In this document: piece by piece, positions 1 to 64,000 of the stretch
Position numbering within the stretch: the first letter of the stretch is position 1
Layout: every line of letters begins with the position of its first letter
The notes under the pieces: generated by a model
What the model saw: only the letters and a program-made list of their open reading frames with translations
Database searches by the model: none
Told to the model about the DNA's origin: nothing
Assembly: GCF_017104565.1 (NCBI RefSeq)
Contig: NZ_JAAGPD010000041.1
Coordinates: 1-64,000, forward strand
DNA from: Paraburkholderia sp. Tr-20389
Lineage (GTDB): Bacteria; Pseudomonadota; Gammaproteobacteria; Burkholderiales; Burkholderiaceae
Direction: 5' to 3'
DNA length: 64,000 nt
Translations under genes and position numbers: made by a program

Positions 1-190
1 CGCGTGAAGCGTAAGAACTGTTGGGGGCCCGCAGGCAGGAACAAGGATTGGCGGTGTGAGCCCGCTTTCTTTGCTTACTTTCTTTGCGGCGGCAAAGAAA
101 GTAAGTGCCGCCCCGCACAGGGGCAACGCCAGCAAACCAGAGACAAACCGCGGATGCCAACGAGAGTGCAAAAGCAAACCGCGGATGCGG
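1..190. repeat. Half copy of the long palindromic intergenic repeat (copy A)
   Basis: This stretch matches the right-hand arm of the two full palindromic repeats near 30.5-31.1 kb and 35.0-35.9 kb. It holds the GTTGGGGGCCCGCAGG block (18-33), the GGCGGTGTGAGCCCGC block, a perfect 14-bp hairpin (arms 74-87 and 92-105, loop GGCG) and the GCCGCCCCGCACAGGGGCAAC edge. Two copies of CCGCGGATGC follow at about 148 and 179. The other half lies before the window. The element ends about 90 bp past the livF stop codon. Short ORFs here are by-products of the repeat. Confidence 0.85.
74..105. repeat. Perfect 14-bp hairpin inside repeat copy A
   Basis: CTTACTTTCTTTGC at 74-87 pairs perfectly with GCAAAGAAAGTAAG at 92-105 around the four-base loop GGCG. 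The same hairpin recurs at 30553-30584, 35174-35205 and 35679-35710, and a varied version is at 31058-31091. Confidence 0.9.
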
Positions 191-279
191 GACCCGCGTC
201 GCAAAGGCCTATCGCACGGCGCTTCGCAGACCAGAGAAAGATTGGATCAAACAGCGAACAGAAATGACGCGCTGCGCGA

Positions 280-993
280 TCAGCCCACACCGAGCCATTC
301 CTGCATCACGTCGGCACGGCGCCGAAACGATTCCAGCGTGCCGTCGAACACAATCTCGCCATGTCCCATCACGGCGATCCGGCTCGCGATGCGATCCGCG
401 ATCACGAGCCGCTGCTCGATCAGCAGCAGTGAGACGCCGCGCTCGCGCAACAGCTTTAGCGCACCGGCAAGCTGCGCGACGACCTGACCCGCGAGCCCTT
501 CCGCCGGTTCGTCGATCACAACGAGATCGGGATCGCCCAGCAGCGCGCGCGCCACGGACAGCATCTGCTGCTCGCCGCCCGACAACGCCCCCGCTTTCGT
601 GCGTGCGCGCTCGCGCAGCACGGGGAACAGCGTGTGCGCATCGTCGAGCGAGAAGCGCACAGCGCGTTTGCCGTTGCGCGGCTTGATACCGAGTTGCAGG
701 TTCTCACGCACGGTGAGCGTCGGGAACACGTCGCGCTGTTCCGGCACGTAGCCGATGCCGAGCCGCGCGATTTCGAAGGTGCGCTGCCCTTCAAGCGATT
801 TCCCCGCAAAGCACATCGCGCCCTGCGTGCGCACCATGCCCATGATCGCCTTTGCGAGCGTCGAGCGACCCGAACCGTTGCGGCCCGCGAGTGCGACGGC
901 CTCGCCCGCTTCGATCCGCAGGTTCACGCCGTGCAGCGCCTGACTCGCGCCATACCATGCGCACAGATCGCGAATCTCCAACAATGGGGTCAT
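280..993 (-). CDS. livF: LIV-type ABC transporter, second ATPase (LivF family)
   Basis: ATP-hydrolysing subunit of a branched-chain amino-acid/amide (LIV or HAAT type) importer, 237 aa. It acts on the cytoplasmic face together with LivG. Seen: P-loop at residues 37-45, a Q-loop in the PEQRDVFPTL segment, the ABC signature LSGGEQQML and Walker B VVIDEP. The P-loop reads GRNGSGRST, so the usually invariant lysine is arginine (R43). The codon is CGC, so a single base error cannot explain it. The start is the ATG that overlaps the livG stop (ATGA). It is the last gene of the operon ADH-thioesterase-livH-livM-livG-livF. The substrate cannot be read from the sequence. Family assignment is firm, ATPase competence less so. 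Confidence 0.9.
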   Translation of the reverse strand: MTPLLEIRDLCAWYGASQALHGVNLRIEAGEAVALAGRNGSGRSTLAKAIMGMVRTQGAMCFAGKSLEGQRTFEIARLGIGYVPEQRDVFPTLTVRENLQLGIKPRNGKRAVRFSLDDAHTLFPVLRERARTKAGALSGGEQQMLSVARALLGDPDLVVIDEPAEGLAGQVVAQLAGALKLLRERGVSLLLIEQRLVIADRIASRIAVMGHGEIVFDGTLESFRRRADVMQEWLGVG

Positions 994-1769
994 CGCGTGG
1001 CCCCCCGCGTCGGCTCGCCGATGTCGCCCACGTCGCCGAGATACGCGGCGCGCACGGCGGGATCGACGCGGATCGCGTCCGGCGTACCCGTCGCGATCAC
1101 CTCGCCTTGCACGAGCACGCTGATGCGATCGGCGAGACCGAATACGACGTCCATGTCGTGCTCGACCATCAGCAGCGTGCGCCCCGCCGTTGCATTGCGG
1201 ATCAGTTCGACGGCACGCGCGGCCTCGGCGCGGTTCATGCCCGCCGTCGGCTCGTCGAGCAGCAGCGTATGCGCGCCGCTCGCGAGCGCCAGCCCCAGAT
1301 CGAGCGCGCGTTGCTCCGCGTAACTCAACGTGCCCGCGATCGCGTCGCGCCGTCCTCCTAGCCCGACCGATTCGAGCACGGCCTCGGCGTGCCCGTCGGC
1401 TTCGCGTGTCGTCGTGTAGCGCTGCCACCAGCGCATGCGGTCGCGATTCGCGATCTGCGCGGCACAGCGCAGGTTGTCGAACACGCTGAGCTTCGCGAAG
1501 AAACGCGTCGTCTGAAAACTGCGGGCAAGTCCGCGCCGGCAGATCGCGGCGGGCGCGAGTCGCGTGATGTCGGCGCCGTACAGTTCGATGCGCCCCGCGC
1601 TCGGCCGCGCCGCGCCCGCGATCAGATTGAAGAGCGTCGACTTGCCCGCGCCGTTCGGACCGATCAGCGCGTGCCGCTCATGCGGTTCGACATGCAGATC
1701 GATGCCGCGCAGAATGCGCGTCGCGCCGAAGCGCTTATGGAGGCGGCGCACGGCGATCGCAGGGATCAT
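990..1769 (-). CDS. livG: LIV-type ABC transporter, first ATPase (LivG family)
   Basis: Cytoplasmic ATPase of a LIV/HAAT-type importer, 259 aa, the usual LivG length. Residues 37-45 are a canonical P-loop (GPNGAGKST), in contrast to LivF. The signature LSYAEQRALDLGLAL is the LivG form, followed by Walker B LLLDEPTAGM and the H-loop MVEHDMDVV. The ATG is nested in the end of livM (ATGA overlap), so the two are probably translationally coupled. The larger reading frame upstream is the shadow of livM. With LivF it should form the ATPase pair that powers the LivHM channel. Confidence 0.93.
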   Translation of the reverse strand: MIPAIAVRRLHKRFGATRILRGIDLHVEPHERHALIGPNGAGKSTLFNLIAGAARPSAGRIELYGADITRLAPAAICRRGLARSFQTTRFFAKLSVFDNLRCAAQIANRDRMRWWQRYTTTREADGHAEAVLESVGLGGRRDAIAGTLSYAEQRALDLGLALASGAHTLLLDEPTAGMNRAEAARAVELIRNATAGRTLLMVEHDMDVVFGLADRISVLVQGEVIATGTPDAIRVDPAVRAAYLGDVGDIGEPTRGATR

Positions 1770-3025
1770 TCGCGCACTCCCGCAGAAACATCGGCCGCAA
1801 GCGCACGATCCCGACGCGCCGCCACGTTCATCGTCAGCCAGCCGATGGCGGCGAGACACGGCACGGCTGCCGCAAGCCAGACAGCATTCATGGAAGCAAA
1901 AAAACTCGTGTGCTCTTGCGTGCCGAAACGCCGCGCGTAGGCCCATTGCACCGCGAGCGCGACAGCGAGCGACCACGCGCATGCACTCAAGATGCGACAG
2001 GCAAGCCACGGCAGACAGCCCCTCCAGCCGTCGCGCGCGATACGCTCGGCCTGACGCCGCAACCATCCCGCGATGCCGTCAGGCGACACCATCACGACGG
2101 CCACGAAGAAGAGCCCGAGATACAGCAGCCACGCGCGCGTCGCGCTCGCCACGACGACGCTGAAAAACGTCAGCACGACGGCGCCCGCGACCGGCCCGAA
2201 AAACGCTCCGCTTCCGCCGATCACCGTCGCGATCAGCACCGACCCCGAGCGCAGCATGCCGACGCTTTCCGTCGACACCAGTTCGACATTGATCAGCCCG
2301 AGCGTGCCAGCGATGCCCGCAAAAAACGACGACCACACGACCACCTCGTAACGCACGCGGCGCGGATAGCAGCCGATGGCCGCCGCGCGCACCGGGTTGT
2401 CGCGCACGGCATTCGCGAGCCGCATGAACGGCGTGCGCGACAGCGCGTACATCGCGATCACGGCGAGCACGCACCATACCGCGATCAACGCATACGCTTC
2501 GCGTGCAGGGCCGAACGTGATGCCCGGCAGCGCGATGCCCGACGTGCGGTCGATCGCGACGCCCGCTTCGCCGCCGAACCAGTCCGGCAAGGTCCAGGCC
2601 GCGGCGGCAACGAGTTCGCCGATGCCGAGTGTGATCATCGCGAATGCCGTCCCCGAACGGCGTGTCGCGACGAGGCCGTACAGCGCGCCGAACAACGCGC
2701 CGCCGATACCGCCCAGCAGTGGCAGCAAGGGCAACGGCAGTCCGAAGCGATTGAACAGTTGCGCGGCGATCAGCGCACCGATGCCCGACGAAGCTGCATG
2801 TCCGAACGACAGCAGCCCCGCGCCGCCGAGCAGCAGGTTGTACGACAGCGCGAAGACAATCATCGCGGCCGTCTGCGCGAGCCACGCGACGAGCCAGCTT
2901 TGCGTCGACACGCACGGCGGCACGATGAGCAGCAGCGTGAGCGCGGCCCACGGCAGCGCCACGCGCCAGCTCGGCACACGCGAGGAAGCACGCGCCGTGT
3001 CGTGTCCGTCGATCTCGTCACGCAT
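1766..3025 (-). CDS. livM: LIV-type ABC transporter permease LivM, with C-terminal extension
   Basis: Inner-membrane permease, 419 aa, with many hydrophobic segments. The GGAGLLSFGHAA segment and the later RDNPVRAAAIG loop (the ATPase coupling region) are typical of LivM. Normal LivM proteins are about 300-350 aa. Here the permease fold ends near the VSPDGIAGW segment at about residue 330. It is followed by some 85 residues with two more predicted membrane segments and a charged tail. The ATG at 3025 overlaps the last codons of livH by 8 bp, and the stop overlaps the livG start. The extension could be a lineage-specific addition; I see no frameshift that would make it an artefact. Confidence 0.9.
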   Translation of the reverse strand: MRDEIDGHDTARASSRVPSWRVALPWAALTLLLIVPPCVSTQSWLVAWLAQTAAMIVFALSYNLLLGGAGLLSFGHAASSGIGALIAAQLFNRFGLPLPLLPLLGGIGGALFGALYGLVATRRSGTAFAMITLGIGELVAAAAWTLPDWFGGEAGVAIDRTSGIALPGITFGPAREAYALIAVWCVLAVIAMYALSRTPFMRLANAVRDNPVRAAAIGCYPRRVRYEVVVWSSFFAGIAGTLGLINVELVSTESVGMLRSGSVLIATVIGGSGAFFGPVAGAVVLTFFSVVVASATRAWLLYLGLFFVAVVMVSPDGIAGWLRRQAERIARDGWRGCLPWLACRILSACAWSLAVALAVQWAYARRFGTQEHTSFFASMNAVWLAAAVPCLAAIGWLTMNVAARRDRALAADVSAGVRE

Positions 3026-3968
3026 CGTCGTCGCGTTGTCCGAAGAAGCCGCGCGCACGAACGGCGAGCATCGCGACCAGCAGCAGATACGGTACGAGCG
3101 GCGCAAGCTGCGCGAGCGTCAGCGCGCTCCACGCGGCAGGCAGTGAAGCGCCGGTGTCGCCGCTCAGATCGCCCAGCAGTTCGCCGAGTTGCACATCCGT
3201 CGAGACCGCGAAGGTCTGCACGCAGCCGATCACGAGCGACGCCACCAGCGCGCCGCTCAACGACCCCAACCCGCCGATCACGACCACGACGAACACAATC
3301 GATCCCACCGATTCGGCCATCGCCGGTTCGACCACGAAGAGCGGCGCGCCGATCACGCCCGCGAGCGCGGCGAGCCCCGTGCCCGCCGCAAAGACCCAGG
3401 TGAACACGCGCGGCACGTCATGGCCGAGCGCTTCGACGGCTTGCGGATGCGTCAGCGCCGCGCGCACGATCAGCCCCGCTTTCGACACGCGCAGCATCGC
3501 AACCAGCACGATCAGCATCGCGAGCGCGACGGCCATCATGAACGCGCGATAACGCGAAAACGCGAGGCCGTAGACGTCGAACAACGGGCCGTCGAGCGCC
3601 GTCGGCACGGCGACGCTCAACGCCTGCAAGCCCCAGACGAGCTTGACGCCTTCGCCGATCAGATAGGCCGCGCCGAACGTCAGCAGCAATTCGGCCAGAT
3701 GCCCATGCGGCCGCACGCGCCGCAGCAGCCACCGTTCGAGCGCCGCGCCCATCAGCCCGACGGCGAGCGGCGCAACCACGAGCGCCCACCAGAAACCCGC
3801 GCGCGCCGCGACGGAAAAACCGACGTACGCGCCGAGCATGTAGAAGCTCGCGTGCGCGAAATTCAGCACGCCGAGCATGCTGAAAATCAGCGTCAATCCC
3901 GCCGACAGCATGAACAGCAGCAAGCCGTAGCTCACGCCGTTCAGCGCATCGATCACGAACGACTGCAC
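3018..3968 (-). CDS. livH: LIV-type ABC transporter permease LivH
   Basis: Inner-membrane permease of the LIV/HAAT family, 316 aa with about eight hydrophobic segments. The N-terminal LNGVSYGLLLFMLSAGLTLI and the FSMLGVLNFAHASFYMLGAY stretch are characteristic of LivH. Translation begins at GTG (the + strand reads CAC at 3966-3968), only 3 bp after the thioesterase stop, so the genes are surely cotranscribed. It should pair with LivM to form the channel. No periplasmic binding protein (LivK/LivJ) is encoded next to it, which is unusual for this transporter class. Confidence 0.92.
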   Translation of the reverse strand: MQSFVIDALNGVSYGLLLFMLSAGLTLIFSMLGVLNFAHASFYMLGAYVGFSVAARAGFWWALVVAPLAVGLMGAALERWLLRRVRPHGHLAELLLTFGAAYLIGEGVKLVWGLQALSVAVPTALDGPLFDVYGLAFSRYRAFMMAVALAMLIVLVAMLRVSKAGLIVRAALTHPQAVEALGHDVPRVFTWVFAAGTGLAALAGVIGAPLFVVEPAMAESVGSIVFVVVVIGGLGSLSGALVASLVIGCVQTFAVSTDVQLGELLGDLSGDTGASLPAAWSALTLAQLAPLVPYLLLVAMLAVRARGFFGQRDDDA

Positions 3969-3971
3969 GCG

Positions 3972-4424
3972 TCAGTCCGCCTGCGCGGTTTGCACGACGA
4001 GCGGTTCGAGCGCGGCACGCAGCGCGTCGGACAGCGCAACCGGGCGGCGCGTCTCGCGATCCACGTAGACATGCACGAAATGCCCTTGCGCCGCGGGTTG
4101 AGCGTCGCCTTCCGTGAACAGCCCGACTTCGTAACGCACGCTCGACGTGCCGAGGCGCACGACGCGCAGTCCCGCATCGATGCGGTCCGGGAACACGATC
4201 GGCGCAAAGTAGTTGCACTGCGTTTCGACGACGAGACCGATCGTCGTGCTGTGTTCGATATCGAGCGCACCCGTGCGAATCAGATACTCGTTCACGACCG
4301 TATCGAAGTAGCTGTAATAGACGACGTTGTTCACGTGGCCGTAGATATCGTTGTCCATCCAGCGCGTGCCGATGGGAAGAAAGTGCGGATAGGCCGTGCG
4401 CGGCGCGGGAGCGGGTTTGTTCAT
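3972..4424 (-). CDS. Acyl-CoA thioesterase, 4-hydroxybenzoyl-CoA thioesterase fold
   Basis: Hot-dog-fold thioesterase of 150 aa that hydrolyses an acyl-CoA to the free acid and CoA in the cytoplasm. The early motif RWMDNDIYGHVNN contains the aspartate and the GHVNN turn that mark the 4HBT/YbgC group. It is followed by the long-helix region YSYFDTVVNEYL. The ATG at 4424 lies 35 bp after the alcohol dehydrogenase stop, and the stop is 3 bp before livH. Its place between a dehydrogenase and a LIV-type importer suggests that a small carboxylic acid or CoA intermediate is handled here, but the substrate is unknown. Confidence 0.88.
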   Translation of the reverse strand: MNKPAPAPRTAYPHFLPIGTRWMDNDIYGHVNNVVYYSYFDTVVNEYLIRTGALDIEHSTTIGLVVETQCNYFAPIVFPDRIDAGLRVVRLGTSSVRYEVGLFTEGDAQPAAQGHFVHVYVDRETRRPVALSDALRAALEPLVVQTAQAD

Positions 4425-4459
4425 GTCGTGTTCGGTTGAATGAATGGGCGGCGTGGCGT

Positions 4460-5608
4460 CTACATGGACTCCTGAAGCATGCGCCGGTAGTCGTCCGCCG
4501 TGGCTTCGCGCGGATTCGTCTTGTGGCAATGATCGGCGAGCGCACCCTTGATCACCTTGTCGAACGCGCTTTCGTCGACGCCCATTTGCCGCAGGCCCGT
4601 CGGCAGCCCGAGCCGCGCCGTCATGTCGTGCAGCGCCTGCGCGAGATCGGCATCGTCGGACAGATTCATCACGCGGCGCATGCGCGCATAGCGGCGATTC
4701 GCGACCACCGTCTCCGCGCTTTCGTTGAAGTGCAGCACGGCGGGCAGCACGACGGCGTTCAGCGTGCCGTGATGCAGCGACGTGCGTCCGTTGACAGGCA
4801 CGCCGCCGAGCGGATGCGACAGCGAATGCACGCAGCCGAGTCCTTTCTGGAACGCCATCGCGCCCTGCATCGACGCGCTCATCATGTTGAGCCGCGCGTC
4901 GCGGTGCTGGCCGTCGTGCGTCGCGAGTTCGATGTTCGCCCAGGCGCGCTCCAGGCCGTCGAGCGCAATGCCGTCGGCAGGCGGATTGAACGACGGCGCA
5001 AGAAACGTTTCGATGCAGTGCGCGATCGCGTCCATGCCGGTGGCGGCCGTCAGCATCGGCGGCAGGCCGAGCGTGAGACCGGGATCGCAGATCGCCGCCT
5101 TCGGCAGCAGATGCCACGAATGGAAGCCGAGCTTGCGGCCGTCGTTCAGGATCACGATTGCGCCGCGCGCCACTTCGCTGCCCGTGCCCGCCGTCGTCGG
5201 AATCGCGATCAGTGGCGCGGCCTTGTCGGTGATCTTCGCGCTGCCGCCTTCGATGGTCGCGTAGTCCGTCATCGCGCCCGGATGCGTCGCCATGATCGCA
5301 ACGCCTTTGGCCAGATCGATCGACGAGCCGCCGCCGATGGCGATCAGTCCATCGCAGCCTTCGTCGCGGTAGCGCTGCACGGCCGCCATCACCATCGCTT
5401 CCGTCGGGTTCGACGGTGTGTCGTCGAAGATGGGCACGCCGGGCACCTTCAACGCATCGATTGCCTGCTGCGCGACGCCCGCCGCCATCACGCCCTTGTC
5501 CGTCACTACCAGCGGCCGTCCGATGCCCGCTCGCTCGCATTCGGCGGGCAATTGCGCGAGCGCATCGTAGCCGAGATGAATGTGCGTCAGATAGTAGATG
5601 TAGGCCAT
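4460..5608 (-). CDS. Iron-containing (group III) alcohol dehydrogenase
   Basis: NAD(P)-dependent, metal-activated dehydrogenase of 382 aa, the usual length for the family. Seen: the nucleotide-binding GGGSSIDLAKG motif, the PTTAGTGSEV loop, and metal ligands in GMDAIAHCIE (Asp and His), CVHSLSHPLG and LHHGTLNAV. A good ribosome site (AAAGGAGA) precedes the ATG at 5608. It is the first gene of the minus-strand operon that continues with the thioesterase and livHMGF. Members oxidise or reduce short alcohols, 4-hydroxybutyrate, lactaldehyde or maleylacetate, and sequence alone does not choose between them. Confidence 0.9.
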   Translation of the reverse strand: MAYIYYLTHIHLGYDALAQLPAECERAGIGRPLVVTDKGVMAAGVAQQAIDALKVPGVPIFDDTPSNPTEAMVMAAVQRYRDEGCDGLIAIGGGSSIDLAKGVAIMATHPGAMTDYATIEGGSAKITDKAAPLIAIPTTAGTGSEVARGAIVILNDGRKLGFHSWHLLPKAAICDPGLTLGLPPMLTAATGMDAIAHCIETFLAPSFNPPADGIALDGLERAWANIELATHDGQHRDARLNMMSASMQGAMAFQKGLGCVHSLSHPLGGVPVNGRTSLHHGTLNAVVLPAVLHFNESAETVVANRRYARMRRVMNLSDDADLAQALHDMTARLGLPTGLRQMGVDESAFDKVIKGALADHCHKTNPREATADDYRRMLQESM

Positions 5609-5684
5609 GTCGATGCGTCTCCTTTCCTTTGTTATCGCTTGCGGATGACTGGGAACACGACGGCGAACGGCGTTGAGGTCTGTC

Positions 5685-6716
5685 TCAAGCTGCGCACAGT
5701 GCGCGCACTTCGGCGACGAAGCGCTCGACCGTCTCCGGCTGCGTATCCCACGCGCACATCAGCCGGCAGCCGCCCGCGCCGATGAACTCGTAGAACTTCC
5801 AGCCTTGCGTGCGCATCGCCTTCGCGACCTGCGGCGGCAGTTGCGCGAATACGGCGTTCGACTCCGTCGGGAACATGATGCTCACGCCCGGAATCTCCGC
5901 GAGCCGCGACTCCATCAGCTTTGCCATCGCGTTGGCGTGACGTGCGTTGCGCAGCCACACGTCGTTGTCGAGCAAACCGAGCCACGGTGCGGAAATGAAG
6001 CGCATCTTCGACGCGAGCTGGCCCGCCTGCTTAAGGCGATATGCGAAGTCGTCGGCGAGCGCGCGGTCGAAGAACACCACCGCCTCGCCGACGGGCAAGC
6101 CGTTCTTCGTGCCGCCGAAGCACAGCACATCGACACCCGCGCGCCACGTGATCTCGGACGGATGCACGTCGAGCGCGGCGACGGCGTTCGCGAAGCGCGC
6201 GCCGTCCATGTGGACTTTCAGATGACGCCGCTTCGCGATGGCCGCTATCGCGCGGATTTCTTCCACGCTGTAGACGGTGCCCACTTCCGTCGATTGCGTG
6301 AGCGTGACGACCTTGGGCTTCGGATAGTGAATGTCCGCGCGGCGCGTGACGACGGCTTCGATGGCGTCCGGCGTAAGCTTGCCGCCGACGCCCGGCGCCG
6401 TCAGCAGCTTCGAGCCGTTCGAGAAGAACTCCGGGCCGCCGCATTCGTCCGTTTCGATGTGCGCGAGTTCATGGCAGATCACCGAGTGATACGACTGGCA
6501 CAGCGACGCGAGCGCGAGCGAGTTGGCGGCCGTGCCGTTGAAGACGAAGAACACTTCGCAGTCGGTCTGGAACAGAGTGCGCAGGCGGTCGCAGACCTGC
6601 TGCGTCCACGAGTCGTCGCCATAGGCCGGCTCGTGGCCGCTGTTGTTGGCGGCGATCAGCGCTTCGAGCGCCTCGGGGCAGATCCCGGCGTAGTTGTCCG
6701 ACGCGAAATGTTGCAT
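5685..6716 (-). CDS. Low-specificity L-threonine aldolase (PLP beta-eliminating lyase family)
   Basis: Cytoplasmic PLP enzyme of 343 aa that cleaves threonine or allo-threonine to glycine and acetaldehyde. Seen: the N-terminal FASDNYAGICPEALEAL, the cofactor-contacting FVFNGTAANSLAL, the HMDGARFANAV aspartate region that contacts the PLP ring, and the lysine in CFGGTKNGLPVGE expected to form the Schiff base. The stop lies 76 bp before the alcohol dehydrogenase start, so it could share a transcript with it or be separate. Members of this group also act on other beta-hydroxy amino acids. Confidence 0.9.
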   Translation of the reverse strand: MQHFASDNYAGICPEALEALIAANNSGHEPAYGDDSWTQQVCDRLRTLFQTDCEVFFVFNGTAANSLALASLCQSYHSVICHELAHIETDECGGPEFFSNGSKLLTAPGVGGKLTPDAIEAVVTRRADIHYPKPKVVTLTQSTEVGTVYSVEEIRAIAAIAKRRHLKVHMDGARFANAVAALDVHPSEITWRAGVDVLCFGGTKNGLPVGEAVVFFDRALADDFAYRLKQAGQLASKMRFISAPWLGLLDNDVWLRNARHANAMAKLMESRLAEIPGVSIMFPTESNAVFAQLPPQVAKAMRTQGWKFYEFIGAGGCRLMCAWDTQPETVERFVAEVRALCAA

Positions 6717-6918
6717 GGCAGGCGGCGCGCCCGGCGATGGGCCCGCGAAGATGACTGGAAAGCGGACATTTTAGTGCGGAGGTGGTGAATTTGTTTCTGG
6801 AGGTTGGACGCGGGCCGTGAGATTGGCGGATGACTCTTTTGCGCGGGCTTAGCGAAGCGCCGCGAACCTCTTTGCGCTGCGTGGTCGGACGCGCGCTTTT
6901 CGACGCCGGGCGTTTCGC

Positions 6919-8157
6919 CTAGCCGCGCGGCGCAGGCCGCATCAGCGTCACGGCGACGAGCCCCACTGCGCCGGCCATCAACGCAAACGCCGCCAGCCAC
7001 AGCGCGGGCGTGAACGAGCCGGTGTGCGCGGCAATCGGCGCGGCGACGAGCGGGCCCGCGATCTGTCCGAGACCGTACGCCGCCGTCGCGTAGCCCATCA
7101 GGCCCGCTGCGTTGTCGCCATGCAGCCGGCGCGCTTCGCGCATCGCGAACAGCGTGATCGCCGTAAACGGCAAGCCGATCAGTGCGCTGCCGAGCGCGAA
7201 GCCTCCCGCCGTCGGCGACACGATGCCCGCAATGATGCCCAATGCCTGCAGCACGTAGCAGCCGGCCAGCAGCATGCGGTTGTCCCAATGCGACGGCAGA
7301 CGCGCGCCTGCCAGCGCGCCAGCCACCAGCGCGCCGCCGAACATCGGCCAGAACAGGTCGGGCCAGGGTGAATCGACGGGCAACGCGGCGCGAGCGATCA
7401 CGGGCAGGAACGTCGCGGTGATGATGTAGCCGAAGCCGGGCACGCCGTAGAGGACGATCAGCCAGAAGGCGTCGGCGCGATGCAGATGTGCATGACCCGC
7501 CCGCGACGTGGGGCCCGCGTCCGCATTGATGTTCGGCTTTGCGGTTGCCTGAACCGTCGAGACCGTCCCGAACGCGCGCCACACCAGCGCCACGAGCACG
7601 GCCGACACGAGCCCGAAGCCAAGCCAGCCCGCCGTGGCCCCGAGCCCGCCCGCCGCGCTGACCAGCAGACCCGTCCCCGCGATGCCGAAGCCCGGGCCCG
7701 TATAGATCACGCCGCCCCATTCGTTCGCGCCCAGCTCGGCGAGCCGCCGCAAGCCCCATTGCGACGCGAACACGAACGTCCACGCGCTCACCGCGCCCGC
7801 AACGAAGCGCACCACGGCCCAGACCCAGAACTGGTGCGTGATGCCCATCGCCAGCACCAGCAGCACCGTCGACGCGAGGCCCGTTTTCACGACCCGCGCC
7901 GCATCCATGCGCAGCGCCACGCAGCCGATTGCGCCGAGGAAATAGCCGGCGTAGTTGAGCGAAGCGAGCCAGCCGCCGTGTCTGATGTCCAGCTCGCCAC
8001 CATGCAGCATCAGCGGCAACAGCGGCGTAAAGGCGAAACGCCCGACGCCGAGCGCGACGGCAAGCGCAGCCATGCAGGCGAGCGCGGCGCGACGGGCGTC
8101 GCCGGGTGAAGCGCGGTGCGCAAAAGCGCGGGAGGCGAGATCGTTCATCGAGGACAT
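6919..8157 (-). CDS. MFS transporter, YbfB/YjiJ family
   Basis: Twelve-segment inner-membrane transporter of about 412 aa. The opening AVALGVGRFAFTPLLPLML and the following GWLASLNYAGYFLGA are the hallmark of the YbfB/YjiJ branch of the major facilitator superfamily. Substrates of the branch are poorly known. ATG codons at 8157 and 8148 are both possible; neither has a strong Shine-Dalgarno sequence, and I used the upstream one. It diverges from a LysR-type regulator about 100 bp away, which by the usual arrangement probably controls it. The 202 bp between its stop and the threonine aldolase start hold nothing recognisable. Confidence 0.88.
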   Translation of the reverse strand: MSSMNDLASRAFAHRASPGDARRAALACMAALAVALGVGRFAFTPLLPLMLHGGELDIRHGGWLASLNYAGYFLGAIGCVALRMDAARVVKTGLASTVLLVLAMGITHQFWVWAVVRFVAGAVSAWTFVFASQWGLRRLAELGANEWGGVIYTGPGFGIAGTGLLVSAAGGLGATAGWLGFGLVSAVLVALVWRAFGTVSTVQATAKPNINADAGPTSRAGHAHLHRADAFWLIVLYGVPGFGYIITATFLPVIARAALPVDSPWPDLFWPMFGGALVAGALAGARLPSHWDNRMLLAGCYVLQALGIIAGIVSPTAGGFALGSALIGLPFTAITLFAMREARRLHGDNAAGLMGYATAAYGLGQIAGPLVAAPIAAHTGSFTPALWLAAFALMAGAVGLVAVTLMRPAPRG

Positions 8158-8195
8158 GACATGGCGACAAGGTGCTTTCAGGATCAAATCCTAGC

Positions 8196-8225
8196 TTGAC
8201 CAATCAATCTCATAAAATGAATAAT
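8196..8225 (+). promoter_or_regulatory. Candidate sigma-70 promoter of the lysR gene, divergent control region
   Basis: TTGACC at 8196-8201 and AATAAT at 8220-8225 are 18 bp apart, about 30 bp before the regulator start. The segment is much more AT-rich than its surroundings. It lies between the divergent MFS and LysR genes, where a LysR protein normally binds. Inferred, not proven. Confidence 0.5.
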
Positions 8226-8255
8226 ACGGATAGATCGAATCTCACGGAGAGATCA

Positions 8256-9161
8256 ATGGATCTTGCCGCCCTCACGATCTTCCGCGCGGTCGTGCGCGAA
8301 AACGGCGTGACGCGCGCCGCTGCGAAGCTCAATCGCGTGCAATCGAACGTCACGACGCGTATCAAGCAACTCGAAGAACAACTGGGCACCGAACTCTTCA
8401 CCCGCGATGGCCGGCGGCTCGTGCTGACGCCCGCGGGCGAAACGCTGCTGCCCTATGCGGAACGGCTGCTCGCGCTCGCCGACGAGGCCCGGCATGCCGT
8501 CAAGGACGCGCGGCCGAGTGGCCGGCTGCGGCTCGGCACGATGGAAAGCGTCGCCGCGACCCGGTTGCCCGGCCTGCTCGCGCACTATCACCAGACCTGG
8601 CCCGACGTCGCGCTGGAACTGGAGGTCGGGACGACGGGCAAGCTGATCGACCGCGTGCGCGAGTTCGAAGTGGACGCCGCGATCGTCGCGACACCGCTCG
8701 ATCCCGGCTGGATCGGCGACCTGTTCGAGGTCGAGCCCGTGTTCCGCGAAGAACTGGTGATGCTGACGCCGCGCGGCCATCCGCCCATCCGCCAGGCGAG
8801 CGACATCACGCTATCGACGCTGATCGCCTTCGAGGCGGGCTGCGCGTATCGCGTGCACGTCGAGAAGTGGTACATGGATCGCGGCCTGCGGCCGGCGCGC
8901 GTGCTGGAACTCGGCTCGTATCACGCGATTGTCGCGTGTGTGGCGGCGGGCGCGGGTGTGGCCGTCGCGCCGCGTTCGGTGCTGGCGCTGCTGCCCGAAT
9001 CGAACGATATCGTCGTGCATGCGCTCGACGAGCTAGGCAGCATCGACACGCTGCTGGTCTGGCGGCGCGGTCATTTTTCGTCGGCGTTGAATGCACTGCG
9101 CGGGATGCTGGTTGCAAGCGGCAACCTGCAGGAGAAAGCGGCGGAAGGAGCGGCCGTCTGA
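8256..9161 (+). CDS. LysR-family transcriptional regulator
   Basis: DNA-binding regulator of 301 aa. Residues 1-60 form the winged helix-turn-helix (MDLAALTIFRAVVRENGVTR ... LFTRDGRRLVLT), followed by the linker helix and a periplasmic-binding-like effector domain from about residue 90. The chosen ATG at 8256 follows CGGAGAG with good spacing and matches the usual LysR N-terminus; an upstream in-frame start would add 28 atypical residues. It is divergent from the YbfB-type MFS gene, its likely target. The effector is unknown. Confidence 0.92.
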   Translation: MDLAALTIFRAVVRENGVTRAAAKLNRVQSNVTTRIKQLEEQLGTELFTRDGRRLVLTPAGETLLPYAERLLALADEARHAVKDARPSGRLRLGTMESVAATRLPGLLAHYHQTWPDVALELEVGTTGKLIDRVREFEVDAAIVATPLDPGWIGDLFEVEPVFREELVMLTPRGHPPIRQASDITLSTLIAFEAGCAYRVHVEKWYMDRGLRPARVLELGSYHAIVACVAAGAGVAVAPRSVLALLPESNDIVVHALDELGSIDTLLVWRRGHFSSALNALRGMLVASGNLQEKAAEGAAV

Positions 9162-9195
9162 GCGGTTCGCGAGCGCAGCCGTCGCGTGATCGATA

Positions 9196-9233
9196 AAAAA
9201 GCCGCGCGTCGAGGAGACGCGCGGCTTTCCTTT
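9196..9233 (+). terminator. Bidirectional intrinsic terminator between lysR and alaS
   Basis: A perfect 13-bp stem (9198-9210 with 9216-9228, loop GAGGA) has an A-run on the left and TTTCCTTT on the right. It can stop lysR transcripts from the left and alaS transcripts from the right. It sits in the convergent gap. Confidence 0.85.
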
Positions 9234-9292
9234 ATGCAGATGCGGATGCGGCTGCCAAGCAACCTTTGCGGGGCCGATACCCCGCATTGCGT

Positions 9293-11917
9293 TTATAGCT
9301 GTGCTTCCACCCAGCCCTTCACGCCTGCCAGCGCAGCCGGCAGATTGGCCGGCTCGGTGCCGCCCGCCTGCGCCATGTCCGGACGGCCACCACCCTTGCC
9401 GCCGACCTGCTGCGCGACGAAGTTCACCAGCTCGCCCGCCTTGACCTTCTTGCTCGCGTCGGCCGTGACGCCCGCGATCAGGCTGACCTTGCCGCCTTCG
9501 ACGGACGCCAGCACGATAGCTGCGCTCTTGAGCTTGTCCTTCAGCTTGTCGACCGTTTCGCGCAGCGTCTTGACGTCCGCGCCTTCGAGCGTCGCCGCCA
9601 GCACCTGCACGCCGGCTACCTCGATGGCCTGGCCGGCCAGTTCATCGCCCTGGCTCGCCGCAAGCTTCGACTTCAGCGCGCCCAGTTCCTTTTCCAGCGC
9701 CTTCACCTGGTCCTGAACCATCGAAATGCGCTGCGTCAGTTCCGAAGGCTGCGCCTTCAGCGCGGCCGCTGCCGCGTTGATGCGCGTATCCAGTTCCTGC
9801 ACGAAGCGCACCGCGTTGTCGCCCGTGATGGCCTCCACGCGACGGATACCCGCCGCGACACCACCTTCCATCACGATCTTGAAGAAGCCGATGTCACCCG
9901 TGCGGTTCACGTGCGTGCCGCCGCACAGCTCGCGCGAAAAACCCAGATCGAGCACGCGTACTTCGTCGCCGTACTTTTCGCCGAACAGCGCCATTGCGCC
10001 GCCCTTCACTGCTTCGTCGTACGCCATCACGCGCACGATACCGGGCGCGTTCGCCAGCACTTCGGCGTTGACGATTTCTTCGACGCGGCGAATCTGGTCG
10101 TCCGTCATCGGCGCGTTGTGCGCGAAGTCGAAGCGAGTCTTGTCCGCGTCGACGAGCGAGCCCTTCTGCTGCACGTGGCCGCCGAGCACTTCGCGCAGCG
10201 CCTTGTGCATCAGGTGCGTGGCCGAGTGGTTGCGCGCCGTGCGTGCGCGGCGGATCGCGTCGATTTCCGCCTTCACCACGTCGCCGACCTTCAGCGTGCC
10301 CTGCTCCAGCGTGCCGTGGTGGCCCACGACGTCGGCCTGCACCTTCAGCGTGTCGACGACGCCAAAGCGGATGCTCGCATTCGCGAGCACGCCCTGGTCG
10401 CCGACCTGGCCGCCCGACTCCGCGTAGAACGGCGTGTGATCCAGCACGACGACGGCTTGCTGGCCCTTCGTCACTTCGTTGACGGACGCGCCGTCGACAT
10501 ACAGCGCCGTGACCTTCGCGTCGTCGAACACGATCTCTTCATAGCCGTGGAACGTGGTCTTCGCGCCCGTGTATTCGAGGCCCTGCGCCATCTTGAACTT
10601 GCCGGCCGCGCGCGCCTGCTCGCGCTGGCGGGCCATGGCTTCATCGAATGCCGGTTCGTCGACCGTGACGCCGCGCTCGCGGCACACGTCAGCCGTCAGA
10701 TCGAGCGGGAAGCCATAGGTGTCGTGCAGCTTGAACGCGACTTCGCCGTCGAGCGTCTTGCCGCCCTTCGAATCGAGGTCCGCCAGCGCGCTTTCGAGGA
10801 TCGACATGCCGTGCTCGATGGTCTCGAAGAAGCGCTCTTCTTCCTGGCGCAGAACGTCGGTGACGCGCTGCTCCGCGTCCTTCAGTTCCGGATACGCGCC
10901 GCCCATCTGCGCGACGAGGTCGCCAACCAGCTTGTGGAAGAACGAGCCCTTGCGGCCCAGCTTGTAGCCGTGACGGATCGCGCGGCGCACGATCCGGCGC
11001 AGCACGTAGCCGCGGCCCTCGTTGCCGGGAATCACGCCGTCGACGATCAGGAACGAGCATGCGCGGATGTGATCGGCGATCACCTTCAGCGAGTTGTTCG
11101 TGAGATCTTCAATGCCCGTTTCGCGCGCCGCCGCCTTGATGAGCGCCTGGAACAGGTCGATCTCGTAGTTGCTGTGCACGTGCTGCAGCACGGCTGCGAT
11201 ACGCTCCAGACCCATGCCCGTGTCCACGCACTGCTTGGGCAGCGGCGTCATGTTGCCCTGGGCGTCGCGGTTGAACTGCATGAACACGAGGTTCCAGATT
11301 TCGATGTAGCGGTCGCCGTCTTCTTCCGGCGATCCCGGCGGCCCGCCCCACACGTCCGGGCCGTGGTCGTAGAAGATTTCCGAGCACGGACCGCACGGGC
11401 CGGTGTCGGCCATCTGCCAGAAGTTGTCCGATGCGTAGCGCGCGCCCTTGTTGTCGCCGATACGGATGATGCGCTCGACGGGCACGCCGACTTCCTTCGC
11501 CCAGATGTCGTGGGCTTCGTCGTCTTCCTGGTAGACGGTGACCCAGAGCTTTTCCTTCGGCAACTGGTAGACGCCCGTCAGCAGTTCCCACGCGTAGTGG
11601 ATAGCGTCGCGCTTGAAATAGTCGCCGAACGAGAAGTTGCCGAGCATTTCGAAGAACGTGTGGTGACGCGCGGTATAGCCGACGTTTTCCAGGTCGTTGT
11701 GCTTGCCGCCCGCGCGCACGCTGCGCTGCGCCGTCGTGGCCCGCGAGTACGGACGCGATTCGGCGCCGAGAAACACATCTTTGAACTGCACCATGCCCGA
11801 ATTGGTGAAGAGCAGCGTCGGGTCGTTGCCGGGCACGAGGCTCGACGAACGGACGATCGTATGGCCCTTCGATTCGAAGAACTTGAGGAATTTCTCGCGG
11901 ATTTCGGCGGCTTTCAT
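9293..11917 (-). CDS. alaS: Alanine-tRNA ligase
   Basis: Charges tRNA-Ala with alanine in the cytoplasm; 874 aa, full length. Seen: the class II catalytic core at the N-terminus ([35 protein letters not shown]-like region), the editing-domain metal ligands HSATH and [11 protein letters not shown], and the glycine-rich C-terminal end [15 protein letters not shown] of the C-Ala domain. It starts at the ATG at 11917. It is convergent with lysR and stops about 60 bp from the shared terminator. A long open frame on the opposite strand is a codon-bias shadow. Confidence 0.98.
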
Positions 11918-12222
11918 AGCGTGCTTTGGGGACGGTCCTGGCGTGAGCCGACGGCTGCGGAAGGGTTACCGGCCGTCGCAATGGATTGTTTCCTGAACGG
12001 TCGATTATACGGGATCGGCGCTCCCGCGCGGCGGCGCGGGCGGCACCGGCCATCCGGCCAGGTCCCCTTCCCGGCAACGCGCCTGGCCCCGCCTGTCATT
12101 CGTCCTATGCCGTCAGGCCGGATAGGCCGGCCGCGGCCGATCGCTTAAGATGCATCACATCGATCGAATCGGGCAGCGCCCGTGCGGCGCGTGCCCCACC
12201 ACATTGGAGACGTAGACAGAAT
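11918..12222. other. Intergenic region between divergent alaS and CoA-transferase genes
   Basis: About 305 bp without a gene. A perfect TATAAT on the minus strand (ATTATA at 12004-12009) is a plausible -10 for alaS and would give a leader of about 80 nt, although no good -35 accompanies it. A GC-rich stretch with repeated GGCCGG motifs at about 12113-12140 lies on the other side. I see no riboswitch or T-box signature. Confidence 0.4.
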
Positions 12223-13443
12223 ATGGGCGCACTCAGTCATATCCGCGTACTGGATCTCACCCGCGTGCTCGCCGGTCCGTGGTGCGCGCAAACGCTCGCC
12301 GACTTCGGCGCCGACGTGATCAAGGTCGAACGGCCGGGCGCCGGCGACGACACGCGCCACTGGGGGCCGCCGTACCTGAAAACGCCTGACGGCGCGGACA
12401 CGCGCGAGGCCGCCTACTATCTCGCGGCGAACCGCAACAAGCGCTCCGTGACCGTCGACATCGCCACGCCCGAAGGCCAGCAGATCGTGCGCGAACTGGC
12501 CGCACAAAGCGATGTCGTGCTGGAGAACTACAAGGTCGGGCAACTGAAGAAGTACGGGCTCGACTACGATTCGCTGAAGGCCGTGAAGCCGGACATCATC
12601 TACTGCTCGGTGACGGGCTTCGGCCAGACGGGGCCGCACGCGCAGCGCGCGGGCTACGACTTCATCATCCAGGGCATCGGCGGCTTCATGAGCATCACGG
12701 GCGAGCGCGACGACCTGCCTGGCGGCGGCCCGCAGAAAGCGGGCGTCGCGATCGCGGACCTGATGACGGGCATGTACTCGTCGGTGGCCGTGCTGACGGC
12801 GCTCGCGCACCGCGACCGGACGGGCGAAGGCCAGTACATCGACATGGCGCTGCTCGATGTGCAGGTCGCGATGCTCGCCAACATGAATTCGAATTTCCTT
12901 GCGAGCGGCAAGCCGCCCGTGCGCTGGGGCAACGCGCACGCGAACATCGTCCCCTATCAGACGTTCCAGACCAGCGACAGCTGGATCATCGTCGCCGTCG
13001 GCAACGACGGGCAGTTCCGCAAGTTCGTCGAAGCGGGCAACCGCGCGGGCCTCGCCGACGACGACCGCTTCGCGACCAACCCGGCGCGCGTGCGCAATCG
13101 CGAGACGCTCGTGCCGATCCTCGCGGAGATGGTCCGCACGCGCAGCAAGCACGAATGGATCGAAGCACTCGAAGCCGCGGGCGTGCCGTGCGGCCCGATC
13201 AACGATCTGGAAGAGGTGTTCGAGAACGAACAGGTGGTCGCACGCGGCATGCAGGTGCAGTTGCCGCATCCGTCGGGCGGCACGGTCAAGCTGGTGCGCA
13301 ATCCCATCCGCATGAGCGCGACGCCGCCCGAAGCACAGGCGCATCCGCCCACGCTAGGCGAACATACGGAAGCGGTGTTGCGTGAGGTGCTTGGTTACGG
13401 CGACGAGCAGATCGACGGGCTGCGGGGCCGGTCGGTGATCTGA
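12223..13443 (+). CDS. CaiB/BaiF-family CoA-transferase (class III)
   Basis: Moves CoA between carboxylic acids in the cytoplasm; 406 aa. Seen: the N-terminal RVLDLTRVLAGPWCAQTLADFGADVIKVE, which is diagnostic for class III CoA-transferases, the RNKRSVTVD segment, and GQYIDMALLD, whose Asp (about residue 207) corresponds to the acyl-anhydride-forming catalytic aspartate. The start is the ATG at 12223 after TTGGAGA; the longer frame runs back into the intergenic region. It resembles the branch that contains succinyl-CoA:glutarate transferases, but substrates cannot be set from sequence. It is a single gene, convergent with the hydrolase downstream. Confidence 0.9.
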   Translation: MGALSHIRVLDLTRVLAGPWCAQTLADFGADVIKVERPGAGDDTRHWGPPYLKTPDGADTREAAYYLAANRNKRSVTVDIATPEGQQIVRELAAQSDVVLENYKVGQLKKYGLDYDSLKAVKPDIIYCSVTGFGQTGPHAQRAGYDFIIQGIGGFMSITGERDDLPGGGPQKAGVAIADLMTGMYSSVAVLTALAHRDRTGEGQYIDMALLDVQVAMLANMNSNFLASGKPPVRWGNAHANIVPYQTFQTSDSWIIVAVGNDGQFRKFVEAGNRAGLADDDRFATNPARVRNRETLVPILAEMVRTRSKHEWIEALEAAGVPCGPINDLEEVFENEQVVARGMQVQLPHPSGGTVKLVRNPIRMSATPPEAQAHPPTLGEHTEAVLREVLGYGDEQIDGLRGRSVI

Positions 13444-13521
13444 CGCGTTGCAGCGCTGAATGTGCCGGCGGCGTGCAGGCCGTGGCGACGAAGCTTCGGC
13501 CGCCGCCTGCTGCGCGCGCCA

Positions 13522-13560
13522 CGCGTGACTCGAACACGTGACTCACACGCTTGACTCGCG
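13522..13560. repeat. Three tandem 13-bp repeats
   Basis: CGCGTGACTCGAA, CACGTGACTCACA and CGCTTGACTCGCG follow one another without gaps and share the TGACTC core. They lie 12 bp before the hydrolase stop codon, in the convergent gap after the CoA-transferase gene. No hairpin with a T-run is seen here. Confidence 0.7.
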
Positions 13561-13572
13561 GACGCGTTTCAC

Positions 13573-14124
13573 TCACGCCATCGAAGCCAGCCACCTCTGC
13601 CCTTCGTCCCAGTCGCCGAGGCCGCTGTCGGCGTTGATATGACCTCGCGGGCCGATGCTCTCCCAGCGGCTGCCCCACGCCGCCGCGCAGGCCTGCGAGA
13701 ACGGCACGCCGCCATACGGGTCATCGGTGCTCGCGACGACGATCGTCGGAAACGGCAGTTTCAACATCGGCACGTCGTCGAAACCGGCTGCATCGGCGGG
13801 AAATCCGGCGCCGGCCGGATCGGGCACGGCGACCAGCAAAGCGCCCGCCACTTTCGCGAGCGCGTCCTTCGAAGCATGGCGCGCGGCCCAGAACGCGACC
13901 GTCAGGCAGCCAAGGCTGTGCGCGGCGAGCAGAACGGGGGCTGTGGCAGCGGCAATCGTCGCATCGAGCGTGTCGCACCATTCTTCGCAGACGGGATGAT
14001 CCCAGTCGCGCATCGGCGCGCGCGAAAAGCCGGGATACCGCGCTTCCCAGCGGGTCTGCCAGTGCCCGTCGCCCGAGTTCATGTAACCCGGCAACACGAT
14101 CACGCTCTGCTGCTTCAATGTCAT
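13573..14124 (-). CDS. Small alpha/beta-hydrolase of the RBBP9/YdeN family
   Basis: Cytoplasmic serine hydrolase of 183 aa, the usual size for this group. The N-terminal VIVLPGYMNSGDGHWQTRWE is diagnostic. The catalytic triad can be read as Ser70 in AHSLGC, Asp134 in ASTDDPYG and His162 in GHINADSGLGDW. Physiological substrates of the family are not established in bacteria. It is followed 5' by gamma-glutamyltransferase on the same strand with a 49-bp gap, so the two may be cotranscribed. Confidence 0.9.
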   Translation of the reverse strand: MTLKQQSVIVLPGYMNSGDGHWQTRWEARYPGFSRAPMRDWDHPVCEEWCDTLDATIAAATAPVLLAAHSLGCLTVAFWAARHASKDALAKVAGALLVAVPDPAGAGFPADAAGFDDVPMLKLPFPTIVVASTDDPYGGVPFSQACAAAWGSRWESIGPRGHINADSGLGDWDEGQRWLASMA

Positions 14125-14173
14125 TCGATTCCCCGCTTTTGTGTGTTCATGGAAAGCGGCTGCGCCGCCAGCG

Positions 14174-16000
14174 CTATTGAATCACACGACCCACGCCGAC
14201 GCCGCGCGGATCGGCAGCCGGTTGCGGCGTCGTGCCGTCGATGCGGATCATCTGCACGTCGCCGTTGAACAGCTGGCCTTCCAGCGTGTAGCCGCGAGCC
14301 TTCAGTTGCTCGGCCAGTTCGCCGTCGATCGGGCGATACGGCTCCCAGTAGATCGTTTTCTGCGGCAGCAGTTGATGGTGGAAGCGCATCGCGGCAAGCG
14401 CATCGGCGGGCGGCATATTGAAGTCGTACAGATTCGTCATCACCTGGAAGATCGACGTGAAGATGCGCGAGCCGCCCGGCGTGCCGATCACGAGCGACAC
14501 CTTGCCGTCCTTGAGCAGGATCGTCGGCGTCATCGACGACAGCGGCCGGCGGCCCGGCGCGATCGTGTTGACGTCGCCGCTCGTTACGCCGAACTGGTTC
14601 TGCACACCCGCTTTCACCTCGAAATCGTCCATCTCGTCGTTGAGCACGAAACCGCCGCCGTCGACCACCACGCCCGAACCGAACGGCCCGTTCAGCGTGT
14701 ACGTGTTCGACACGGCATTGCCCCATTTGTCGACCACGGAGAAATGCGTCGTCTGCGCCTTTTCCGGCATCGAATCGCCGAGACCCGGCTTCACGGGCGC
14801 GGCGCCCGGCACTTCGTCCGGCGTGATGCCTTCGGCGCGCTTCGCGAGATACGCGTCGTCGATCAGCTTGTCGACGGGCACACGGTATGAATCGGGATCG
14901 CCGAGGTACTGCTGGCGATCGGCGAACACGCGGTCTTCGATCTGCGCGACCAAATGGATATACGGCTCCGAGTTGAGCGTCACGCCATCGAATTGCGGCT
15001 TCAGGTCCGCCTTCATCTTCAGCATCTGGATCAGCCCGACGCCGCCCGAACTCGGCGGCGGCGCGGTGACGATCTGGTAGCCGTTCCAGCTTGCCGTCAC
15101 GGGCTGACGCCACACGGCCTTGTACTGCAACAGATCCGTCTTGGTAACCAGGCCGTGGCCGTACATCTGACGCGCGATCAGGTCGGCCGTCTGGCCTTCG
15201 TAGAACTCGCGGCCGCCGTCGGACGCGATCCGCGTCAGCGTCTGTGCCAGCTCGGGCTGGCGGAACACGACGCCCGCCTTCAGGTTCGAGAAATACGGAT
15301 CGAAATTGGTCTTGCCGCCGAAGCTCTTCGACGCGAATTCACGGCGCTGCTGCAGCCACGGTTCGACCGTGAAGCCGTCTGTCGCGTACTTGATCGCGGG
15401 CGCGAGCACCTGCTTCCATTTGAGCTTGCCGAAGCGCTTCTGCGCCTCCCACATGCCGTCGACCGTGCCCGGCACGGCCACCGCGCGATGCCCCACGGTG
15501 CTCATGCCCTTGATCACGTTGCCCTTGTCGTCGAGGTACATGTCACGGGTCGCGCTCTGCGGCGCCTTTTCGCGGTAGTCGAGGAAGTACGGCTTGCCGT
15601 CCATATACACGGTCATGAACCCGCCGCCGCCGATGTTGCCCGCGTCCGGGTACGTGACGGCCAGCGTGAACGCAACCGCGACGGCGGCGTCGACGGCATT
15701 GCCGCCCGCGGCGAGAATCTGCTGCGCGGCATCGGCGGCGTAGCGGTCGGGCACGGCGACCGCGGACGCGTCGAGGACGGGCTTCGGCTGAGGTGTTTTC
15801 GCGTCGACGGCGGGCGACGCGACGACGCTCGCGAGCAGCGTGCCCGTGAGCGCCAGCGTCGTGGCAAGACGCGCCCATCCGCGCGCGGCAGACAGGCGCT
15901 CGCGGGCAGAACGTGAACTGTCATCGGCGCCCGCATGAGATTCGACATGCCTATCGGCACCAGAAAGCGCGCGCGGCGCGCGCAACGTCGGAAGAGACAT
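14174..16000 (-). CDS. ggt: Gamma-glutamyltransferase (glutathione hydrolase) precursor
   Basis: Periplasmic N-terminal-nucleophile enzyme that cleaves the gamma-glutamyl bond of glutathione and related peptides; 608 aa. The chain starts at the ATG at 16000 (GGAG nine bases upstream). It has a long basic N-terminus, then a hydrophobic signal segment near residues 42-62 (LATTLALTGTLLASVVASPA). The self-cleaving nucleophile is Thr417 in AQTTHFSVVDKWGNAVS. The substrate-binding GGGFVLNDEMDDF and the PGRRPLSSMTPTI region follow, as in active enzymes. The frame upstream of 16000 is open by chance only. Confidence 0.95.
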   Translation of the reverse strand: MSLPTLRAPRALSGADRHVESHAGADDSSRSARERLSAARGWARLATTLALTGTLLASVVASPAVDAKTPQPKPVLDASAVAVPDRYAADAAQQILAAGGNAVDAAVAVAFTLAVTYPDAGNIGGGGFMTVYMDGKPYFLDYREKAPQSATRDMYLDDKGNVIKGMSTVGHRAVAVPGTVDGMWEAQKRFGKLKWKQVLAPAIKYATDGFTVEPWLQQRREFASKSFGGKTNFDPYFSNLKAGVVFRQPELAQTLTRIASDGGREFYEGQTADLIARQMYGHGLVTKTDLLQYKAVWRQPVTASWNGYQIVTAPPPSSGGVGLIQMLKMKADLKPQFDGVTLNSEPYIHLVAQIEDRVFADRQQYLGDPDSYRVPVDKLIDDAYLAKRAEGITPDEVPGAAPVKPGLGDSMPEKAQTTHFSVVDKWGNAVSNTYTLNGPFGSGVVVDGGGFVLNDEMDDFEVKAGVQNQFGVTSGDVNTIAPGRRPLSSMTPTILLKDGKVSLVIGTPGGSRIFTSIFQVMTNLYDFNMPPADALAAMRFHHQLLPQKTIYWEPYRPIDGELAEQLKARGYTLEGQLFNGDVQMIRIDGTTPQPAADPRGVGVGRVIQ

Positions 16001-16510
16001 CCGAGGAACTCCGGGATCGGTGGACCGGCTCGCCCGTGCGCAGCGCCAAAAACAGCGGGCTCGCGGCAAGGCCTGGTCGCGTGAAGCGGCGGGACGGGCG
16101 TCGTCCGCCCGGGCCACGACAGAATAACGGAAATGCAGCGCCTGCCGAAAAACGCGGCCAGGGCGTCGCGAGCGTCGCGAAAGCGCCGGGCAAGCCGGTC
16201 GCCGGCTGAAGCGCGGCAAACAAAAATGGCAGAGGAAAGTGGAGACAAACACCACGATCACGCGCACAGTCGAAGGACGGCGCAGCGCGACGCATGCTAA
16301 GCGGGTGCGTCGCGCCTGGCCAACGCAATTTACGTCCTGTTACAGCGCGGATCGCGCCCCGAAAACGGGCGGAATACCGACAAAAAGCGGCAGATGTCGG
16401 CTGCGCGCCGCACCGCGCAAGCCTAAAGACTGTCGTCGAATGTGTCGTCAGGTAGAATTGACAGACTAACGGACGCATATAGTGTCCAGGACCGACTTTC
16501 TCCTTCTCGC
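16001..16510. other. Intergenic region between divergent ggt and glnS
   Basis: About 510 bp with no convincing gene. A possible glnS promoter is CTGTCG (16430-16435) with TAGAAT (16453-16458), 17 bp apart and about 50 bp before the glnS start. TTGACA at 16458-16463 also occurs but has no correctly spaced -10. Open frames in the region have atypical composition and no ribosome sites. Confidence 0.35.
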
Positions 16511-18232
16511 ATGAACAACGAACGCAAAGACGCCGAGCGCAACGACGCGCCCGTTTCCAATTTCATCCGCAACATCATCGACGACGACAACCGCTCCGGA
16601 AAGTGGGGCCAGCGGGTGGAAACGCGCTTCCCGCCGGAACCGAACGGTTATCTGCACATCGGCCACGCGAAGAGCATCTGCCTGAACTTCGGCATCGCGC
16701 AAAGCTACGGCGGCATCTGCCATCTGCGCTTCGACGATACGAATCCGGAGAAGGAAAGCTTCGAATACGTCGACTCGATCGTCGACGCCGTGAAGTGGCT
16801 CGGCTTCGAATGGAAGGCGGAGCAGCAGGAGCACCTGTACTTCGCGAGCGACTACTACGACAAGCTGTACGAATTCGCCGAGTTGCTGATCACGCGCGGC
16901 AAGGCGTATGTCGACAGCCAGAGCGCGGAAGAAATGCGCGCGAACCGCGGCTCGGCGACGGAAGTCGGCACGCCATCGCGCTTCCGCGAGCGCAGCGTCG
17001 AAGAGAACCTGGACATCTTCCGCCGCATGAAGGCGGGCGAGTTCAAGGAAGGCGAGCACGTGCTGCGCGCGAAGATCGACATGTCGTCGCCGAACTTCAA
17101 CATGCGCGACCCGGTGATCTACCGCATCCGCTTCGCCCACCATTACCGGACGGGCGACAAGTGGTGCGTGTATCCGATGTACGACTACACGCATTGCATC
17201 TCGGACGCGCTCGAAAACATCACGCATTCGCTGTGCACGCTCGAGTTCGAAGATCACCGTCCGCTGTACGACTGGATCCTCAATGAACTCGCCGACGCCG
17301 GCATCTTCACGCGTCCGCTGCCGCAACAGATCGAGTTTTCGCGTCTGAATCTCACGTATGCGATCACCAGCAAGCGCAAGCTGCTGCAACTCGTCAACGA
17401 AGGCCATGTCGACGGCTGGGACGACCCGCGCATGCCGACCATCGTCGGCGTGCGCCGGCGCGGCTTCACGCCGGACGGCATCAAGCTCTTCTGCGAGCGC
17501 ATCGGCATCACGAAGGTCGATTCGTGGATCGACATGAGCGTGTTCGAAGGCGCGCTGCGCGACGATCTCGACGAAAAGGCGCCGCGCGCGACCTGCGTGC
17601 TCGATCCGCTGAAGCTCGTGATCGACAACTACCCGGAAGGCCAGACGGAAGAATGCACCGCGCCCGTCCATCCGCATCACCCGGATCGCGGCGTGCGCAC
17701 GTTCCCGTTCTCGCGCGAACTGTGGATCGAGCGCGAAGACTTCATGGAAAGCGCGCCGAAGGGCTATTTCCGCCTGTTCCCCGGCAACAAGGTACGGCTG
17801 AAGTACGGCTATGTCGTCGAATGCACGGGCGCGGAAAAGGACGAGAACGGCAACGTGATCGCCGTGCACTGCAACTACTTCCCGGATAGCCGCTCGGGCA
17901 CGGAAGGCGCGAACAACTACAAGGTGAAGGGCACGATCCACTGGATCAGCGCGACTCAGGCGGTGCCCGTCGAAGTGCGCATCTACGATCGCCTGTTCAA
18001 GGAAGCGCAGCCCGACGCGGGCGGCCGCGATTTCCTCGAAGCGCTCAATCCCGATTCCAAGCGCATCATGCAGGCGTTCGTCGAGCCGGGTCTGCGCGAC
18101 ATCGAGCCGGAACAGCGTTATCAGTTCGAGCGTCACGGCTACTTCGTCGCCGACCGATACGACACGAAGCCGGGCAAACCCGTATTCAACCGGATCGTCA
18201 GTCTGCGCGACAGTTGGGGAAAGCCGGCGTAA
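16511..18232 (+). CDS. glnS: Glutamine-tRNA ligase
   Basis: Charges tRNA-Gln directly with glutamine; 573 aa, class I synthetase. The ATP-binding HIGH motif is at residues 49-52 (GYLHIGHAKS) and the KMSKS-equivalent appears as AITSKRKLLQL. The substrate stretch LRFDDTNPEKESFEYVDSI follows the catalytic start, and the C-terminal anticodon-binding beta-barrels are complete. The ATG at 16511 is preferred over the in-frame start 69 bp upstream because the N-terminus then matches the family. It stands alone between ggt and an amino-acid binding protein. Confidence 0.97.
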   Translation: MNNERKDAERNDAPVSNFIRNIIDDDNRSGKWGQRVETRFPPEPNGYLHIGHAKSICLNFGIAQSYGGICHLRFDDTNPEKESFEYVDSIVDAVKWLGFEWKAEQQEHLYFASDYYDKLYEFAELLITRGKAYVDSQSAEEMRANRGSATEVGTPSRFRERSVEENLDIFRRMKAGEFKEGEHVLRAKIDMSSPNFNMRDPVIYRIRFAHHYRTGDKWCVYPMYDYTHCISDALENITHSLCTLEFEDHRPLYDWILNELADAGIFTRPLPQQIEFSRLNLTYAITSKRKLLQLVNEGHVDGWDDPRMPTIVGVRRRGFTPDGIKLFCERIGITKVDSWIDMSVFEGALRDDLDEKAPRATCVLDPLKLVIDNYPEGQTEECTAPVHPHHPDRGVRTFPFSRELWIEREDFMESAPKGYFRLFPGNKVRLKYGYVVECTGAEKDENGNVIAVHCNYFPDSRSGTEGANNYKVKGTIHWISATQAVPVEVRIYDRLFKEAQPDAGGRDFLEALNPDSKRIMQAFVEPGLRDIEPEQRYQFERHGYFVADRYDTKPGKPVFNRIVSLRDSWGKPA

Positions 18233-18367
18233 GCTGATTGTCTGGTTGCGTCATGCGCGGCATGCAGCACTTCTTCCAGCGCATGCCCGCGTGACGCACG
18301 ATGGACATCGCCATGTCGCGGCATGACGATGCAGCCGGAGTGATTGCTGCCGGCCCCAGGGGGAACA

Positions 18368-19282
18368 ATGAAGGTTGCAATCAAACACAAGCTGGTGGCG
18401 ATCTCGACCGTCGTGGCCGCGGCGCTTGCGTCGCTCGCGCCCGCCGCGCACGCGGACGAACTCACGGGCACGCTCAAGAAGATTCACGACGACGGCGTGA
18501 TCACGCTGGGCGTACGCGAAGCATCGATTCCCTTCTCCTACTCCAACGGCGACCGCACGATCGGCTATTCGCAGACGATCGCACTCGCCATCGTCGACGA
18601 CATCAAGAAGACGCTCGCGATGCCCAATCTACGGGTGCGCGAAGTCCCCATCACGTCGGCGAACCGCTTCATGATGCTGGCCAACAACCAGATCGACCTC
18701 GAATGCGGCTCGACCACGCATACGCGCGAACGCGAAAACGTCGCGGCATTTTCGAACAGCTTCTTCCAGTACGCGGTGCGCATGATCGCGCGCAAGAACG
18801 CCGGCATCACGGACTTCCCTGACCTCGCCGGCAAGCCGGTCGTCACGACGGCGGGCACGTCGGACGAACGACTCGTGCGCCAGTTGAATAGCGAAAAGCA
18901 GTTGAACATGCGGATCGCAAGCGCCAAGGATCATTCCGATGCGTTTGCGGCCGTGAAGGCGGACCGCGCGGTGGCGTTCGTGATGGACGAGCCGATTCTG
19001 TACGGCTTTCGCGCAACCGACCCGCGCCCCGACGACTTCATCGTGACAGGCACGCCGCTCGGCTACGAAACCTACGCATGCATGTTCCGCAAGGGCGACG
19101 CGCCGTTCCGCGAACTGGTCAACCGGGTCATCTCGAAGATGCAGACGTCGGGCGAGGCCGAGCGGCTTTACAACGTCTGGTTCACGCAGCCGATTCCGCC
19201 GCATGGGATCAATCTGAACTACCCGCTGTCGTCGGAAATGCGCACGCTGTTCGCGCATCCGAACGACAAGGCGCTCGACTGA
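18368..19282 (+). CDS. Orphan periplasmic amino-acid binding protein of an ABC importer (glutamate/aspartate type)
   Basis: Solute-binding protein of 304 aa, family 3. A classical signal peptide (AISTVVAAALASLAPAAHA) is followed by GTLKKIHDDGVITLGVREASIPFSY and ECGSTTHTRERE, the pattern of GltI/DEBP-type glutamate-aspartate binding proteins. GGGGGAA precedes the ATG at 18368. No permease or ATPase gene is beside it, so it must dock with a transporter encoded elsewhere. The ligand is inferred from family resemblance. Confidence 0.88.
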   Translation: MKVAIKHKLVAISTVVAAALASLAPAAHADELTGTLKKIHDDGVITLGVREASIPFSYSNGDRTIGYSQTIALAIVDDIKKTLAMPNLRVREVPITSANRFMMLANNQIDLECGSTTHTRERENVAAFSNSFFQYAVRMIARKNAGITDFPDLAGKPVVTTAGTSDERLVRQLNSEKQLNMRIASAKDHSDAFAAVKADRAVAFVMDEPILYGFRATDPRPDDFIVTGTPLGYETYACMFRKGDAPFRELVNRVISKMQTSGEAERLYNVWFTQPIPPHGINLNYPLSSEMRTLFAHPNDKALD

Positions 19283-19308
19283 CGTTTCGGTCTGCCTCTG
19301 TGCGTGGT

Positions 19309-19767
19309 CTACGCTGCGTTCAGCGACCGGTGCAACTCGGCGAGCGATAGCGTCGTCTGAAAGAGCCGCGTGAGACTGCGGCTCGCGTAACGCTCGACTT
19401 CATCGGGCGCGGCCCAGCGGAATGCGTCCATTTCAGGGATCATCGTGCCGTCCGAGCGGCGCGGAAACATCGACGTGCAGATGCAGCGCGTGAGATCGAG
19501 TTCGTCGGCACGAGCGCGCGCGGCGAACAGATGCAGATCCTTGTCCCGTCGATATACGAAAAGCCCGAGGTCTTTCAGGCGCTGTGCCTCGACCGTCAGG
19601 CCCGTTTCCTCCTCCATCTCACGCAGCGCCGTGACATGCGGCGCTTCGCCTTCCTCACCCTGCCCCTTCGGAATGTCCCAGTGCGTGGTTTCCGTCGCGT
19701 GCGCGAGCAGCACGCGCCCGTCGGGATCGAGCAAAACGACGCCGCAAGAAATCGTGCGCGCGCTCAA
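19309..19767 (-). CDS. Nudix hydrolase
   Basis: Hydrolyses a nucleoside diphosphate linked to another moiety; 152 aa. A complete Nudix box is visible (GQGEEGE, seven residues, then REMEEETGL), supplying the metal-binding glutamates. The N-terminus ISCGVVLLDPDGRVLLAHATETTHWDIPKG is typical of small diadenosine-polyphosphate-like hydrolases, but the substrate is not determined. Translation appears to start at TTG (CAA on the + strand at 19765-19767), which overlaps the stop of the upstream gene as TTGA. This suggests translational coupling. Confidence 0.88.
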   Translation of the reverse strand: MSARTISCGVVLLDPDGRVLLAHATETTHWDIPKGQGEEGEAPHVTALREMEEETGLTVEAQRLKDLGLFVYRRDKDLHLFAARARADELDLTRCICTSMFPRRSDGTMIPEMDAFRWAAPDEVERYASRSLTRLFQTTLSLAELHRSLNAA

Positions 19768-20153
19768 TGCTTCTTCTGCAGCACCCAGCGGCCCGTGCCC
19801 TCACGGCAGAACTGCGGGTTCAGATTCATCGACTGGCCCTTGGCGCTCAACACCACATGCATCTGACGACACGTGCGGTCGCCCGTCTTCGACGTGGCGT
19901 CGGGCGTCAGTTGCGCTTCGATTTTCGTGCTGTTGCGCAAGCCTTCGTTGTTCCAGGCGGCCGACTCGCCGTCCTGCTTCTTGTCGAGCGCTTCGAATGC
20001 GGCCGCTTTCAACGAATCGTTGTCGGCCTGCTTCATGTAGGAAATCGGCGTGTCGTTCAGAAAGCCGAGATTGGCGGCCTGCGCGCCGACAGCGCCGGCG
20101 AGCAGCAGCCCGCCCACGGTGAGTTGAAACGCGGCTCGGGTTCGCTTCGACAT
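19764..20153 (-). CDS. Secreted small protein, possible 17-kDa surface-antigen-like family
   Basis: 129 aa with a clear Sec signal peptide (MSKRTRAAFQLTVGGLLLAGAVGAQAA). The mature part contains NTP-like spacing DRTCRQMHVVLSAKGQ and NPQFCREGTGRWVLQ. These two cysteines and the final GxW resemble the C-terminal domain of RT0821/Lpp0805-type surface proteins; that link is tentative. A strong ribosome site (GGAGAA) lies 5 bp before the ATG at 20153. It is the first gene of a two-gene unit with the Nudix hydrolase. Confidence 0.75.
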   Translation of the reverse strand: MSKRTRAAFQLTVGGLLLAGAVGAQAANLGFLNDTPISYMKQADNDSLKAAAFEALDKKQDGESAAWNNEGLRNSTKIEAQLTPDATSKTGDRTCRQMHVVLSAKGQSMNLNPQFCREGTGRWVLQKKH

Positions 20154-20447
20154 GTAGTTCTCCGCTGGAATCGGTTCGTGCGCGGCCGTCGAGGCCCGCG
20201 ATCTGGACCCCAAAAGCATAGCACGCCCGTCCTGCACGCAGGTTCGTTGCGGACGTCACGATGCCGACCCGATCAAGCGCTGCGCATAACCGTCATTGAG
20301 ATAACGCCGCTCGCGCTGCGCCGCTGCCAGAACGCCCGTTCAGGCGATTTTAGGACGTATCTCATAGGCGCTTTAGCGGGCGCTACCTAACATGGGCCAA
20401 TTCAATTCAACCGCCCTTCGAACGCTCAGGCGTTGCGACTATCACCG

Positions 20448-20678
20448 ATGGACCTTTCGTTCGCTCTCCAGTTTTTCGCCGCAATGCTGACGCTGATCTG
20501 CGTCACGCTGACGGCCATCGTCGTGCGTGTCGATCCGGCGCCGATGCCGACCATCGTGCGTATTCATGGGCTGCGCCGCAGTCGCTGGCCATGCGTGCTG
20601 ACGCGAGCGGGCCTCACCTGCCTGCTCGCGTCGTTCGTGCTGCTGATCGCAGGCTGTTACCTGCTGCTGACGATGTGA
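20448..20678 (+). CDS. Small two-segment membrane protein, unknown function
   Basis: 76 aa with two hydrophobic stretches (ALQFFAAMLTLICVTLTAIVV and LTCLLASFVLLIAGCYLLL) separated by a basic, proline-containing loop. The arrangement fits an inner-membrane hairpin. I do not recognise the family. The ATG at 20448 avoids five extra residues of an earlier start and no strong Shine-Dalgarno is visible. Its 3' end overlaps the stop of the cytochrome peroxidase remnant on the other strand by 22 bp. It could be a false call, but the membrane pattern is better than chance frames nearby. Confidence 0.55.
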   Translation: MDLSFALQFFAAMLTLICVTLTAIVVRVDPAPMPTIVRIHGLRRSRWPCVLTRAGLTCLLASFVLLIAGCYLLLTM

Positions 20679-21133
20679 GCGTGCGCGTTCTGCTGAGGCG
20701 CGTCGGCTTGATAGCCGTCCGTCAGCGTCTTCAGAAACGTGACCACATCCTTGATCTCTGAATCATCCAACGCAGGCTTGTCACCCGGCTTGCGATCGAA
20801 CGGCGGGTCGGTATTCAGATTCGTCCAGTACTTCTTCGGCAGATCGTCGAACTTCCGCACCTTCCCCTTCACCTCCGGATAGAACTTCTCCGGGTTCGTA
20901 TCGCGTTGCGCGTAGAAGCGCTCGACGTCGTCGAGCGAGTGATAGATCCCGTTGTGAACGAACGTCTTGCGTAACGCCACATTGCGCAGCGTCGGCGTGC
21001 GGGAAATGCCGCAATACTCGTCTTGTCCCTTCAGGTCCGTGCGCTCCGGGCCACACGCGCCCAGATCGTAGAAATGCGGATCGTGATTCACGGCCAGCGT
21101 GCGAGTGCGCGGCACGCCGGGCGCGATGGCTGA
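20657..21133 (-). pseudogene. 5'-truncated di-heme cytochrome c peroxidase (MauG/CcpA family) remnant
   Basis: About 158 codons on the minus strand encode only the C-terminal part of a bacterial cytochrome c peroxidase. Seen: GISRTPTLRNVALRKTFVHN, GIYHSLDDVERFYAQRDTNP and the end-helix DDSEIKDVVTFLKTL, all typical of the second heme domain. No CxxCH heme-binding motif remains and the whole N-terminal domain is missing. An in-frame stop (TAA, 21134-21136) closes the frame where the homology ends, 70 bp from the 3' end of tRNA-Arg. A GTG at 21115 could start a 152-aa peptide, but it would lack heme ligands. Confidence 0.85.
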
Positions 21134-21202
21134 TTATTGGCCCGAGGTGTGTCGATGACGGCCATTGAGAAAGCGGCACCGGAGATCGGTGCGTGTGATG
21201 GG

Positions 21203-21277
21203 TGGCCCCCCCACGAGGAATCGAACCTCGATTTCAGGTTTAGAAGACCCGTGTTCTATCCGTTGAACTATGGGGAG
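21203..21277 (-). tRNA. tRNA-Arg (anticodon TCT)
   Basis: 75 nt including an encoded CCA. The acceptor stem pairs CTCCCCA with TGGGGGG, the D-arm reads GTTC...GAAC, the anticodon loop CTTCTAA gives anticodon TCT, and the T-arm CGAGG TTCGATT CCTCG is perfect. A -10-like TAAAAT lies just upstream on the minus strand (ATTTTA at 21289-21294). The 3' end points at the truncated peroxidase gene. Confidence 0.93.
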
Positions 21278-21355
21278 GCGAAACCGGAATTTTAACCCGG
21301 CCTGACCATCGCGGATGGCGGCAGGCCAGGGGCACGAGACGTGCCGTGATGCGCA

Positions 21356-21386
21356 AACAGAAAGGCCCGGCAGCAATACCGGGCCC
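21356..21386 (-). terminator. Intrinsic terminator after uppP
   Basis: GGCCCGG (21364-21370) pairs with CCGGGCC (21379-21385). Read on the minus strand the stem is followed by TTTCTGTTT, 28 bp after the uppP stop. Confidence 0.75.
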
Positions 21387-21413
21387 GCGATTATAACCGA
21401 TCGTACTGCGCCG

Positions 21414-22244
21414 TCAGACCGGCTGGGGATGCGTCATGAACCAGCCGAGAAACACCACACCGGCGATCACACAGTACACGCCGAACGCCGCCAGCCGGCC
21501 GCGTCCCTCGAAGTAACGCATCAGGAAACGCACGCTCAGATACGCGGCGATGGCTGTCAACACACCGCCCAGCAGCGCGTCGGCGAGCTGGCCCGGCGCG
21601 TGGAACAGTTTCGGCAATTCGAGCACGCCCGCCGCGAAAATGATCGGCGTGCCGAGCAGGAAGGAGAATTCGGCTGCCTTCTCGGCGGTGAGACCCGCGC
21701 CATTACCTGCGATCATCGTCAGGCCGCTGCGCGAGAAACCGGGAATCAGTGCGCCGATCTGCGCGAGGCCGACGAGGAACGCCTGCTTGAACGTCAGCTT
21801 CTCCGGCGCCTGATGCGCGCGCGAGCGCTGCAGACGGTCGCCGAACCACAGCAGGACGCCGTTGACGATCAGCGCGATCGCGACGATGCGCAGATCGTGA
21901 AATACGCGCTCGAGACGCTTTTCGAGCAGCAGACCCACCAGACCGGCCGGAATCGTCCCGATGATGAGCGCCCACATCATATGACCGTCGTCATTGCGCC
22001 GACCCGACAGCGACGCGAAAAAGCCGCTTATGAGCGCAATCCAGCGTGCCCGGAAGTACCACAGCAACGCGAACGCGGTGCCGAGGTGGAGCGCGACGAG
22101 GAACGGCAGCAGTTGGGGCGCATGCTTGTCGATATGCATGCCGAAGAGAGCGGGAACGAGCAGCGTGTGACCAAGACTGCTCACTGGAAACAGTTCCGTG
22201 ACGCCCTGCAGCACGCTCAAAAAGATCAAAAACGACAGGCTCAC
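21414..22244 (-). CDS. uppP: Undecaprenyl-diphosphate phosphatase
   Basis: Integral membrane enzyme of 276 aa that removes a phosphate from undecaprenyl diphosphate to recycle the cell-wall lipid carrier; its loss sensitises cells to bacitracin. Seen: the first conserved region [20 protein letters not shown] with the catalytic Glu, the second region [13 protein letters not shown] with the Ser/Arg pair, and about eight membrane segments. The start is taken as GTG at 22244 because AAAGGA lies 8 bp upstream and the length then matches E. coli UppP (273 aa). Starting further upstream would add 21 unconserved residues. Confidence 0.94.
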
Positions 22245-22425
22245 GCGTCGGTCCTTTTGAAATAAGTGGGGAGGATGGACAGCTTGCCGGAGCATGATGT
22301 CCGGCATCTGAAGGCGCGTCGATTATGACGGGGCGACCCCGGAGCGCCAAGGACAATAATTCGGCTTTTTGCGCACCTTGCGGCACCGCACCAGATTTGA
22401 AAGCGTGATTACGACGATGAAAGCA

Positions 22426-22450
22426 AAAAGGCCCGCCTGGAAGGCGGGCC
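22426..22450 (-). terminator. Intrinsic terminator of the small-protein gene
   Basis: GGCCCGCC (22430-22437) and GGCGGGCC (22443-22450) form a stem that, on the minus strand, is followed by TTTTTGC. It lies about 70 bp after the stop of the 28-codon ORF. Confidence 0.8.
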
Positions 22451-22518
22451 TGCGTGCGGAGGCTGCGTGGACCGTCGGTACGTGCCGACGGCTCAACGTG
22501 GTATCTCGTCGCCCCGTG

Positions 22519-22605
22519 TCAGCGTGCAAATTTATAAAAGAAATAAATCGTACTGCCCGTGAACGTCCCGAACAGTGCCACGCTCATTGCCATTGCGAGA
22601 TCCAT
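22519..22605 (-). CDS. Very small membrane protein (28 aa), not previously obvious
   Basis: A 28-codon frame with a strong ribosome site: GGGAGGGG ends two bases before the ATG at 22605. The peptide starts MDLAMAMSVALFGTFTGSTI, continues with aromatic residues and ends in KFAR: one hydrophobic segment with a basic C-terminus. Upstream on the minus strand TTGCCG (22681-22686) and ATAATG (22659-22664) sit 16 bp apart, a plausible promoter. A clean terminator lies downstream. It resembles the style of small single-segment proteins of beta-proteobacteria, but I cannot assign a family. Expression is an inference from these signals. Confidence 0.6.
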   Translation of the reverse strand: MDLAMAMSVALFGTFTGSTIYFFYKFAR

Positions 22606-22813
22606 CGCCCCTCCCAAAAACCGGTGATCGCGTCCGGCCGGAGCCGGTCTACGTAGACATTATTGATTGCGCCGACTGCACGGCAACACCCGCAATTTCC
22701 CCAGAAGGGTTTCCCCGTAGCATAAAGGGGCGCAAAATCGGCGTTCGTCGCGCGCTTCGCGCCAGGATTGTGCACGCCCCCTCCCTTCCCAACCGCTTTC
22801 TACTGTCATTGCC

Positions 22814-23731
22814 ATGCCTCAATTCCAGCAACAGGACATCATCGAGATCGCACGCGACGCCTCCCTGCTCCGCGTCGCGCCGCAGGCGGGCGGCCGCCTG
22901 CTGTCGTGGGACATCGACGGCCAGTCGGTGATCTTCTGGCCCGACCAGGCGGACTGGAGCCAGCCCGCGCGCGTGCGCGGCGGCAATCCGCTGCTGTTTC
23001 CGTTTCTCGGCCGCCATTTCGTCGACGGGCAGATCGGCCGCTGGAAGGACGCGCAGGGCACCGTGCGCGATCTGCCGATGCACGGCTTCGCGCGCGACCT
23101 GCCGTTCGAGGCGACCGTCGACGAAGCAGCCCGCTCGATCAGCATGACGCTGACCGACAGCGACGCGACGCGCGCCGGCTATCCGTTCAGCTTCCGCTTC
23201 GAAACGAAATACACGCTGGTCGACGCGCACACGCTCGACGTCGACTTCATCACGACCAACACGGGCGCGGCGGGCAGCGCGCCGCTGCCCTACTACGCGG
23301 GCCATCACTTCTATTTCACGCTGCCGCACACGCAGCGCGGCGAGACCGTGCTCGAACTGCCGCGCACGGTGCGCCGCCACCAGCTGCCGGACGGCTCGAT
23401 CACGCCAGGCGAAGCGGGCGAGCCGGATTACCGTCTCGACGATCCGGGCATCCTGGACCGCTTCCATTGCCTCGACGGCGCGCCGGATCATCTGGTGCGC
23501 GTGGTCGCGCTCGGCCTGAACCGCAGCATTACGATCGATCTGCAGCGCCCCGGCTCGGTGCCCTGGTACGCCGTCACGACATGGACCGAAAAGCCCGAAT
23601 CCGGCTTCTTCTGCGTCGAGCCGTGGCTGGGCCTGCCCGATGCGATCCACAACGGTCTCGGCCTGCGGTGGCTCGAAGCGGGCGACACGGAAACAGCGTC
23701 GCTGCGCATCGCGGTCGGCACGCTGCCCTGA
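22814..23731 (+). CDS. Aldose 1-epimerase family protein
   Basis: Cytoplasmic galactose-mutarotase-fold enzyme of 305 aa that interconverts sugar anomers. Seen: GGRLLSWDIDGQSVIFWPD at the start, the first catalytic His in LPMHGFARDLPFE, the second in YYAGHHFYFTLP, and the general-base Glu region GFFCVEPWLGLPDA near the C-terminus. This layout fits the YeaD/aldose-epimerase superfamily rather than classical GalM, so the true sugar is uncertain. It stands alone between the small-protein gene and an NlpD-like lipoprotein. Confidence 0.88.
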   Translation: MPQFQQQDIIEIARDASLLRVAPQAGGRLLSWDIDGQSVIFWPDQADWSQPARVRGGNPLLFPFLGRHFVDGQIGRWKDAQGTVRDLPMHGFARDLPFEATVDEAARSISMTLTDSDATRAGYPFSFRFETKYTLVDAHTLDVDFITTNTGAAGSAPLPYYAGHHFYFTLPHTQRGETVLELPRTVRRHQLPDGSITPGEAGEPDYRLDDPGILDRFHCLDGAPDHLVRVVALGLNRSITIDLQRPGSVPWYAVTTWTEKPESGFFCVEPWLGLPDAIHNGLGLRWLEAGDTETASLRIAVGTLP

Positions 23732-23873
23732 TCGCCGCGCATGGTGCGCGGCCCGTACAGCGGGTCGCGCGTGAAGCCGAAAATGAGTGCTGCCTTGCAA
23801 AACCGTTAGAATCTGGCGTTTTGCAACTGCCGCGTGATCGGGATCGGCGCGCGGCGGCGTCTTGCGAGGTCCA

Positions 23874-24590
23874 ATGTTGACAACAAAAATCAGACGGCTC
23901 GTCTGCGGGGTGATGGTCGCAGCACTGGCCGCATGCGGCTCGGCCCCCGTGGGCCCGGGCTTCTATCGCGTCGAACGGGGCGACACGCTGTACAAGGTCG
24001 CGCGCAGCAACCGCACGTCGGTACAGAACATCGTGCGCTGGAACAACCTGTCGAACCCGGATTCGATCGAGGTCGGCCAGGTGCTGCGCGTCGCGCCGCC
24101 GCCCGGCACGGCCACGGCCAGCACGGGTTCCGCGCGTAGCAGCAGTAGCAGCGCGAGCGGGGCGGCGGGAACGTCGTCTTCGTCACGCAGCGCGGCTGCC
24201 GACACGCCTTCGACGCCCGCTTCGTCGATCTCGCTGATCTGGCCGGCGACGGGCAATGTGATCCGCAACTTCGACGGCAACAATTCGAAGGGCATCGATA
24301 TCGCGAATGCCGCGGGCACGCCCGTGTTCGCGGCGGCGGGCGGCACCGTCGTCTATGCGAGCAACGGCTTGCGCGGCTATGGCAACCTGCTGATCATCAA
24401 GCACAACGCCGACTACCTGACGGCCTACGCGCACAATCGCACGCTGCTCGTGAAGGAAGGCGAAACGGTGCAGCAAGGTCAGAAGATCGCCGAGATGGGC
24501 GATTCGGACAACGACCGCGTGATGCTGCATTTCGAGCTGCGTTACGCGGGGCGCTCGATCGATCCGGCGCGTTCGCTGCCGCCGCGCTAA
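23874..24590 (+). CDS. NlpD-like lipoprotein, LysM plus degenerate LytM (M23) domain
   Basis: Envelope lipoprotein of 238 aa. A lipobox (LAACG) follows a short signal. A LysM peptidoglycan-binding domain (FYRVERGDTLYKVARSNRTS) comes next, then a serine/alanine-rich linker and a C-terminal M23 fold. The zinc ligands of active M23 enzymes are missing: the usual HxGxD reads KGID, and the final HxH reads MLH. This matches NlpD/EnvC-type proteins, which activate cell-separation amidases and do not cut themselves. GAGG precedes the ATG at 23874. Unlike the usual nlpD locus, rpoS is not next to it, so it may be a second paralogue. Confidence 0.85.
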   Translation: MLTTKIRRLVCGVMVAALAACGSAPVGPGFYRVERGDTLYKVARSNRTSVQNIVRWNNLSNPDSIEVGQVLRVAPPPGTATASTGSARSSSSSASGAAGTSSSSRSAAADTPSTPASSISLIWPATGNVIRNFDGNNSKGIDIANAAGTPVFAAAGGTVVYASNGLRGYGNLLIIKHNADYLTAYAHNRTLLVKEGETVQQGQKIAEMGDSDNDRVMLHFELRYAGRSIDPARSLPPR

Positions 24591-24778
24591 AAGCGCCGCC
24601 CGCCCCGTCACACGGTCGGCGGCGGGCGTCCCTTCGACGCGTGCACATGACGGCATGCGCCGTGTCCGGGAACCCAATGGGCCGTGCGCGGCTCAATCTC
24701 AAAGGCGGGCGGGCACGCTCCGTGCCACGTCTGCCGACACCGCGTCCGTACGCGCAACGATACAGAGAGGACACTCCG

Positions 24779-25108
24779 ATGAAATACGCCTTTGCGGCAG
24801 TTCGAGCGACGGCGGCGAGCCTCGCGATCGCTTCTCTGGCGAGCCTCGCAGGCTGCGCCAGTTCGGGCTCGACCACGCTCACCTACCTGCCGAACGGCGA
24901 CACCGGCTTCGCGATCAATTGCAGCGGCAGCGACGCGAGCCAGAACTGGGGCGAATGCTACAAGCGCGCGGGCGAGGCTTGCGGCGCATATGGCTATGAC
25001 GTGATCTCGAAGGATGTCGATACGGGTGGCACGTCGGGTGGCTCGCTCGGCGGGGTGCTCGGCGCCAACGTGAAGAACCGCTCGATGGTGATCCGCTGCA
25101 AGCAGTAG
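24779..25108 (+). CDS. Small glycine-rich lipoprotein, unknown function
   Basis: 109 aa. A signal peptide with lipobox (SLAGCAS) predicts a lipid-anchored periplasmic or outer-membrane protein. The mature part has four cysteines (INCSGS, WGECYKR, GEACGAYGY, IRCKQ), probably two disulfides, and a glycine/serine-rich stretch (GGTSGGSLGGVLG). I recognise the pattern as common in Burkholderiaceae hypothetical lipoproteins but know no function. The ATG at 24779 follows GAGAGGAC. Confidence 0.75.
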   Translation: MKYAFAAVRATAASLAIASLASLAGCASSGSTTLTYLPNGDTGFAINCSGSDASQNWGECYKRAGEACGAYGYDVISKDVDTGGTSGGSLGGVLGANVKNRSMVIRCKQ

Positions 25109-25767
25109 TGGTCCGCTTCGCGTGAGGTCGTCCGATATTCGATGTGTGCGGATAAAAAAAAGGCCCGGCACGAGGCCGGGCAAACGGGGGTTCGGCGCAT
25201 ATCGGCAAAGGACCGGTTCACCATGCGCCGAGACGAAATCTAGCAACGCACCTATACCCACGCAATCGATTAATTGTGCAAATAGTGTGAGTCGGCGCAC
25301 GGTTGAATGGCGAACTGAATGACGCAGCTGTCAATCTGGAAACCGAATCAACCCATCGCCTGTCATCGAACACTCGCACCGGGCATTACCCCACTGCCCG
25401 GAAACCCATGGCCGGCGCGCCTTTCGGACAAACATGAAAATGCCGCGCGTGAATTGATCTGCACTGCCATATACGCCCGATTCACGCATTTCACTTCGAT
25501 GGCTGCAATCATCGAACTTGGTGCGCCAACGCACCTTTCCATCGCGATTCCTGCGCGCGAATTCATCTGATTTAACCACCGTACGAGCATCGCTTTAATA
25601 CCCTCTTATACGTGTGACAGCATGATTTTTAATCCGCAAACGTGTGGCGATTAATCAGGGTATTGGCGCCCTGGTGAACGGGCAATCGGCGATCCCGCCG
25701 CCGAACGTCCCAGCGTCGCCTATGGTTTATAGTTACGCCCCGTCACGTGCTGCTGGTTCACATCGTC
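25109..25767. other. Long intergenic region with a possible small RNA
   Basis: About 660 bp with no convincing protein gene. It is clearly more AT-rich than its surroundings from about 25230 to 25640. A minus-strand terminator and promoter-like sequence are described separately. Short open frames here (up to 83 codons) have no ribosome sites and unlikely amino-acid composition. Confidence 0.5.
25152..25250 (-). ncRNA. Candidate small RNA ending in a strong terminator
   Basis: On the minus strand TTGCAC (25276-25281) and GTATAG (25252-25257) are 18 bp apart. About 70 bp further on lies GCCCGGC / GCCGGGC (25163-25169 with 25174-25180) followed by eight T. The predicted transcript is about 90 nt. 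No protein gene lies upstream on that strand for this terminator to serve. Entirely inferred. Confidence 0.4.
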
Positions 25768-26076
25768 ATGACTTCCTCCGACACCCCACAAAGCCCCCTC
25801 TATCAGAAGCTGCTCGGCGAGACCGCGAAGATCGGCTGGTCTGAACTCGAACGCTTCTTTGCCCGCGGCATGCTGCTGCGCGTGGCGCGCGACCTCGATC
25901 TGGTGAGCGTCGCCGAGGCGATCGCCAGCGACGACGCGGCGCAAGTCACGCAATGGCTGTCGGCGGGACTCGTCGAGCGCGTGCAGTCGGAGACAGCTGC
26001 CGACTTCGCCGCGCGCGACCCCGACCTGTGGGCCGTCGTGGTATCGCCGTGGGTCTGCGTGCAGGAGCGCGGTTGA
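25768..26076 (+). CDS. DUF2288 family protein
   Basis: 102 aa, cytoplasmic, no signal peptide. The sequence LYQKLLGETAKIGWSELERF followed by FARGMLLRVARDLDLV and the end DPDLWAVVVSPWVCVQE is the conserved pattern of DUF2288, a small protein family of proteobacteria and cyanobacteria without known function. The ATG at 25768 is the first methionine that fits the family start. The stop overlaps the TTG start of the MATE transporter (TTGA), so the two are probably translated as a pair. Confidence 0.85.
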   Translation: MTSSDTPQSPLYQKLLGETAKIGWSELERFFARGMLLRVARDLDLVSVAEAIASDDAAQVTQWLSAGLVERVQSETAADFAARDPDLWAVVVSPWVCVQERG

Positions 26077-27461
26077 ACGATCGCGCCGACGACGCGGCCC
26101 CACTGGATACCGCGTCAACCGCCGACGCCGTGCCGACACGCTGGCACCGTCGCGTGCTCACGCTTGCGTTTCCGATCGTCCTCGCCAATCTGACCCAGCC
26201 GATACTCGGCGCCGTCGACACCGCCGTTGCCGGGCATCTGGACGGCGCGTCCTATCTCGGCGGCGTCGCGCTCGGCGGGCTGTTCTTCAGCTTCGTGTTC
26301 TGGGGCTTCGGCTTTCTGCGCATGGGCACGACGGGGCTCGTCGCGCAATCGTTCGGTGCGGACGATCAGGCCGGCCTGCGGATGAACATCGTGCGCGCAA
26401 TGCTGCTCGCGTTTGCGATCGGCGCCATCGTGCTCGCGCTACAGGCTCCGCTGATCGACTTCGCGGTGCGCACCATCGGCGGCAGCGACGACGTTCAGCG
26501 CCACGCACGCGCGTACTGCCATGCGCGCATCTGGGCCGCCCCGCTCGCGCTCGGCAACTATGTCGTGCTCGGCTGGCTGCTCGGTACGCAGCGCGTGCGT
26601 GTTGCGCTCGCGACGCAGGTCTTCATCAACACCGCGAACATCGCTGCCGTGCTGCTGTACGTGTATGCATTCGGCTGGGGCGTGGCAGGCATCGGCGCGG
26701 CAACGGCAACGGCCGACGCGCTCGGCTTCGTGTTCGGCGCCGTGCTGCTGTGGCAGATGCGTCCGCGCGGCCTGCCCGCGCTCGAACGCGCCGCGCTGTT
26801 CGATTCGTCGGCGCTCAGGCGCATGGTGACGATCAACCGCGACATCTTTGTGCGGACGATGTGTCTGCTCGGCGCATTCGGCTGGTTCGCGCATCTCGGC
26901 GCGAAACAGGGCGACGCGACGCTCGCGGCGAACGCGCTGCTGCTCAACTTCCAGACCTTCATGGGCTATGGACTCGACGGCTTCGCGCACGCGGCGGAAG
27001 CGCTCGTCGGCGCGGCCATCGGCGCGCGCAATCGCGAGGCGTTCCGGCAAGCCGTCAAGGTGACGCTGCTGTGGTCGGCGCTCGGCGCGCTCGCTTTCTC
27101 GCTGGTCTACTGGCTGACGGGCACGTGGATCATCGAACGGCTGACCGATCAGGCCGCCGTGCGCGCGACAGCGGAAGCCTACCTGCCGTGGACGGCGCTC
27201 TCGCCCGTCATTTCCGTGTGGGGTTTTCTACTCGACGGCGTGTTCATCGGCGCGACACGCACGCGCGATCTGATGACGTCGATGGTCGTATCGCTCGGCG
27301 TGTTTCTTGGCGCTTCGTGGGCGCTCGCCGGCACGCACGGCAACCACGGACTATGGGCCGCCCTGCTGCTCTTCATGGCCGCTCGCGGCCTCACGCTTGC
27401 ACGGCTGCTGCCGCGCCTTGCACGCGATGTCGGCCCTGCGTGGTCACGCAGCCCTGCCTGA
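26073..27461 (+). CDS. MATE-family multidrug efflux transporter (DinF-like)
   Basis: Inner-membrane exporter of 462 aa with twelve predicted segments, driven by cation gradients. Seen: LTLAFPIVLANLTQPILGAVDTAVAGHL at the start, GTTGLVAQSFGADD, and the mirrored second half DGFAHAAEALVGAAIGARN. The start is the TTG at 26073, 6 bp after CAGGAG and overlapping the DUF2288 stop; the upstream frame is a shadow of that gene. The DinF branch is suggested by the DGFAHAAEALVG motif. Substrates are unknown. Confidence 0.9.
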   Translation: MNDRADDAAPLDTASTADAVPTRWHRRVLTLAFPIVLANLTQPILGAVDTAVAGHLDGASYLGGVALGGLFFSFVFWGFGFLRMGTTGLVAQSFGADDQAGLRMNIVRAMLLAFAIGAIVLALQAPLIDFAVRTIGGSDDVQRHARAYCHARIWAAPLALGNYVVLGWLLGTQRVRVALATQVFINTANIAAVLLYVYAFGWGVAGIGAATATADALGFVFGAVLLWQMRPRGLPALERAALFDSSALRRMVTINRDIFVRTMCLLGAFGWFAHLGAKQGDATLAANALLLNFQTFMGYGLDGFAHAAEALVGAAIGARNREAFRQAVKVTLLWSALGALAFSLVYWLTGTWIIERLTDQAAVRATAEAYLPWTALSPVISVWGFLLDGVFIGATRTRDLMTSMVVSLGVFLGASWALAGTHGNHGLWAALLLFMAARGLTLARLLPRLARDVGPAWSRSPA

Positions 27462-27486
27462 GCGCGAGCGGGCCCGCTAGTCGCGT

Positions 27487-27660
27487 TTATTGAGGCGCAG
27501 CGGGCGTGTTGATCATCGACGGCGGACGGGTATCCGTCGGTACGCCGTGATAGTCGGCCGGGTCTTGCGGCGGCACGTGATGGTGAATGGTCGGATCGTC
27601 GGCACACGCCGACAGGGCGAACAGCGAAAGCAGCGAGGCAGCCAGCAGGAAGCGCTTCAT
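27487..27660 (-). CDS. Small lipoprotein, unknown function
   Basis: 57 aa. The signal MKRFLLAASLLSLFALSAC ends in a lipobox, and the mature peptide is about 38 residues, rich in proline and histidine (DPTIHHHVPPQDPADYHGVP). It probably sits in the outer membrane or periplasm. The ATG at 27660 is the only start that gives a proper signal peptide. I do not recognise a family. It is convergent with the MATE gene, 25 bp away. Confidence 0.7.
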   Translation of the reverse strand: MKRFLLAASLLSLFALSACADDPTIHHHVPPQDPADYHGVPTDTRPPSMINTPAAPQ

Positions 27661-27827
27661 AAACTTTTCGGACAAGGTGTGAGCATCGACGGATGACATC
27701 GCGGGCCACGAGTCTAACCGCAAAGCGCAATGTGCGCCGCCGAACCTGGGCATCGCCCTCCTTGCGTGATCTTGCGGCACCATGATCTACTATGTAGGCA
27801 TGGTCGCAGTCGTTGAAGGAGGCCGTC

Positions 27828-28001
27828 ATGGATGCCGAATCGATCGCAGGTCTGGTTGGACTGGCCATAGGCTTGCTGGTGCTCGTGGTGCTGTCCGTTT
27901 TCGAGTCACGCACCTATCGCCGCGAACATCACGGCGAAGGCATGATGCATCACTGGCTGGCTGAGCATCACGTCTTCGACAGAATGCGCCGCAGACACTG
28001 A
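27828..28001 (+). CDS. Small single-segment membrane protein, unknown function
   Basis: 57 aa. GAAGGAGG lies 6 bp before the ATG at 27828, a very strong ribosome site. Residues about 6-24 form one hydrophobic segment (IAGLVGLAIGLLVLVVLSV), and the remainder is charged and histidine-rich (RREHHGEGMMHHWLAEHH). No family recognised. Confidence 0.7.
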   Translation: MDAESIAGLVGLAIGLLVLVVLSVFESRTYRREHHGEGMMHHWLAEHHVFDRMRRRH

Positions 28002-28334
28002 AGCCCCATGCGCCGCGCTCGCGGCGCACATTCTGACTGTCCCGAGCGGGTTTCGCCGCAAGGCGAAGCCTGCACGCGTCGGCGTTCAGTCGACGTCAGT
28101 CATGTTCCCTTGCTCCCTCGCCTTGGTACGCGCTTGCGCATCAGGGTTCGCACGCCCGCTCCGATCATCCCGTTCCACAATCCGCCGATGCCAGGCACAT
28201 GCCTTGCTGATTTGTAAGGCATAGAACGCGCATCCCGCGCGCTCGACAATCCGGCCGCCAGCGCGCACCCGCGCTGCCTTCGCGCGCGCTCAGGCGGTCT
28301 CCATGTGTGGCCCGGCCATATAAGGAGAGATAAC
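28002..28334. other. Intergenic region with a GC hairpin
   Basis: About 330 bp without a gene. TGCGCCGCG (28009-28017) and CGCGGCGCA (28020-28028) form a tight hairpin 7 bp after the preceding stop codon; it lacks a T-run. The rest shows nothing recognisable. A good ribosome site (AAGGAGAG, 28322-28329) at its end belongs to the next gene. Confidence 0.5.
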
Positions 28335-28493
28335 ATGACCCTCGGAACCATTCTGTTGATCGTGCTGATCCTGCTTTTGATCGGTGCCCTCCCAAGCTGG
28401 CCGTACAGCCGCGAATGGGGCTATCGTCCGACGAGCCTCGTCGGCGTCGTGCTGATCGTGGTGATCGTGTTGTTGCTGATGGGGCAGTTATGA
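28335..28493 (+). CDS. DUF3309 family small membrane protein
   Basis: 52 aa with two hydrophobic segments flanking the motif ALPSWPYSREWGYRPTS. This matches the DUF3309 pattern (two membrane segments around a W-P-x-S-x-x-WGY loop), common and abundant in proteobacteria but of unknown role. AAGGAGAGATAAC precedes the ATG at 28335, an excellent ribosome site. Confidence 0.88.
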   Translation: MTLGTILLIVLILLLIGALPSWPYSREWGYRPTSLVGVVLIVVIVLLLMGQL

Positions 28494-28559
28494 CGCGACG
28501 GACCTCGACCTGCTGAAGCCCCCGTTTGATAGTTGCTCGTTGCTTCGCGCATTCTTGGT

Positions 28560-28589
28560 TTGACTCGCGGACAGCAATGCGGATAGAAT
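28560..28589 (+). promoter_or_regulatory. Candidate promoter of tRNA-Pro
   Basis: TTGACT (28560-28565) and TAGAAT (28584-28589) are 18 bp apart; the tRNA begins 13 bp later. A GC-rich stretch directly after the -10 resembles a stringent discriminator. Confidence 0.65.
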
Positions 28590-28602
28590 CCTTGGCTCGC
28601 GT

Positions 28603-28679
28603 CGGAGCGTAGCGCAGCCTGGTAGCGCATCTGATTTGGGATCAGAGGGTCGTAGGTTCGAATCCTATCGCTCCGACCA
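28603..28679 (+). tRNA. tRNA-Pro (anticodon TGG)
   Basis: 77 nt with encoded CCA. The acceptor stem CGGAGCG pairs with CGCTCCG. The anticodon stem CTGAT/ATCAG encloses TTTGGGA, giving anticodon TGG. The T-arm GTAGG TTCGAAT CCTAT is intact. Confidence 0.95.
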
Positions 28680-28696
28680 CCAACATGCCGTACACG

Positions 28697-28738
28697 AAAC
28701 CCCGCGTCGCCTTCCGGTGTCGCGGGGTTTTGTTTTTC
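28697..28738 (+). terminator. Intrinsic terminator after tRNA-Pro
   Basis: AAACCCCGCG (28697-28706) pairs with CGCGGGGTTT (28721-28730), and TTGTTTTT follows. A textbook rho-independent terminator 17 bp after the tRNA. Confidence 0.9.
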
Positions 28739-28927
28739 CGCTGCCGTTTTCGCGCGGGGCACGTATGCGATCTGCTCATCCATCGCACTGCCGAAACATA
28801 CCCGCGTTAATAAGTCACAAACAAGCCACAAACGAATCCACAAACGCAGAACTGGCAAAACCCACTTCGCGTTGCGTTGTCCATACTGTCGATAGATCAA
28901 CGCGACACGTCCCCTGGAGGCACCGCC

Positions 28928-29386
28928 ATGAACCTGATTCTCTGGCGTCACGCCGAAGCCGAAGACACCGCTTCGAGCGATCTCGCCCGCCAACTGACCA
29001 CACGCGGCCGCAAGCAGGCGCAGGCGTCCGCGAAATGGCTGCGTGCGCGTCTTCCCGACGACGCCGTGATCCTCGCGAGCCCGGCCACGCGCACCGTACA
29101 GACGGCCGAATCGCTGACGGACCAATACCGGGTCGTGCGCGAAATCGCGCCGGACGCGAGCGCCGACGACGTCCTCACGGCGGCCGGCTGGCCGGAAGGC
29201 ATTGCGCCGACCGTGGTGGTGGTCGGTCACCAGCCGACGCTCGGCCATGTGGTCGCCCGCCTGCTCGCCGATAGCGGCGCGAGCTGGCCGATCAAGAAGT
29301 CGGCGGTCTGGTGGATCGAGAGCCGTACCCGCGGCAACGACGAGCAGGCGGTGTTGCGCGCAGCCATCAGCGCGGATCTGATCTGA
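28928..29386 (+). CDS. sixA: Phosphohistidine phosphatase SixA
   Basis: Histidine phosphatase of 152 aa that removes phosphate from phosphohistidine in relay proteins; in E. coli it acts on ArcB and on the nitrogen phosphotransferase system. The catalytic RHAEA is at residues 7-11, with the second arginine in SPATRTVQTAE and the second histidine in VVGHQPTLG. GGAGG lies 9 bp before the ATG at 28928. It opens the phosphate-related block and is followed by olsB after a 177-bp gap holding PhoB-like sites. Confidence 0.92.
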   Translation: MNLILWRHAEAEDTASSDLARQLTTRGRKQAQASAKWLRARLPDDAVILASPATRTVQTAESLTDQYRVVREIAPDASADDVLTAAGWPEGIAPTVVVVGHQPTLGHVVARLLADSGASWPIKKSAVWWIESRTRGNDEQAVLRAAISADLI

Positions 29387-29467
29387 TTCACGCCGCATCG
29401 GCGCACAGCGCCGGATAGCGCGCTGCAAAAACAACGAAGGCGCGCCGAAAGCGTCGGCCTTACGGCA

Positions 29468-29510
29468 CGTCATCGAATCGTCACGACGTTGCCACGTGAG
29501 CGTCACCAGC
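29468..29510 (+). promoter_or_regulatory. Candidate PhoB binding array before olsB
   Basis: Four half-sites sit exactly 11 bp apart: TCAT (29470), TCAC (29481), CCAC (29492) and TCAC (29503). This is the period and core of tandem Pho boxes. A -10-like TACTAC (29514-29519) follows, and the olsB start is about 55 bp downstream. Inferred from spacing; it is not a perfect match to the E. coli consensus. Confidence 0.6.
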
Positions 29511-29563
29511 CGTTACTACATTGGCGTCGAAGTGAATTTCACATTTTCGACCAGGAACGCCAC

Positions 29564-30379
29564 ATGCGAGAACTGCCGACGCCTACCCTGCCCTTCGCAT
29601 CGATCCTCGAGCCGCGTCGTCGTCTGCCGCGCACGGAAGAAACGGTCACTGCCCAGCATCGTCTGCAAGTCTCGTGGGCGCGCACCGACGAGGAGCTTCG
29701 TGAAGCGCAGCGTCTGCGTTACCGGGTCTTCGCCGAGGAAATGGGCGCGCGCCTGTCCGGTCCTGCCGGCCTCGACGTCGATTCGTTCGACGCTTACTGC
29801 GATCACCTGATCGTCCGCGATCTCGACACGCTGAAGGTGGTCGGCACGTACCGCGTGCTGCCGCCGCACCAGGCGGCGCGTATTGGCCGCCTGTATGCCG
29901 AGGGCGAATTCGACGTGTCGCGTCTCACGCATCTGCGCTCGAAGATGGTCGAGGTGGGCCGCTCGTGCGTGCATCCCGACTATCGCAGCGGCTCGGTGAT
30001 CATGTCGTTGTGGGCGGGCCTCGGTTCGTACATGCAGCACAACGGCTACGAGACGATGCTCGGCTGCGCGAGCGTCGCGATGGCGGATGGCGGTCACTAT
30101 GCGGCGAATCTGTATGCGTCGTTGCAGGACGACGCGCTGACGACGCCGGAGTACCGTGCGTTTCCGCATACGGCGCTGCCTGTCGATGAATTGCAGACGG
30201 GGGCCAAGGTCGCGCCGCCACCGCTGATCAAGGGTTATCTGCGCCTCGGCGCGAAGATTTGCGGTGCGCCTGCCTGGGATCCTGATTTCAATACCGCCGA
30301 CTTTTTGACGTTGTTCCGGTTGTCGGAAATCAATGCGCGGTATGCGCGGCATTTTCTTGGGGATGCGTTGGGGCGTTAA
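29564..30379 (+). CDS. olsB: L-ornithine N(alpha)-acyltransferase (ornithine lipid synthesis)
   Basis: GNAT-fold acyltransferase of 271 aa that joins a 3-hydroxyacyl chain to ornithine, the first step to ornithine lipids, membrane lipids without phosphorus. Seen: AQRLRYRVFAEEMGARL, the long CDHLIVRD/VVGTYRVLPP strand pair, MVEVGRSCVHPDYR and ADGGHYAANLYA, all typical of OlsB/hemolysin-like acyltransferases. AGGA precedes the ATG at 29564. The second enzyme, OlsA, is not in the window. Position inside the phosphate block and the PhoB-like sites upstream fit induction in phosphate starvation. Confidence 0.85.
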   Translation: MRELPTPTLPFASILEPRRRLPRTEETVTAQHRLQVSWARTDEELREAQRLRYRVFAEEMGARLSGPAGLDVDSFDAYCDHLIVRDLDTLKVVGTYRVLPPHQAARIGRLYAEGEFDVSRLTHLRSKMVEVGRSCVHPDYRSGSVIMSLWAGLGSYMQHNGYETMLGCASVAMADGGHYAANLYASLQDDALTTPEYRAFPHTALPVDELQTGAKVAPPPLIKGYLRLGAKICGAPAWDPDFNTADFLTLFRLSEINARYARHFLGDALGR

Positions 30380-30756
30380 GGTTTTCTTGAGCGCCTGCGT
30401 GGCGCGGGCGTTTTTTGGTTTTTGCGCGCCTGCGTGGGTGTTTGTGGTTTGGTTTTCCGCTTTCGATGGCATCCGCGTTTTGCTCGTTTGCTTTCGGTGG
30501 CATCCGCGTTTTGGTGTTGGTAGGTCATGCGTTGCCCCTGTGCGGGGCGGCACTTACTTTCTTTGCCGCCGCAAAGAAAGTAAGCAAAGAAAGCGGGCTA
30601 ACACCGCCAGCCCTTGTTTTTGCCTGCGGGCCCCCAACAGTTCTTACGCTCCACGCGGCAACGTGTTATTTCATGCGCGTTGCCAGCGTGCTAACTGCAC
30701 GCATCACCCGCTTCACGCTCCCGCGTCACGATCTGCGTTACCAGACGTCCATCGCC

Positions 30757-30886
30757 GCCCAGGTGGCAAACTGTGTGTAGGGTGTCGCGATGGAAGTGCA
30801 CCACTCCGGACTGAAAAGCGGGATTGGTGTCGTAGGATCGCTAACGCATACGGTGCGACAAGCTACACACAGTTTGCCACCTGGGC
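30757..30886. repeat. Inner stem-loop of repeat copy B
   Basis: Perfect 24-bp inverted repeat around a conserved core of about 82 nt. Each arm carries GGTGGCAAACTGTGTGTAG or its complement. The equivalent in copy C is 27 bp at 35376-35402 and 35483-35509. Confidence 0.88.
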
Positions 30887-31057
30887 AGCGCAGTCGAGTC
30901 GCTGCCGCTGGCTGCCTGCGAGTGATTGAAGTGGGTGAGGCGCCTGTTCAGGGCGCTGGCAACGGGCGCAAAACAAAGTGTTGCCGTATGGAGTGCGGGA
31001 CCCGTTGGGGGCCCGCAGGCGAGTACAAAAGCTAGCGGTGTGAGCGGCTTTCTTTTG

Positions 31058-31091
31058 CCTACTTTTCTTTGCCGCTGCAAAGAAAAGTAGG
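31058..31091. repeat. Covarying 15-bp hairpin in the right arm of copy B
   Basis: CCTACTTTTCTTTGC (31058-31072) pairs perfectly with GCAAAGAAAAGTAGG (31077-31091), loop CGCT. Relative to the other copies one T-A pair became C-G and one base pair was inserted, with pairing kept on both sides. Confidence 0.9.
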
Positions 31092-31190
31092 TGCCGCCCC
31101 GCACAGGGGCAACGCATGAACGACCAACACCAAAACGCGGATGCCAGCGAAGAAAAAACCCGGCAACGCCGCGCCGCAGGCAAAGACCCG

Positions 31191-33254
31191 TTACGAACAG
31201 AACTTGGTCAAAAGACTAAGCTGCGCATTCCGCGAAGACTTGCCGGGCCTGCGCCGGCGATAATGCCCATCGCTCTGCATCAGCCAGGCGGCCTGATTGT
31301 CGCCGAGAAACGCCGACAGCCCTTCGGCAATCACGCGCCGCTTCAACCGCCGGTTGTTGATCGGAAACGCCACCTCGACACGCCGGAAAAAGTTGCGATC
31401 CATCCAGTCGGCACTCGACAGATAAACCTGCTCGCGACCATTGTCGTAGAAATAGAAAATACGATGATGTTCGAGGAAACGCCCCACGATCGAGCGCACC
31501 GTGATGTTCTCCGACAACCCTTCCACACCCGGCTGCAACGCGCACACACCGCGCACGATCAAGTCGATCTTCACACCCGCCTGCGAAGCCTCGTACAGCT
31601 CGGCAATCACGGTCGGCTCCAGCAGTGCATTCATCTTCGCAACAATCCGCGCACGCTTGCCCTCGCGCGCATGCTCCGCTTCGGCACGAATCGATTCGAC
31701 CAACCGCGGATGCAGCGTAAACGGCGACTGCCACAACTCATGCAACGGCAACTCGCCACCGATACCCGTCAACTGCTGGAACACGTGGTGCACGTCCTCG
31801 CAGGTCTTCTGGTCGGCCGTCATCAGGCCGAAGTCGGTATAGAGACGTGCCGTGCGCGGATGATAGTTGCCCGTGCCGAGATGCACGTAGCGCTTCAGAA
31901 TCGATTTACCGCCTTCCGACACGCGCCGCACGATCAGCATCATCTTCGCGTGGCACTTGTGGCCGACCACGCCATACACGACGTGCGCGCCCACTGCTTC
32001 CAGCTGCGAGGCCCAGTTGATGTTCGTCTCTTCGTCGAAGCGCGCGAGCAGTTCGACCACCACCGTCACTTCCTTGCCGTTGCGCGCGGCCTGCATCAGC
32101 GCATCCATCAGCGGCGAGTCCGTGCCCGTGCGATAGATGGTCTGCTTGATCGCGACGACGTTCGGATCCTTCGCGGCCTGCAGCAGCAGTTCGAGCACCG
32201 GCTGGAAACTCTCGTACGGATGATGCAGCAGCACGTCGCCCTGATCGATCACGTCGAACAGGCTCGCGCTGTTGGCGATCTGCGGCGGCGTCGCGGGAAT
32301 GTGCGGGACGAACTTCAGATCAGGACGGTCGACCATCTCGGGCAACTGCATCAGACGCACGAGATTCACCGGACCGTCGACGTAGTAGCAGTCCTTCTGC
32401 GACAAACCGCTTTCGTCGAGCAGACGCCGCACGAGATGCGCCGGCGTATCCGCCGACACTTCCAGCCGAACCGCATTGCCCAGATGTCGCGCAGGCAGTT
32501 CACCCTGCAGCGCGACGCGCAGATTCGTGATTTCGTCTTCGTCGACGAACAGTTCGCTGTTACGCGTGATGCGGAACTGGTTGCAGCTGCGCACGAGCAA
32601 GGCCGGAAACAGCTCGCCGACATAACGCTGCAACAACGAGCTCAGCAGCACGAAGCCATGCGGATAACCGGACAGATCCTGCGGCATGCGCACGAGGCGC
32701 GGCAACGCGCGCGGCGCCTGCACGATGCCCATCACCGCCTGCCGGCCGAACGCATCCTTGCCTTCCAGCTCGACGACGAAGTTCAGGCTCTTGTTCAGCA
32801 CGCGCGGAAACGGATGCGCGGGATCGAGGCCGATCGGCGTCAGGACGGGCAGCAGTTCATTCAGGAAGTAGTCGCGCGCCCATTGCGTCTGCGCATCGTT
32901 CCAGGCTTCCATGCCGTGAAAATAGATGCCTTCGTCTTCGAGCGCGGGCAGCACGGTGTCCTGCAGCATCGTGTACTGACGATGCACCAGCTTCTGCGCG
33001 CGTTCGACGACGAGATCGTAGCAATGCTGCAGCGACATGCCGTCGGGCGACAGCGCGCCGGGGTTGTCGCGCATCTGCTCCTGAAGACCGGCCATGCGGA
33101 CTTCGAAGAATTCGTCGAGATTGCTGCTGGTGATGCAGATGAAACGCAGGCGTTCGAGAAGAGGTACGGCAGGGTCCGCGGCCTGTGCGAGCACGCGCTC
33201 GTTAAACCCCAGAATGCCCAGCTCGCGGTTCAGAAGAGGATAGCGGTTGGACAT
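31191..33254 (-). CDS. ppk: Polyphosphate kinase 1
   Basis: Builds inorganic polyphosphate from ATP and is peripheral to the inner membrane; 687 aa, the standard PPK1 length. Seen: the N-terminal NRELGILGFNERVLAQA, the head-domain LRFICITSSNLDEFFEVRMAG, and the autophosphorylated histidine region RYVHLGTGNYHPRTARLYTDFG; the phospholipase-D-like active site LYEASQAGVKIDLIVRG is present. The ATG at 33254 gives the family N-terminus, and a start 57 bp upstream is less likely. It is divergent from ppx, with a PhoB-like site between them, and its 3' end abuts repeat copy B. Confidence 0.97.
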   Translation of the reverse strand: MSNRYPLLNRELGILGFNERVLAQAADPAVPLLERLRFICITSSNLDEFFEVRMAGLQEQMRDNPGALSPDGMSLQHCYDLVVERAQKLVHRQYTMLQDTVLPALEDEGIYFHGMEAWNDAQTQWARDYFLNELLPVLTPIGLDPAHPFPRVLNKSLNFVVELEGKDAFGRQAVMGIVQAPRALPRLVRMPQDLSGYPHGFVLLSSLLQRYVGELFPALLVRSCNQFRITRNSELFVDEDEITNLRVALQGELPARHLGNAVRLEVSADTPAHLVRRLLDESGLSQKDCYYVDGPVNLVRLMQLPEMVDRPDLKFVPHIPATPPQIANSASLFDVIDQGDVLLHHPYESFQPVLELLLQAAKDPNVVAIKQTIYRTGTDSPLMDALMQAARNGKEVTVVVELLARFDEETNINWASQLEAVGAHVVYGVVGHKCHAKMMLIVRRVSEGGKSILKRYVHLGTGNYHPRTARLYTDFGLMTADQKTCEDVHHVFQQLTGIGGELPLHELWQSPFTLHPRLVESIRAEAEHAREGKRARIVAKMNALLEPTVIAELYEASQAGVKIDLIVRGVCALQPGVEGLSENITVRSIVGRFLEHHRIFYFYDNGREQVYLSSADWMDRNFFRRVEVAFPINNRRLKRRVIAEGLSAFLGDNQAAWLMQSDGHYRRRRPGKSSRNAQLSLLTKFCS

Positions 33255-33306
33255 CGGCGGTGAGAATGAAATGTCGGAAGATGACTCGAAAGGACGCTCG
33301 GAAATT

Positions 33307-33340
33307 CTCACAGTATGATGACAGGTGCGTGAAATGACTT
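33307..33340 (-). promoter_or_regulatory. Candidate PhoB box before ppk
   Basis: On the minus strand CTGTCAT, four bases, CTGTGAG (complement of 33307-33324) closely follows the Pho-box layout. A further TCAC lies 11 bp upstream. It ends about 52 bp before the ppk start. Inferred. Confidence 0.5.
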
Positions 33341-33530
33341 GTCACGTGATTTTACGCTTTTGCCGCCCCATGTCGTAAATATGACGCAGGCATGTGTGAG
33401 GATATCGCACGACAATGGCGGAGGTGACAGCGTGATGTCCAGTACGCTTAAAATGGCGACTTTGAACCCCGCGCGAACGGGCGCACCCAGCATGGGTGAT
33501 CTGTTCGTGCGCATGAGGTCCTCACTCCCG

Positions 33531-35042
33531 ATGGTCAACACTCCGCCACTACTTGCCGCCGTCGATCTCGGCTCGAACAGCTTCCGTCTGATCGTGGGCC
33601 GCGTCGAGGAAACCGAAGCGGGCAGCCAGATCTATCAGGTCGACGCGCTGCGCGAACCGGTGCGGCTCGGCGCGGGCCTGTCGCGCGAAAAAATGCTCGA
33701 CCGTGCTTCGCAGGTGCGCGGCTGGGACGCGCTCAAGCGCTTCGGCGAACGTCTGCGCGACTTCCATCCCGACCATGTGCGCGCCGTCGCGACCAACACG
33801 TTGCGCGTCGCGAAGAACGCGCAGGAATTTCTCGGCGAAGCGGAAGCGGCGCTCGGTTTCCCCATCGAAGTGATCGCGGGTCGCGAAGAAGCCCGCCTGA
33901 TTTATGCGGGTGCTGCACATTCGGTGCCGGCAAGCGCGGGCAAGCGGCTCGTCGTGGACATCGGCGGCGGCTCGACGGAATTCATCATCGGTTCGCACTA
34001 CACGCCGATCCGTATGGAAAGCCTGTACATCGGCTGCGTGAGTCACAGCCGCCAGTTCTTCCCGGCGGGCAACGTCGACGAGTACACGATGCGTCAGGCC
34101 GAGCTTGCGGCCTCGCGCGAAATCCAGATCATTTCGGCCGACTACAAGGGCGAGGGCTGGGACCAGGGTATCGGTTCGTCGGGTACGGCGCGCGCGCTTG
34201 CCGAGCTGGTCGAAGCAAACGGCTTCAACGACCCGGGCATCACGCATGGCATTTCGCGCGGCGGCCTCGAGCGTCTGAAGCGTGCGTTGATCAAGGCGGA
34301 GAACGTCAACCGGTTGAAGCTGATCGCGCTGAAGCCGGATCGCGTGCCGGTGCTGGCGGGCGGCCTGTCGATCATGATCGCGGTGTTCGACGAACTGGGC
34401 GTCGACTACGTCGACACGACGGACGGCGCGCTGCGTCTTGGCGTGCTGTATGACCTGCTGGGGCGCTCGCAGCATCAGGACATGCGGACCATCACGGTTG
34501 AGGGCTTCATGCGCCGCTATGGCGTCGATCGTGCGCAGGCGAGCCGCATTGGCGAGCTTGCGGTGCACTTCTACGATCAGCTCGACGAACCCGATACGGA
34601 AGCGCGCGAAGAGAATCGCATGTTCCTCGGCTGGGCGGCCGCGCTGCACGAAATCGGGCTATCGATTTCACACAGCGCTTATCACAAGCATTCTGCGTAC
34701 ATCGCGAGCAATGCGGACATGCCGGGGTTTTCGCGCACCGATCAGGCGCGTCTTGCGGCGCTTGTCGTCGGGCATGCGGGCAAGCTGGCGAAGCTTGCGC
34801 AGACGCGCGATCTCGAATGGAAGCTGCTGTTCTGCCTGCGGCTCGCGGCGCTGTTTTGCCGCCGCCGGGCGGATGCCGGTTTGCCGGAGATCTTCGTTGC
34901 CGAGGCGAATGGCGGGTATGAGGTTCGATTGCCCAATTCGTGGGTCGCGAATAATCCGCTCACTGACTATAGCCTCATTCAGGAGGCGGCTGAGTGGGAG
35001 AAGATTCGGACATCGTATCGGGTTGTGTATACCGATGATTGA
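33531..35042 (+). CDS. ppx: Exopolyphosphatase (Ppx/GppA family)
   Basis: Releases phosphate from polyphosphate chain ends; this family also hydrolyses pppGpp. 503 aa. Seen: the first ASKHA phosphate loop LAAVDLGSNSFRLIVG, the second VVDIGGGSTEFIIG, the GSSGTARAL region, and a C-terminal HD-like helical domain (LHEIGLSISHSAYHKHSAYI). The ATG at 33531 starts the conserved part; upstream in-frame methionines at 33513 and 33453 are possible. It is divergent from ppk, so synthesis and breakdown of polyphosphate share a control region. The stop is the edge of repeat copy C. Confidence 0.95.
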   Translation: MVNTPPLLAAVDLGSNSFRLIVGRVEETEAGSQIYQVDALREPVRLGAGLSREKMLDRASQVRGWDALKRFGERLRDFHPDHVRAVATNTLRVAKNAQEFLGEAEAALGFPIEVIAGREEARLIYAGAAHSVPASAGKRLVVDIGGGSTEFIIGSHYTPIRMESLYIGCVSHSRQFFPAGNVDEYTMRQAELAASREIQIISADYKGEGWDQGIGSSGTARALAELVEANGFNDPGITHGISRGGLERLKRALIKAENVNRLKLIALKPDRVPVLAGGLSIMIAVFDELGVDYVDTTDGALRLGVLYDLLGRSQHQDMRTITVEGFMRRYGVDRAQASRIGELAVHFYDQLDEPDTEAREENRMFLGWAAALHEIGLSISHSAYHKHSAYIASNADMPGFSRTDQARLAALVVGHAGKLAKLAQTRDLEWKLLFCLRLAALFCRRRADAGLPEIFVAEANGGYEVRLPNSWVANNPLTDYSLIQEAAEWEKIRTSYRVVYTDD

Positions 35043-35375
35043 GTTTTGTCTGCGACGCAGTCGCCATTTTTGCCTTCTCGGCGCGGGCTTCGCCTTTTAG
35101 GTTTCGCTCTGCAGGTTCGCTGGCATCCGCGTTTTGTCTCTGGTTTGCTAGTGTTGCCCCTGTGCGGGGCGGCACTTACTTTCTTTGCCGCCGCAAAGAA
35201 AGTAAGCAAAGAAAGCGGGCTCACACCGCCAATCCTTGTTCCTGCCTGCGGGCCCCCAACAGTTCTTACGCTTCACGCGGCAACGCACTTGCTTTCGCGC
35301 GTTACCAACGCGCTAAGGCACGCATCACCCACTCCACACTCCCGCGTCACGGACTGCGTTACCAGACGTCCACTG

Positions 35376-35509
35376 CCGCCCAGGTGGCAAACTGTGTGTA
35401 GGCCGTCGCGACGGAAGTGCACCACTGCGGACTAAAAAGCGGGATCGGTGTCGTAGGAGCGGCAACGCATGCGGCGCGACAACCTACACACAGTTTGCCA
35501 CCTGGGCGG
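35376..35509. repeat. Inner stem-loop of repeat copy C
   Basis: Perfect 27-bp inverted repeat (35376-35402 with 35483-35509) enclosing 80 nt. The enclosed core closely matches copy B (GGAAGTGCACCACT, GCGGGAT.GGTGTCGTAGGA) and is the best-conserved single-stranded part of the element. Confidence 0.9.
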
Positions 35510-35821
35510 CGCGGACGATTCGCTGCCGCTGGCTGCCTGCGGGTGAATGGAGTGGGTGATGCGCCTGTTCGAGGCTCTGGCAACGGGCGCAAAACGATGT
35601 GTTGCCGTGTGGAGTACGGGACCCGTTGGGGGCCCGCAGGCAATCAAACGGGCTGGCGGTGTGAGCCCGCTTTCTTTGCTTACTTTCTTTGCGGCGGCAA
35701 AGAAAGTAAGTGCCGCCCCGCACAGGGGCAACGCATGAAGTACGAAGACATCACGCGGATGCCAGCGAAAGCGAAACCGAAACCGAAACCGAAAGCGCAG
35801 GGCAAAACCCAGAAGGCGTAG

Positions 35822-35878
35822 CCCACGCCGAGAAGGCAACCCCACGCCGAGAAGGCAACCCCACGCCGAGAAGGCAAA
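35822..35878. repeat. Three tandem 19-bp repeats in the right arm of copy C
   Basis: CCCACGCCGAGAAGGCAAC occurs three times head to tail (last base differs in the third). The left arm carries only one equivalent (about 35069-35087), so this looks like local expansion of one unit of the palindrome arm. GAAACC also repeats three times just upstream. Confidence 0.85.
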
Positions 35879-35911
35879 AATGGCGACTTCGTCGCAGACA
35901 AAAAAGCAGAA

Positions 35912-37225
35912 TCAAGCGGCGGTCGACTGAAGCCGCGCACTCCGGGCAACAGGAAACCGAACGGTAAACGTACTCCCCCGCCCTTCTTCGCTCTTCACCT
36001 CAAGCTGCGCATCATGCCGCTGCAACACATGCTTGACGATGGCAAGCCCAAGCCCGGTCCCACCCGTATCACGTGACCGACTCCGATCGACGCGATAGAA
36101 CCGCTCAGTCAACCGTGGAATATCCGCGGCAGGAATCCCCAACCCGCTATCGCTAACCGAGAACGTGGCCTGCCCGCCCTGAGCGTGCCAGCTCACATTG
36201 ATCGACCCGCCGTCAGGCGTATACCGAATCGCATTCGTAACGAGATTGCCGAACGCGCTCATGATCTCCGTCTCGACGCCCGTCACCGTCAACGCCTCGT
36301 CGGCCTCGAAGCCGATCCGGTGACGTCCACCCGACAGGCTCTGCGCATCGTCCTCCAGATGCCGCAGCACCGCGCGCATATCCACCATCTGGTTGCTCGG
36401 CGGCTTGTTGTCGCCTTCGAGCGTCGCCAGCACCAGCAGATCGCTGACGATATGCTGCATCCGCTGCGCCTGCTGCATCATCAGATCGAGATAGCGAACG
36501 CGCTCGCTCTCGTCGAGCGGTATCTCTCGCATCGTTTCGAGAAAGCCGGACAGCACCGTCAACGGCGTCTTCAGTTCGTGCGACACGTTGGCCACGAAGT
36601 CGCGACGCATCGCATCCGTGCGCTCCAGTTCCGTAATGTCCTGCGACAGCACCAGCTTGCGGTTCTCGCCATACGGAAACACCTGAACGGACAGCACGTT
36701 CTGACGCTTCTCGCCCATCCCGCGCATGATCAGCATCTCTTCATAATGATGAGAGTTCAGATAGCGGACGAAGTCGGGATGACGCACGAGATGCGTGATG
36801 TGCTGACGCAAATCGCGCTTCGCGTCGAGGCCGAAATGCTCTTCGGAAATCGCGTTGCACCACTCGATCTGATCGTGATCGTCGAGCATCGCGACGCCGT
36901 TCGGCGACGCCTGGATCGCCTGAATGAACCGCGAATGCTGCTGCTCGACCTGGCGCACCTGCGCGTGCCAGCGCTTCGCGAGCTTGTGCAGCCGGTAGTA
37001 GATTTCGCCCCAGATGCCCGGTGCGCTCGGCACTTCGCCATACACCGGCGCATCGAGCAGACGCCACAGGCGCTGCTTGTGGAACGTGCTGAAGATGCCT
37101 TGCGCGAGCAGCGCGAGCACGGCGATCGCCAACGCCGCTTTCGTGTTGACGAAGATGCCGACTGCCACGCACAACACAGCGAGGAGCACAAGCGATACCA
37201 GGGAGCGTGCCCAGATGATGTTCAT
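35912..37225 (-). CDS. phoR: Phosphate regulon sensor histidine kinase PhoR
   Basis: Inner-membrane sensor kinase of 437 aa that phosphorylates or dephosphorylates PhoB depending on phosphate uptake. Two membrane segments lie within residues 8-45, with no periplasmic domain, as usual. A cytoplasmic charged region follows, then a PAS domain from about 95 to 200 (FIQAIQASPNGVAML), the phosphorylated His216 in NVSHELKTPL and the ATPase boxes (NAIRYTPDGG, DSGLGIPAADIPRLTERFYR, GTGLGLAIVKH). AAGG lies 6 bp before the ATG at 37225. It follows phoB on the same strand. Confidence 0.96.
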   Translation of the reverse strand: MNIIWARSLVSLVLLAVLCVAVGIFVNTKAALAIAVLALLAQGIFSTFHKQRLWRLLDAPVYGEVPSAPGIWGEIYYRLHKLAKRWHAQVRQVEQQHSRFIQAIQASPNGVAMLDDHDQIEWCNAISEEHFGLDAKRDLRQHITHLVRHPDFVRYLNSHHYEEMLIMRGMGEKRQNVLSVQVFPYGENRKLVLSQDITELERTDAMRRDFVANVSHELKTPLTVLSGFLETMREIPLDESERVRYLDLMMQQAQRMQHIVSDLLVLATLEGDNKPPSNQMVDMRAVLRHLEDDAQSLSGGRHRIGFEADEALTVTGVETEIMSAFGNLVTNAIRYTPDGGSINVSWHAQGGQATFSVSDSGLGIPAADIPRLTERFYRVDRSRSRDTGGTGLGLAIVKHVLQRHDAQLEVKSEEGRGSTFTVRFPVARSARLQSTAA

Positions 37226-37321
37226 GTGCGACCTTGAAGACGAACCTGAAGACTTCAGAGACAACAAAGCGCGCTGCGTCGAGAACCCGCAGCGCGCTTC
37301 GTGTTTTTCGATCAGTTTACC

Positions 37322-38023
37322 TTATGCGCTTTTGGCCAGGCGATAGCCGCTGCCGCGCACCGTCTCGATCATCGCATCGCAGCCCGCCGGCTTCAGCGCG
37401 GCCCGCAGACGTTTGATGTGCACGTCGACGGTACGCTCTTCGACGAACACGTGATCGCCCCACACCTGGTCGAGCAGTTGCGTGCGGCTGTGCACGCGCT
37501 CCGGATGCGTCATGAAAAAGTGCAGCAGACGGAATTCCGTCGGACCGAGATCCAGCTTGATCTCGCTGCCTTCCGCATGAGCGGCGACGCGGTGCGTGGC
37601 CGGGTCGAGCTTCAGGCCGTTGATCGCGACGACGTCTTCCGTCAGCTGCGGCGCACGGCGGCGCAGCACCGCCTTGATGCGCGCCATCAGTTCCTTCGGC
37701 GAAAACGGCTTGGTCACGTAGTCGTCGGCGCCGATCTCGAGTCCGAGCACCTTGTCCTGCTCGTCGCCACGCGCCGTCAGCATGATGATCGGGATGTGCT
37801 TCGTGCGCTCGTTGTTGCGCAGGTCGCGCGCGAACGCAATGCCCGATTTGCCCGGCAGCATCCAGTCGAGCAGCACGAGATCGGGAAGCACGTCGCTGAT
37901 CAGGTTCTGCGCCTGTTCGGCGTTGTACGCACGAATCGGACAATGGCCCGCGTGTTGCAAGTTGACCGAGATCAGCTCGGAAATTGCGGGTTCATCTTCG
38001 ATAACGAGAATACTGCTGGGCAT
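37322..38023 (-). CDS. phoB: Phosphate regulon response regulator PhoB
   Basis: OmpR-type response regulator of 233 aa. The receiver domain has the acidic pair EDE (9-11), phosphorylated Asp53 in LVLLDWMLPG and Lys in YVTKPFSPKEL. The C-terminal winged helix carries RTVDVHIKRLRAAL, the DNA-reading helix of PhoB. It binds tandem repeats with 11-bp spacing; such arrays are present in this window before pstS, olsB and possibly ppk. The gene precedes phoR by about 96 bp and follows phoU. Confidence 0.97.
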   Translation of the reverse strand: MPSSILVIEDEPAISELISVNLQHAGHCPIRAYNAEQAQNLISDVLPDLVLLDWMLPGKSGIAFARDLRNNERTKHIPIIMLTARGDEQDKVLGLEIGADDYVTKPFSPKELMARIKAVLRRRAPQLTEDVVAINGLKLDPATHRVAAHAEGSEIKLDLGPTEFRLLHFFMTHPERVHSRTQLLDQVWGDHVFVEERTVDVHIKRLRAALKPAGCDAMIETVRGSGYRLAKSA

Positions 38024-38085
38024 CGGCGCCTCTTGATAAACGGTATATACGGTTTGGCTGTGCGGATTCGCTGAACGTCAGACGA

Positions 38086-38790
38086 TCAGCTGAGCGCTTC
38101 GCGCTCGAGCGCGTCGCGGCCCATGTGGCGCACGTCCGTGCCCTTCACCACGTAGATGATGAACTCGGCGATGTTCTTCGCGTGATCGCCGATCCGCTCG
38201 ATCGCCTTCGCGATGAAGAGGAAATCGAGTCCCACGGAGATCAGGCGCGGATCTTCCGTCATGTACGAAATCAGCTTGCGCACGAAGGCGCGGAATTCCT
38301 CGTCGATCGCCTTGTCGTCGCGCACAATCTGCGCGGCAGCCACGGTATCGAGGCGCGCGAACGCGTCGAGCGCACGGCGCAGGATGCTCACGGCCATATC
38401 GCCCGACAGCTTGATTTCGGCGATGTTGATCGTGCGCGATGCACCGTCTTCCGACAGGCGCTTCGTGCGCTTCGCGATCTTCTCGGCTTCGTCGCCGGCA
38501 CGTTCGAGGTTCGTGATCGTCTTCGAGATCGCCATCACGAGGCGCAGGTCGCGCGCCGTCGGCTGGCGTCGCGCGATGATGTTGCTGCACTCTTCGTCGA
38601 TCTCGACTTCCATCTGGTTCAGACGGTCTTCTGCGGCGATCACCTGGTCGGCGATGCCGACGTCGAATTCGTTCAGCGCGTTCATCGCGGCGACGATCTG
38701 TGCCTCGACGAGGCCGCCCATTTCGAGCACCTTGGATGACACCAGGTTCAGGTCGGCGTCGAACTGGCTGGACAGGTGTTTGTCGGACAT
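38086..38790 (-). CDS. phoU: Phosphate signalling protein PhoU
   Basis: Cytoplasmic peripheral protein of 234 aa that links the Pst transporter to PhoR and keeps the regulon off when phosphate is plentiful. Two repeated three-helix PhoU domains with metal-binding acidic motifs are visible (AIDEEFRAFVRKLISYM and ERIGDHAKNIAEFIIYVVKG). Order pstSCAB-phoU-phoBR is complete here and all on the minus strand, with 34 bp from pstB. Confidence 0.96.
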   Translation of the reverse strand: MSDKHLSSQFDADLNLVSSKVLEMGGLVEAQIVAAMNALNEFDVGIADQVIAAEDRLNQMEVEIDEECSNIIARRQPTARDLRLVMAISKTITNLERAGDEAEKIAKRTKRLSEDGASRTINIAEIKLSGDMAVSILRRALDAFARLDTVAAAQIVRDDKAIDEEFRAFVRKLISYMTEDPRLISVGLDFLFIAKAIERIGDHAKNIAEFIIYVVKGTDVRHMGRDALEREALS

Positions 38791-38824
38791 GTGTTACTCC
38801 TAAGCTCGTGCGTACGCTCAGTGC

Positions 38825-39673
38825 TTAACCGAAGCGGCCCGTGATGTAGTCTTCCGTTTCCTTGCGGACCGGCTTGATGAAGATCTTTTCGGTGTCGCCG
38901 AATTCGATCAGCTCACCCAGATACATATAAGCAGTGTAGTCCGAACAACGCGCCGCCTGCTGCATGTTGTGCGTGACGATCACCACCGTATAGTCGCTCT
39001 TCAGTTCTGCGATCAGCTCTTCGATGCGGCCCGTCGAAATCGGGTCCAGCGCCGAGCACGGCTCGTCGAGCAGCAGCACTTCCGGACGGATCGCGATGCC
39101 GCGCGCGATACACAGACGCTGCTGCTGGCCGCCCGACAGACCGTAGCCGCTCTGGCCGAGCTTGTCCTTCACTTCGTTCCACAGCGCTGCCTTGGTGAGC
39201 GCCCATTCGACGCGATCGTCCATCTCCGAGCGCGACAGCGTTTCGAACATCTTCACGCCGAACGCGATGTTGTCGTAGATCGACATCGGGAACGGCGTCG
39301 GCTTCTGGAACACCATGCCGATACGCGCGCGCAGCAGCGAGATATCGCGCTTCGTCGTCAGCAGGTTCTCGCCGTCCATCAGGATTTCGCCTTCGGCGCG
39401 CTGCTCCGGATAGAGCGCGTACATCTTGTTGAACGTGCGCAGCAGTGTGGACTTGCCGCAGCCCGACGGGCCGATGAACGCCGTCACCTTGCCTTCGGGA
39501 ATCTGCAGGTTGATGTTCTTCAGCGCGTGGTACTTGTTGTAGAAGAAGTTCAGGTTGTTGACTTCGATCTTCGGGCGCGAGGGCGCTGCCGCTTGACCGC
39601 TCTGCGCCGGGTCGAAACCGGCGGGTACCGCCGGGCGTTCGACGGGATTCAGGTGACTTTCTGCCATGTTCAT
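38825..39673 (-). CDS. pstB: Phosphate ABC transporter ATPase PstB
   Basis: Drives phosphate import through PstA/PstC; 282 aa. P-loop [12 protein letters not shown], the ABC signature [14 protein letters not shown], Walker [13 protein letters not shown] and the H-loop [10 protein letters not shown] are all canonical. The protein has about 30 extra N-terminal residues (proline and alanine rich) before the ATPase begins at [18 protein letters not shown]. The true start could be the second methionine. It overlaps no neighbour and lies 15 bp from pstA. Confidence 0.97.
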
Positions 39674-39688
39674 CGGATCGCTCCGCCC

Positions 39689-40585
39689 TTACTTTTTCGA
39701 AAAGATCGTACGCGCGAGAATGTTGAGACCCAACACTCCGAGCGTGATCAGGAATACCCCAGCCCACGCGAGCGACTGCCACTGCGCAAACGGGCTCATC
39801 GCGAACTTGAAGATCGTGACCGGCAGGTTCGCAACCGGCTGATTCATGTCCATCGTGAAGAACTGGTTGGACAGCGCCGTGAAGAGCAGCGGTGCCGTTT
39901 CGCCGGCGATACGCGCGATCGCGAGCAGCACGCCCGTCACGATGCCCGCGATCGACGCTTTCAGCGTGATCGACAGCACCATCTTCCACTTCGGCGTGCC
40001 GAGTGCGAAGGCCGCTTCACGCAGCGCGTTCGGCACCAGCTTCAGCATGTTCTCGGTGGTGCGGATCACGATGGGGATCTGCAGCAGCGCGAGCGAAATC
40101 ACACCCGCCCAGCCGCTGAAGTGGCCCATCTTCGCAACGACGAGGGCATACACGAACAGACCGACGACGATCGACGGCGCCGACAGCAGAATGTCGTTGA
40201 TGAAGCGCGTGATGCTCGCGAGCCAGCCCTTCTGGCCGTACTCGGCGAGATACACGCCCGCCATGATGCCGATCGGCGTGCCGACGAACGTCGCCAGTAC
40301 GACCAGCATCAGGCTGCCGACGATCGCGTTCGCGAGACCGCCGCCATCCGTGTTCGGCGGCGGCGTCGACTGCGTGAACAGCTCGACGGACAGGCCGCCG
40401 ACGCCGAGGCGCAGCGTCGTGTACAGAATCCACACGAGCCACAGCAGGCCGAATGCCATTGCGGCGAGCGAGAGCGTCAGCGCGACCGCGTTGGTGGCCT
40501 TGCGGCGCTTCTGCAGCTTGTTGCGCATCGCTTCGAGCGCTGCGGCATCCGTGCTGCCCGGCATGTTCAACGAGGACTGGCTCAT
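39689..40585 (-). CDS. pstA: Phosphate ABC transporter permease PstA
   Basis: Inner-membrane permease of 298 aa with six segments. The coupling-loop region [19 protein letters not shown] that contacts PstB is present, as is [11 protein letters not shown] of PstA. The start codon overlaps the pstC stop (ATGA), so the two are coupled. It forms the phosphate channel with PstC. Confidence 0.96.
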
Positions 40586-41580
40586 TTCGCGCCCTCCCCT
40601 TTCTCGAGGCGAAGCAGCATGATCTTCGAAATCGCCAGCACGATGAAGGTAATCACAAACAGGATCAGGCCGAGTTCCATCAACGCGGCCGTATGCAGGC
40701 CAGGCGCCGCTTCCGCGAATTCGTTCGCGAGCGCCGACGTGATGCTGTTACCCGGCGAAAAGAGCGACACGTTGTCGAGCAGGTTCGTATTGCCGATCAC
40801 GAACGTGACGGCCATCGTCTCGCCGAGCGCGCGGCCGAGGCCGAGCATCACGCCGCCGATCACACCCGTCTTCGTGAACGGCAGGACGATCTTCCACATC
40901 ACTTCCCACGTCGTGCAGCCGATGCCATACGCCGATTCCTTCAGCAGCACGGGCGTGACTTCGAACACGTCGCGCATCACCGAGGCGATGTACGGGATGA
41001 TCATGATCGCGAGGATGACACCCGCGCACAGAATGCCGATGCCGATGGGCGGCCCCTTGAACAGCGCGCCGATGATCGGCATCCCGCCGAGCAGCGTGCC
41101 GAGCGGCTTTTCGAACCACGTCGCGAAGATCGGCGCGAACACGAGCAGACCCCACATGCCATAGACGATCGACGGAATCGCGGCGAGCAGTTCGATTGCG
41201 ATGCCGAGCGGCCGGCGCAGCCACGCGGGCGACAGTTCCGTCAGGAAGAGCGCGATGCCGAAGCTGACGGGCACAGCGATGATGAGCGCAATGATCGACG
41301 TCGCAATCGTGCCGTAGATGGGCACCAGCGCGCCGAACTGTTCGGACGGTGGATCCCAGTCGGCGGTCCACAGGAATGCGAGGCCGAATTTCTGGATCGT
41401 CGGCAGCGAAGCGACGATCAGCGACACGATAATGCCGCCGAGCAGCAGTAGCGTGACGATGGCTGAAAGCCGGGCGATGCCGCCGAAAATGATATCGCCT
41501 GCGCGGCTGGGCGCTTTCTGCGTCGTGCTACCGGGCGGAGTCGACCGGGCCGCGTCAGAAGTGAGAGGGAGGTCGGACAT
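40582..41580 (-). CDS. pstC: Phosphate ABC transporter permease PstC
   Basis: Inner-membrane permease of 332 aa. Seen: the [19 protein letters not shown] segment, the coupling motif [20 protein letters not shown] and [15 protein letters not shown]. The ATG at 41580 (MSDLPLTSD) is chosen; the upstream frame adds 18 residues without support. It lies 155 bp from pstS, within the same transcription unit. Confidence 0.96.
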
Positions 41581-41735
41581 GGGAGCTGATAAACCTGTTT
41601 CCGGTTTCCGGTTGCCGCATGGCGTATGCCACACGGCCAGTACTACGGCCGCCGGGCCTCATCGAAGCCGGGCGGCCGGCCGCGCGCAGTTACGTCATGC
41701 GCGCGGTGGGTGCTGCTGTTGCTGCGTATCGAGGA

Positions 41736-42767
41736 TTACTCGGCGAGCGACTTGCCCGACGCATCCTTGACCTTGGCCTTCCACTGCGTCTTGATTTCCG
41801 ACACAACCGATTCCGGCAGCGAGATGTAGTCGAGATCGTTTGCAGCCTGGCCGCCGTTCTTGAACGCCCAGTCGAAGAACTTCAGCGTTTCCGCGCCTTG
41901 CGGACCCTTTTCCTGGGTCGTGTGCAGCAGCACGAACGTCGCGCCGACGATCGGCCATGCGTTCTTGCCCGGCTCGTTCGTCAGGATCTGGTAGAACGAC
42001 TTCGACCAATCCGCGCCTGCTGCCGCCGCCTTGAACGTTTCCGTCTTCGGCTCGACCACCGTGCCCGACGAGTTCTTCATGTCGACGTAGGTCATGTGGT
42101 TTTGCTTCGCATACGCCCACTCGACGTAGCCGATTGCGCCCGGCAGACGCTGCACGAATGCCGCGACGCCGTCGTTGCCCTTGCCGCCCGTACCCGTCGG
42201 CCAGTTGACCGTCGAACCTTCGCCGACCTTCGACTTCCATTCGGCGTTGACCTTCGACAGGTAGTTCGTCCAGATGAACGACGTGCCCGAGCCGTCAGCA
42301 CGGCGGACCACGGCGATGTCCGTATCCGGCAGCTTTGCCTTCGGGTTCAGCGCGGCGATTGCCGGGTCGTTCCACTTCTTGATCTTGCCGAGGTAGATGT
42401 CGCCGAGCACTTCGCCCGACAGCGTGATTTCGCCAGCCTTCACGCCCGGCACGTTGACGACGGGCACCACGCCGCCGACGACCGTCGGGAACTGGAACAG
42501 GCCGTCCTTCGCCAGTTCGTCGTCCTTCAGCGGAGCGTCCGAGCCCGCGAAGTCAACCGTCTTCGCGACGATCTGCTTGACGCCGCCCGACGAGCCGATG
42601 CCCTGGTAGTTAACCTTGCCGCCACCCGTCTTCTGGTACGCATCGGCCCACTTCGTGTAGATCGGTGCTGCAAAGGTGCTGCCCGCGCCGGTGATGTCGG
42701 CGGCTTGCGCTGCGATCGCAAAGAGAGCGCCAGCCATGCCAGCGAACGCGGTTTGCATCAGTTTCAT
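41736..42767 (-). CDS. pstS: Phosphate ABC transporter binding protein PstS
   Basis: Periplasmic phosphate-binding protein of 343 aa. A signal peptide ending near QAAD is followed by [20 protein letters not shown], where the AGSTFAAP loop binds phosphate. The IGSSGG and [13 protein letters not shown] motifs supply the other ligands. It is the first gene of pstSCAB-phoU and has an array of five PhoB-like half-sites just upstream. Confidence 0.97.
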
Positions 42768-42811
42768 GTTTTCTCCGTGGTTGTGAGCGTGTGCAACGAC
42801 ACCGCGAAGAA

Positions 42812-42862
42812 TAGTGACCCTTTGTGACAGTCATGTGACTATCCGTGAAGTTACTGTGACAG
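42812..42862 (-). promoter_or_regulatory. PhoB binding array and promoter of pstS
   Basis: On the minus strand five TCAC half-sites (GTGA on + at 42814, 42824, 42835, 42845 and 42856) are spaced 10 or 11 bp apart; two are full CTGTCAC. A -10-like TATTCT (complement of 42808-42813) follows. The array replaces the -35, as in known pho promoters, and lies about 45 bp before the pstS start. Confidence 0.85.
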
Positions 42863-43033
42863 TCTTATTACGGGCGTGAAAGGCGCTACGCCAGGGTTTC
42901 TACTGCTGGAGCAGATGCGTGCTGAATCGGCGCTTTAACGCTCGAAATTGGCGGAGCGACAACGTTTGCGCGTTTCGTCATCGGTGTCGCAATTGTTTAA
43001 GTATTTTTTTAATGCTGCGACATCATTCGGGGC

Positions 43034-43064
43034 GCAAAAAAGGGCGGCATGGAGCCGCCCTTCT
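43034..43064 (-). terminator. Intrinsic terminator after glmM
   Basis: AAGGGCGGC (43040-43048) pairs with GCCGCCCTT (43054-43062). On the minus strand the stem is followed by TTTTTTGCGCC, about 34 bp after the glmM stop. The rest of the 42768-43097 gap holds the pstS control region. Confidence 0.88.
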
Positions 43065-43097
43065 TGTGCTTCGGTCCGAAACCGCTTGCGTCGCAGG

Positions 43098-44456
43098 TCA
43101 GGACGTCGCCTGCTTGACGACGGCAGCGATCGTTTCCGCATGGTGCAAGGCATCCTTCTCGCGCGCAGCCTCCACCATTACGCGCAGGACGGGCTCGGTG
43201 CCCGAGGCGCGGATCAGCACACGGCCGCTGCCGTCGAGCGCGCCTTCCGCCTCGTTGATCGCACGACGGATCGCGTCGCTGCTCTTCCAGTCCGCGCCCG
43301 GCTGCATCCGCACGTTGATCAGCTTTTGCGGGAACAGCGTGACGCCCGCGAGCAGCTGCTCGAGCGAGCGGCCGCTGCGCTGCATCGCCGCGAGCACCAG
43401 CAGCGCGGAAACGATGCCGTCGCCTGTCGAATGTCGATCCAGCGACAGGATGTGGCCCGAGCCTTCCGCGCCCAGTTCCCAGCCGTGCTCGCGCAGCTTT
43501 TCCAGCACGTAGCGGTCGCCGACCGCGGCGCGCACGAACTGCACGCCCACCTTCTTCAGCGCGACTTCGACGGCCATGTTGGTCATCAGCGTGCCGACTG
43601 CGCCTTCGACCTTGCCTTGCGTCGCGATACGGTCCTGCACGAGCACGTAGAGCAGTTCGTCGCCGTTGTAGAGCCGGCCGTTCGCGTCGACGATCTGCAG
43701 ACGGTCCGCGTCGCCGTCGAGTGCAATGCCGATATCGGCCTTGTTCGCGCGCACCGCGCGCACCAGCGCATCCGGCGCCGTCGCGCCGACGCCGTCGTTG
43801 ATGTTGAAGCCGTTCGGCGACACGCCGATCGTGATCACGTCCGCGCCGAGTTCGTGGAACACATGCGGCGCCACGTCGTACGCGGCGCCATGCGCGCAAT
43901 CGACGACCAGCTTCATGCCGCGCAGATCGAACGCCTGCGGGAAGGTGCTCTTGCAGAACTCGATGTAGCGGCCAGCCGCGTCATCCAGACGGCGTGCCTT
44001 GCCGAGCCGCTCCGAAGGCGCGCAGTCGAGTGGCTTGTCCAGTTGCTCTTCGATCTGCGACTCGACTTCGTCCGGCAGCTTGTTGCCGTCGGCGGAGAAG
44101 AACTTGATGCCGTTGTCGTAGTACGGATTGTGCGACGCGCTGATCACGACGCCTGCCGCGAGGCGCAGCGCACGCGTCAGATACGCGACGCCCGGCGTCG
44201 GCATCGGACCGGCCAGCATCACGTCGACACCCGCTGCCGAGAAGCCCGATTCCAGCGCGGCTTCGAGCATGTAGCCCGACACACGCGTGTCCTTGCCGAT
44301 CAGCACCGTAGGCCGCGAGCCCGTCTTAGCCCAGGTGTCGGCGCCCGCCAGCACCTTGCCGGCCGCGTAGCCGAGGCGCAGCACAAAGTCCGGCGTGATC
44401 GGCGCATCGCCGACCTTGCCACGAATCCCATCCGTTCCGAAATACCGACGTGCCAT
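43098..44456 (-). CDS. glmM: Phosphoglucosamine mutase
   Basis: Converts glucosamine-6-phosphate to glucosamine-1-phosphate for cell-wall precursors; 452 aa, cytoplasmic. The phosphoserine is Ser108 in [18 protein letters not shown]. The magnesium-binding loop is ALDGDADRL, the sugar-binding loop GAEGSGH, and the phosphate-binding [14 protein letters not shown] closes the C-terminus. It is downstream of folP by 28 bp on the same strand, the usual folP-glmM pair. Confidence 0.97.
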
Positions 44457-44484
44457 ATTGGAATTTTCCTCCCAAGCGTGGAGA

Positions 44485-45369
44485 TCAGGCGCGCCGCGCT
44501 GCGTCGCGCGTCGCCGCCCATACTTTCAGTGCATCCACCGTCTGCGCCACATCGTGCACGCGGATGATTGCTGCCCCCCGTTCAGCCGCACACACGGCCG
44601 CTGCAATGCTTGCTGCCACCCGTTCGGGCGCGGGCCGGTTCACGACGGCCCCCAGCATCGATTTACGCGACATGCCGGCCAGAATCGGCAGCGGCGTGCC
44701 GACAACCGGCGATGTCTCAGGCAAGCGAGCGAGCAGCGCATAATTATGCTCGACCGTCTTCCCAAATCCGAAGCCCGGATCGACGCTGATGCGATTTTTC
44801 GCAACACCGGTTCTTATCATCGTATTGACACGTTCTTCCAGAAAGGCGCGGACGTCGGCAATGACATCGTCGTAAACCGGCTCGCCGACTTGCATCGTCT
44901 GCGGTTCGCCCAGCATGTGCATCACGCACAGGCCGCATTGGCTGTCACGCACCGCATCGATCGCACCGGGCATTCTGAAGCCCCAGATATCATTGATCAG
45001 ATCAGCGCCCGCCGCCAGCGCATGGCGCATCACTTCGGGCTTGTAGGTATCGACGGAAACGGGAATGCCTGCGGCGCTGAGTTCCTTGACGAGCGGAATC
45101 ACCCGCTGCAGTTCCTCATCGAGCGGCACGGGCGGCGCGCCAGGTCGTGTCGACTCGCCGCCGATATCGATGATGTCGGCACCGTCCGCCAATATCTTCT
45201 CCGCTTGCATCCGTGCCTTGCCCGGATCGGCATACAGGCCGCCATCGGAAAAGGAATCGGGCGTGACGTTGAGGATGCCCATCACGAGCGGACGTTCGAA
45301 TGTGAACGTGAACCGGCCGCATTGCATCGGTTCGGGAATCGGATAAAGCGAGGAATCGGAGTTGGACAC
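44485..45369 (-). CDS. folP: Dihydropteroate synthase
   Basis: Joins 4-aminobenzoate to dihydropterin pyrophosphate in folate synthesis and is the sulfonamide target; 294 aa. Seen: [18 protein letters not shown], the [19 protein letters not shown] loop, [16 protein letters not shown], the [12 protein letters not shown] strand and [15 protein letters not shown]. It starts at the ATG at 45369; Met15 is possible. It lies between ftsH and glmM on the minus strand, separated from ftsH by a terminator. Confidence 0.96.
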
Positions 45370-45450
45370 GAGAATGGGCGTAAGACAAAGGCAAAAGGTT
45401 TAGTACACACCGCAACAGAACTGCATCACGATCAGACCAGCATTAGAAAT

Positions 45451-45488
45451 GAAAACGGGCCGGTGTGAAATCACACCGGCCCGTAAAA
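45451..45488 (-). terminator. Strong intrinsic terminator after ftsH
   Basis: A perfect 14-bp stem (45455-45468 with 45471-45484) with a two-base loop. On the minus strand it is followed by TTTTC. It begins about 20 bp past the ftsH stop. Confidence 0.85.
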
Positions 45489-45504
45489 CACCTTTAACCG
45501 ATTA

Positions 45505-47394
45505 TCAGGTAGCCGGCGCGGTCGCGCTGCCCGGCTTGACTTCCGTGCCCGGGCTGCTGCCGCCCGAAGCATCGCCCGGCGACGGGCTGCTCTTCGGCGA
45601 GCGCGGCGGGCGTCCGGCCATGATGTCGTTGATCTGATCGGCGTCGATCGTTTCCCACTCCATCAGCGCGGCAGTCATTGCTTCGACCTTGTCGCGGTTC
45701 TCGTCCAGCAGGCGCTTCGCGAGGCTGTACTGCTCGTCGAGCACGCGGCGGATTTCCGCATCCACCTTCTGCTGCGTCGCTTCGGAAATCGTACGCGTGA
45801 AGCCGCGGCCGAACGGCGACTGATCGTTCTCGTCGTCGACGTACACCATCGGCCCCAAGGCGTCCGTCATGCCGAAGCGGGCGACCATTGCGCGCGCCGT
45901 GGACGTGGCCTTGTTGAAGTCGTCCGAAGCGCCCGTGCTGATCAGGTTCAGGAACAGCTCTTCCGCCACCCGGCCGCCGAACAGAATAGCCAGACGGTCA
46001 AGCAGATAGTCCTTCGAATACGTTTCGTTGTCGTGCTCCGGCAACTGCCATGTCACACCCAGCGCACGGCCACGCGGAATGATCGTGACCTTGTGCACGG
46101 GATCGGCCTTCGGCAGAAGCTTCGCGATGACCGCGTGGCCAGACTCGTGGTATGCCGTCGCGCGCTTCGCGTCCTCGCGGATCACAGCCGACTTGCGCTC
46201 CGGACCCATGAAGATCTTGTCCTTCGCGTCTTCGAAGTCCTGCATTTCAACGATGCGCTTGCCACGGCGTGCCGCGAACAGCGCCGCTTCGTTCACCAGG
46301 TTCGCGAGGTCCGCGCCCGAGAAGCCGGGCGTGCCGCGCGCGATCACTGCCGCGTCGACGTCATTCGCGATCGGCACCTTGCGCAGGTGCACCTTCATGA
46401 TGTGCTCGCGGCCGCGGATGTCCGGCAGGCCAACGTACACTTGACGGTCGAAACGGCCCGGACGCAGCAGCGCCTTGTCCAGTACGTCCGAACGGTTCGT
46501 CGCAGCGATCACGATCACACCAGAGTTCGCCTCGAAACCGTCCATTTCGACGAGCATCTGGTTCAGCGTCTGCTCGCGCTCGTCGTTACCGCCGCCCATG
46601 CCGGCGCCGCGATGACGGCCGACCGCGTCGATTTCGTCGATGAACACGATGCAAGGCGCATGCTTCTTGGCCTGTTCGAACATGTCGCGCACGCGAGCCG
46701 CACCCACGCCGACGAACATTTCGACGAAATCCGAACCCGAGATGCTGAAGAACGGCACTTTCGCTTCACCAGCGATGGCGCGTGCAAGCAGCGTCTTACC
46801 GGTTCCCGGCGGGCCGACCAGCAGCACGCCACGCGGAATGCGACCGCCCAGCTTCTGGAACTTCTGCGGATCGCGCAGGAAGTCGACCAGTTCGGAGACT
46901 TCTTCCTTGGCCTCGTCGCAGCCTGCGACGTCCGAGAAATTGATCGCGTTGTTGTTCTCATCGATCAGACGCGCACGGGATTTACCGAACGAGAAGGCTC
47001 CGCCTTTGCCGCCCCCCTGCATCTGTCTCATCATGTAGAACCAGAATCCGATGATCAGGATGGTTGGTCCGAGGTAGTACAGCGCGGATACCAGCGCGTT
47101 CGGCTCGTCATCAGCCTTGCCGCTCACCTGCACGCCATACTTCATCAGGTCGCCGACCATCCAGATGTCGCCCGGCGACACGATCTGATACTTCTGACCG
47201 TCGGCCGGCGTCACCGTGAGGTTGCGCCCTTGCACGATCACGCTCTTGACCTTGCCGCTCTTTGCGTCATCCATGAACTGCGAATAGGAAACGCCTTCCT
47301 GGACACGGGGCTTGTCGAACTGCTTGAACACCGTAAACAGCACCAGTGCGATAACCAGCCACACTGCTGCTTTCGAAAACATGTTGTTGTTCAA
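45505..47394 (-). CDS. ftsH: ATP-dependent zinc metalloprotease FtsH
   Basis: Membrane-anchored AAA+ protease of 629 aa that degrades damaged membrane proteins and regulators such as sigma-32 and LpxC. Two membrane segments (residues about 8-24 and 108-124) enclose a small periplasmic domain. The AAA domain has Walker [13 protein letters not shown], Walker [17 protein letters not shown] and the pore motif FVEMFVGVG. The zinc site is HESGH in [16 protein letters not shown]. The tail is glycine, serine and proline rich. It is cotranscribed with rlmE (187-bp gap), as in E. coli. Confidence 0.98.
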
Positions 47395-47581
47395 AGCACC
47401 ACTCCTTCACTCATAGACAAGCGCCTACATTTGCCTTGCGGCACCACTCAGGCATTCTAATCCAGTCCGAAGACCCCTGCCATAAGCATTCGCTACCGCA
47501 CAAATAGCGTACCGCGCAACCTCAGCGCTCTTATTTTCCGGCGTGCCGGAAATGCGGGCTCACATATCACTGCACCCCAGT

Positions 47582-48244
47582 TCAACGGGGCCGCTTCAGA
47601 TGCCTTCCCAAAATGAACGTCTCGGACGACTTGTCCCGGGACGCTTTCGGCTTGCGCGCGGCCACCGTCTTAAACTGATGCTTGAACTTTTCGACAATCT
47701 GGCTGTAACCGCTGCCGTGAAAGCATTTGACTAAAAGGGCACCATCGGGTTTCAGGTGGTTTTGGGCAAATTCCAGCGCGAGATCGCACACATGCTCGAT
47801 CCGCGCGGCGTCCGCCACCGCCACTCCCGACAGGTTGGGCGCCATATCCGAAATTACAAGATCGACATCGCGATTTCCTACTACGTCCTCCAGCTGTTCG
47901 AGGACATTGTCTTCGCGAAAGTCGCCCTGGATGAAATGAACGTCGGCGATCGGCTCCATCGGTAGCAGGTCGAGCGCAATGATCGTGCCGTCGATGCCGC
48001 CTTCGCGCTGCGCATCGCGGTGCTTGCCCAGCGAAAGCTTGTTGCGCACGTACTGGCTCCAGCTGCCTGGCGCAGCACCGAGGTCCACGATGACCTGACC
48101 GGGCCGGATCAGCTTGTCCTGCTCGTCGATTTCCTTCAGCTTATAGGCGGCGCGGGCGCGATAACCCTCCCGCTGCGCCATTTTCACGTACGGATCGTTG
48201 ATGTGGTCGTGCAGCCACGACGTGTTGAACTTGTTTTTTGCCAT
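47582..48244 (-). CDS. rlmE: 23S rRNA 2'-O-methyltransferase RlmE (FtsJ/RrmJ)
   Basis: Methylates the ribose of U2552 in 23S rRNA using S-adenosylmethionine; 220 aa. The N-terminus [21 protein letters not shown] and the SAM loop [14 protein letters not shown] are diagnostic. The catalytic K-D-K-E set appears as K in AYKLKEI, D in [10 protein letters not shown] in [10 protein letters not shown] and E in SSETFILG. Partner ftsH lies downstream and yhbY is divergent, the conserved neighbourhood. Confidence 0.97.
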
Positions 48245-48495
48245 TAAACGTTGAACTCTTGCTACGTAATGCCGCGCTTTTAGCGGATAATACGCGTTTC
48301 ATTCGCGCGGTTGCAGCCAAAGGCCGTGTTCCGCGCCGTGGTTCTGCTTGCTGTCCGCGCTGCCGTCGCACTTTCTGCCGGCGCCGTATTTTCCGCCCGC
48401 AGTTTTCTAACTTTTCGCGCGCCGCCTGCCGTTTCGCCGGATCGACCGATCCCTGCTCACGGGCGCCGCCATTTTAGTCGAGTCTTCCACTTCAC
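48245..48495. other. Divergent control region of rlmE and yhbY
   Basis: 251 bp without a gene. GCGGATAATACGCG at 48283-48296 contains a -10-like sequence readable on both strands (GATAAT, and TATTAT on the minus strand). No well-spaced -35 stands out, so exact promoters are uncertain. Confidence 0.35.
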
Positions 48496-49059
48496 ATGCC
48501 CGCCCTCAAAGTTACTTCCGAACAACGCGCCGACTTGCGCTCCCAGGCTCACGCGCTCAAGCCGGTCGTGCTCGTCGGCGCCGAAGGACTGACCGACGCC
48601 GTGCTGGCCGAAATCAAGGTCCACCTGAAAGCGCACCAGCTGATCAAGATCCGCGTGTTCGGCGACGAGCGCGAAGAGCGCATCGCGATCTACGAAGAAA
48701 TCTGCGACCGCCTGAATGCCGCGCCGATCCAGCACATCGGCAAGCTGCTCGTCATCTGGAAGCCAGAAAAGACGGCGACCGAACGCGCTCCGGCGGCGAA
48801 AACCAAAGCCGGCGCGAAACCGGCCGCGAAACGCGGCGCGCTACCGAGCGCCCGCGAAGCCGCAGAGGACGCGACGTCGAACAAGGGGCGCGCGCCCCGC
48901 GTCGTGAAGGTCGTCAAGGCGACCGACAATCCGCTGCGCCGCCCGAAGCCGCAAAAAGTAATCGTGCGCGGCAATGAGCGCGTCACGGCAGGCGGCAACA
49001 TCAAGAAAGCCAAGAAACGCCAGACCAGCGCGAAGCGCATGCATCAGACGTCGAAGTAA
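48496..49059 (+). CDS. yhbY: YhbY-type CRM-domain RNA-binding protein with basic tail
   Basis: Binds pre-50S ribosomal particles; 187 aa. Residues 1-95 are a complete CRS1-YhbY domain (ALKPVVLVGAEGLTDAVLAEIKVHLKAHQLIKIRV, then IGKLLVIWKP). E. coli YhbY is only that domain, about 97 aa. Here an extra 90 residues rich in Lys, Arg and Ala follow, with no fixed fold evident, probably an unstructured RNA-binding tail. It is divergent from rlmE, another large-subunit maturation gene. Confidence 0.92.
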   Translation: MPALKVTSEQRADLRSQAHALKPVVLVGAEGLTDAVLAEIKVHLKAHQLIKIRVFGDEREERIAIYEEICDRLNAAPIQHIGKLLVIWKPEKTATERAPAAKTKAGAKPAAKRGALPSAREAAEDATSNKGRAPRVVKVVKATDNPLRRPKPQKVIVRGNERVTAGGNIKKAKKRQTSAKRMHQTSK

Positions 49060-49214
49060 GACGGAAACGGCGCGGAAAACGGGTTGAACATGTGGACCGC
49101 GCCGAACGAAGAGCAATCTTCATGGGCCGCATGATTCTGCAATCATCCGCTGCGGCTCGAGTCGCCTACCTGTCAGATCGCTGAAACCCACTTGCTGCCA
49201 TCAGCGCGACCGAG

Positions 49215-49721
49215 TCAGCCCGCCGCCCGACCGGCGCCGCGTCCCGCCCCCTGCTCTACCGGCATCGCGATACCCGCCGGCAGTTTCCAGACGAGCGCGA
49301 TACCCAGCAGGCTTTCGATCAGATAGAACACACTCGACACGCCGTGCAGCATGCCGAAGCGGCTTGCATAGACGGAGTGACCGACATCCGTGCCCGCTTC
49401 CTGCGCGGCAATGCGCAGCGCATTCATGAAAGGCTGCAACGCGAAATAACCGACCAACACGCACACCAGCATGCCGGCGATCAGCCAGCGAAGACGCCGG
49501 TATGCATCGCCGCCGCGCCGCACCAGCACATTACACAGCGCGAGCAGCAGCACGCCGCACACCACGCCGATCACGCCTTCGATGCGAAACAACTGCGCGG
49601 CAACCGCACCCGCCGTCATCCGGTCGAGCGACGTAAACAGCACGGGCGCCACGGCATAGCCGATGGTCAGCAAACTGCCGACCCACACGACCGTCAGCAG
49701 GCGGAACAGGCGATGCGGCAT
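49215..49721 (-). CDS. DUF4149 family membrane protein
   Basis: 168 aa, four hydrophobic segments. VVWVGSLLTIGYAVAPVLF at the start, the FRIEGVIGVVCGVLLLAL segment and the HGVSSVFYLIESLLGIALV end match the DUF4149 pattern. Function is unknown. The ATG at 49721 gives a proper first membrane segment. It lies 20 bp downstream of greA on the same strand, so it is probably cotranscribed; the last 15 residues are glycine and arginine rich and divergent. Confidence 0.85.
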   Translation of the reverse strand: MPHRLFRLLTVVWVGSLLTIGYAVAPVLFTSLDRMTAGAVAAQLFRIEGVIGVVCGVLLLALCNVLVRRGGDAYRRLRWLIAGMLVCVLVGYFALQPFMNALRIAAQEAGTDVGHSVYASRFGMLHGVSSVFYLIESLLGIALVWKLPAGIAMPVEQGAGRGAGRAAG

Positions 49722-49740
49722 CGAAGACACGACTTCGGCC

Positions 49741-50217
49741 TCAAATATAACGGACCGCGATGATTTCGTACTCGCGCACGCCGCTCGGTGCCTGCACGGC
49801 CGCGACATCGCCTTCCGACTTGCCGATCAGCGCACGGGCGATCGGCGAGCTGACCGAGATCAGGCCGTGTTCGAGATCGGCTTCGTCGTCGCCGACGATT
49901 TGATAGGTAACCGAATCACCCGAATCGAGATCTTCGAGATCGACCGTCGCGGCAAACACGACGCGGCCTTCGGCGTCGAGCGCGGACGGGTCGATGATCT
50001 GCGCGGCCGCCAGCTTCGATTCGATCTCGGCGATGCGGCCTTCGATAAAGCCCTGCTTTTCTTTCGCCGCGTCGTACTCGGCGTTTTCCGACAGATCGCC
50101 CTGGGCACGCGCTTCCGCGATGGAATTGATGACAGCTGGACGCTCAACCGATTTCAAACGCTGCAATTCGTCGCGCAGCTGATCTGCACCGCGCTTCGTC
50201 AATGGAATAGTGCTCAT
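49741..50217 (-). CDS. greA: Transcription elongation factor GreA
   Basis: Helps stalled RNA polymerase by stimulating transcript cleavage; 158 aa. The N-terminal coiled coil carries [30 protein letters not shown], with the acidic [13 protein letters not shown] tip that enters the polymerase channel. The C-terminal FKBP-like domain ([20 protein letters not shown]) is complete. Translation starts at the ATG at 50217. It is downstream of carB and upstream of the DUF4149 gene, the order carAB-greA found in many proteobacteria. Confidence 0.97.
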
Positions 50218-50368
50218 AAACAACTCTTTGGCAAAAAACAGCCACAAAAAAAATCACCGCGGTTAAGTGCATCCCATACGGTGCGCAAATGTGGCACGAA
50301 GCCCGATCTGACACCTTAGGGACGCCGCTTAACCGCGGCACTTACGTCTTGGACAGAAATCTGAAGCC

Positions 50369-53623
<3,255 letters not shown>

Positions 53624-53769
53624 AACGCTCTCGCTAATGTATTCCTGAGTTCTTACTGTTGGCGCGCCGGCGGTGTGCCGTTCGGATGAGGCCCGAATGG
53701 GCCAGCCGAACGGCGTCGCGGAGCGCGCCTTGTTACCGTCGCTATTCGGTCGCTGTTCGCGAGCTGCGC

Positions 53770-54924
53770 TTATGCCGCTGCCGACTTGCTGCCCTTCGCC
53801 TCATCCATCAACGCGGTGAAGCGATCGAACAGATAAGCGATGTCGTGCGGACCGGGCGACGCTTCCGGGTGACCCTGGAAGCAGAAGGCCGGCTTGTCCG
53901 TCAGCGCGAAGCCTTGCAGCGTGCCGTCGAACAGCGACACGTGCGTGACCTTTGCGTTCGCCGGCAGCGTGTCGGCGTCGACCGCGAAGCCGTGGTTCTG
54001 CGACGTGATCACGACGCGGCCATCTTGCAGATCCTTCACAGGATGGTTCGCGCCATGGTGGCCCGTCTTCATCTTCATCGTCTTCGCGCCGACGGCGAGA
54101 CCCATGATCTGATGACCGAGGCAGATGCCGAACGTCGGAATGCCGCGTTCAATGAATTCGCGCGTCGCAGCGATCGCGTAGTCGCACGGTTCCGGATCAC
54201 CGGGGCCGTTCGACAGGAACACGCCGTCCGGATTGAGCGCGAGTGCATCAGCGGCCGTGGCTTGCGCCGGCAGCACGGTGACGTGGCAGCCGCGCTCGGC
54301 GAGCATGCGCAGGATGTTGTACTTGACGCCGTAATCGAACGCGACCACACGGTAGCGCGGCGTGTTCTGCATGCCGTAGCCAGTGCCCAGACGCCATTCG
54401 GTTTGCTTCCATTCGTACGGCTTCTGCGTCGACACGACCTTCGCGAGGTCCATGCCCGCGAGGCCGGGAAACGAGCGGGCGAGTTCGATTGCCTTCGCTT
54501 CGTCATCCGAGCCTGCGAGAATCGCGCCGTTCTGCGCGCCCTTGTCGCGCAGCACGCGTGTGAGCTTGCGGGTGTCGATACCGGCGATCGCGACGACGCC
54601 TTCCGCCTTCAGATAATCGGGGAGCGTGCGCTCCATGCGGAAGTTCGACGCGAGAATGGGCAGATCACGGATGATCAGGCCGGCGGCATGGACTTTCGTA
54701 GCTTCGACATCTTCGGCGTTCACGCCGACATTGCCGATGTGCGGATACGTCAGCGTGACGATCTGGCGCGCGTAGCTGGGGTCGGTCAGGATTTCCTGAT
54801 AACCGGTGATGGCGGTATTGAAGACGACTTCGCCGATCGTATGGCCGGGCGCGCCGATCGAGTAACCACGAAAGACCGTGCCGTCGGCGAGCGCGAGCAG
54901 AGCGGGAGAAAATGACGGCAACAC
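53770..54924 (-). CDS. carA: Carbamoyl-phosphate synthase small subunit
   Basis: Glutamine amidotransferase subunit that feeds ammonia to CarB; 384 aa. The class I triad is present: Cys in [13 protein letters not shown] and the final His-Glu in [12 protein letters not shown]. The N-terminal domain begins [18 protein letters not shown]. Translation starts at GTG (CAC on + at 54922-54924) 6 bp after AAGGAG. A promoter with TATAAT lies about 300 bp upstream, leaving a long leader in which pyrimidine or arginine control could act. Confidence 0.97.
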
Positions 54925-55376
54925 GGGAGACTCCTTGGGGGAGCACCCTGTTGCCGACCTGTCTATCCGACCGTGCGGGCCGCGGCAGCAGCATCCTGGG
55001 ATGCGCGCGCAGGCTCGCTCGCGTTGCGCTGTTCGCGGGAAGTCGCATCGGGCCTCGCGGAGCTGGCAGTCGGCCCATCGTGTAGGCGGACTGGCTGGTC
55101 ACGGGCCGCTTGCGACGGTAGCCGGAAGTATGGACGAAGATACGACCGGGACTACAACGAAACGCGGCGGATGAACGGTGTGGGAGAGGTAGGCGCTAGG
55201 GTGCGGGTTGATAAGCTCAAACCTTGAAATTATAGCCTGAAACGACCCTCCTCTTCAAATCCGAGATGGGCGACCGACGGGCGAACAGGACTCAACGGCA
55301 CGCTCGGGCGCCCTCAGCTTGCTGAAAACGCGCCCTTCGCCGCCCTCTTTGGCTTTATCAGGATACGCCCGGCAAC
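54925..55376. other. Long leader of carA and gap to the MFS gene
   Basis: About 450 bp without a clear gene. The predicted carAB transcript starts near 55222 and so has a leader of about 297 nt. I see no terminator hairpin with a U-run in it. One leader frame opening with ATG at 55102 runs out of frame into carA and has no ribosome site. Confidence 0.5.
55229..55258 (-). promoter_or_regulatory. Promoter of carAB
   Basis: On the minus strand TTGAAG (complement of 55253-55258) and a perfect TATAAT (complement of 55229-55234) are 18 bp apart. The transcript would start near 55222. Confidence 0.75.
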
Positions 55377-56621
55377 TTACGGCTGATGCTCCGCGTGAAC
55401 ATGCGCAGGATCTTTGGCAAGCACGCGGCTCGGCAGCACGTACCAGACCGCGCTCGCCAGTTGCAGCGCGACGAGAATGCCCCACGCGAGCAGATGCGCG
55501 GCGGGCGGATAGTGGCCGTCGACGGGTGTCCAGCGCGACAGCACGGCGCCGACGCCGATCTGGAAGCCGAAGATCAGCAGAAAAATGATCAGCGTTAAAG
55601 TCGTATTGGCGCGGCCGATCAGATGCGGCGGGAAATGCCGCGCGAGCACTGCATAGCTGAGGATGCCGACGCCGCCGAAAATCCCGTAAGCCGCCCACAG
55701 CAGCCCCGCCGGCAGCGGCGCGCGCAGCATGATCAGCAGTTGCGTGATGACAAACAGGGCCATCCCGACACCGCAAAACGCATACAGCGACAGACCGCGC
55801 CGCTCCATGCTGCGGGCCGCCGCGCCAAAGCCCACACAGCCGGCCATCATCGCGAAGCCCAGCACGGATACGAGCGCGGCTGCTTCGTGCGATCCGAAGC
55901 CTGATACGTCGCGCAGCCAGGCGCCCACCCACAGCGACTGCATCGCGTAAAAGACGCCCTGCGTGACCACCGAGAACGACGCAATCTTCCAGAACGCCGC
56001 GCTACGCAGAATGTGCCAGGTGCCCTTGAACTGGCTGACGAGGCTGGCCTGATGGCGCGTCTCCTGCTTCTCGGGCGCGAACGCCCACAACATCGCCGCG
56101 ACCACGATCGTGAGGACGACGAGCGCGAAACAGACGGCACGCCAGCTCGCGAAGGTCAGCACCCACGTCAGCGGCGAACCGACCACCACCCCACCGAGAC
56201 CGCCGACGGCCATCACGAGCCCGTTGATCAGCGGCAGACGCGCAGCCGGGAAATGCTGCGCGAGCGCCTTGAACGCGCCACCCAGACACACCGACACGCC
56301 GACGCCGATCAGAAGCCGCCCCACCATCATCGCCCCGACGCCGTGCGCCGCCCCGAACACGCCGATACCGGCGGCCGCGAACAGCAGCATGCCCGCCGTC
56401 ACGCGACGCGAACCGTAGTGATCGAGCAGCACGCCCGCAGGCAGTTGCGCGCCCGCGAAGCCAAGAAAATAGAGACTGGTCAGCAGACCGAGATCGGTGG
56501 CCGACAAGCCGAGTTCATGGGTGATCAGCGGTGCAAAGCCAAGGTTGACGCCACGAAAAACGTACGAGACGAAATAACCGGCAGAGAACAGCAGGAACAC
56601 ACGAAGGGGCGTCGAGGACAT
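55377..56621 (-). CDS. MFS transporter (nitrate/sugar-phosphate-like 12-segment type)
   Basis: Inner-membrane transporter of 414 aa. The N-terminus RVFLLFSAGYFVSYVFRGVNLGFAP and the loop motif LLDHYGSRRVTAGMLLFAAAG (motif A, D-x-x-G-x-R) are typical of major facilitators. GVSVCLGGAFKALAQHFPAARLPLINGLVMAVGG is the antiporter-like signature in segment five. The substrate is unknown. It is separated from carA by about 450 bp and from mltD by about 245 bp, and appears to be transcribed alone. Confidence 0.88.
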   Translation of the reverse strand: MSSTPLRVFLLFSAGYFVSYVFRGVNLGFAPLITHELGLSATDLGLLTSLYFLGFAGAQLPAGVLLDHYGSRRVTAGMLLFAAAGIGVFGAAHGVGAMMVGRLLIGVGVSVCLGGAFKALAQHFPAARLPLINGLVMAVGGLGGVVVGSPLTWVLTFASWRAVCFALVVLTIVVAAMLWAFAPEKQETRHQASLVSQFKGTWHILRSAAFWKIASFSVVTQGVFYAMQSLWVGAWLRDVSGFGSHEAAALVSVLGFAMMAGCVGFGAAARSMERRGLSLYAFCGVGMALFVITQLLIMLRAPLPAGLLWAAYGIFGGVGILSYAVLARHFPPHLIGRANTTLTLIIFLLIFGFQIGVGAVLSRWTPVDGHYPPAAHLLAWGILVALQLASAVWYVLPSRVLAKDPAHVHAEHQP

Positions 56622-56752
56622 GATGCATCAGCAGGATGGCCCGGCGGGCCCGAGGATGAACGATAACGGAATCGTGTCCATCGTGGTGCAAGACCGCGCT
56701 TGCCGTACGGAAAACGTCAGGGGAAACGCCGGCGAAAAGGTCGGCGGAAATG

Positions 56753-56785
56753 AAAAACGCCGTCACTTCATGTGACGGCGTTCAG
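56753..56785 (-). terminator. Intrinsic terminator after mltD
   Basis: AACGCCGTCAC (56756-56766) pairs perfectly with GTGACGGCGTT (56772-56782), loop TTCAT. On the minus strand the stem is followed by TTTCATTT. It lies about 85 bp past the mltD stop. Confidence 0.85.
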
Positions 56786-56866
56786 GAAACGAGGGGAGAT
56801 CGGAGCGCACTTCACGCGCTGCCCCCGCAGCACGTGTTCGGTCATCCTCGAGAATGCCGTTGTTCT

Positions 56867-58552
56867 TTACTTGCCCTTCTTCGCGTTGGCCGAGACCTTA
56901 TGGTGGCTACCTGTCTCAGCCTTCGACGCCTTCCCGGCCGCTTCCGTCGAAACCTTCGTCACCCTGCCTTTTGCGGCAGCAGGCTTGTCGGTCTTGCCGA
57001 CCGGTTCCGACACTTTCACCACGCCAGCGTGGCCGCGGCCTCGCTTCTTATCGTAGCGCGATTCTGAACGCGTGTCTGCGACCTGAGCGCTGGCCTTCTC
57101 CACGCCGCCGCCGACGGGCACCGTGGCCAGCTTCTGCGGGCCCGGCTCGCTCGGCATCGCCTTGCCAACTGGCACGTGCAGCACGACGACTTGGCCTGGC
57201 ATCACCATGTCGCGCTTCGTCCGGTTCCACGCCTTCAACTGACCGATCGACACGTCGTAGCGGTCAGCGAGCACCGCCATCGACTGCTTGCGGCGCACGC
57301 GAATCAGCATCTTGCGCGTATCGGGTACGTCCGGCTCCATCGCGAGCGTGGCGCTTTCGGCGACGTCGGCGCTGATGTCTTCGTCGTCGTCATCGGCGCG
57401 CGGCACGACGATCGTCGAGCCCGGTTTCAGGCGCATACCCGCCGGAATCTTGTTCACGGCCATCAACGTATCGGCGTCGACACCGATCTTTTCGGCGATC
57501 GCGGCGGGACGGCTGCGCTCGGTGACCGTGTAGGTCGTCCACGACGACAGCGAGCCCGAGTACGACTTCAGATTGCGCTCGAAGGCGCTGGCATTGTCGA
57601 ACGGCAGCAGGATCTGCGGCTGCGTCGCGCCAAGAATGACCGGCTTCTTGAACGACGGATTCAGTGAACGGAATTCGTCGGGCGTCATGTTCGCGAGCTT
57701 CGCCGCCGTGTCGACGTCGATGTCGTGCGACGTCGTCACGGTGACGAAGTACGGGTGGTTCGGAATGGACGGCAGCGTGAGCCCGTACACCTGCGGGTTC
57801 GACACGATGTTCTTCACGGCCTGCAGTTTGGGCACGTAGTTGCGCGTTTCCATCGGCATGCGCAGGCTCTGGTAGTCCGTCGGCAGGCCGGCCGCCTCGT
57901 TGCGCGCGATCGCGCGCTGCACATTGCCCTCACCCCAGTTGTACGCGGCGAGCGCCAGATACCAGTCGCCGAACATATCGTGCAGACGCGACAGATAGTC
58001 GAGCGCGGCACTGGTGGACGCGAGCACGTCGCGGCGCTCGTCCTGCCACATGTTCTGCTTGAGGTTGTACGTGCGGCCCGTGCCCGGCACGAACTGCCAC
58101 ATGCCCGCCGCCTTCGCGACCGACAGCGCCTGCGGGTTATACGCGGATTCGATGAACGGCAGCAGCGCAAGCTCCGTCGGCATATGGCGCGCCTCGAGCT
58201 CTTCGACGATGTGATACAGGTACTTCTGCGACCGTTCGGTCATGCGCTGGACGTAGTCCGGGCGCTGTGCGTACCAGTTCGCCTGCATGTCGACGAGGTC
58301 GCTCTGCAGGTCGGGCATCTGAAAACCACGGCGGATACGGCCCCAGAGATCGCTGTCTGCACTCGTCAACTGGTCGACGGAACTCTGGTCGACATTGATG
58401 GTTTCTTTGGCGGTGGCGGTCTTGCGGAGGGCGTCGGCTACGGCTTGCTGGTTAGCGGGATTGGAAGCAGTGGAAAGGCTATTCGTCGTAGGTCCCTGGC
58501 TCGCACACGCGGCGAGCGTCAGGACCAACAACGCGCAAAAGATGAATCTCAT
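56867..58552 (-). CDS. mltD: Membrane-bound lytic murein transglycosylase D, LysM-containing
   Basis: Outer-membrane lipoprotein of 561 aa that cleaves glycan strands of peptidoglycan. The signal ends in the lipobox LAACAS. The transglycosylase domain (about residues 105-240) has the catalytic Glu in ALLPFIESAYNPQALS, then GMWQFVPGTGRTYNL and DWYLALAAYNWGEGNV. Two clear LysM domains follow (TYTVTERSRPAAIAEKIGVD and LIRVRRKQSMAVLADRYDVS), with a weaker one before them, and a basic lysine-rich tail. The ATG at 58552 is preferred over a TTG six codons upstream. gloB next door is on the same strand, as in many gamma- and beta-proteobacteria. Confidence 0.94.
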   Translation of the reverse strand: MRFIFCALLVLTLAACASQGPTTNSLSTASNPANQQAVADALRKTATAKETINVDQSSVDQLTSADSDLWGRIRRGFQMPDLQSDLVDMQANWYAQRPDYVQRMTERSQKYLYHIVEELEARHMPTELALLPFIESAYNPQALSVAKAAGMWQFVPGTGRTYNLKQNMWQDERRDVLASTSAALDYLSRLHDMFGDWYLALAAYNWGEGNVQRAIARNEAAGLPTDYQSLRMPMETRNYVPKLQAVKNIVSNPQVYGLTLPSIPNHPYFVTVTTSHDIDVDTAAKLANMTPDEFRSLNPSFKKPVILGATQPQILLPFDNASAFERNLKSYSGSLSSWTTYTVTERSRPAAIAEKIGVDADTLMAVNKIPAGMRLKPGSTIVVPRADDDDEDISADVAESATLAMEPDVPDTRKMLIRVRRKQSMAVLADRYDVSIGQLKAWNRTKRDMVMPGQVVVLHVPVGKAMPSEPGPQKLATVPVGGGVEKASAQVADTRSESRYDKKRGRGHAGVVKVSEPVGKTDKPAAAKGRVTKVSTEAAGKASKAETGSHHKVSANAKKGK

Positions 58553-58707
58553 GAACGTCTCGGCTTCCAAAGGGGCTGGAATTTGCAGCCGATAGTACGA
58601 AAGTGCGCCGTTCCCGTCAATCAGAAAGATGTGAAAAAGTCTGCCAAATCTGAGGCTTGGCGATTGTTTCTACGATTGGGATGAGCATGCCCCCATGAAT
58701 GGAGCGG

Positions 58708-59511
58708 TTAGCGGAACCTGTTCTTCCACTCCCGCATCAATGTGAAAGCGGCCAGCCGGTCCGGCACCGATTCATGCAACTGGTCGGCGAGCGCCGCCTG
58801 CACGGACGCTTCGCCCGCGCGCAAGAACGGGTTGACGGCGCGCTCATGCGCGATGGTCGTGGGCAGCGTCGGCACGTGGCGCGCGCGCAGCGCGGCCGCT
58901 TCGTCGCGCCATGCTTGCAGTTGGGCGTTGTCCGGCTCGCAGGCGAGCGCGAAACGGATATTCGACAAGGTATATTCGTGCGCGCAGTGCACTTCCGTTT
59001 CGCCGGGCAGCGCGGCGAGTGCATCCAGCGACCTGAGCATCTGCGCGGGCGTCCCTTCGAACAGCCGGCCGCAGCCGCAGGCGAACAGCGTGTCGCCGCA
59101 GAACACGTGCGGCGTGCCGCGCGAGTCGGCCGCCTGGAAGTACGCAATATGGCCGCTCGTATGGCCGGGCACGTCGAGGATCGTGAAATCGAGCGAAGGC
59201 GCGGCGACGTGCACCGTGTCGCCCTGCACGAGGCGCTCCGTGAGCAACGGAATCGCCTCTCCGGCGGGCCCATAGACGGGCAAACCCTGGGGCGCATCCT
59301 GGCCGTTCAGCAGATCGGCCACTCCGCCGACGTGGTCGGCATGATGGTGGGTGAGTAAAATAGCGCTCAGCCGCCATCCCCGTTTCGCCAGATAAGCCTT
59401 GACCGGGGCGGCGTCGCCCGGATCGACGACGACGGCATAATGTCCATCCGACACGACCCAGATGTAATTGTCATCAAACGCCGGGACGGGCACGTACTCG
59501 AGCGAATTCAT
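58708..59511 (-). CDS. gloB: Hydroxyacylglutathione hydrolase (glyoxalase II)
   Basis: Metallo-beta-lactamase-fold enzyme of 267 aa that hydrolyses S-D-lactoylglutathione in methylglyoxal detoxification. The binuclear metal site is THHHADHVGG, with further ligands in PGHTSGHIAYF, FCGDTLFACGCGRLFEG and the HCAHEYTLSN histidines. The end REWKNRFR is typical. The ATG at 59511 gives the family start MNSLEYVPVPAFDDNYIWV. It is divergent from the methyltransferase with only 19 bp between the two starts. Confidence 0.96.
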   Translation of the reverse strand: MNSLEYVPVPAFDDNYIWVVSDGHYAVVVDPGDAAPVKAYLAKRGWRLSAILLTHHHADHVGGVADLLNGQDAPQGLPVYGPAGEAIPLLTERLVQGDTVHVAAPSLDFTILDVPGHTSGHIAYFQAADSRGTPHVFCGDTLFACGCGRLFEGTPAQMLRSLDALAALPGETEVHCAHEYTLSNIRFALACEPDNAQLQAWRDEAAALRARHVPTLPTTIAHERAVNPFLRAGEASVQAALADQLHESVPDRLAAFTLMREWKNRFR

Positions 59512-59530
59512 AGGCGACGCATTCTTTAAC

Positions 59531-60346
59531 ATGTCTGACCGATCGATTATAGACTGGCCTGCCTGGACCACCTCCCCGCCCGGACGCTATGTGCTGGAGT
59601 GGGAGCAGGCGCAGCTCGACCGCGTCGTGTCCGACGTCTTCGGCTATCACGCGCTGCAGCTCGGCCTGCCGCAACTCGACGCGCTGCGCGAAAACCGCAT
59701 GCCGTGCCGCGGCCTCGTGCTCGACGCCGAGAGCGGCGCGAGCGCGCCGTACACATTTCCGCGCGGCATCGCGGGCGGCCTGCCCGAACGTCACGCGCCC
59801 GCCGGGCGCAGCGCCGTCTGGTGCGACCTGCTCGACCTGCCGTTCGAGGCGCAAAGCGTCGATCTGCTCGTGATGCCCCACACGCTCGAATTCACGCGCG
59901 ACCCTCACCGGCTGTTGCGCGAAGCCGAGCGCGTGCTGATGCCCGAAGGCCAGCTGATCATCATCGGCTTCAATTCGCTGTCGCTGTGGGGCGCGCGGCA
60001 GTCGGTCGGCAAGGTCGCGGGACGTCCGTTCGTGCCCGCCGCGCATGACCTGATCGCCTTCACCCGTCTGAAAGACTGGATCAAGCTGCTCGGCTTCGAC
60101 CTTGAACGCGGACGCTTCGGCTGCTATCGTCCGCCCCTCGTCGGCGAAAAATGGCTGTCGCGTTATCAGTTCATGGAAGCAGCCGGTGACCGCTGGTGGC
60201 CGATTTTCGGCGCCGTCTATATGGTCACGGCGATCAAGCGCGTGCGCGGCATGCGTCTCGTCGGTCCGCTGAAAGTGAAGAAGCCCGTGCTGGCCGCCGG
60301 CCTCGCGCCCGCCGCCACACCCAACACCCGTAACAAGACCCAATGA
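59531..60346 (+). CDS. SAM-dependent methyltransferase, YafS-like
   Basis: Class I methyltransferase-like protein of 271 aa. The fold is recognisable from [54 protein letters not shown], which includes post-motifs II and III. The glycine-rich SAM loop is weak. The order gloB<>methyltransferase>rnhA>dnaQ matches the yafS-gloB-rnhA-dnaQ neighbourhood of E. coli, so it is the probable YafS counterpart. Substrate unknown. The stop overlaps the rnhA start (ATGA). A small start-codon shift upstream (59468) is possible. Confidence 0.85.
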
Positions 60347-60789
60347 GTTCTGATCTGATCGAAATCTTCACCGACGGCGCCTGCAAGGGCAACCCGGGCC
60401 CGGGCGGCTGGGGCGCGCTATTGCGCTACGGCACGCAGGAAAAGGAACTGTTCGGCGGCGAAGCGAACACGACCAACAACAGAATGGAGCTGATGGCCGT
60501 GATCGCCGCGCTCGAGGCGCTGAAGCGTCCGTGCAAGGCGGTCGTGCACACCGATTCGCAATACGTGCAGAAAGGCATCAGCGAATGGATTCACGGCTGG
60601 AAGAAAAAAGGCTGGGTGACGGCGGCGAAGGCGCCCGTGAAAAACGCCGACCTCTGGAAACGGCTCGACGCGCTCACGCAGCAGCATCAGCTCGAGTGGC
60701 GCTGGGTCAAGGGTCACGCGGGCCATCCGGAAAACGAGCGCGCGGATGCGCTCGCCAATCGCGGCGTGGCTTCACTGGCGGATCTCTGA
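60343..60789 (+). CDS. rnhA: Ribonuclease HI
   Basis: Degrades the RNA strand of RNA-DNA hybrids; 148 aa. The catalytic acidic set is visible: Asp in [19 protein letters not shown], Glu in [10 protein letters not shown], Asp in VVHTDSQYV and Asp in [14 protein letters not shown]. The start ATG overlaps the methyltransferase stop (ATGA), suggesting coupled translation. dnaQ follows after 74 bp. Confidence 0.97.
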
Positions 60790-60863
60790 TCGGGCGCCAG
60801 CAGCTCACTCCGAACGAAGCAACCTATTCTTTTCACGCATCAACACAGGCAGGCAACACCGAC

Positions 60864-61613
60864 ATGCGTCAAATCATCCTCGATACGGAAACGACAGGAC
60901 TGAATGCGAGAACAGGCGACCGCATCATCGAAATCGGCTGCGTCGAACTGGTGAATCGCCGGCTGACGGGCAACAACCTGCACTTCTACGTGAACCCGGA
61001 GCGCGACAGCGATCCGGGCGCACTGGCCGTCCACGGCCTGACGACGGAATTCCTGAGAGACAAGCCCAAGTTCGCCGAGATCGCCGACACACTGCGCGAC
61101 TTCATCCAGGACGCGGAACTCATCATTCACAACGCGCCCTTCGACATCGGCTTTCTCGACGCCGAGTTCGCGCTGCTTGGCCTGCCGCCCTTCTCGAAGC
61201 ATTGCGGCGAGGTGATCGACACGCTCGTGCGCGCGAAGTCGATGTTCCCGGGCAAGCGCAATTCGCTCGACGCGCTGTGCGACCGCTTCGGCATCAGCAA
61301 CGCGCACCGCACGCTGCACGGCGCACTGCTCGACTCGGAACTGCTCGCCGAGGTCTACCTCGCGATGACACGCGGCCAGGAAAGCCTCGTGATCGACATG
61401 CTCGGCGAGGCGGCAGCGGACGAAGCCGGCGGCACGAAGCGCGTGAAGCTCGACACGCTCGAACTCGTCGTGCTCGCTGCAACGGGTGACGAACTCGCCG
61501 AGCATGAAGCATTGCTCGATGGTCTCGACAAATCGCTGAAGGGAACAAGCGTGTGGCGCACGCAACCGGCCGCGGAAGATGCGTCCGCAACAGCCGATGC
61601 GCAAATTGCTTAA
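60864..61613 (+). CDS. dnaQ: DNA polymerase III epsilon subunit (3'-5' proofreading exonuclease)
   Basis: Proofreading subunit of the replicative polymerase; 249 aa. The exonuclease motifs are IILDTETTGL (Asp, Glu), IIHNAPFDIGFLDAEFALL (Asp) and HRTLHGALLDSELLAEVY (His, Asp). The C-terminal tail that binds the alpha subunit follows. The start ATG at 60864 gives the family start MRQIILDTETTGLN. It is the last gene of this cluster. Confidence 0.97.
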   Translation: MRQIILDTETTGLNARTGDRIIEIGCVELVNRRLTGNNLHFYVNPERDSDPGALAVHGLTTEFLRDKPKFAEIADTLRDFIQDAELIIHNAPFDIGFLDAEFALLGLPPFSKHCGEVIDTLVRAKSMFPGKRNSLDALCDRFGISNAHRTLHGALLDSELLAEVYLAMTRGQESLVIDMLGEAAADEAGGTKRVKLDTLELVVLAATGDELAEHEALLDGLDKSLKGTSVWRTQPAAEDASATADAQIA

Positions 61614-61621
61614 AAAAGTGC

Positions 61622-61650
61622 TTGTCGAACTCTGAAAGTCCTGACATAAT
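61622..61650 (+). promoter_or_regulatory. Candidate promoter of tRNA-Val
   Basis: TTGTCG (61622-61627) and CATAAT (61645-61650) are 17 bp apart. The tRNA starts 12 bp after the -10. Confidence 0.7.
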
Positions 61651-61662
61651 GCACAGCTCTTC

Positions 61663-61737
61663 GGGTGGTTAGCTCAGCGGTAGAGCACTGCCTTCACACG
61701 GCAGGGGTCACTGGTTCGATCCCAGTACTACCCACCA
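61663..61737 (+). tRNA. tRNA-Val (anticodon CAC)
   Basis: 75 nt with encoded CCA. The acceptor stem GGGTGGT pairs with ACTACCC (one G-T pair). The anticodon stem CTGCC/GGCAG encloses TTCACAC, giving CAC. The T-arm ACTGG TTCGATC CCAGT is perfect. Confidence 0.95.
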
Positions 61738-61749
61738 AATTCGAAGAAA

Positions 61750-61790
61750 AGAAGGCCCGGACGGAAACGCCCGGGCCTTTTTCTTTTCCG
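61750..61790 (+). terminator. Intrinsic terminator after tRNA-Val
   Basis: AAGGCCCGG (61752-61760) pairs with CCGGGCCTT (61771-61779), followed by TTTCTTTT. Confidence 0.88.
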
Positions 61791-61971
61791 TTTTGCTTTC
61801 CGTTCGTTTCACCGTTGGCTCGCCCACCTGGCAGCGAGTTCTGGTCGACCTCACCATGCAACGATGAAAGCGCGCCAGATACGTGCGATAAAATAGCCGC
61901 GCTTTGCGCACCCGGCCGCCGCGCGCGAAACACGCGAAATACGTCACTCATCAACATCCATCACTCCGCCG

Positions 61972-62955
61972 ATGCCGCTCTCCGATTCGCTTCGTCTAGC
62001 CGTCCTCGTTCCCTGCTACAACGAGGCAGCGACTGTCCGCTCCGTCGTGCGGGATTTTCGCGCGGCACTGCCGGGCGCGGACATCTACGTGTTCGACAAC
62101 AACTCGACGGATGACACGAGCGGCATCGCGCGCGAAGCCGGTGCCGTCGTGCGCCAGGTCGTGTATCAGGGCAAGGGCAATGTGATCCGGCGGATGTTCG
62201 CGGATATCGACGCCGACGTGTATGTGCTCGTCGACGGCGACGACACCTACGACGCCGCAGTTGCGCCGCAGATGATCGAGCGTCTGGTCGAGGACGCGCT
62301 CGACATGGTCGTCGCGACCCGTCACACGGAAGAACAGGAAGCCTATCGTCTCGGCCATCGCTTCGGCAACGTGATGCTGACTCGCTTCGTCGCGTCGATC
62401 TTCGGCCGCACGTTTACCGACATGCTGTCGGGTTATCGCGTGTTCTCGCGCCGCTATGTGAAGTCGTTCCCCGCGCACGCGAAAGGCTTCGAGACGGAAA
62501 CGGAACTCACCGTCCACGCGCTCGAACTTCGCATGCCCGTCGCCGAAGTCGCGACGCGCTACAAGTCTCGCCCCGAAGGCTCCGTCAGCAAGCTGAACAC
62601 TTATCGCGACGGCTTCCGCATTCTCGGCATGATCGTGAAGCTGTTCCGCGCCGAACGGCCGCTCGCGTTCTTTTCGATCGGCACGGTGCTGTGCGCGCTC
62701 GCGTCGATCGTGCTTGCCGTGCCGCTGTTCGAAACGTACTTCGAAACGGGCCTCGTACCGCGCTTTCCGACGGCCGTGCTGTGCGCCGGGCTGATGATCT
62801 TCGCGGCGCTGTTCCTTGTGTGCGGCGTGATCCTCGATACCGTCACGCATGGCCGTGCCGAAGTGAAGCGTCTCGCGTATCTCGCCGTTCCCGCGCCCGG
62901 CACGCAATGCGGAGCGGCAACGGCAGCGTCGGTCACAGAACGGTCCGTCGAATGA
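61972..62955 (+). CDS. Family 2 glycosyltransferase with C-terminal membrane segments
   Basis: Probable polyprenyl-phosphate sugar transferase, 327 aa. The GT2 domain has VLVPCYNEAATVRSVVRDF at the start, the DDD-type metal site VLVDGDDTYD, and the DMLSGYRVFSRRYV and GFETETELTVHALELRMPVAEV segments typical of GtrB-like enzymes. Two membrane segments (about residues 240-260 and 275-300) close the protein. It starts at the ATG at 61972, and the stop overlaps the GtrA start (ATGA). With GtrA and the next gene it forms a probable lipid-linked glycosylation operon. Confidence 0.9.
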   Translation: MPLSDSLRLAVLVPCYNEAATVRSVVRDFRAALPGADIYVFDNNSTDDTSGIAREAGAVVRQVVYQGKGNVIRRMFADIDADVYVLVDGDDTYDAAVAPQMIERLVEDALDMVVATRHTEEQEAYRLGHRFGNVMLTRFVASIFGRTFTDMLSGYRVFSRRYVKSFPAHAKGFETETELTVHALELRMPVAEVATRYKSRPEGSVSKLNTYRDGFRILGMIVKLFRAERPLAFFSIGTVLCALASIVLAVPLFETYFETGLVPRFPTAVLCAGLMIFAALFLVCGVILDTVTHGRAEVKRLAYLAVPAPGTQCGAATAASVTERSVE

Positions 62956-63341
62956 AGCGCGAACTGCTGCGCTTCGCGATTGCCGGCGTAGTCGGCCTCG
63001 TCGTCGATGCAAGCGTGCTGTACGGCATGCTTGCACTCGGCGCCGGCTATTTCGTCGGCCGCGCGGTGTCGTTCATCGCGGCCGTCTGGTCGACATGGCA
63101 GATCAATCGCCGCTTCACGTTCGTCGAAGGCAGCAACAAATCGGCGTGGGCCGAGTGGTGGCATTACCTGTTCGCCATGCTCGGCGGCGGCGCCGTCAAC
63201 TACGCGGCGTATAGCGCGACAATCCTGCTGCTGCCCAAGAGCGCGTTGCTGCCGCTCATCGCCGTCGCGATCGGATCGCTGGCGGGCATGACGGTCAACT
63301 TCGTCAGCGCGAAACTGTGGGTCTTCAAGGCCCGCTCATGA
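62952..63341 (+). CDS. GtrA-family membrane protein (sugar-lipid flippase candidate)
   Basis: 129 aa with four membrane segments. The sequence FAIAGVVGLVVDASVLYGML, the RAVSFIAAVWSTWQINRRFTF motif and the end GMTVNFVSAKLWVFKAR are the GtrA/DPMS pattern. GtrA proteins are thought to move undecaprenyl-phosphate-linked sugars across the inner membrane; that role is from the family, not shown here. It overlaps both neighbours by ATGA. Confidence 0.92.
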   Translation: MKRELLRFAIAGVVGLVVDASVLYGMLALGAGYFVGRAVSFIAAVWSTWQINRRFTFVEGSNKSAWAEWWHYLFAMLGGGAVNYAAYSATILLLPKSALLPLIAVAIGSLAGMTVNFVSAKLWVFKARS

Positions 63342-64000
63342 CCGCTCGCCCCGTGAACCCGGATCTCCAGGCAGATGGAGCGTCGCCCGCGACACGCGCG
63401 CGCATCGTCGATCTACGCTCGCCTCGCGCGATGGCAGTCGCGTGCGTGATCGTGCCGCTGCTGTTCGGGCTGTATTCGCTGCTGCTCGGCGCCGACGCGA
63501 ACTGGGATCTGTACAACTATCACCTGTACAACCCGTTTGCGTGGCTGCACGGCAAGCTGCAGACGGATCTCGCGCCGGCGGGCATGCAAACGTATTTCAA
63601 TCCGCTGCTCGATACCGCGCTGTATCTGTTGAATACGCATCTGCCGTCACGCGTCGTCGGCTTTTTGCTGGGCGTGCTGCATGGCTTGACGTTCGTGCTG
63701 ATCGTAGCGATCGCGCGTGAAGTGTGGCCGTCCTCGATCAGCGAAGAACGCTACCGTCTGCCCGTACTGATCGCCGCGGCCGGGTGCCTCACAGCGAACT
63801 TCCTGTCGGGCCTCGGCAATTCGATGGGCGACGACACGACGGCGCTGCTCGTGCTCGGCGGCCTGCTCGTCGCGCTGTCGAACTGGCGCCGCCTGGGTAC
63901 GCGCACGGCCGGCGCATTTGCCGCAGCGATTGCGAGCGGCCTGCTCGTCGGCTTGGCGACGGGCCTCAAGCTGACGAACGCCGTGTTCGCCGTCGCGCTG
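63338..64000 (+). CDS. Multi-span membrane glycosyltransferase, cut by the window end
   Basis: The first 221 codons of a large membrane protein. A short cytoplasmic N-terminus is followed by a hydrophobic segment (MAVACVIVPLLFGLYSLLLG), then ANWDLYNYHLYNPFAWLHGK, whose early acidic D with aromatic residues recalls GT-C fold transferases, and further segments. The start ATG at 63338 overlaps the GtrA stop. As the third gene after a GT2 and GtrA it would be the enzyme that transfers the flipped sugar to a cell-surface polymer. Substrate unknown and the 3' end lies outside the window. Confidence 0.75.
   Translation, partial: MTARPVNPDLQADGASPATRARIVDLRSPRAMAVACVIVPLLFGLYSLLLGADANWDLYNYHLYNPFAWLHGKLQTDLAPAGMQTYFNPLLDTALYLLNTHLPSRVVGFLLGVLHGLTFVLIVAIAREVWPSSISEERYRLPVLIAAAGCLTANFLSGLGNSMGDDTTALLVLGGLLVALSNWRRLGTRTAGAFAAAIASGLLVGLATGLKLTNAVFAVAL

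Follow-up and report, generated by a model that had tools for sequence, protein, structure and literature searches.

A dispersed quasi-palindromic element of Paraburkholderia with shared two-hairpin ends, differing cores and a preference for the 3′ ends of genes

The convergent genes ppx and phoR of Paraburkholderia sp. Tr-20389 (identities from Pfam) are separated by a gap filled almost entirely by a single long inverted repeat. What is this element, and why does it lie where two transcripts would meet? The window, by which we mean the whole 64,000-nucleotide stretch of DNA that was analysed, contains two full copies. The first lies where a GNAT-domain gene and ppk converge (30380–31190); the second, at 35044–35903, lies in the ppx–phoR gap and was characterised by inverted-repeat search, folding and a sliding-window scan. 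As the first-pass annotation had it, 35044–35903 is one long quasi-palindrome. The stop codon of ppx ends at 35042, leaving one base before the element, and that of phoR begins at 35912, leaving eight bases after it. The outer arms on the ppx side (35044–35090, forward strand) and the phoR side (35857–35903, reverse strand) are 94% complementary over 47 nucleotides, and the outermost 40 nucleotides carry the single mismatch originally described (39/40 pair, 98%). The long inverted arms, 35116–35307 (forward) and 35578–35769 (reverse), form a 192-nucleotide pair with 81% complementarity. The end module consists of hairpin 1 (GTTGCCCC-TGTGC-GGGGCGGC, 35153–35173) and hairpin 2 (perfect 14-bp stem, 35175–35206), both on the forward strand, with the phoR-side hairpin 2 (35679–35710) and hairpin 1 (35712–35732) on the reverse strand. 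Perfectly paired inner arms (35375–35402, forward; 35483–35510, reverse) enclose an 80-nucleotide unpaired centre (35403–35482), which is strongly conserved in an alignment of 112 copies though it lies mostly outside the long stem. The perfect inner repeat around an 80-nucleotide core had thus been seen correctly, but its length is 28 bp rather than 27 bp. Three tandem 19-bp units are located in the right outer arm (35822–35878).

The predicted minimum free energy of the element is −605.9 kcal/mol, whereas 20 dinucleotide shuffles average −341.2 (sd 8.3), which gives z = −32. Scanning 294 segments of 860 bp over the 64 kb, with the first half of each aligned to the reverse complement of the second, gave the top score (164) for the ppx–phoR element. 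The runner-up is the other copy of the window, at 30.3–31.2 kb (130); segments overlapping either copy score 82 and 52, the next 28, and the median is 13. The element had been said to code for nothing plausible, and its open reading frames have no Pfam family match at the curated cut-off; one gives two sub-threshold hits (E 0.04 and 0.06). A coding role was rejected because the frames, of 120–137 amino acids, match no family and the hairpin variants differ by single-base indels. The arms read inwards yield similar spurious frames (30863–31183, reverse; 35046–35435, forward; 35432–35845, reverse), and such frames may be annotated elsewhere as hypothetical proteins. None of the 112 copies lies under a called gene, and the aligned copies are likewise inverted repeats. 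In these respects it is, as proposed, a structured noncoding element.

The first reading treated the element as a feature of the ppx–phoR gap alone. It is instead a genome-wide repeat with about 117 copies in the genome. The inner arm has 117 forward and 116 reverse matches in its own genome (up to three mismatches), and a reversed control has none on either strand. A search of the same genome gave 161 first-look candidates. Forty were scored, the query itself among them; the other 39 match at 84–91% in one orientation, and all 40 also match in the opposite orientation at 72–79%. Full copies are about 690–860 bp long. The window also holds the outer-arm motif of a further copy, cut by its left edge (105–124, reverse strand). 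The motif lies right where the contig begins, as though assembly had failed within the repeat, and other matches near contig starts (e.g., G000 C57:699 and C21:74) suggest breaks in the repeat as well.

In a search of the genus, the inner arm of core A, the core type described above, occurs in 9 of 118 Paraburkholderia genomes. Eight of these carriers have 113–181 inner-arm matches per strand and one (G096) has 5 and 4. As many relatives lack it, the element is not essential. Across the bacterial family, 57 of 299 genomes have the outer arm, and these belong to 4 of 25 genera. In an exact pattern scan of named genomes, the matches listed come from Burkholderia sp. Ac-20365 (most loci) and Paraburkholderia sp. 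C35 (one); our genome G043 is probably the same as Ac-20365, and the two are not independent. Among plasmid and chromid records, 16 match, with 332 places in all; they come from Paraburkholderia (caribensis, largidicola, phymatum, terrae and others) and, as partial matches, from Caballeronia. The best match has no annotated feature beneath it in 15 of the 16; the remaining record is unannotated. No record of the phage collection searched with the element matches, and a phage origin was set aside on this ground. An apparently element-free region of the chromosome proved to be an artefact of the match listing.

The gap itself has a history. In 28 of 31 genomes the 1.5 kb behind ppx yielded no phoR, and the ppk–ppx pair is turned round in G000, G020 and G096, which form one clade. 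A blastn comparison of four genomes, three of them non-carriers and the fourth G043, shows ppx followed by the GNAT-domain gene, which the window has on the far side of ppk. G001 carries elements both between phoR and ppk and behind ppx. The ppx–phoR gap arose by inversion of ppk–ppx between two copies; the simplest account of the gene orders is that recombination between two elements inverted the pair.

The ends of the element are more widespread than its core. The end hairpin is found in 65 of the 118 genus genomes; in several of those listed it comes in pairs spaced by about 400 bp. From each of four genomes two of these pairs were read, and all eight proved to be long inverted repeats that share the ends but have other cores. 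Hairpin 1 follows the pattern GTYGCCCC-TGTGC-GGGGCGGC, a constancy that is partly by construction, as the 305 arm sequences were picked by a pattern holding its stem. The stem of hairpin 2 varies between variants by paired changes (CTTACTTTCTTTGC, CCTACTTTTCTTTGC, CCTACTTCTCTTTGC).

The end module resembles Rfam family RF02421 (Bp1_684, ‘Burkholderia sRNA’). The window arms score 27.2 and 23.7 bits, below the curated 44 bits; arms elsewhere in this and other genomes pass this cut-off (best 47.0 bits, in G000). Carriers have many matches (90 in G000, at least 150 in G001, 146 in G096). Ten loci fetched from among the best hits (L307–L316) are different in kind: every one is in the aceF–lpdA gap, and neither L307 nor L308, the pair examined, is a long inverted repeat. 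The aceF–lpdA module shares hairpin 1 with the element, differs from it in the loop of hairpin 2, and continues with CAAAAGAAAG. Element ends of G003 are identical to the G038 aceF–lpdA module at 90/95 and 83/88 positions, and those of the window element at 64/74 and 58/64, far above shuffles. Judged by these alignments, the element ends are homologous to the conserved aceF–lpdA intergenic module, and the aceF–lpdA copy would be the older because it is present in other genera. The hits in L307–L316, around base 1500–1620, mark a conserved two-hairpin module of aceF–lpdA, and the sRNA label deserves review.

A second core type, core B, dominates G096 (107 and 104 matches). Its sister G020 has 2 and 2 matches to core B and 117 and 113 to core A; other genomes have 0–2 matches to core B, with 0–1 in controls. 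Around the ppx copy, G020 and G096 agree in their outer flanks at 86/90 and 78/88 positions, the left-flank score is 68 (other own-genome copies, at most 37.5), and the end modules are alike. Further in, 410 and 293 nucleotides align with a score of 14.0, near chance (100 shuffles based on the G000 core reach at most 13.5). G000 and G020 agree at 335 of 396 inner positions. Six comparisons at four further loci also give unrelated inner parts (scores 9.5–16.5), with outer flanks mostly too diverged to judge. As read from these alignments, the core was exchanged in place at the ppx locus, the one locus where this is seen; for the remaining loci we infer the same. A few core-B elements are located in genomes dominated by core A (L260, G000 C60:1–2341; L255 and L264 in G020) and are a possible source of the exchange. 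Two loci of G110, L297 and L298, appear by eye to hold the same core in opposite orientations. Regular spacing of arms or cores at about 140 bp and about 427 bp, at the listed positions G146 C30:140599–141006 and G096 C1:2414212–2415292, suggests tandem arrays of element pieces.

The positions of the elements are largely shared between species. Six loci have both flanks in a contiguous stretch of G001: the element is present there at all five that come from the genome of the window (L001 via the inverted order) and absent at the one from Ac-20365. Ten G001 elements have flanks in the G096 stretch; six were detected there by the two-arm finder, three by one arm plus a core-B match, and one site is empty, so that 9 of 10 are occupied. 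The sequences, by comparison, go with the genome. When 73 elements were placed in a tree (31 from the genome of the window, 25 drawn at random from the 76 of Ac-20365, 11 from G001 and six other ppx copies), they grouped by genome or close relatives, with eight changes for nine labels, the minimum possible, the labels including G043, which is probably Ac-20365. G096 was left out because its core does not align. In the ppk–ppx tree the carriers form one side of a branch (100/99). The two outer arms of a copy are on average more alike than arms of different copies, both in the genome of the window (32.5 versus 24.8; 0.1% of 2000 permutations) and in Ac-20365 (30.4 versus 28.4; 0.65% of permutations), a pattern that fits occasional copying from arm to arm.

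Placement relative to genes was determined for 112 full copies, the 30 best-scoring from the genome of the window and 82 from loci L031–L114. Genes were called by a codon-usage finder made for this analysis, which recovered the 3′ ends of ppx and phoR correctly. The 95 copies with a gene on both sides lie in 45 convergent, 43 co-directional and seven divergent gaps, as compared to 47, 248 and 69 of the 364 element-free gaps in L031–L114; the preference for convergent gaps (45/95 versus 47/364) has p = 4e-12. Contiguous 400-kb stretches give the same picture, with 8 of 11 elements convergent in G001 (39 of 316 gaps) and 6 of 8 in G096 (44 of 317 gaps), where the finder required both element ends. 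In co-directional gaps, the element is nearer to the 3′ end of the upstream gene in 33 of 43 cases. T-rich sequence and TTTGTCTGCGACGC often directly follow the stop codons in the 29 tight convergent gaps listed.

These are the places where terminators are expected. All nine carriers have the element in the ppx gap, and none of 22 non-carriers has a consensus match there; a hairpin plus T run is present in all five non-carrier gaps read by eye. Other terminators were called by a lenient rule of our own, which misses cases such as the terminator kept at G001 908037. In the near non-carrier G005 (1.42 Mb), 21 distinct gaps orthologous to element gaps could be aligned and nine have a terminator, which over all 21 is no significant excess (43/155 in the convergent background, p = 0.20). 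In subsets chosen post hoc, 8 of 9 non-divergent gaps of up to 520 bp have one, as do all six convergent orthologous gaps of up to 520 bp (40/123 of gaps of 40–520 bp, p = 0.0016). At the same loci, a terminator was detected beside the element in 0 of 5 in G001; in the genome of the window one was detected at L004 and L014 and none at L002, L011 and L013. Applied to the copy at ppx, the rule picks out hairpin 1 and nothing else. A general depletion of terminators in element gaps was rejected (16/52 with a terminator versus 24/67 of the other convergent gaps of carriers). Seven terminators are kept outside the element in 35 convergent gaps of up to 1300 bp, and all seven face it. A terminator-like hairpin plus T run behind the GNAT-domain gene (30392–30417, forward strand) likewise faces the 30380–31190 copy. 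At G005 C26:196595–198724, about 2.1 kb of other DNA with gene-like stretches occupies the place where carriers (G001 1157118, L009) hold the element.

Our structural and positional data suggest that this is a dispersed 3′-end element, which probably terminates transcription in both directions and owes its uniformity to gene conversion, a reading to which we give a little better than an even chance. Both transcripts would meet the same module first, this module is the most widely conserved part, and it lies where terminators are expected; together these point to a bidirectional 3′-end element. At several loci the palindrome stands where a relative has an intrinsic terminator, which we count for termination as the plausible and leading function. 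In the proposed mechanism, two inverted two-hairpin end modules enclose an exchangeable core that is itself palindromic. Polymerase arriving from either flanking gene would first transcribe the GC hairpin 1 and then a U-rich stretch that doubles as the 5′ side of hairpin 2; it would stop at the end module, or a processed 3′ end would be left there, so that the element would serve both directions as terminator or insulator. The shared ends would let gene conversion keep copies alike, and pairs of copies could recombine and invert the DNA between them.

The details of the end module do not fit this reading neatly. Hairpin 1 is followed by A-C-T/C-T-A-C before TTT, so the intrinsic-terminator form, with a T run directly behind the stem, is absent; the U-rich stretch starts six bases behind the hairpin, and the terminator rule calls hairpin 1 in some copies only. 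The outer tips run from T to A, the reverse of intrinsic-terminator polarity. Neither edge is a canonical terminator, which counts against termination. The first-transcribed half has more C than G in all 110 core-A copies measured; loading of Rho by this bias was rejected as an explanation, as the sign is opposite in 2 of 8 variants, and is kept as a weak idea only. More tentatively, and at somewhat less than an even chance, one Paraburkholderia lineage may have swapped the cores of about 100 positionally conserved 3′-end elements in place for an unrelated palindromic core while keeping the aceF–lpdA-derived frame; the set would then represent a lineage-specific, genome-wide replacement of terminators, with drive acting on noncoding DNA.

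The strongest competitor, possible but in our judgement short of probable, is that the element is a selfish nonautonomous mobile repeat that settles harmlessly beside terminators and serves no host function, the species-specific sequences reflecting bursts of re-insertion or overwriting. Its copy number is high, the carriers form one clade in the ppk–ppx tree, and terminators are kept beside some copies, always facing the element. At one site G001 carries the element and G096 does not: G096 has a gap of 93 bp with a terminator there, and G001 retains a slightly degraded form of that terminator, with the element just past its T run. A target duplication is not evident at this single compared site (by eye, with ill-defined edges), and no carrier-specific Y1 (RAYT-type) gene was found; a weak Y1_Tnp match is present in 12 of 12 genomes, carriers and non-carriers alike, and the only extra strong match is in the non-carrier G005. 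The suggestion of a nonautonomous mobile element in the first-pass annotation is supported, as to dispersal, by the copy number and the filled and empty site; no transposase or target duplication was found. Positions largely common to the species and native terminators undetectable at several carrier loci argue against a purely selfish repeat.

It is unlikely that the element acts chiefly through its long stem, as an RNA stability or double-stranded RNA element, shielding the 3′ ends of mRNAs or serving as an RNase III substrate. The folding z-score, the location directly behind stop codons and the retention of long inverted repeats with other cores in all eight variants read would agree with such a role, but the stem needs transcription across the whole element. 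Within core A, arms pair with their own partners at 97.63%, as compared to a mean of 97.52% (maximum 97.64%) when partners are shuffled among copies of the same genome. Own-arm pairing being within the shuffle range, there is no excess of compensatory change, and present selection on the long stem is not seen; compensatory selection was rejected accordingly. A DNA-level element, whether a cruciform or a protein-binding site for chromosome organisation or topology with the hairpin dyads as binding sites, is decidedly improbable. The end hairpins are perfect DNA palindromes and the unpaired centre of core A is conserved, but this model does not predict placement at 3′ ends, and the cores in other genomes are unrelated; we know of no binding protein for the element. 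An assembly or sequencing artefact has a negligible chance, for while this genome is a draft of 129 contigs with a copy at the start of the window's contig, the same family occurs in named, independently assembled records and in carriers with four to six contigs, which refutes it.

Dispersed intergenic palindromes are a known kind of bacterial repeat, and the element, being present in many copies, intergenic and inverted, belongs among them. It shares with REP/BIME and REPIN sequences a dispersed, palindromic and extragenic nature, frequent location behind genes and more than 100 copies, but is 450–860 bp long with two-hairpin ends and exchangeable cores. REP units are tens of bases long (about 20–40 nucleotides), unlike the full copies here; a RAYT-driven REP was rejected because no carrier-specific Y1 gene was found. 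ERIC, NEMIS, RIME and other larger intergenic palindromes too are dispersed noncoding palindromes of one bacterial group; the present element is longer, lies at gene 3′ ends and has a core exchanged between sister species. Bacterial MITEs are similarly noncoding, with terminal inverted repeats and many copies, whereas here nearly the whole element is inverted repeat and no related transposase or target duplication is seen. Among the copies encountered, none was noticed that is longer and contains a gene, as an autonomous transposon with shared ends would. Bidirectional intrinsic terminators of convergent genes occupy the same place, and the element would likewise serve both genes; it differs in size (860 bp versus about 30 bp), in the opposite T/A polarity of its edges and in having no T run directly behind the stem. 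A literature search, including one by the letters of the element, found nothing on this repeat family, and the long folded repeat family is apparently undescribed so far.

For carrier genomes, the data indicate that the Rfam-listed sRNA Bp1_684 is mostly the end of a repeat. The element family accounts for one inversion, that of ppk–ppx. If the reading as a bidirectional 3′-end element is true, a single repeated element can take over the ends of about 100 transcription units in a bacterial genome, with its copies updated jointly; culturable soil strains would then allow tests both of concerted evolution in bacterial noncoding DNA and of the way native terminators are lost.
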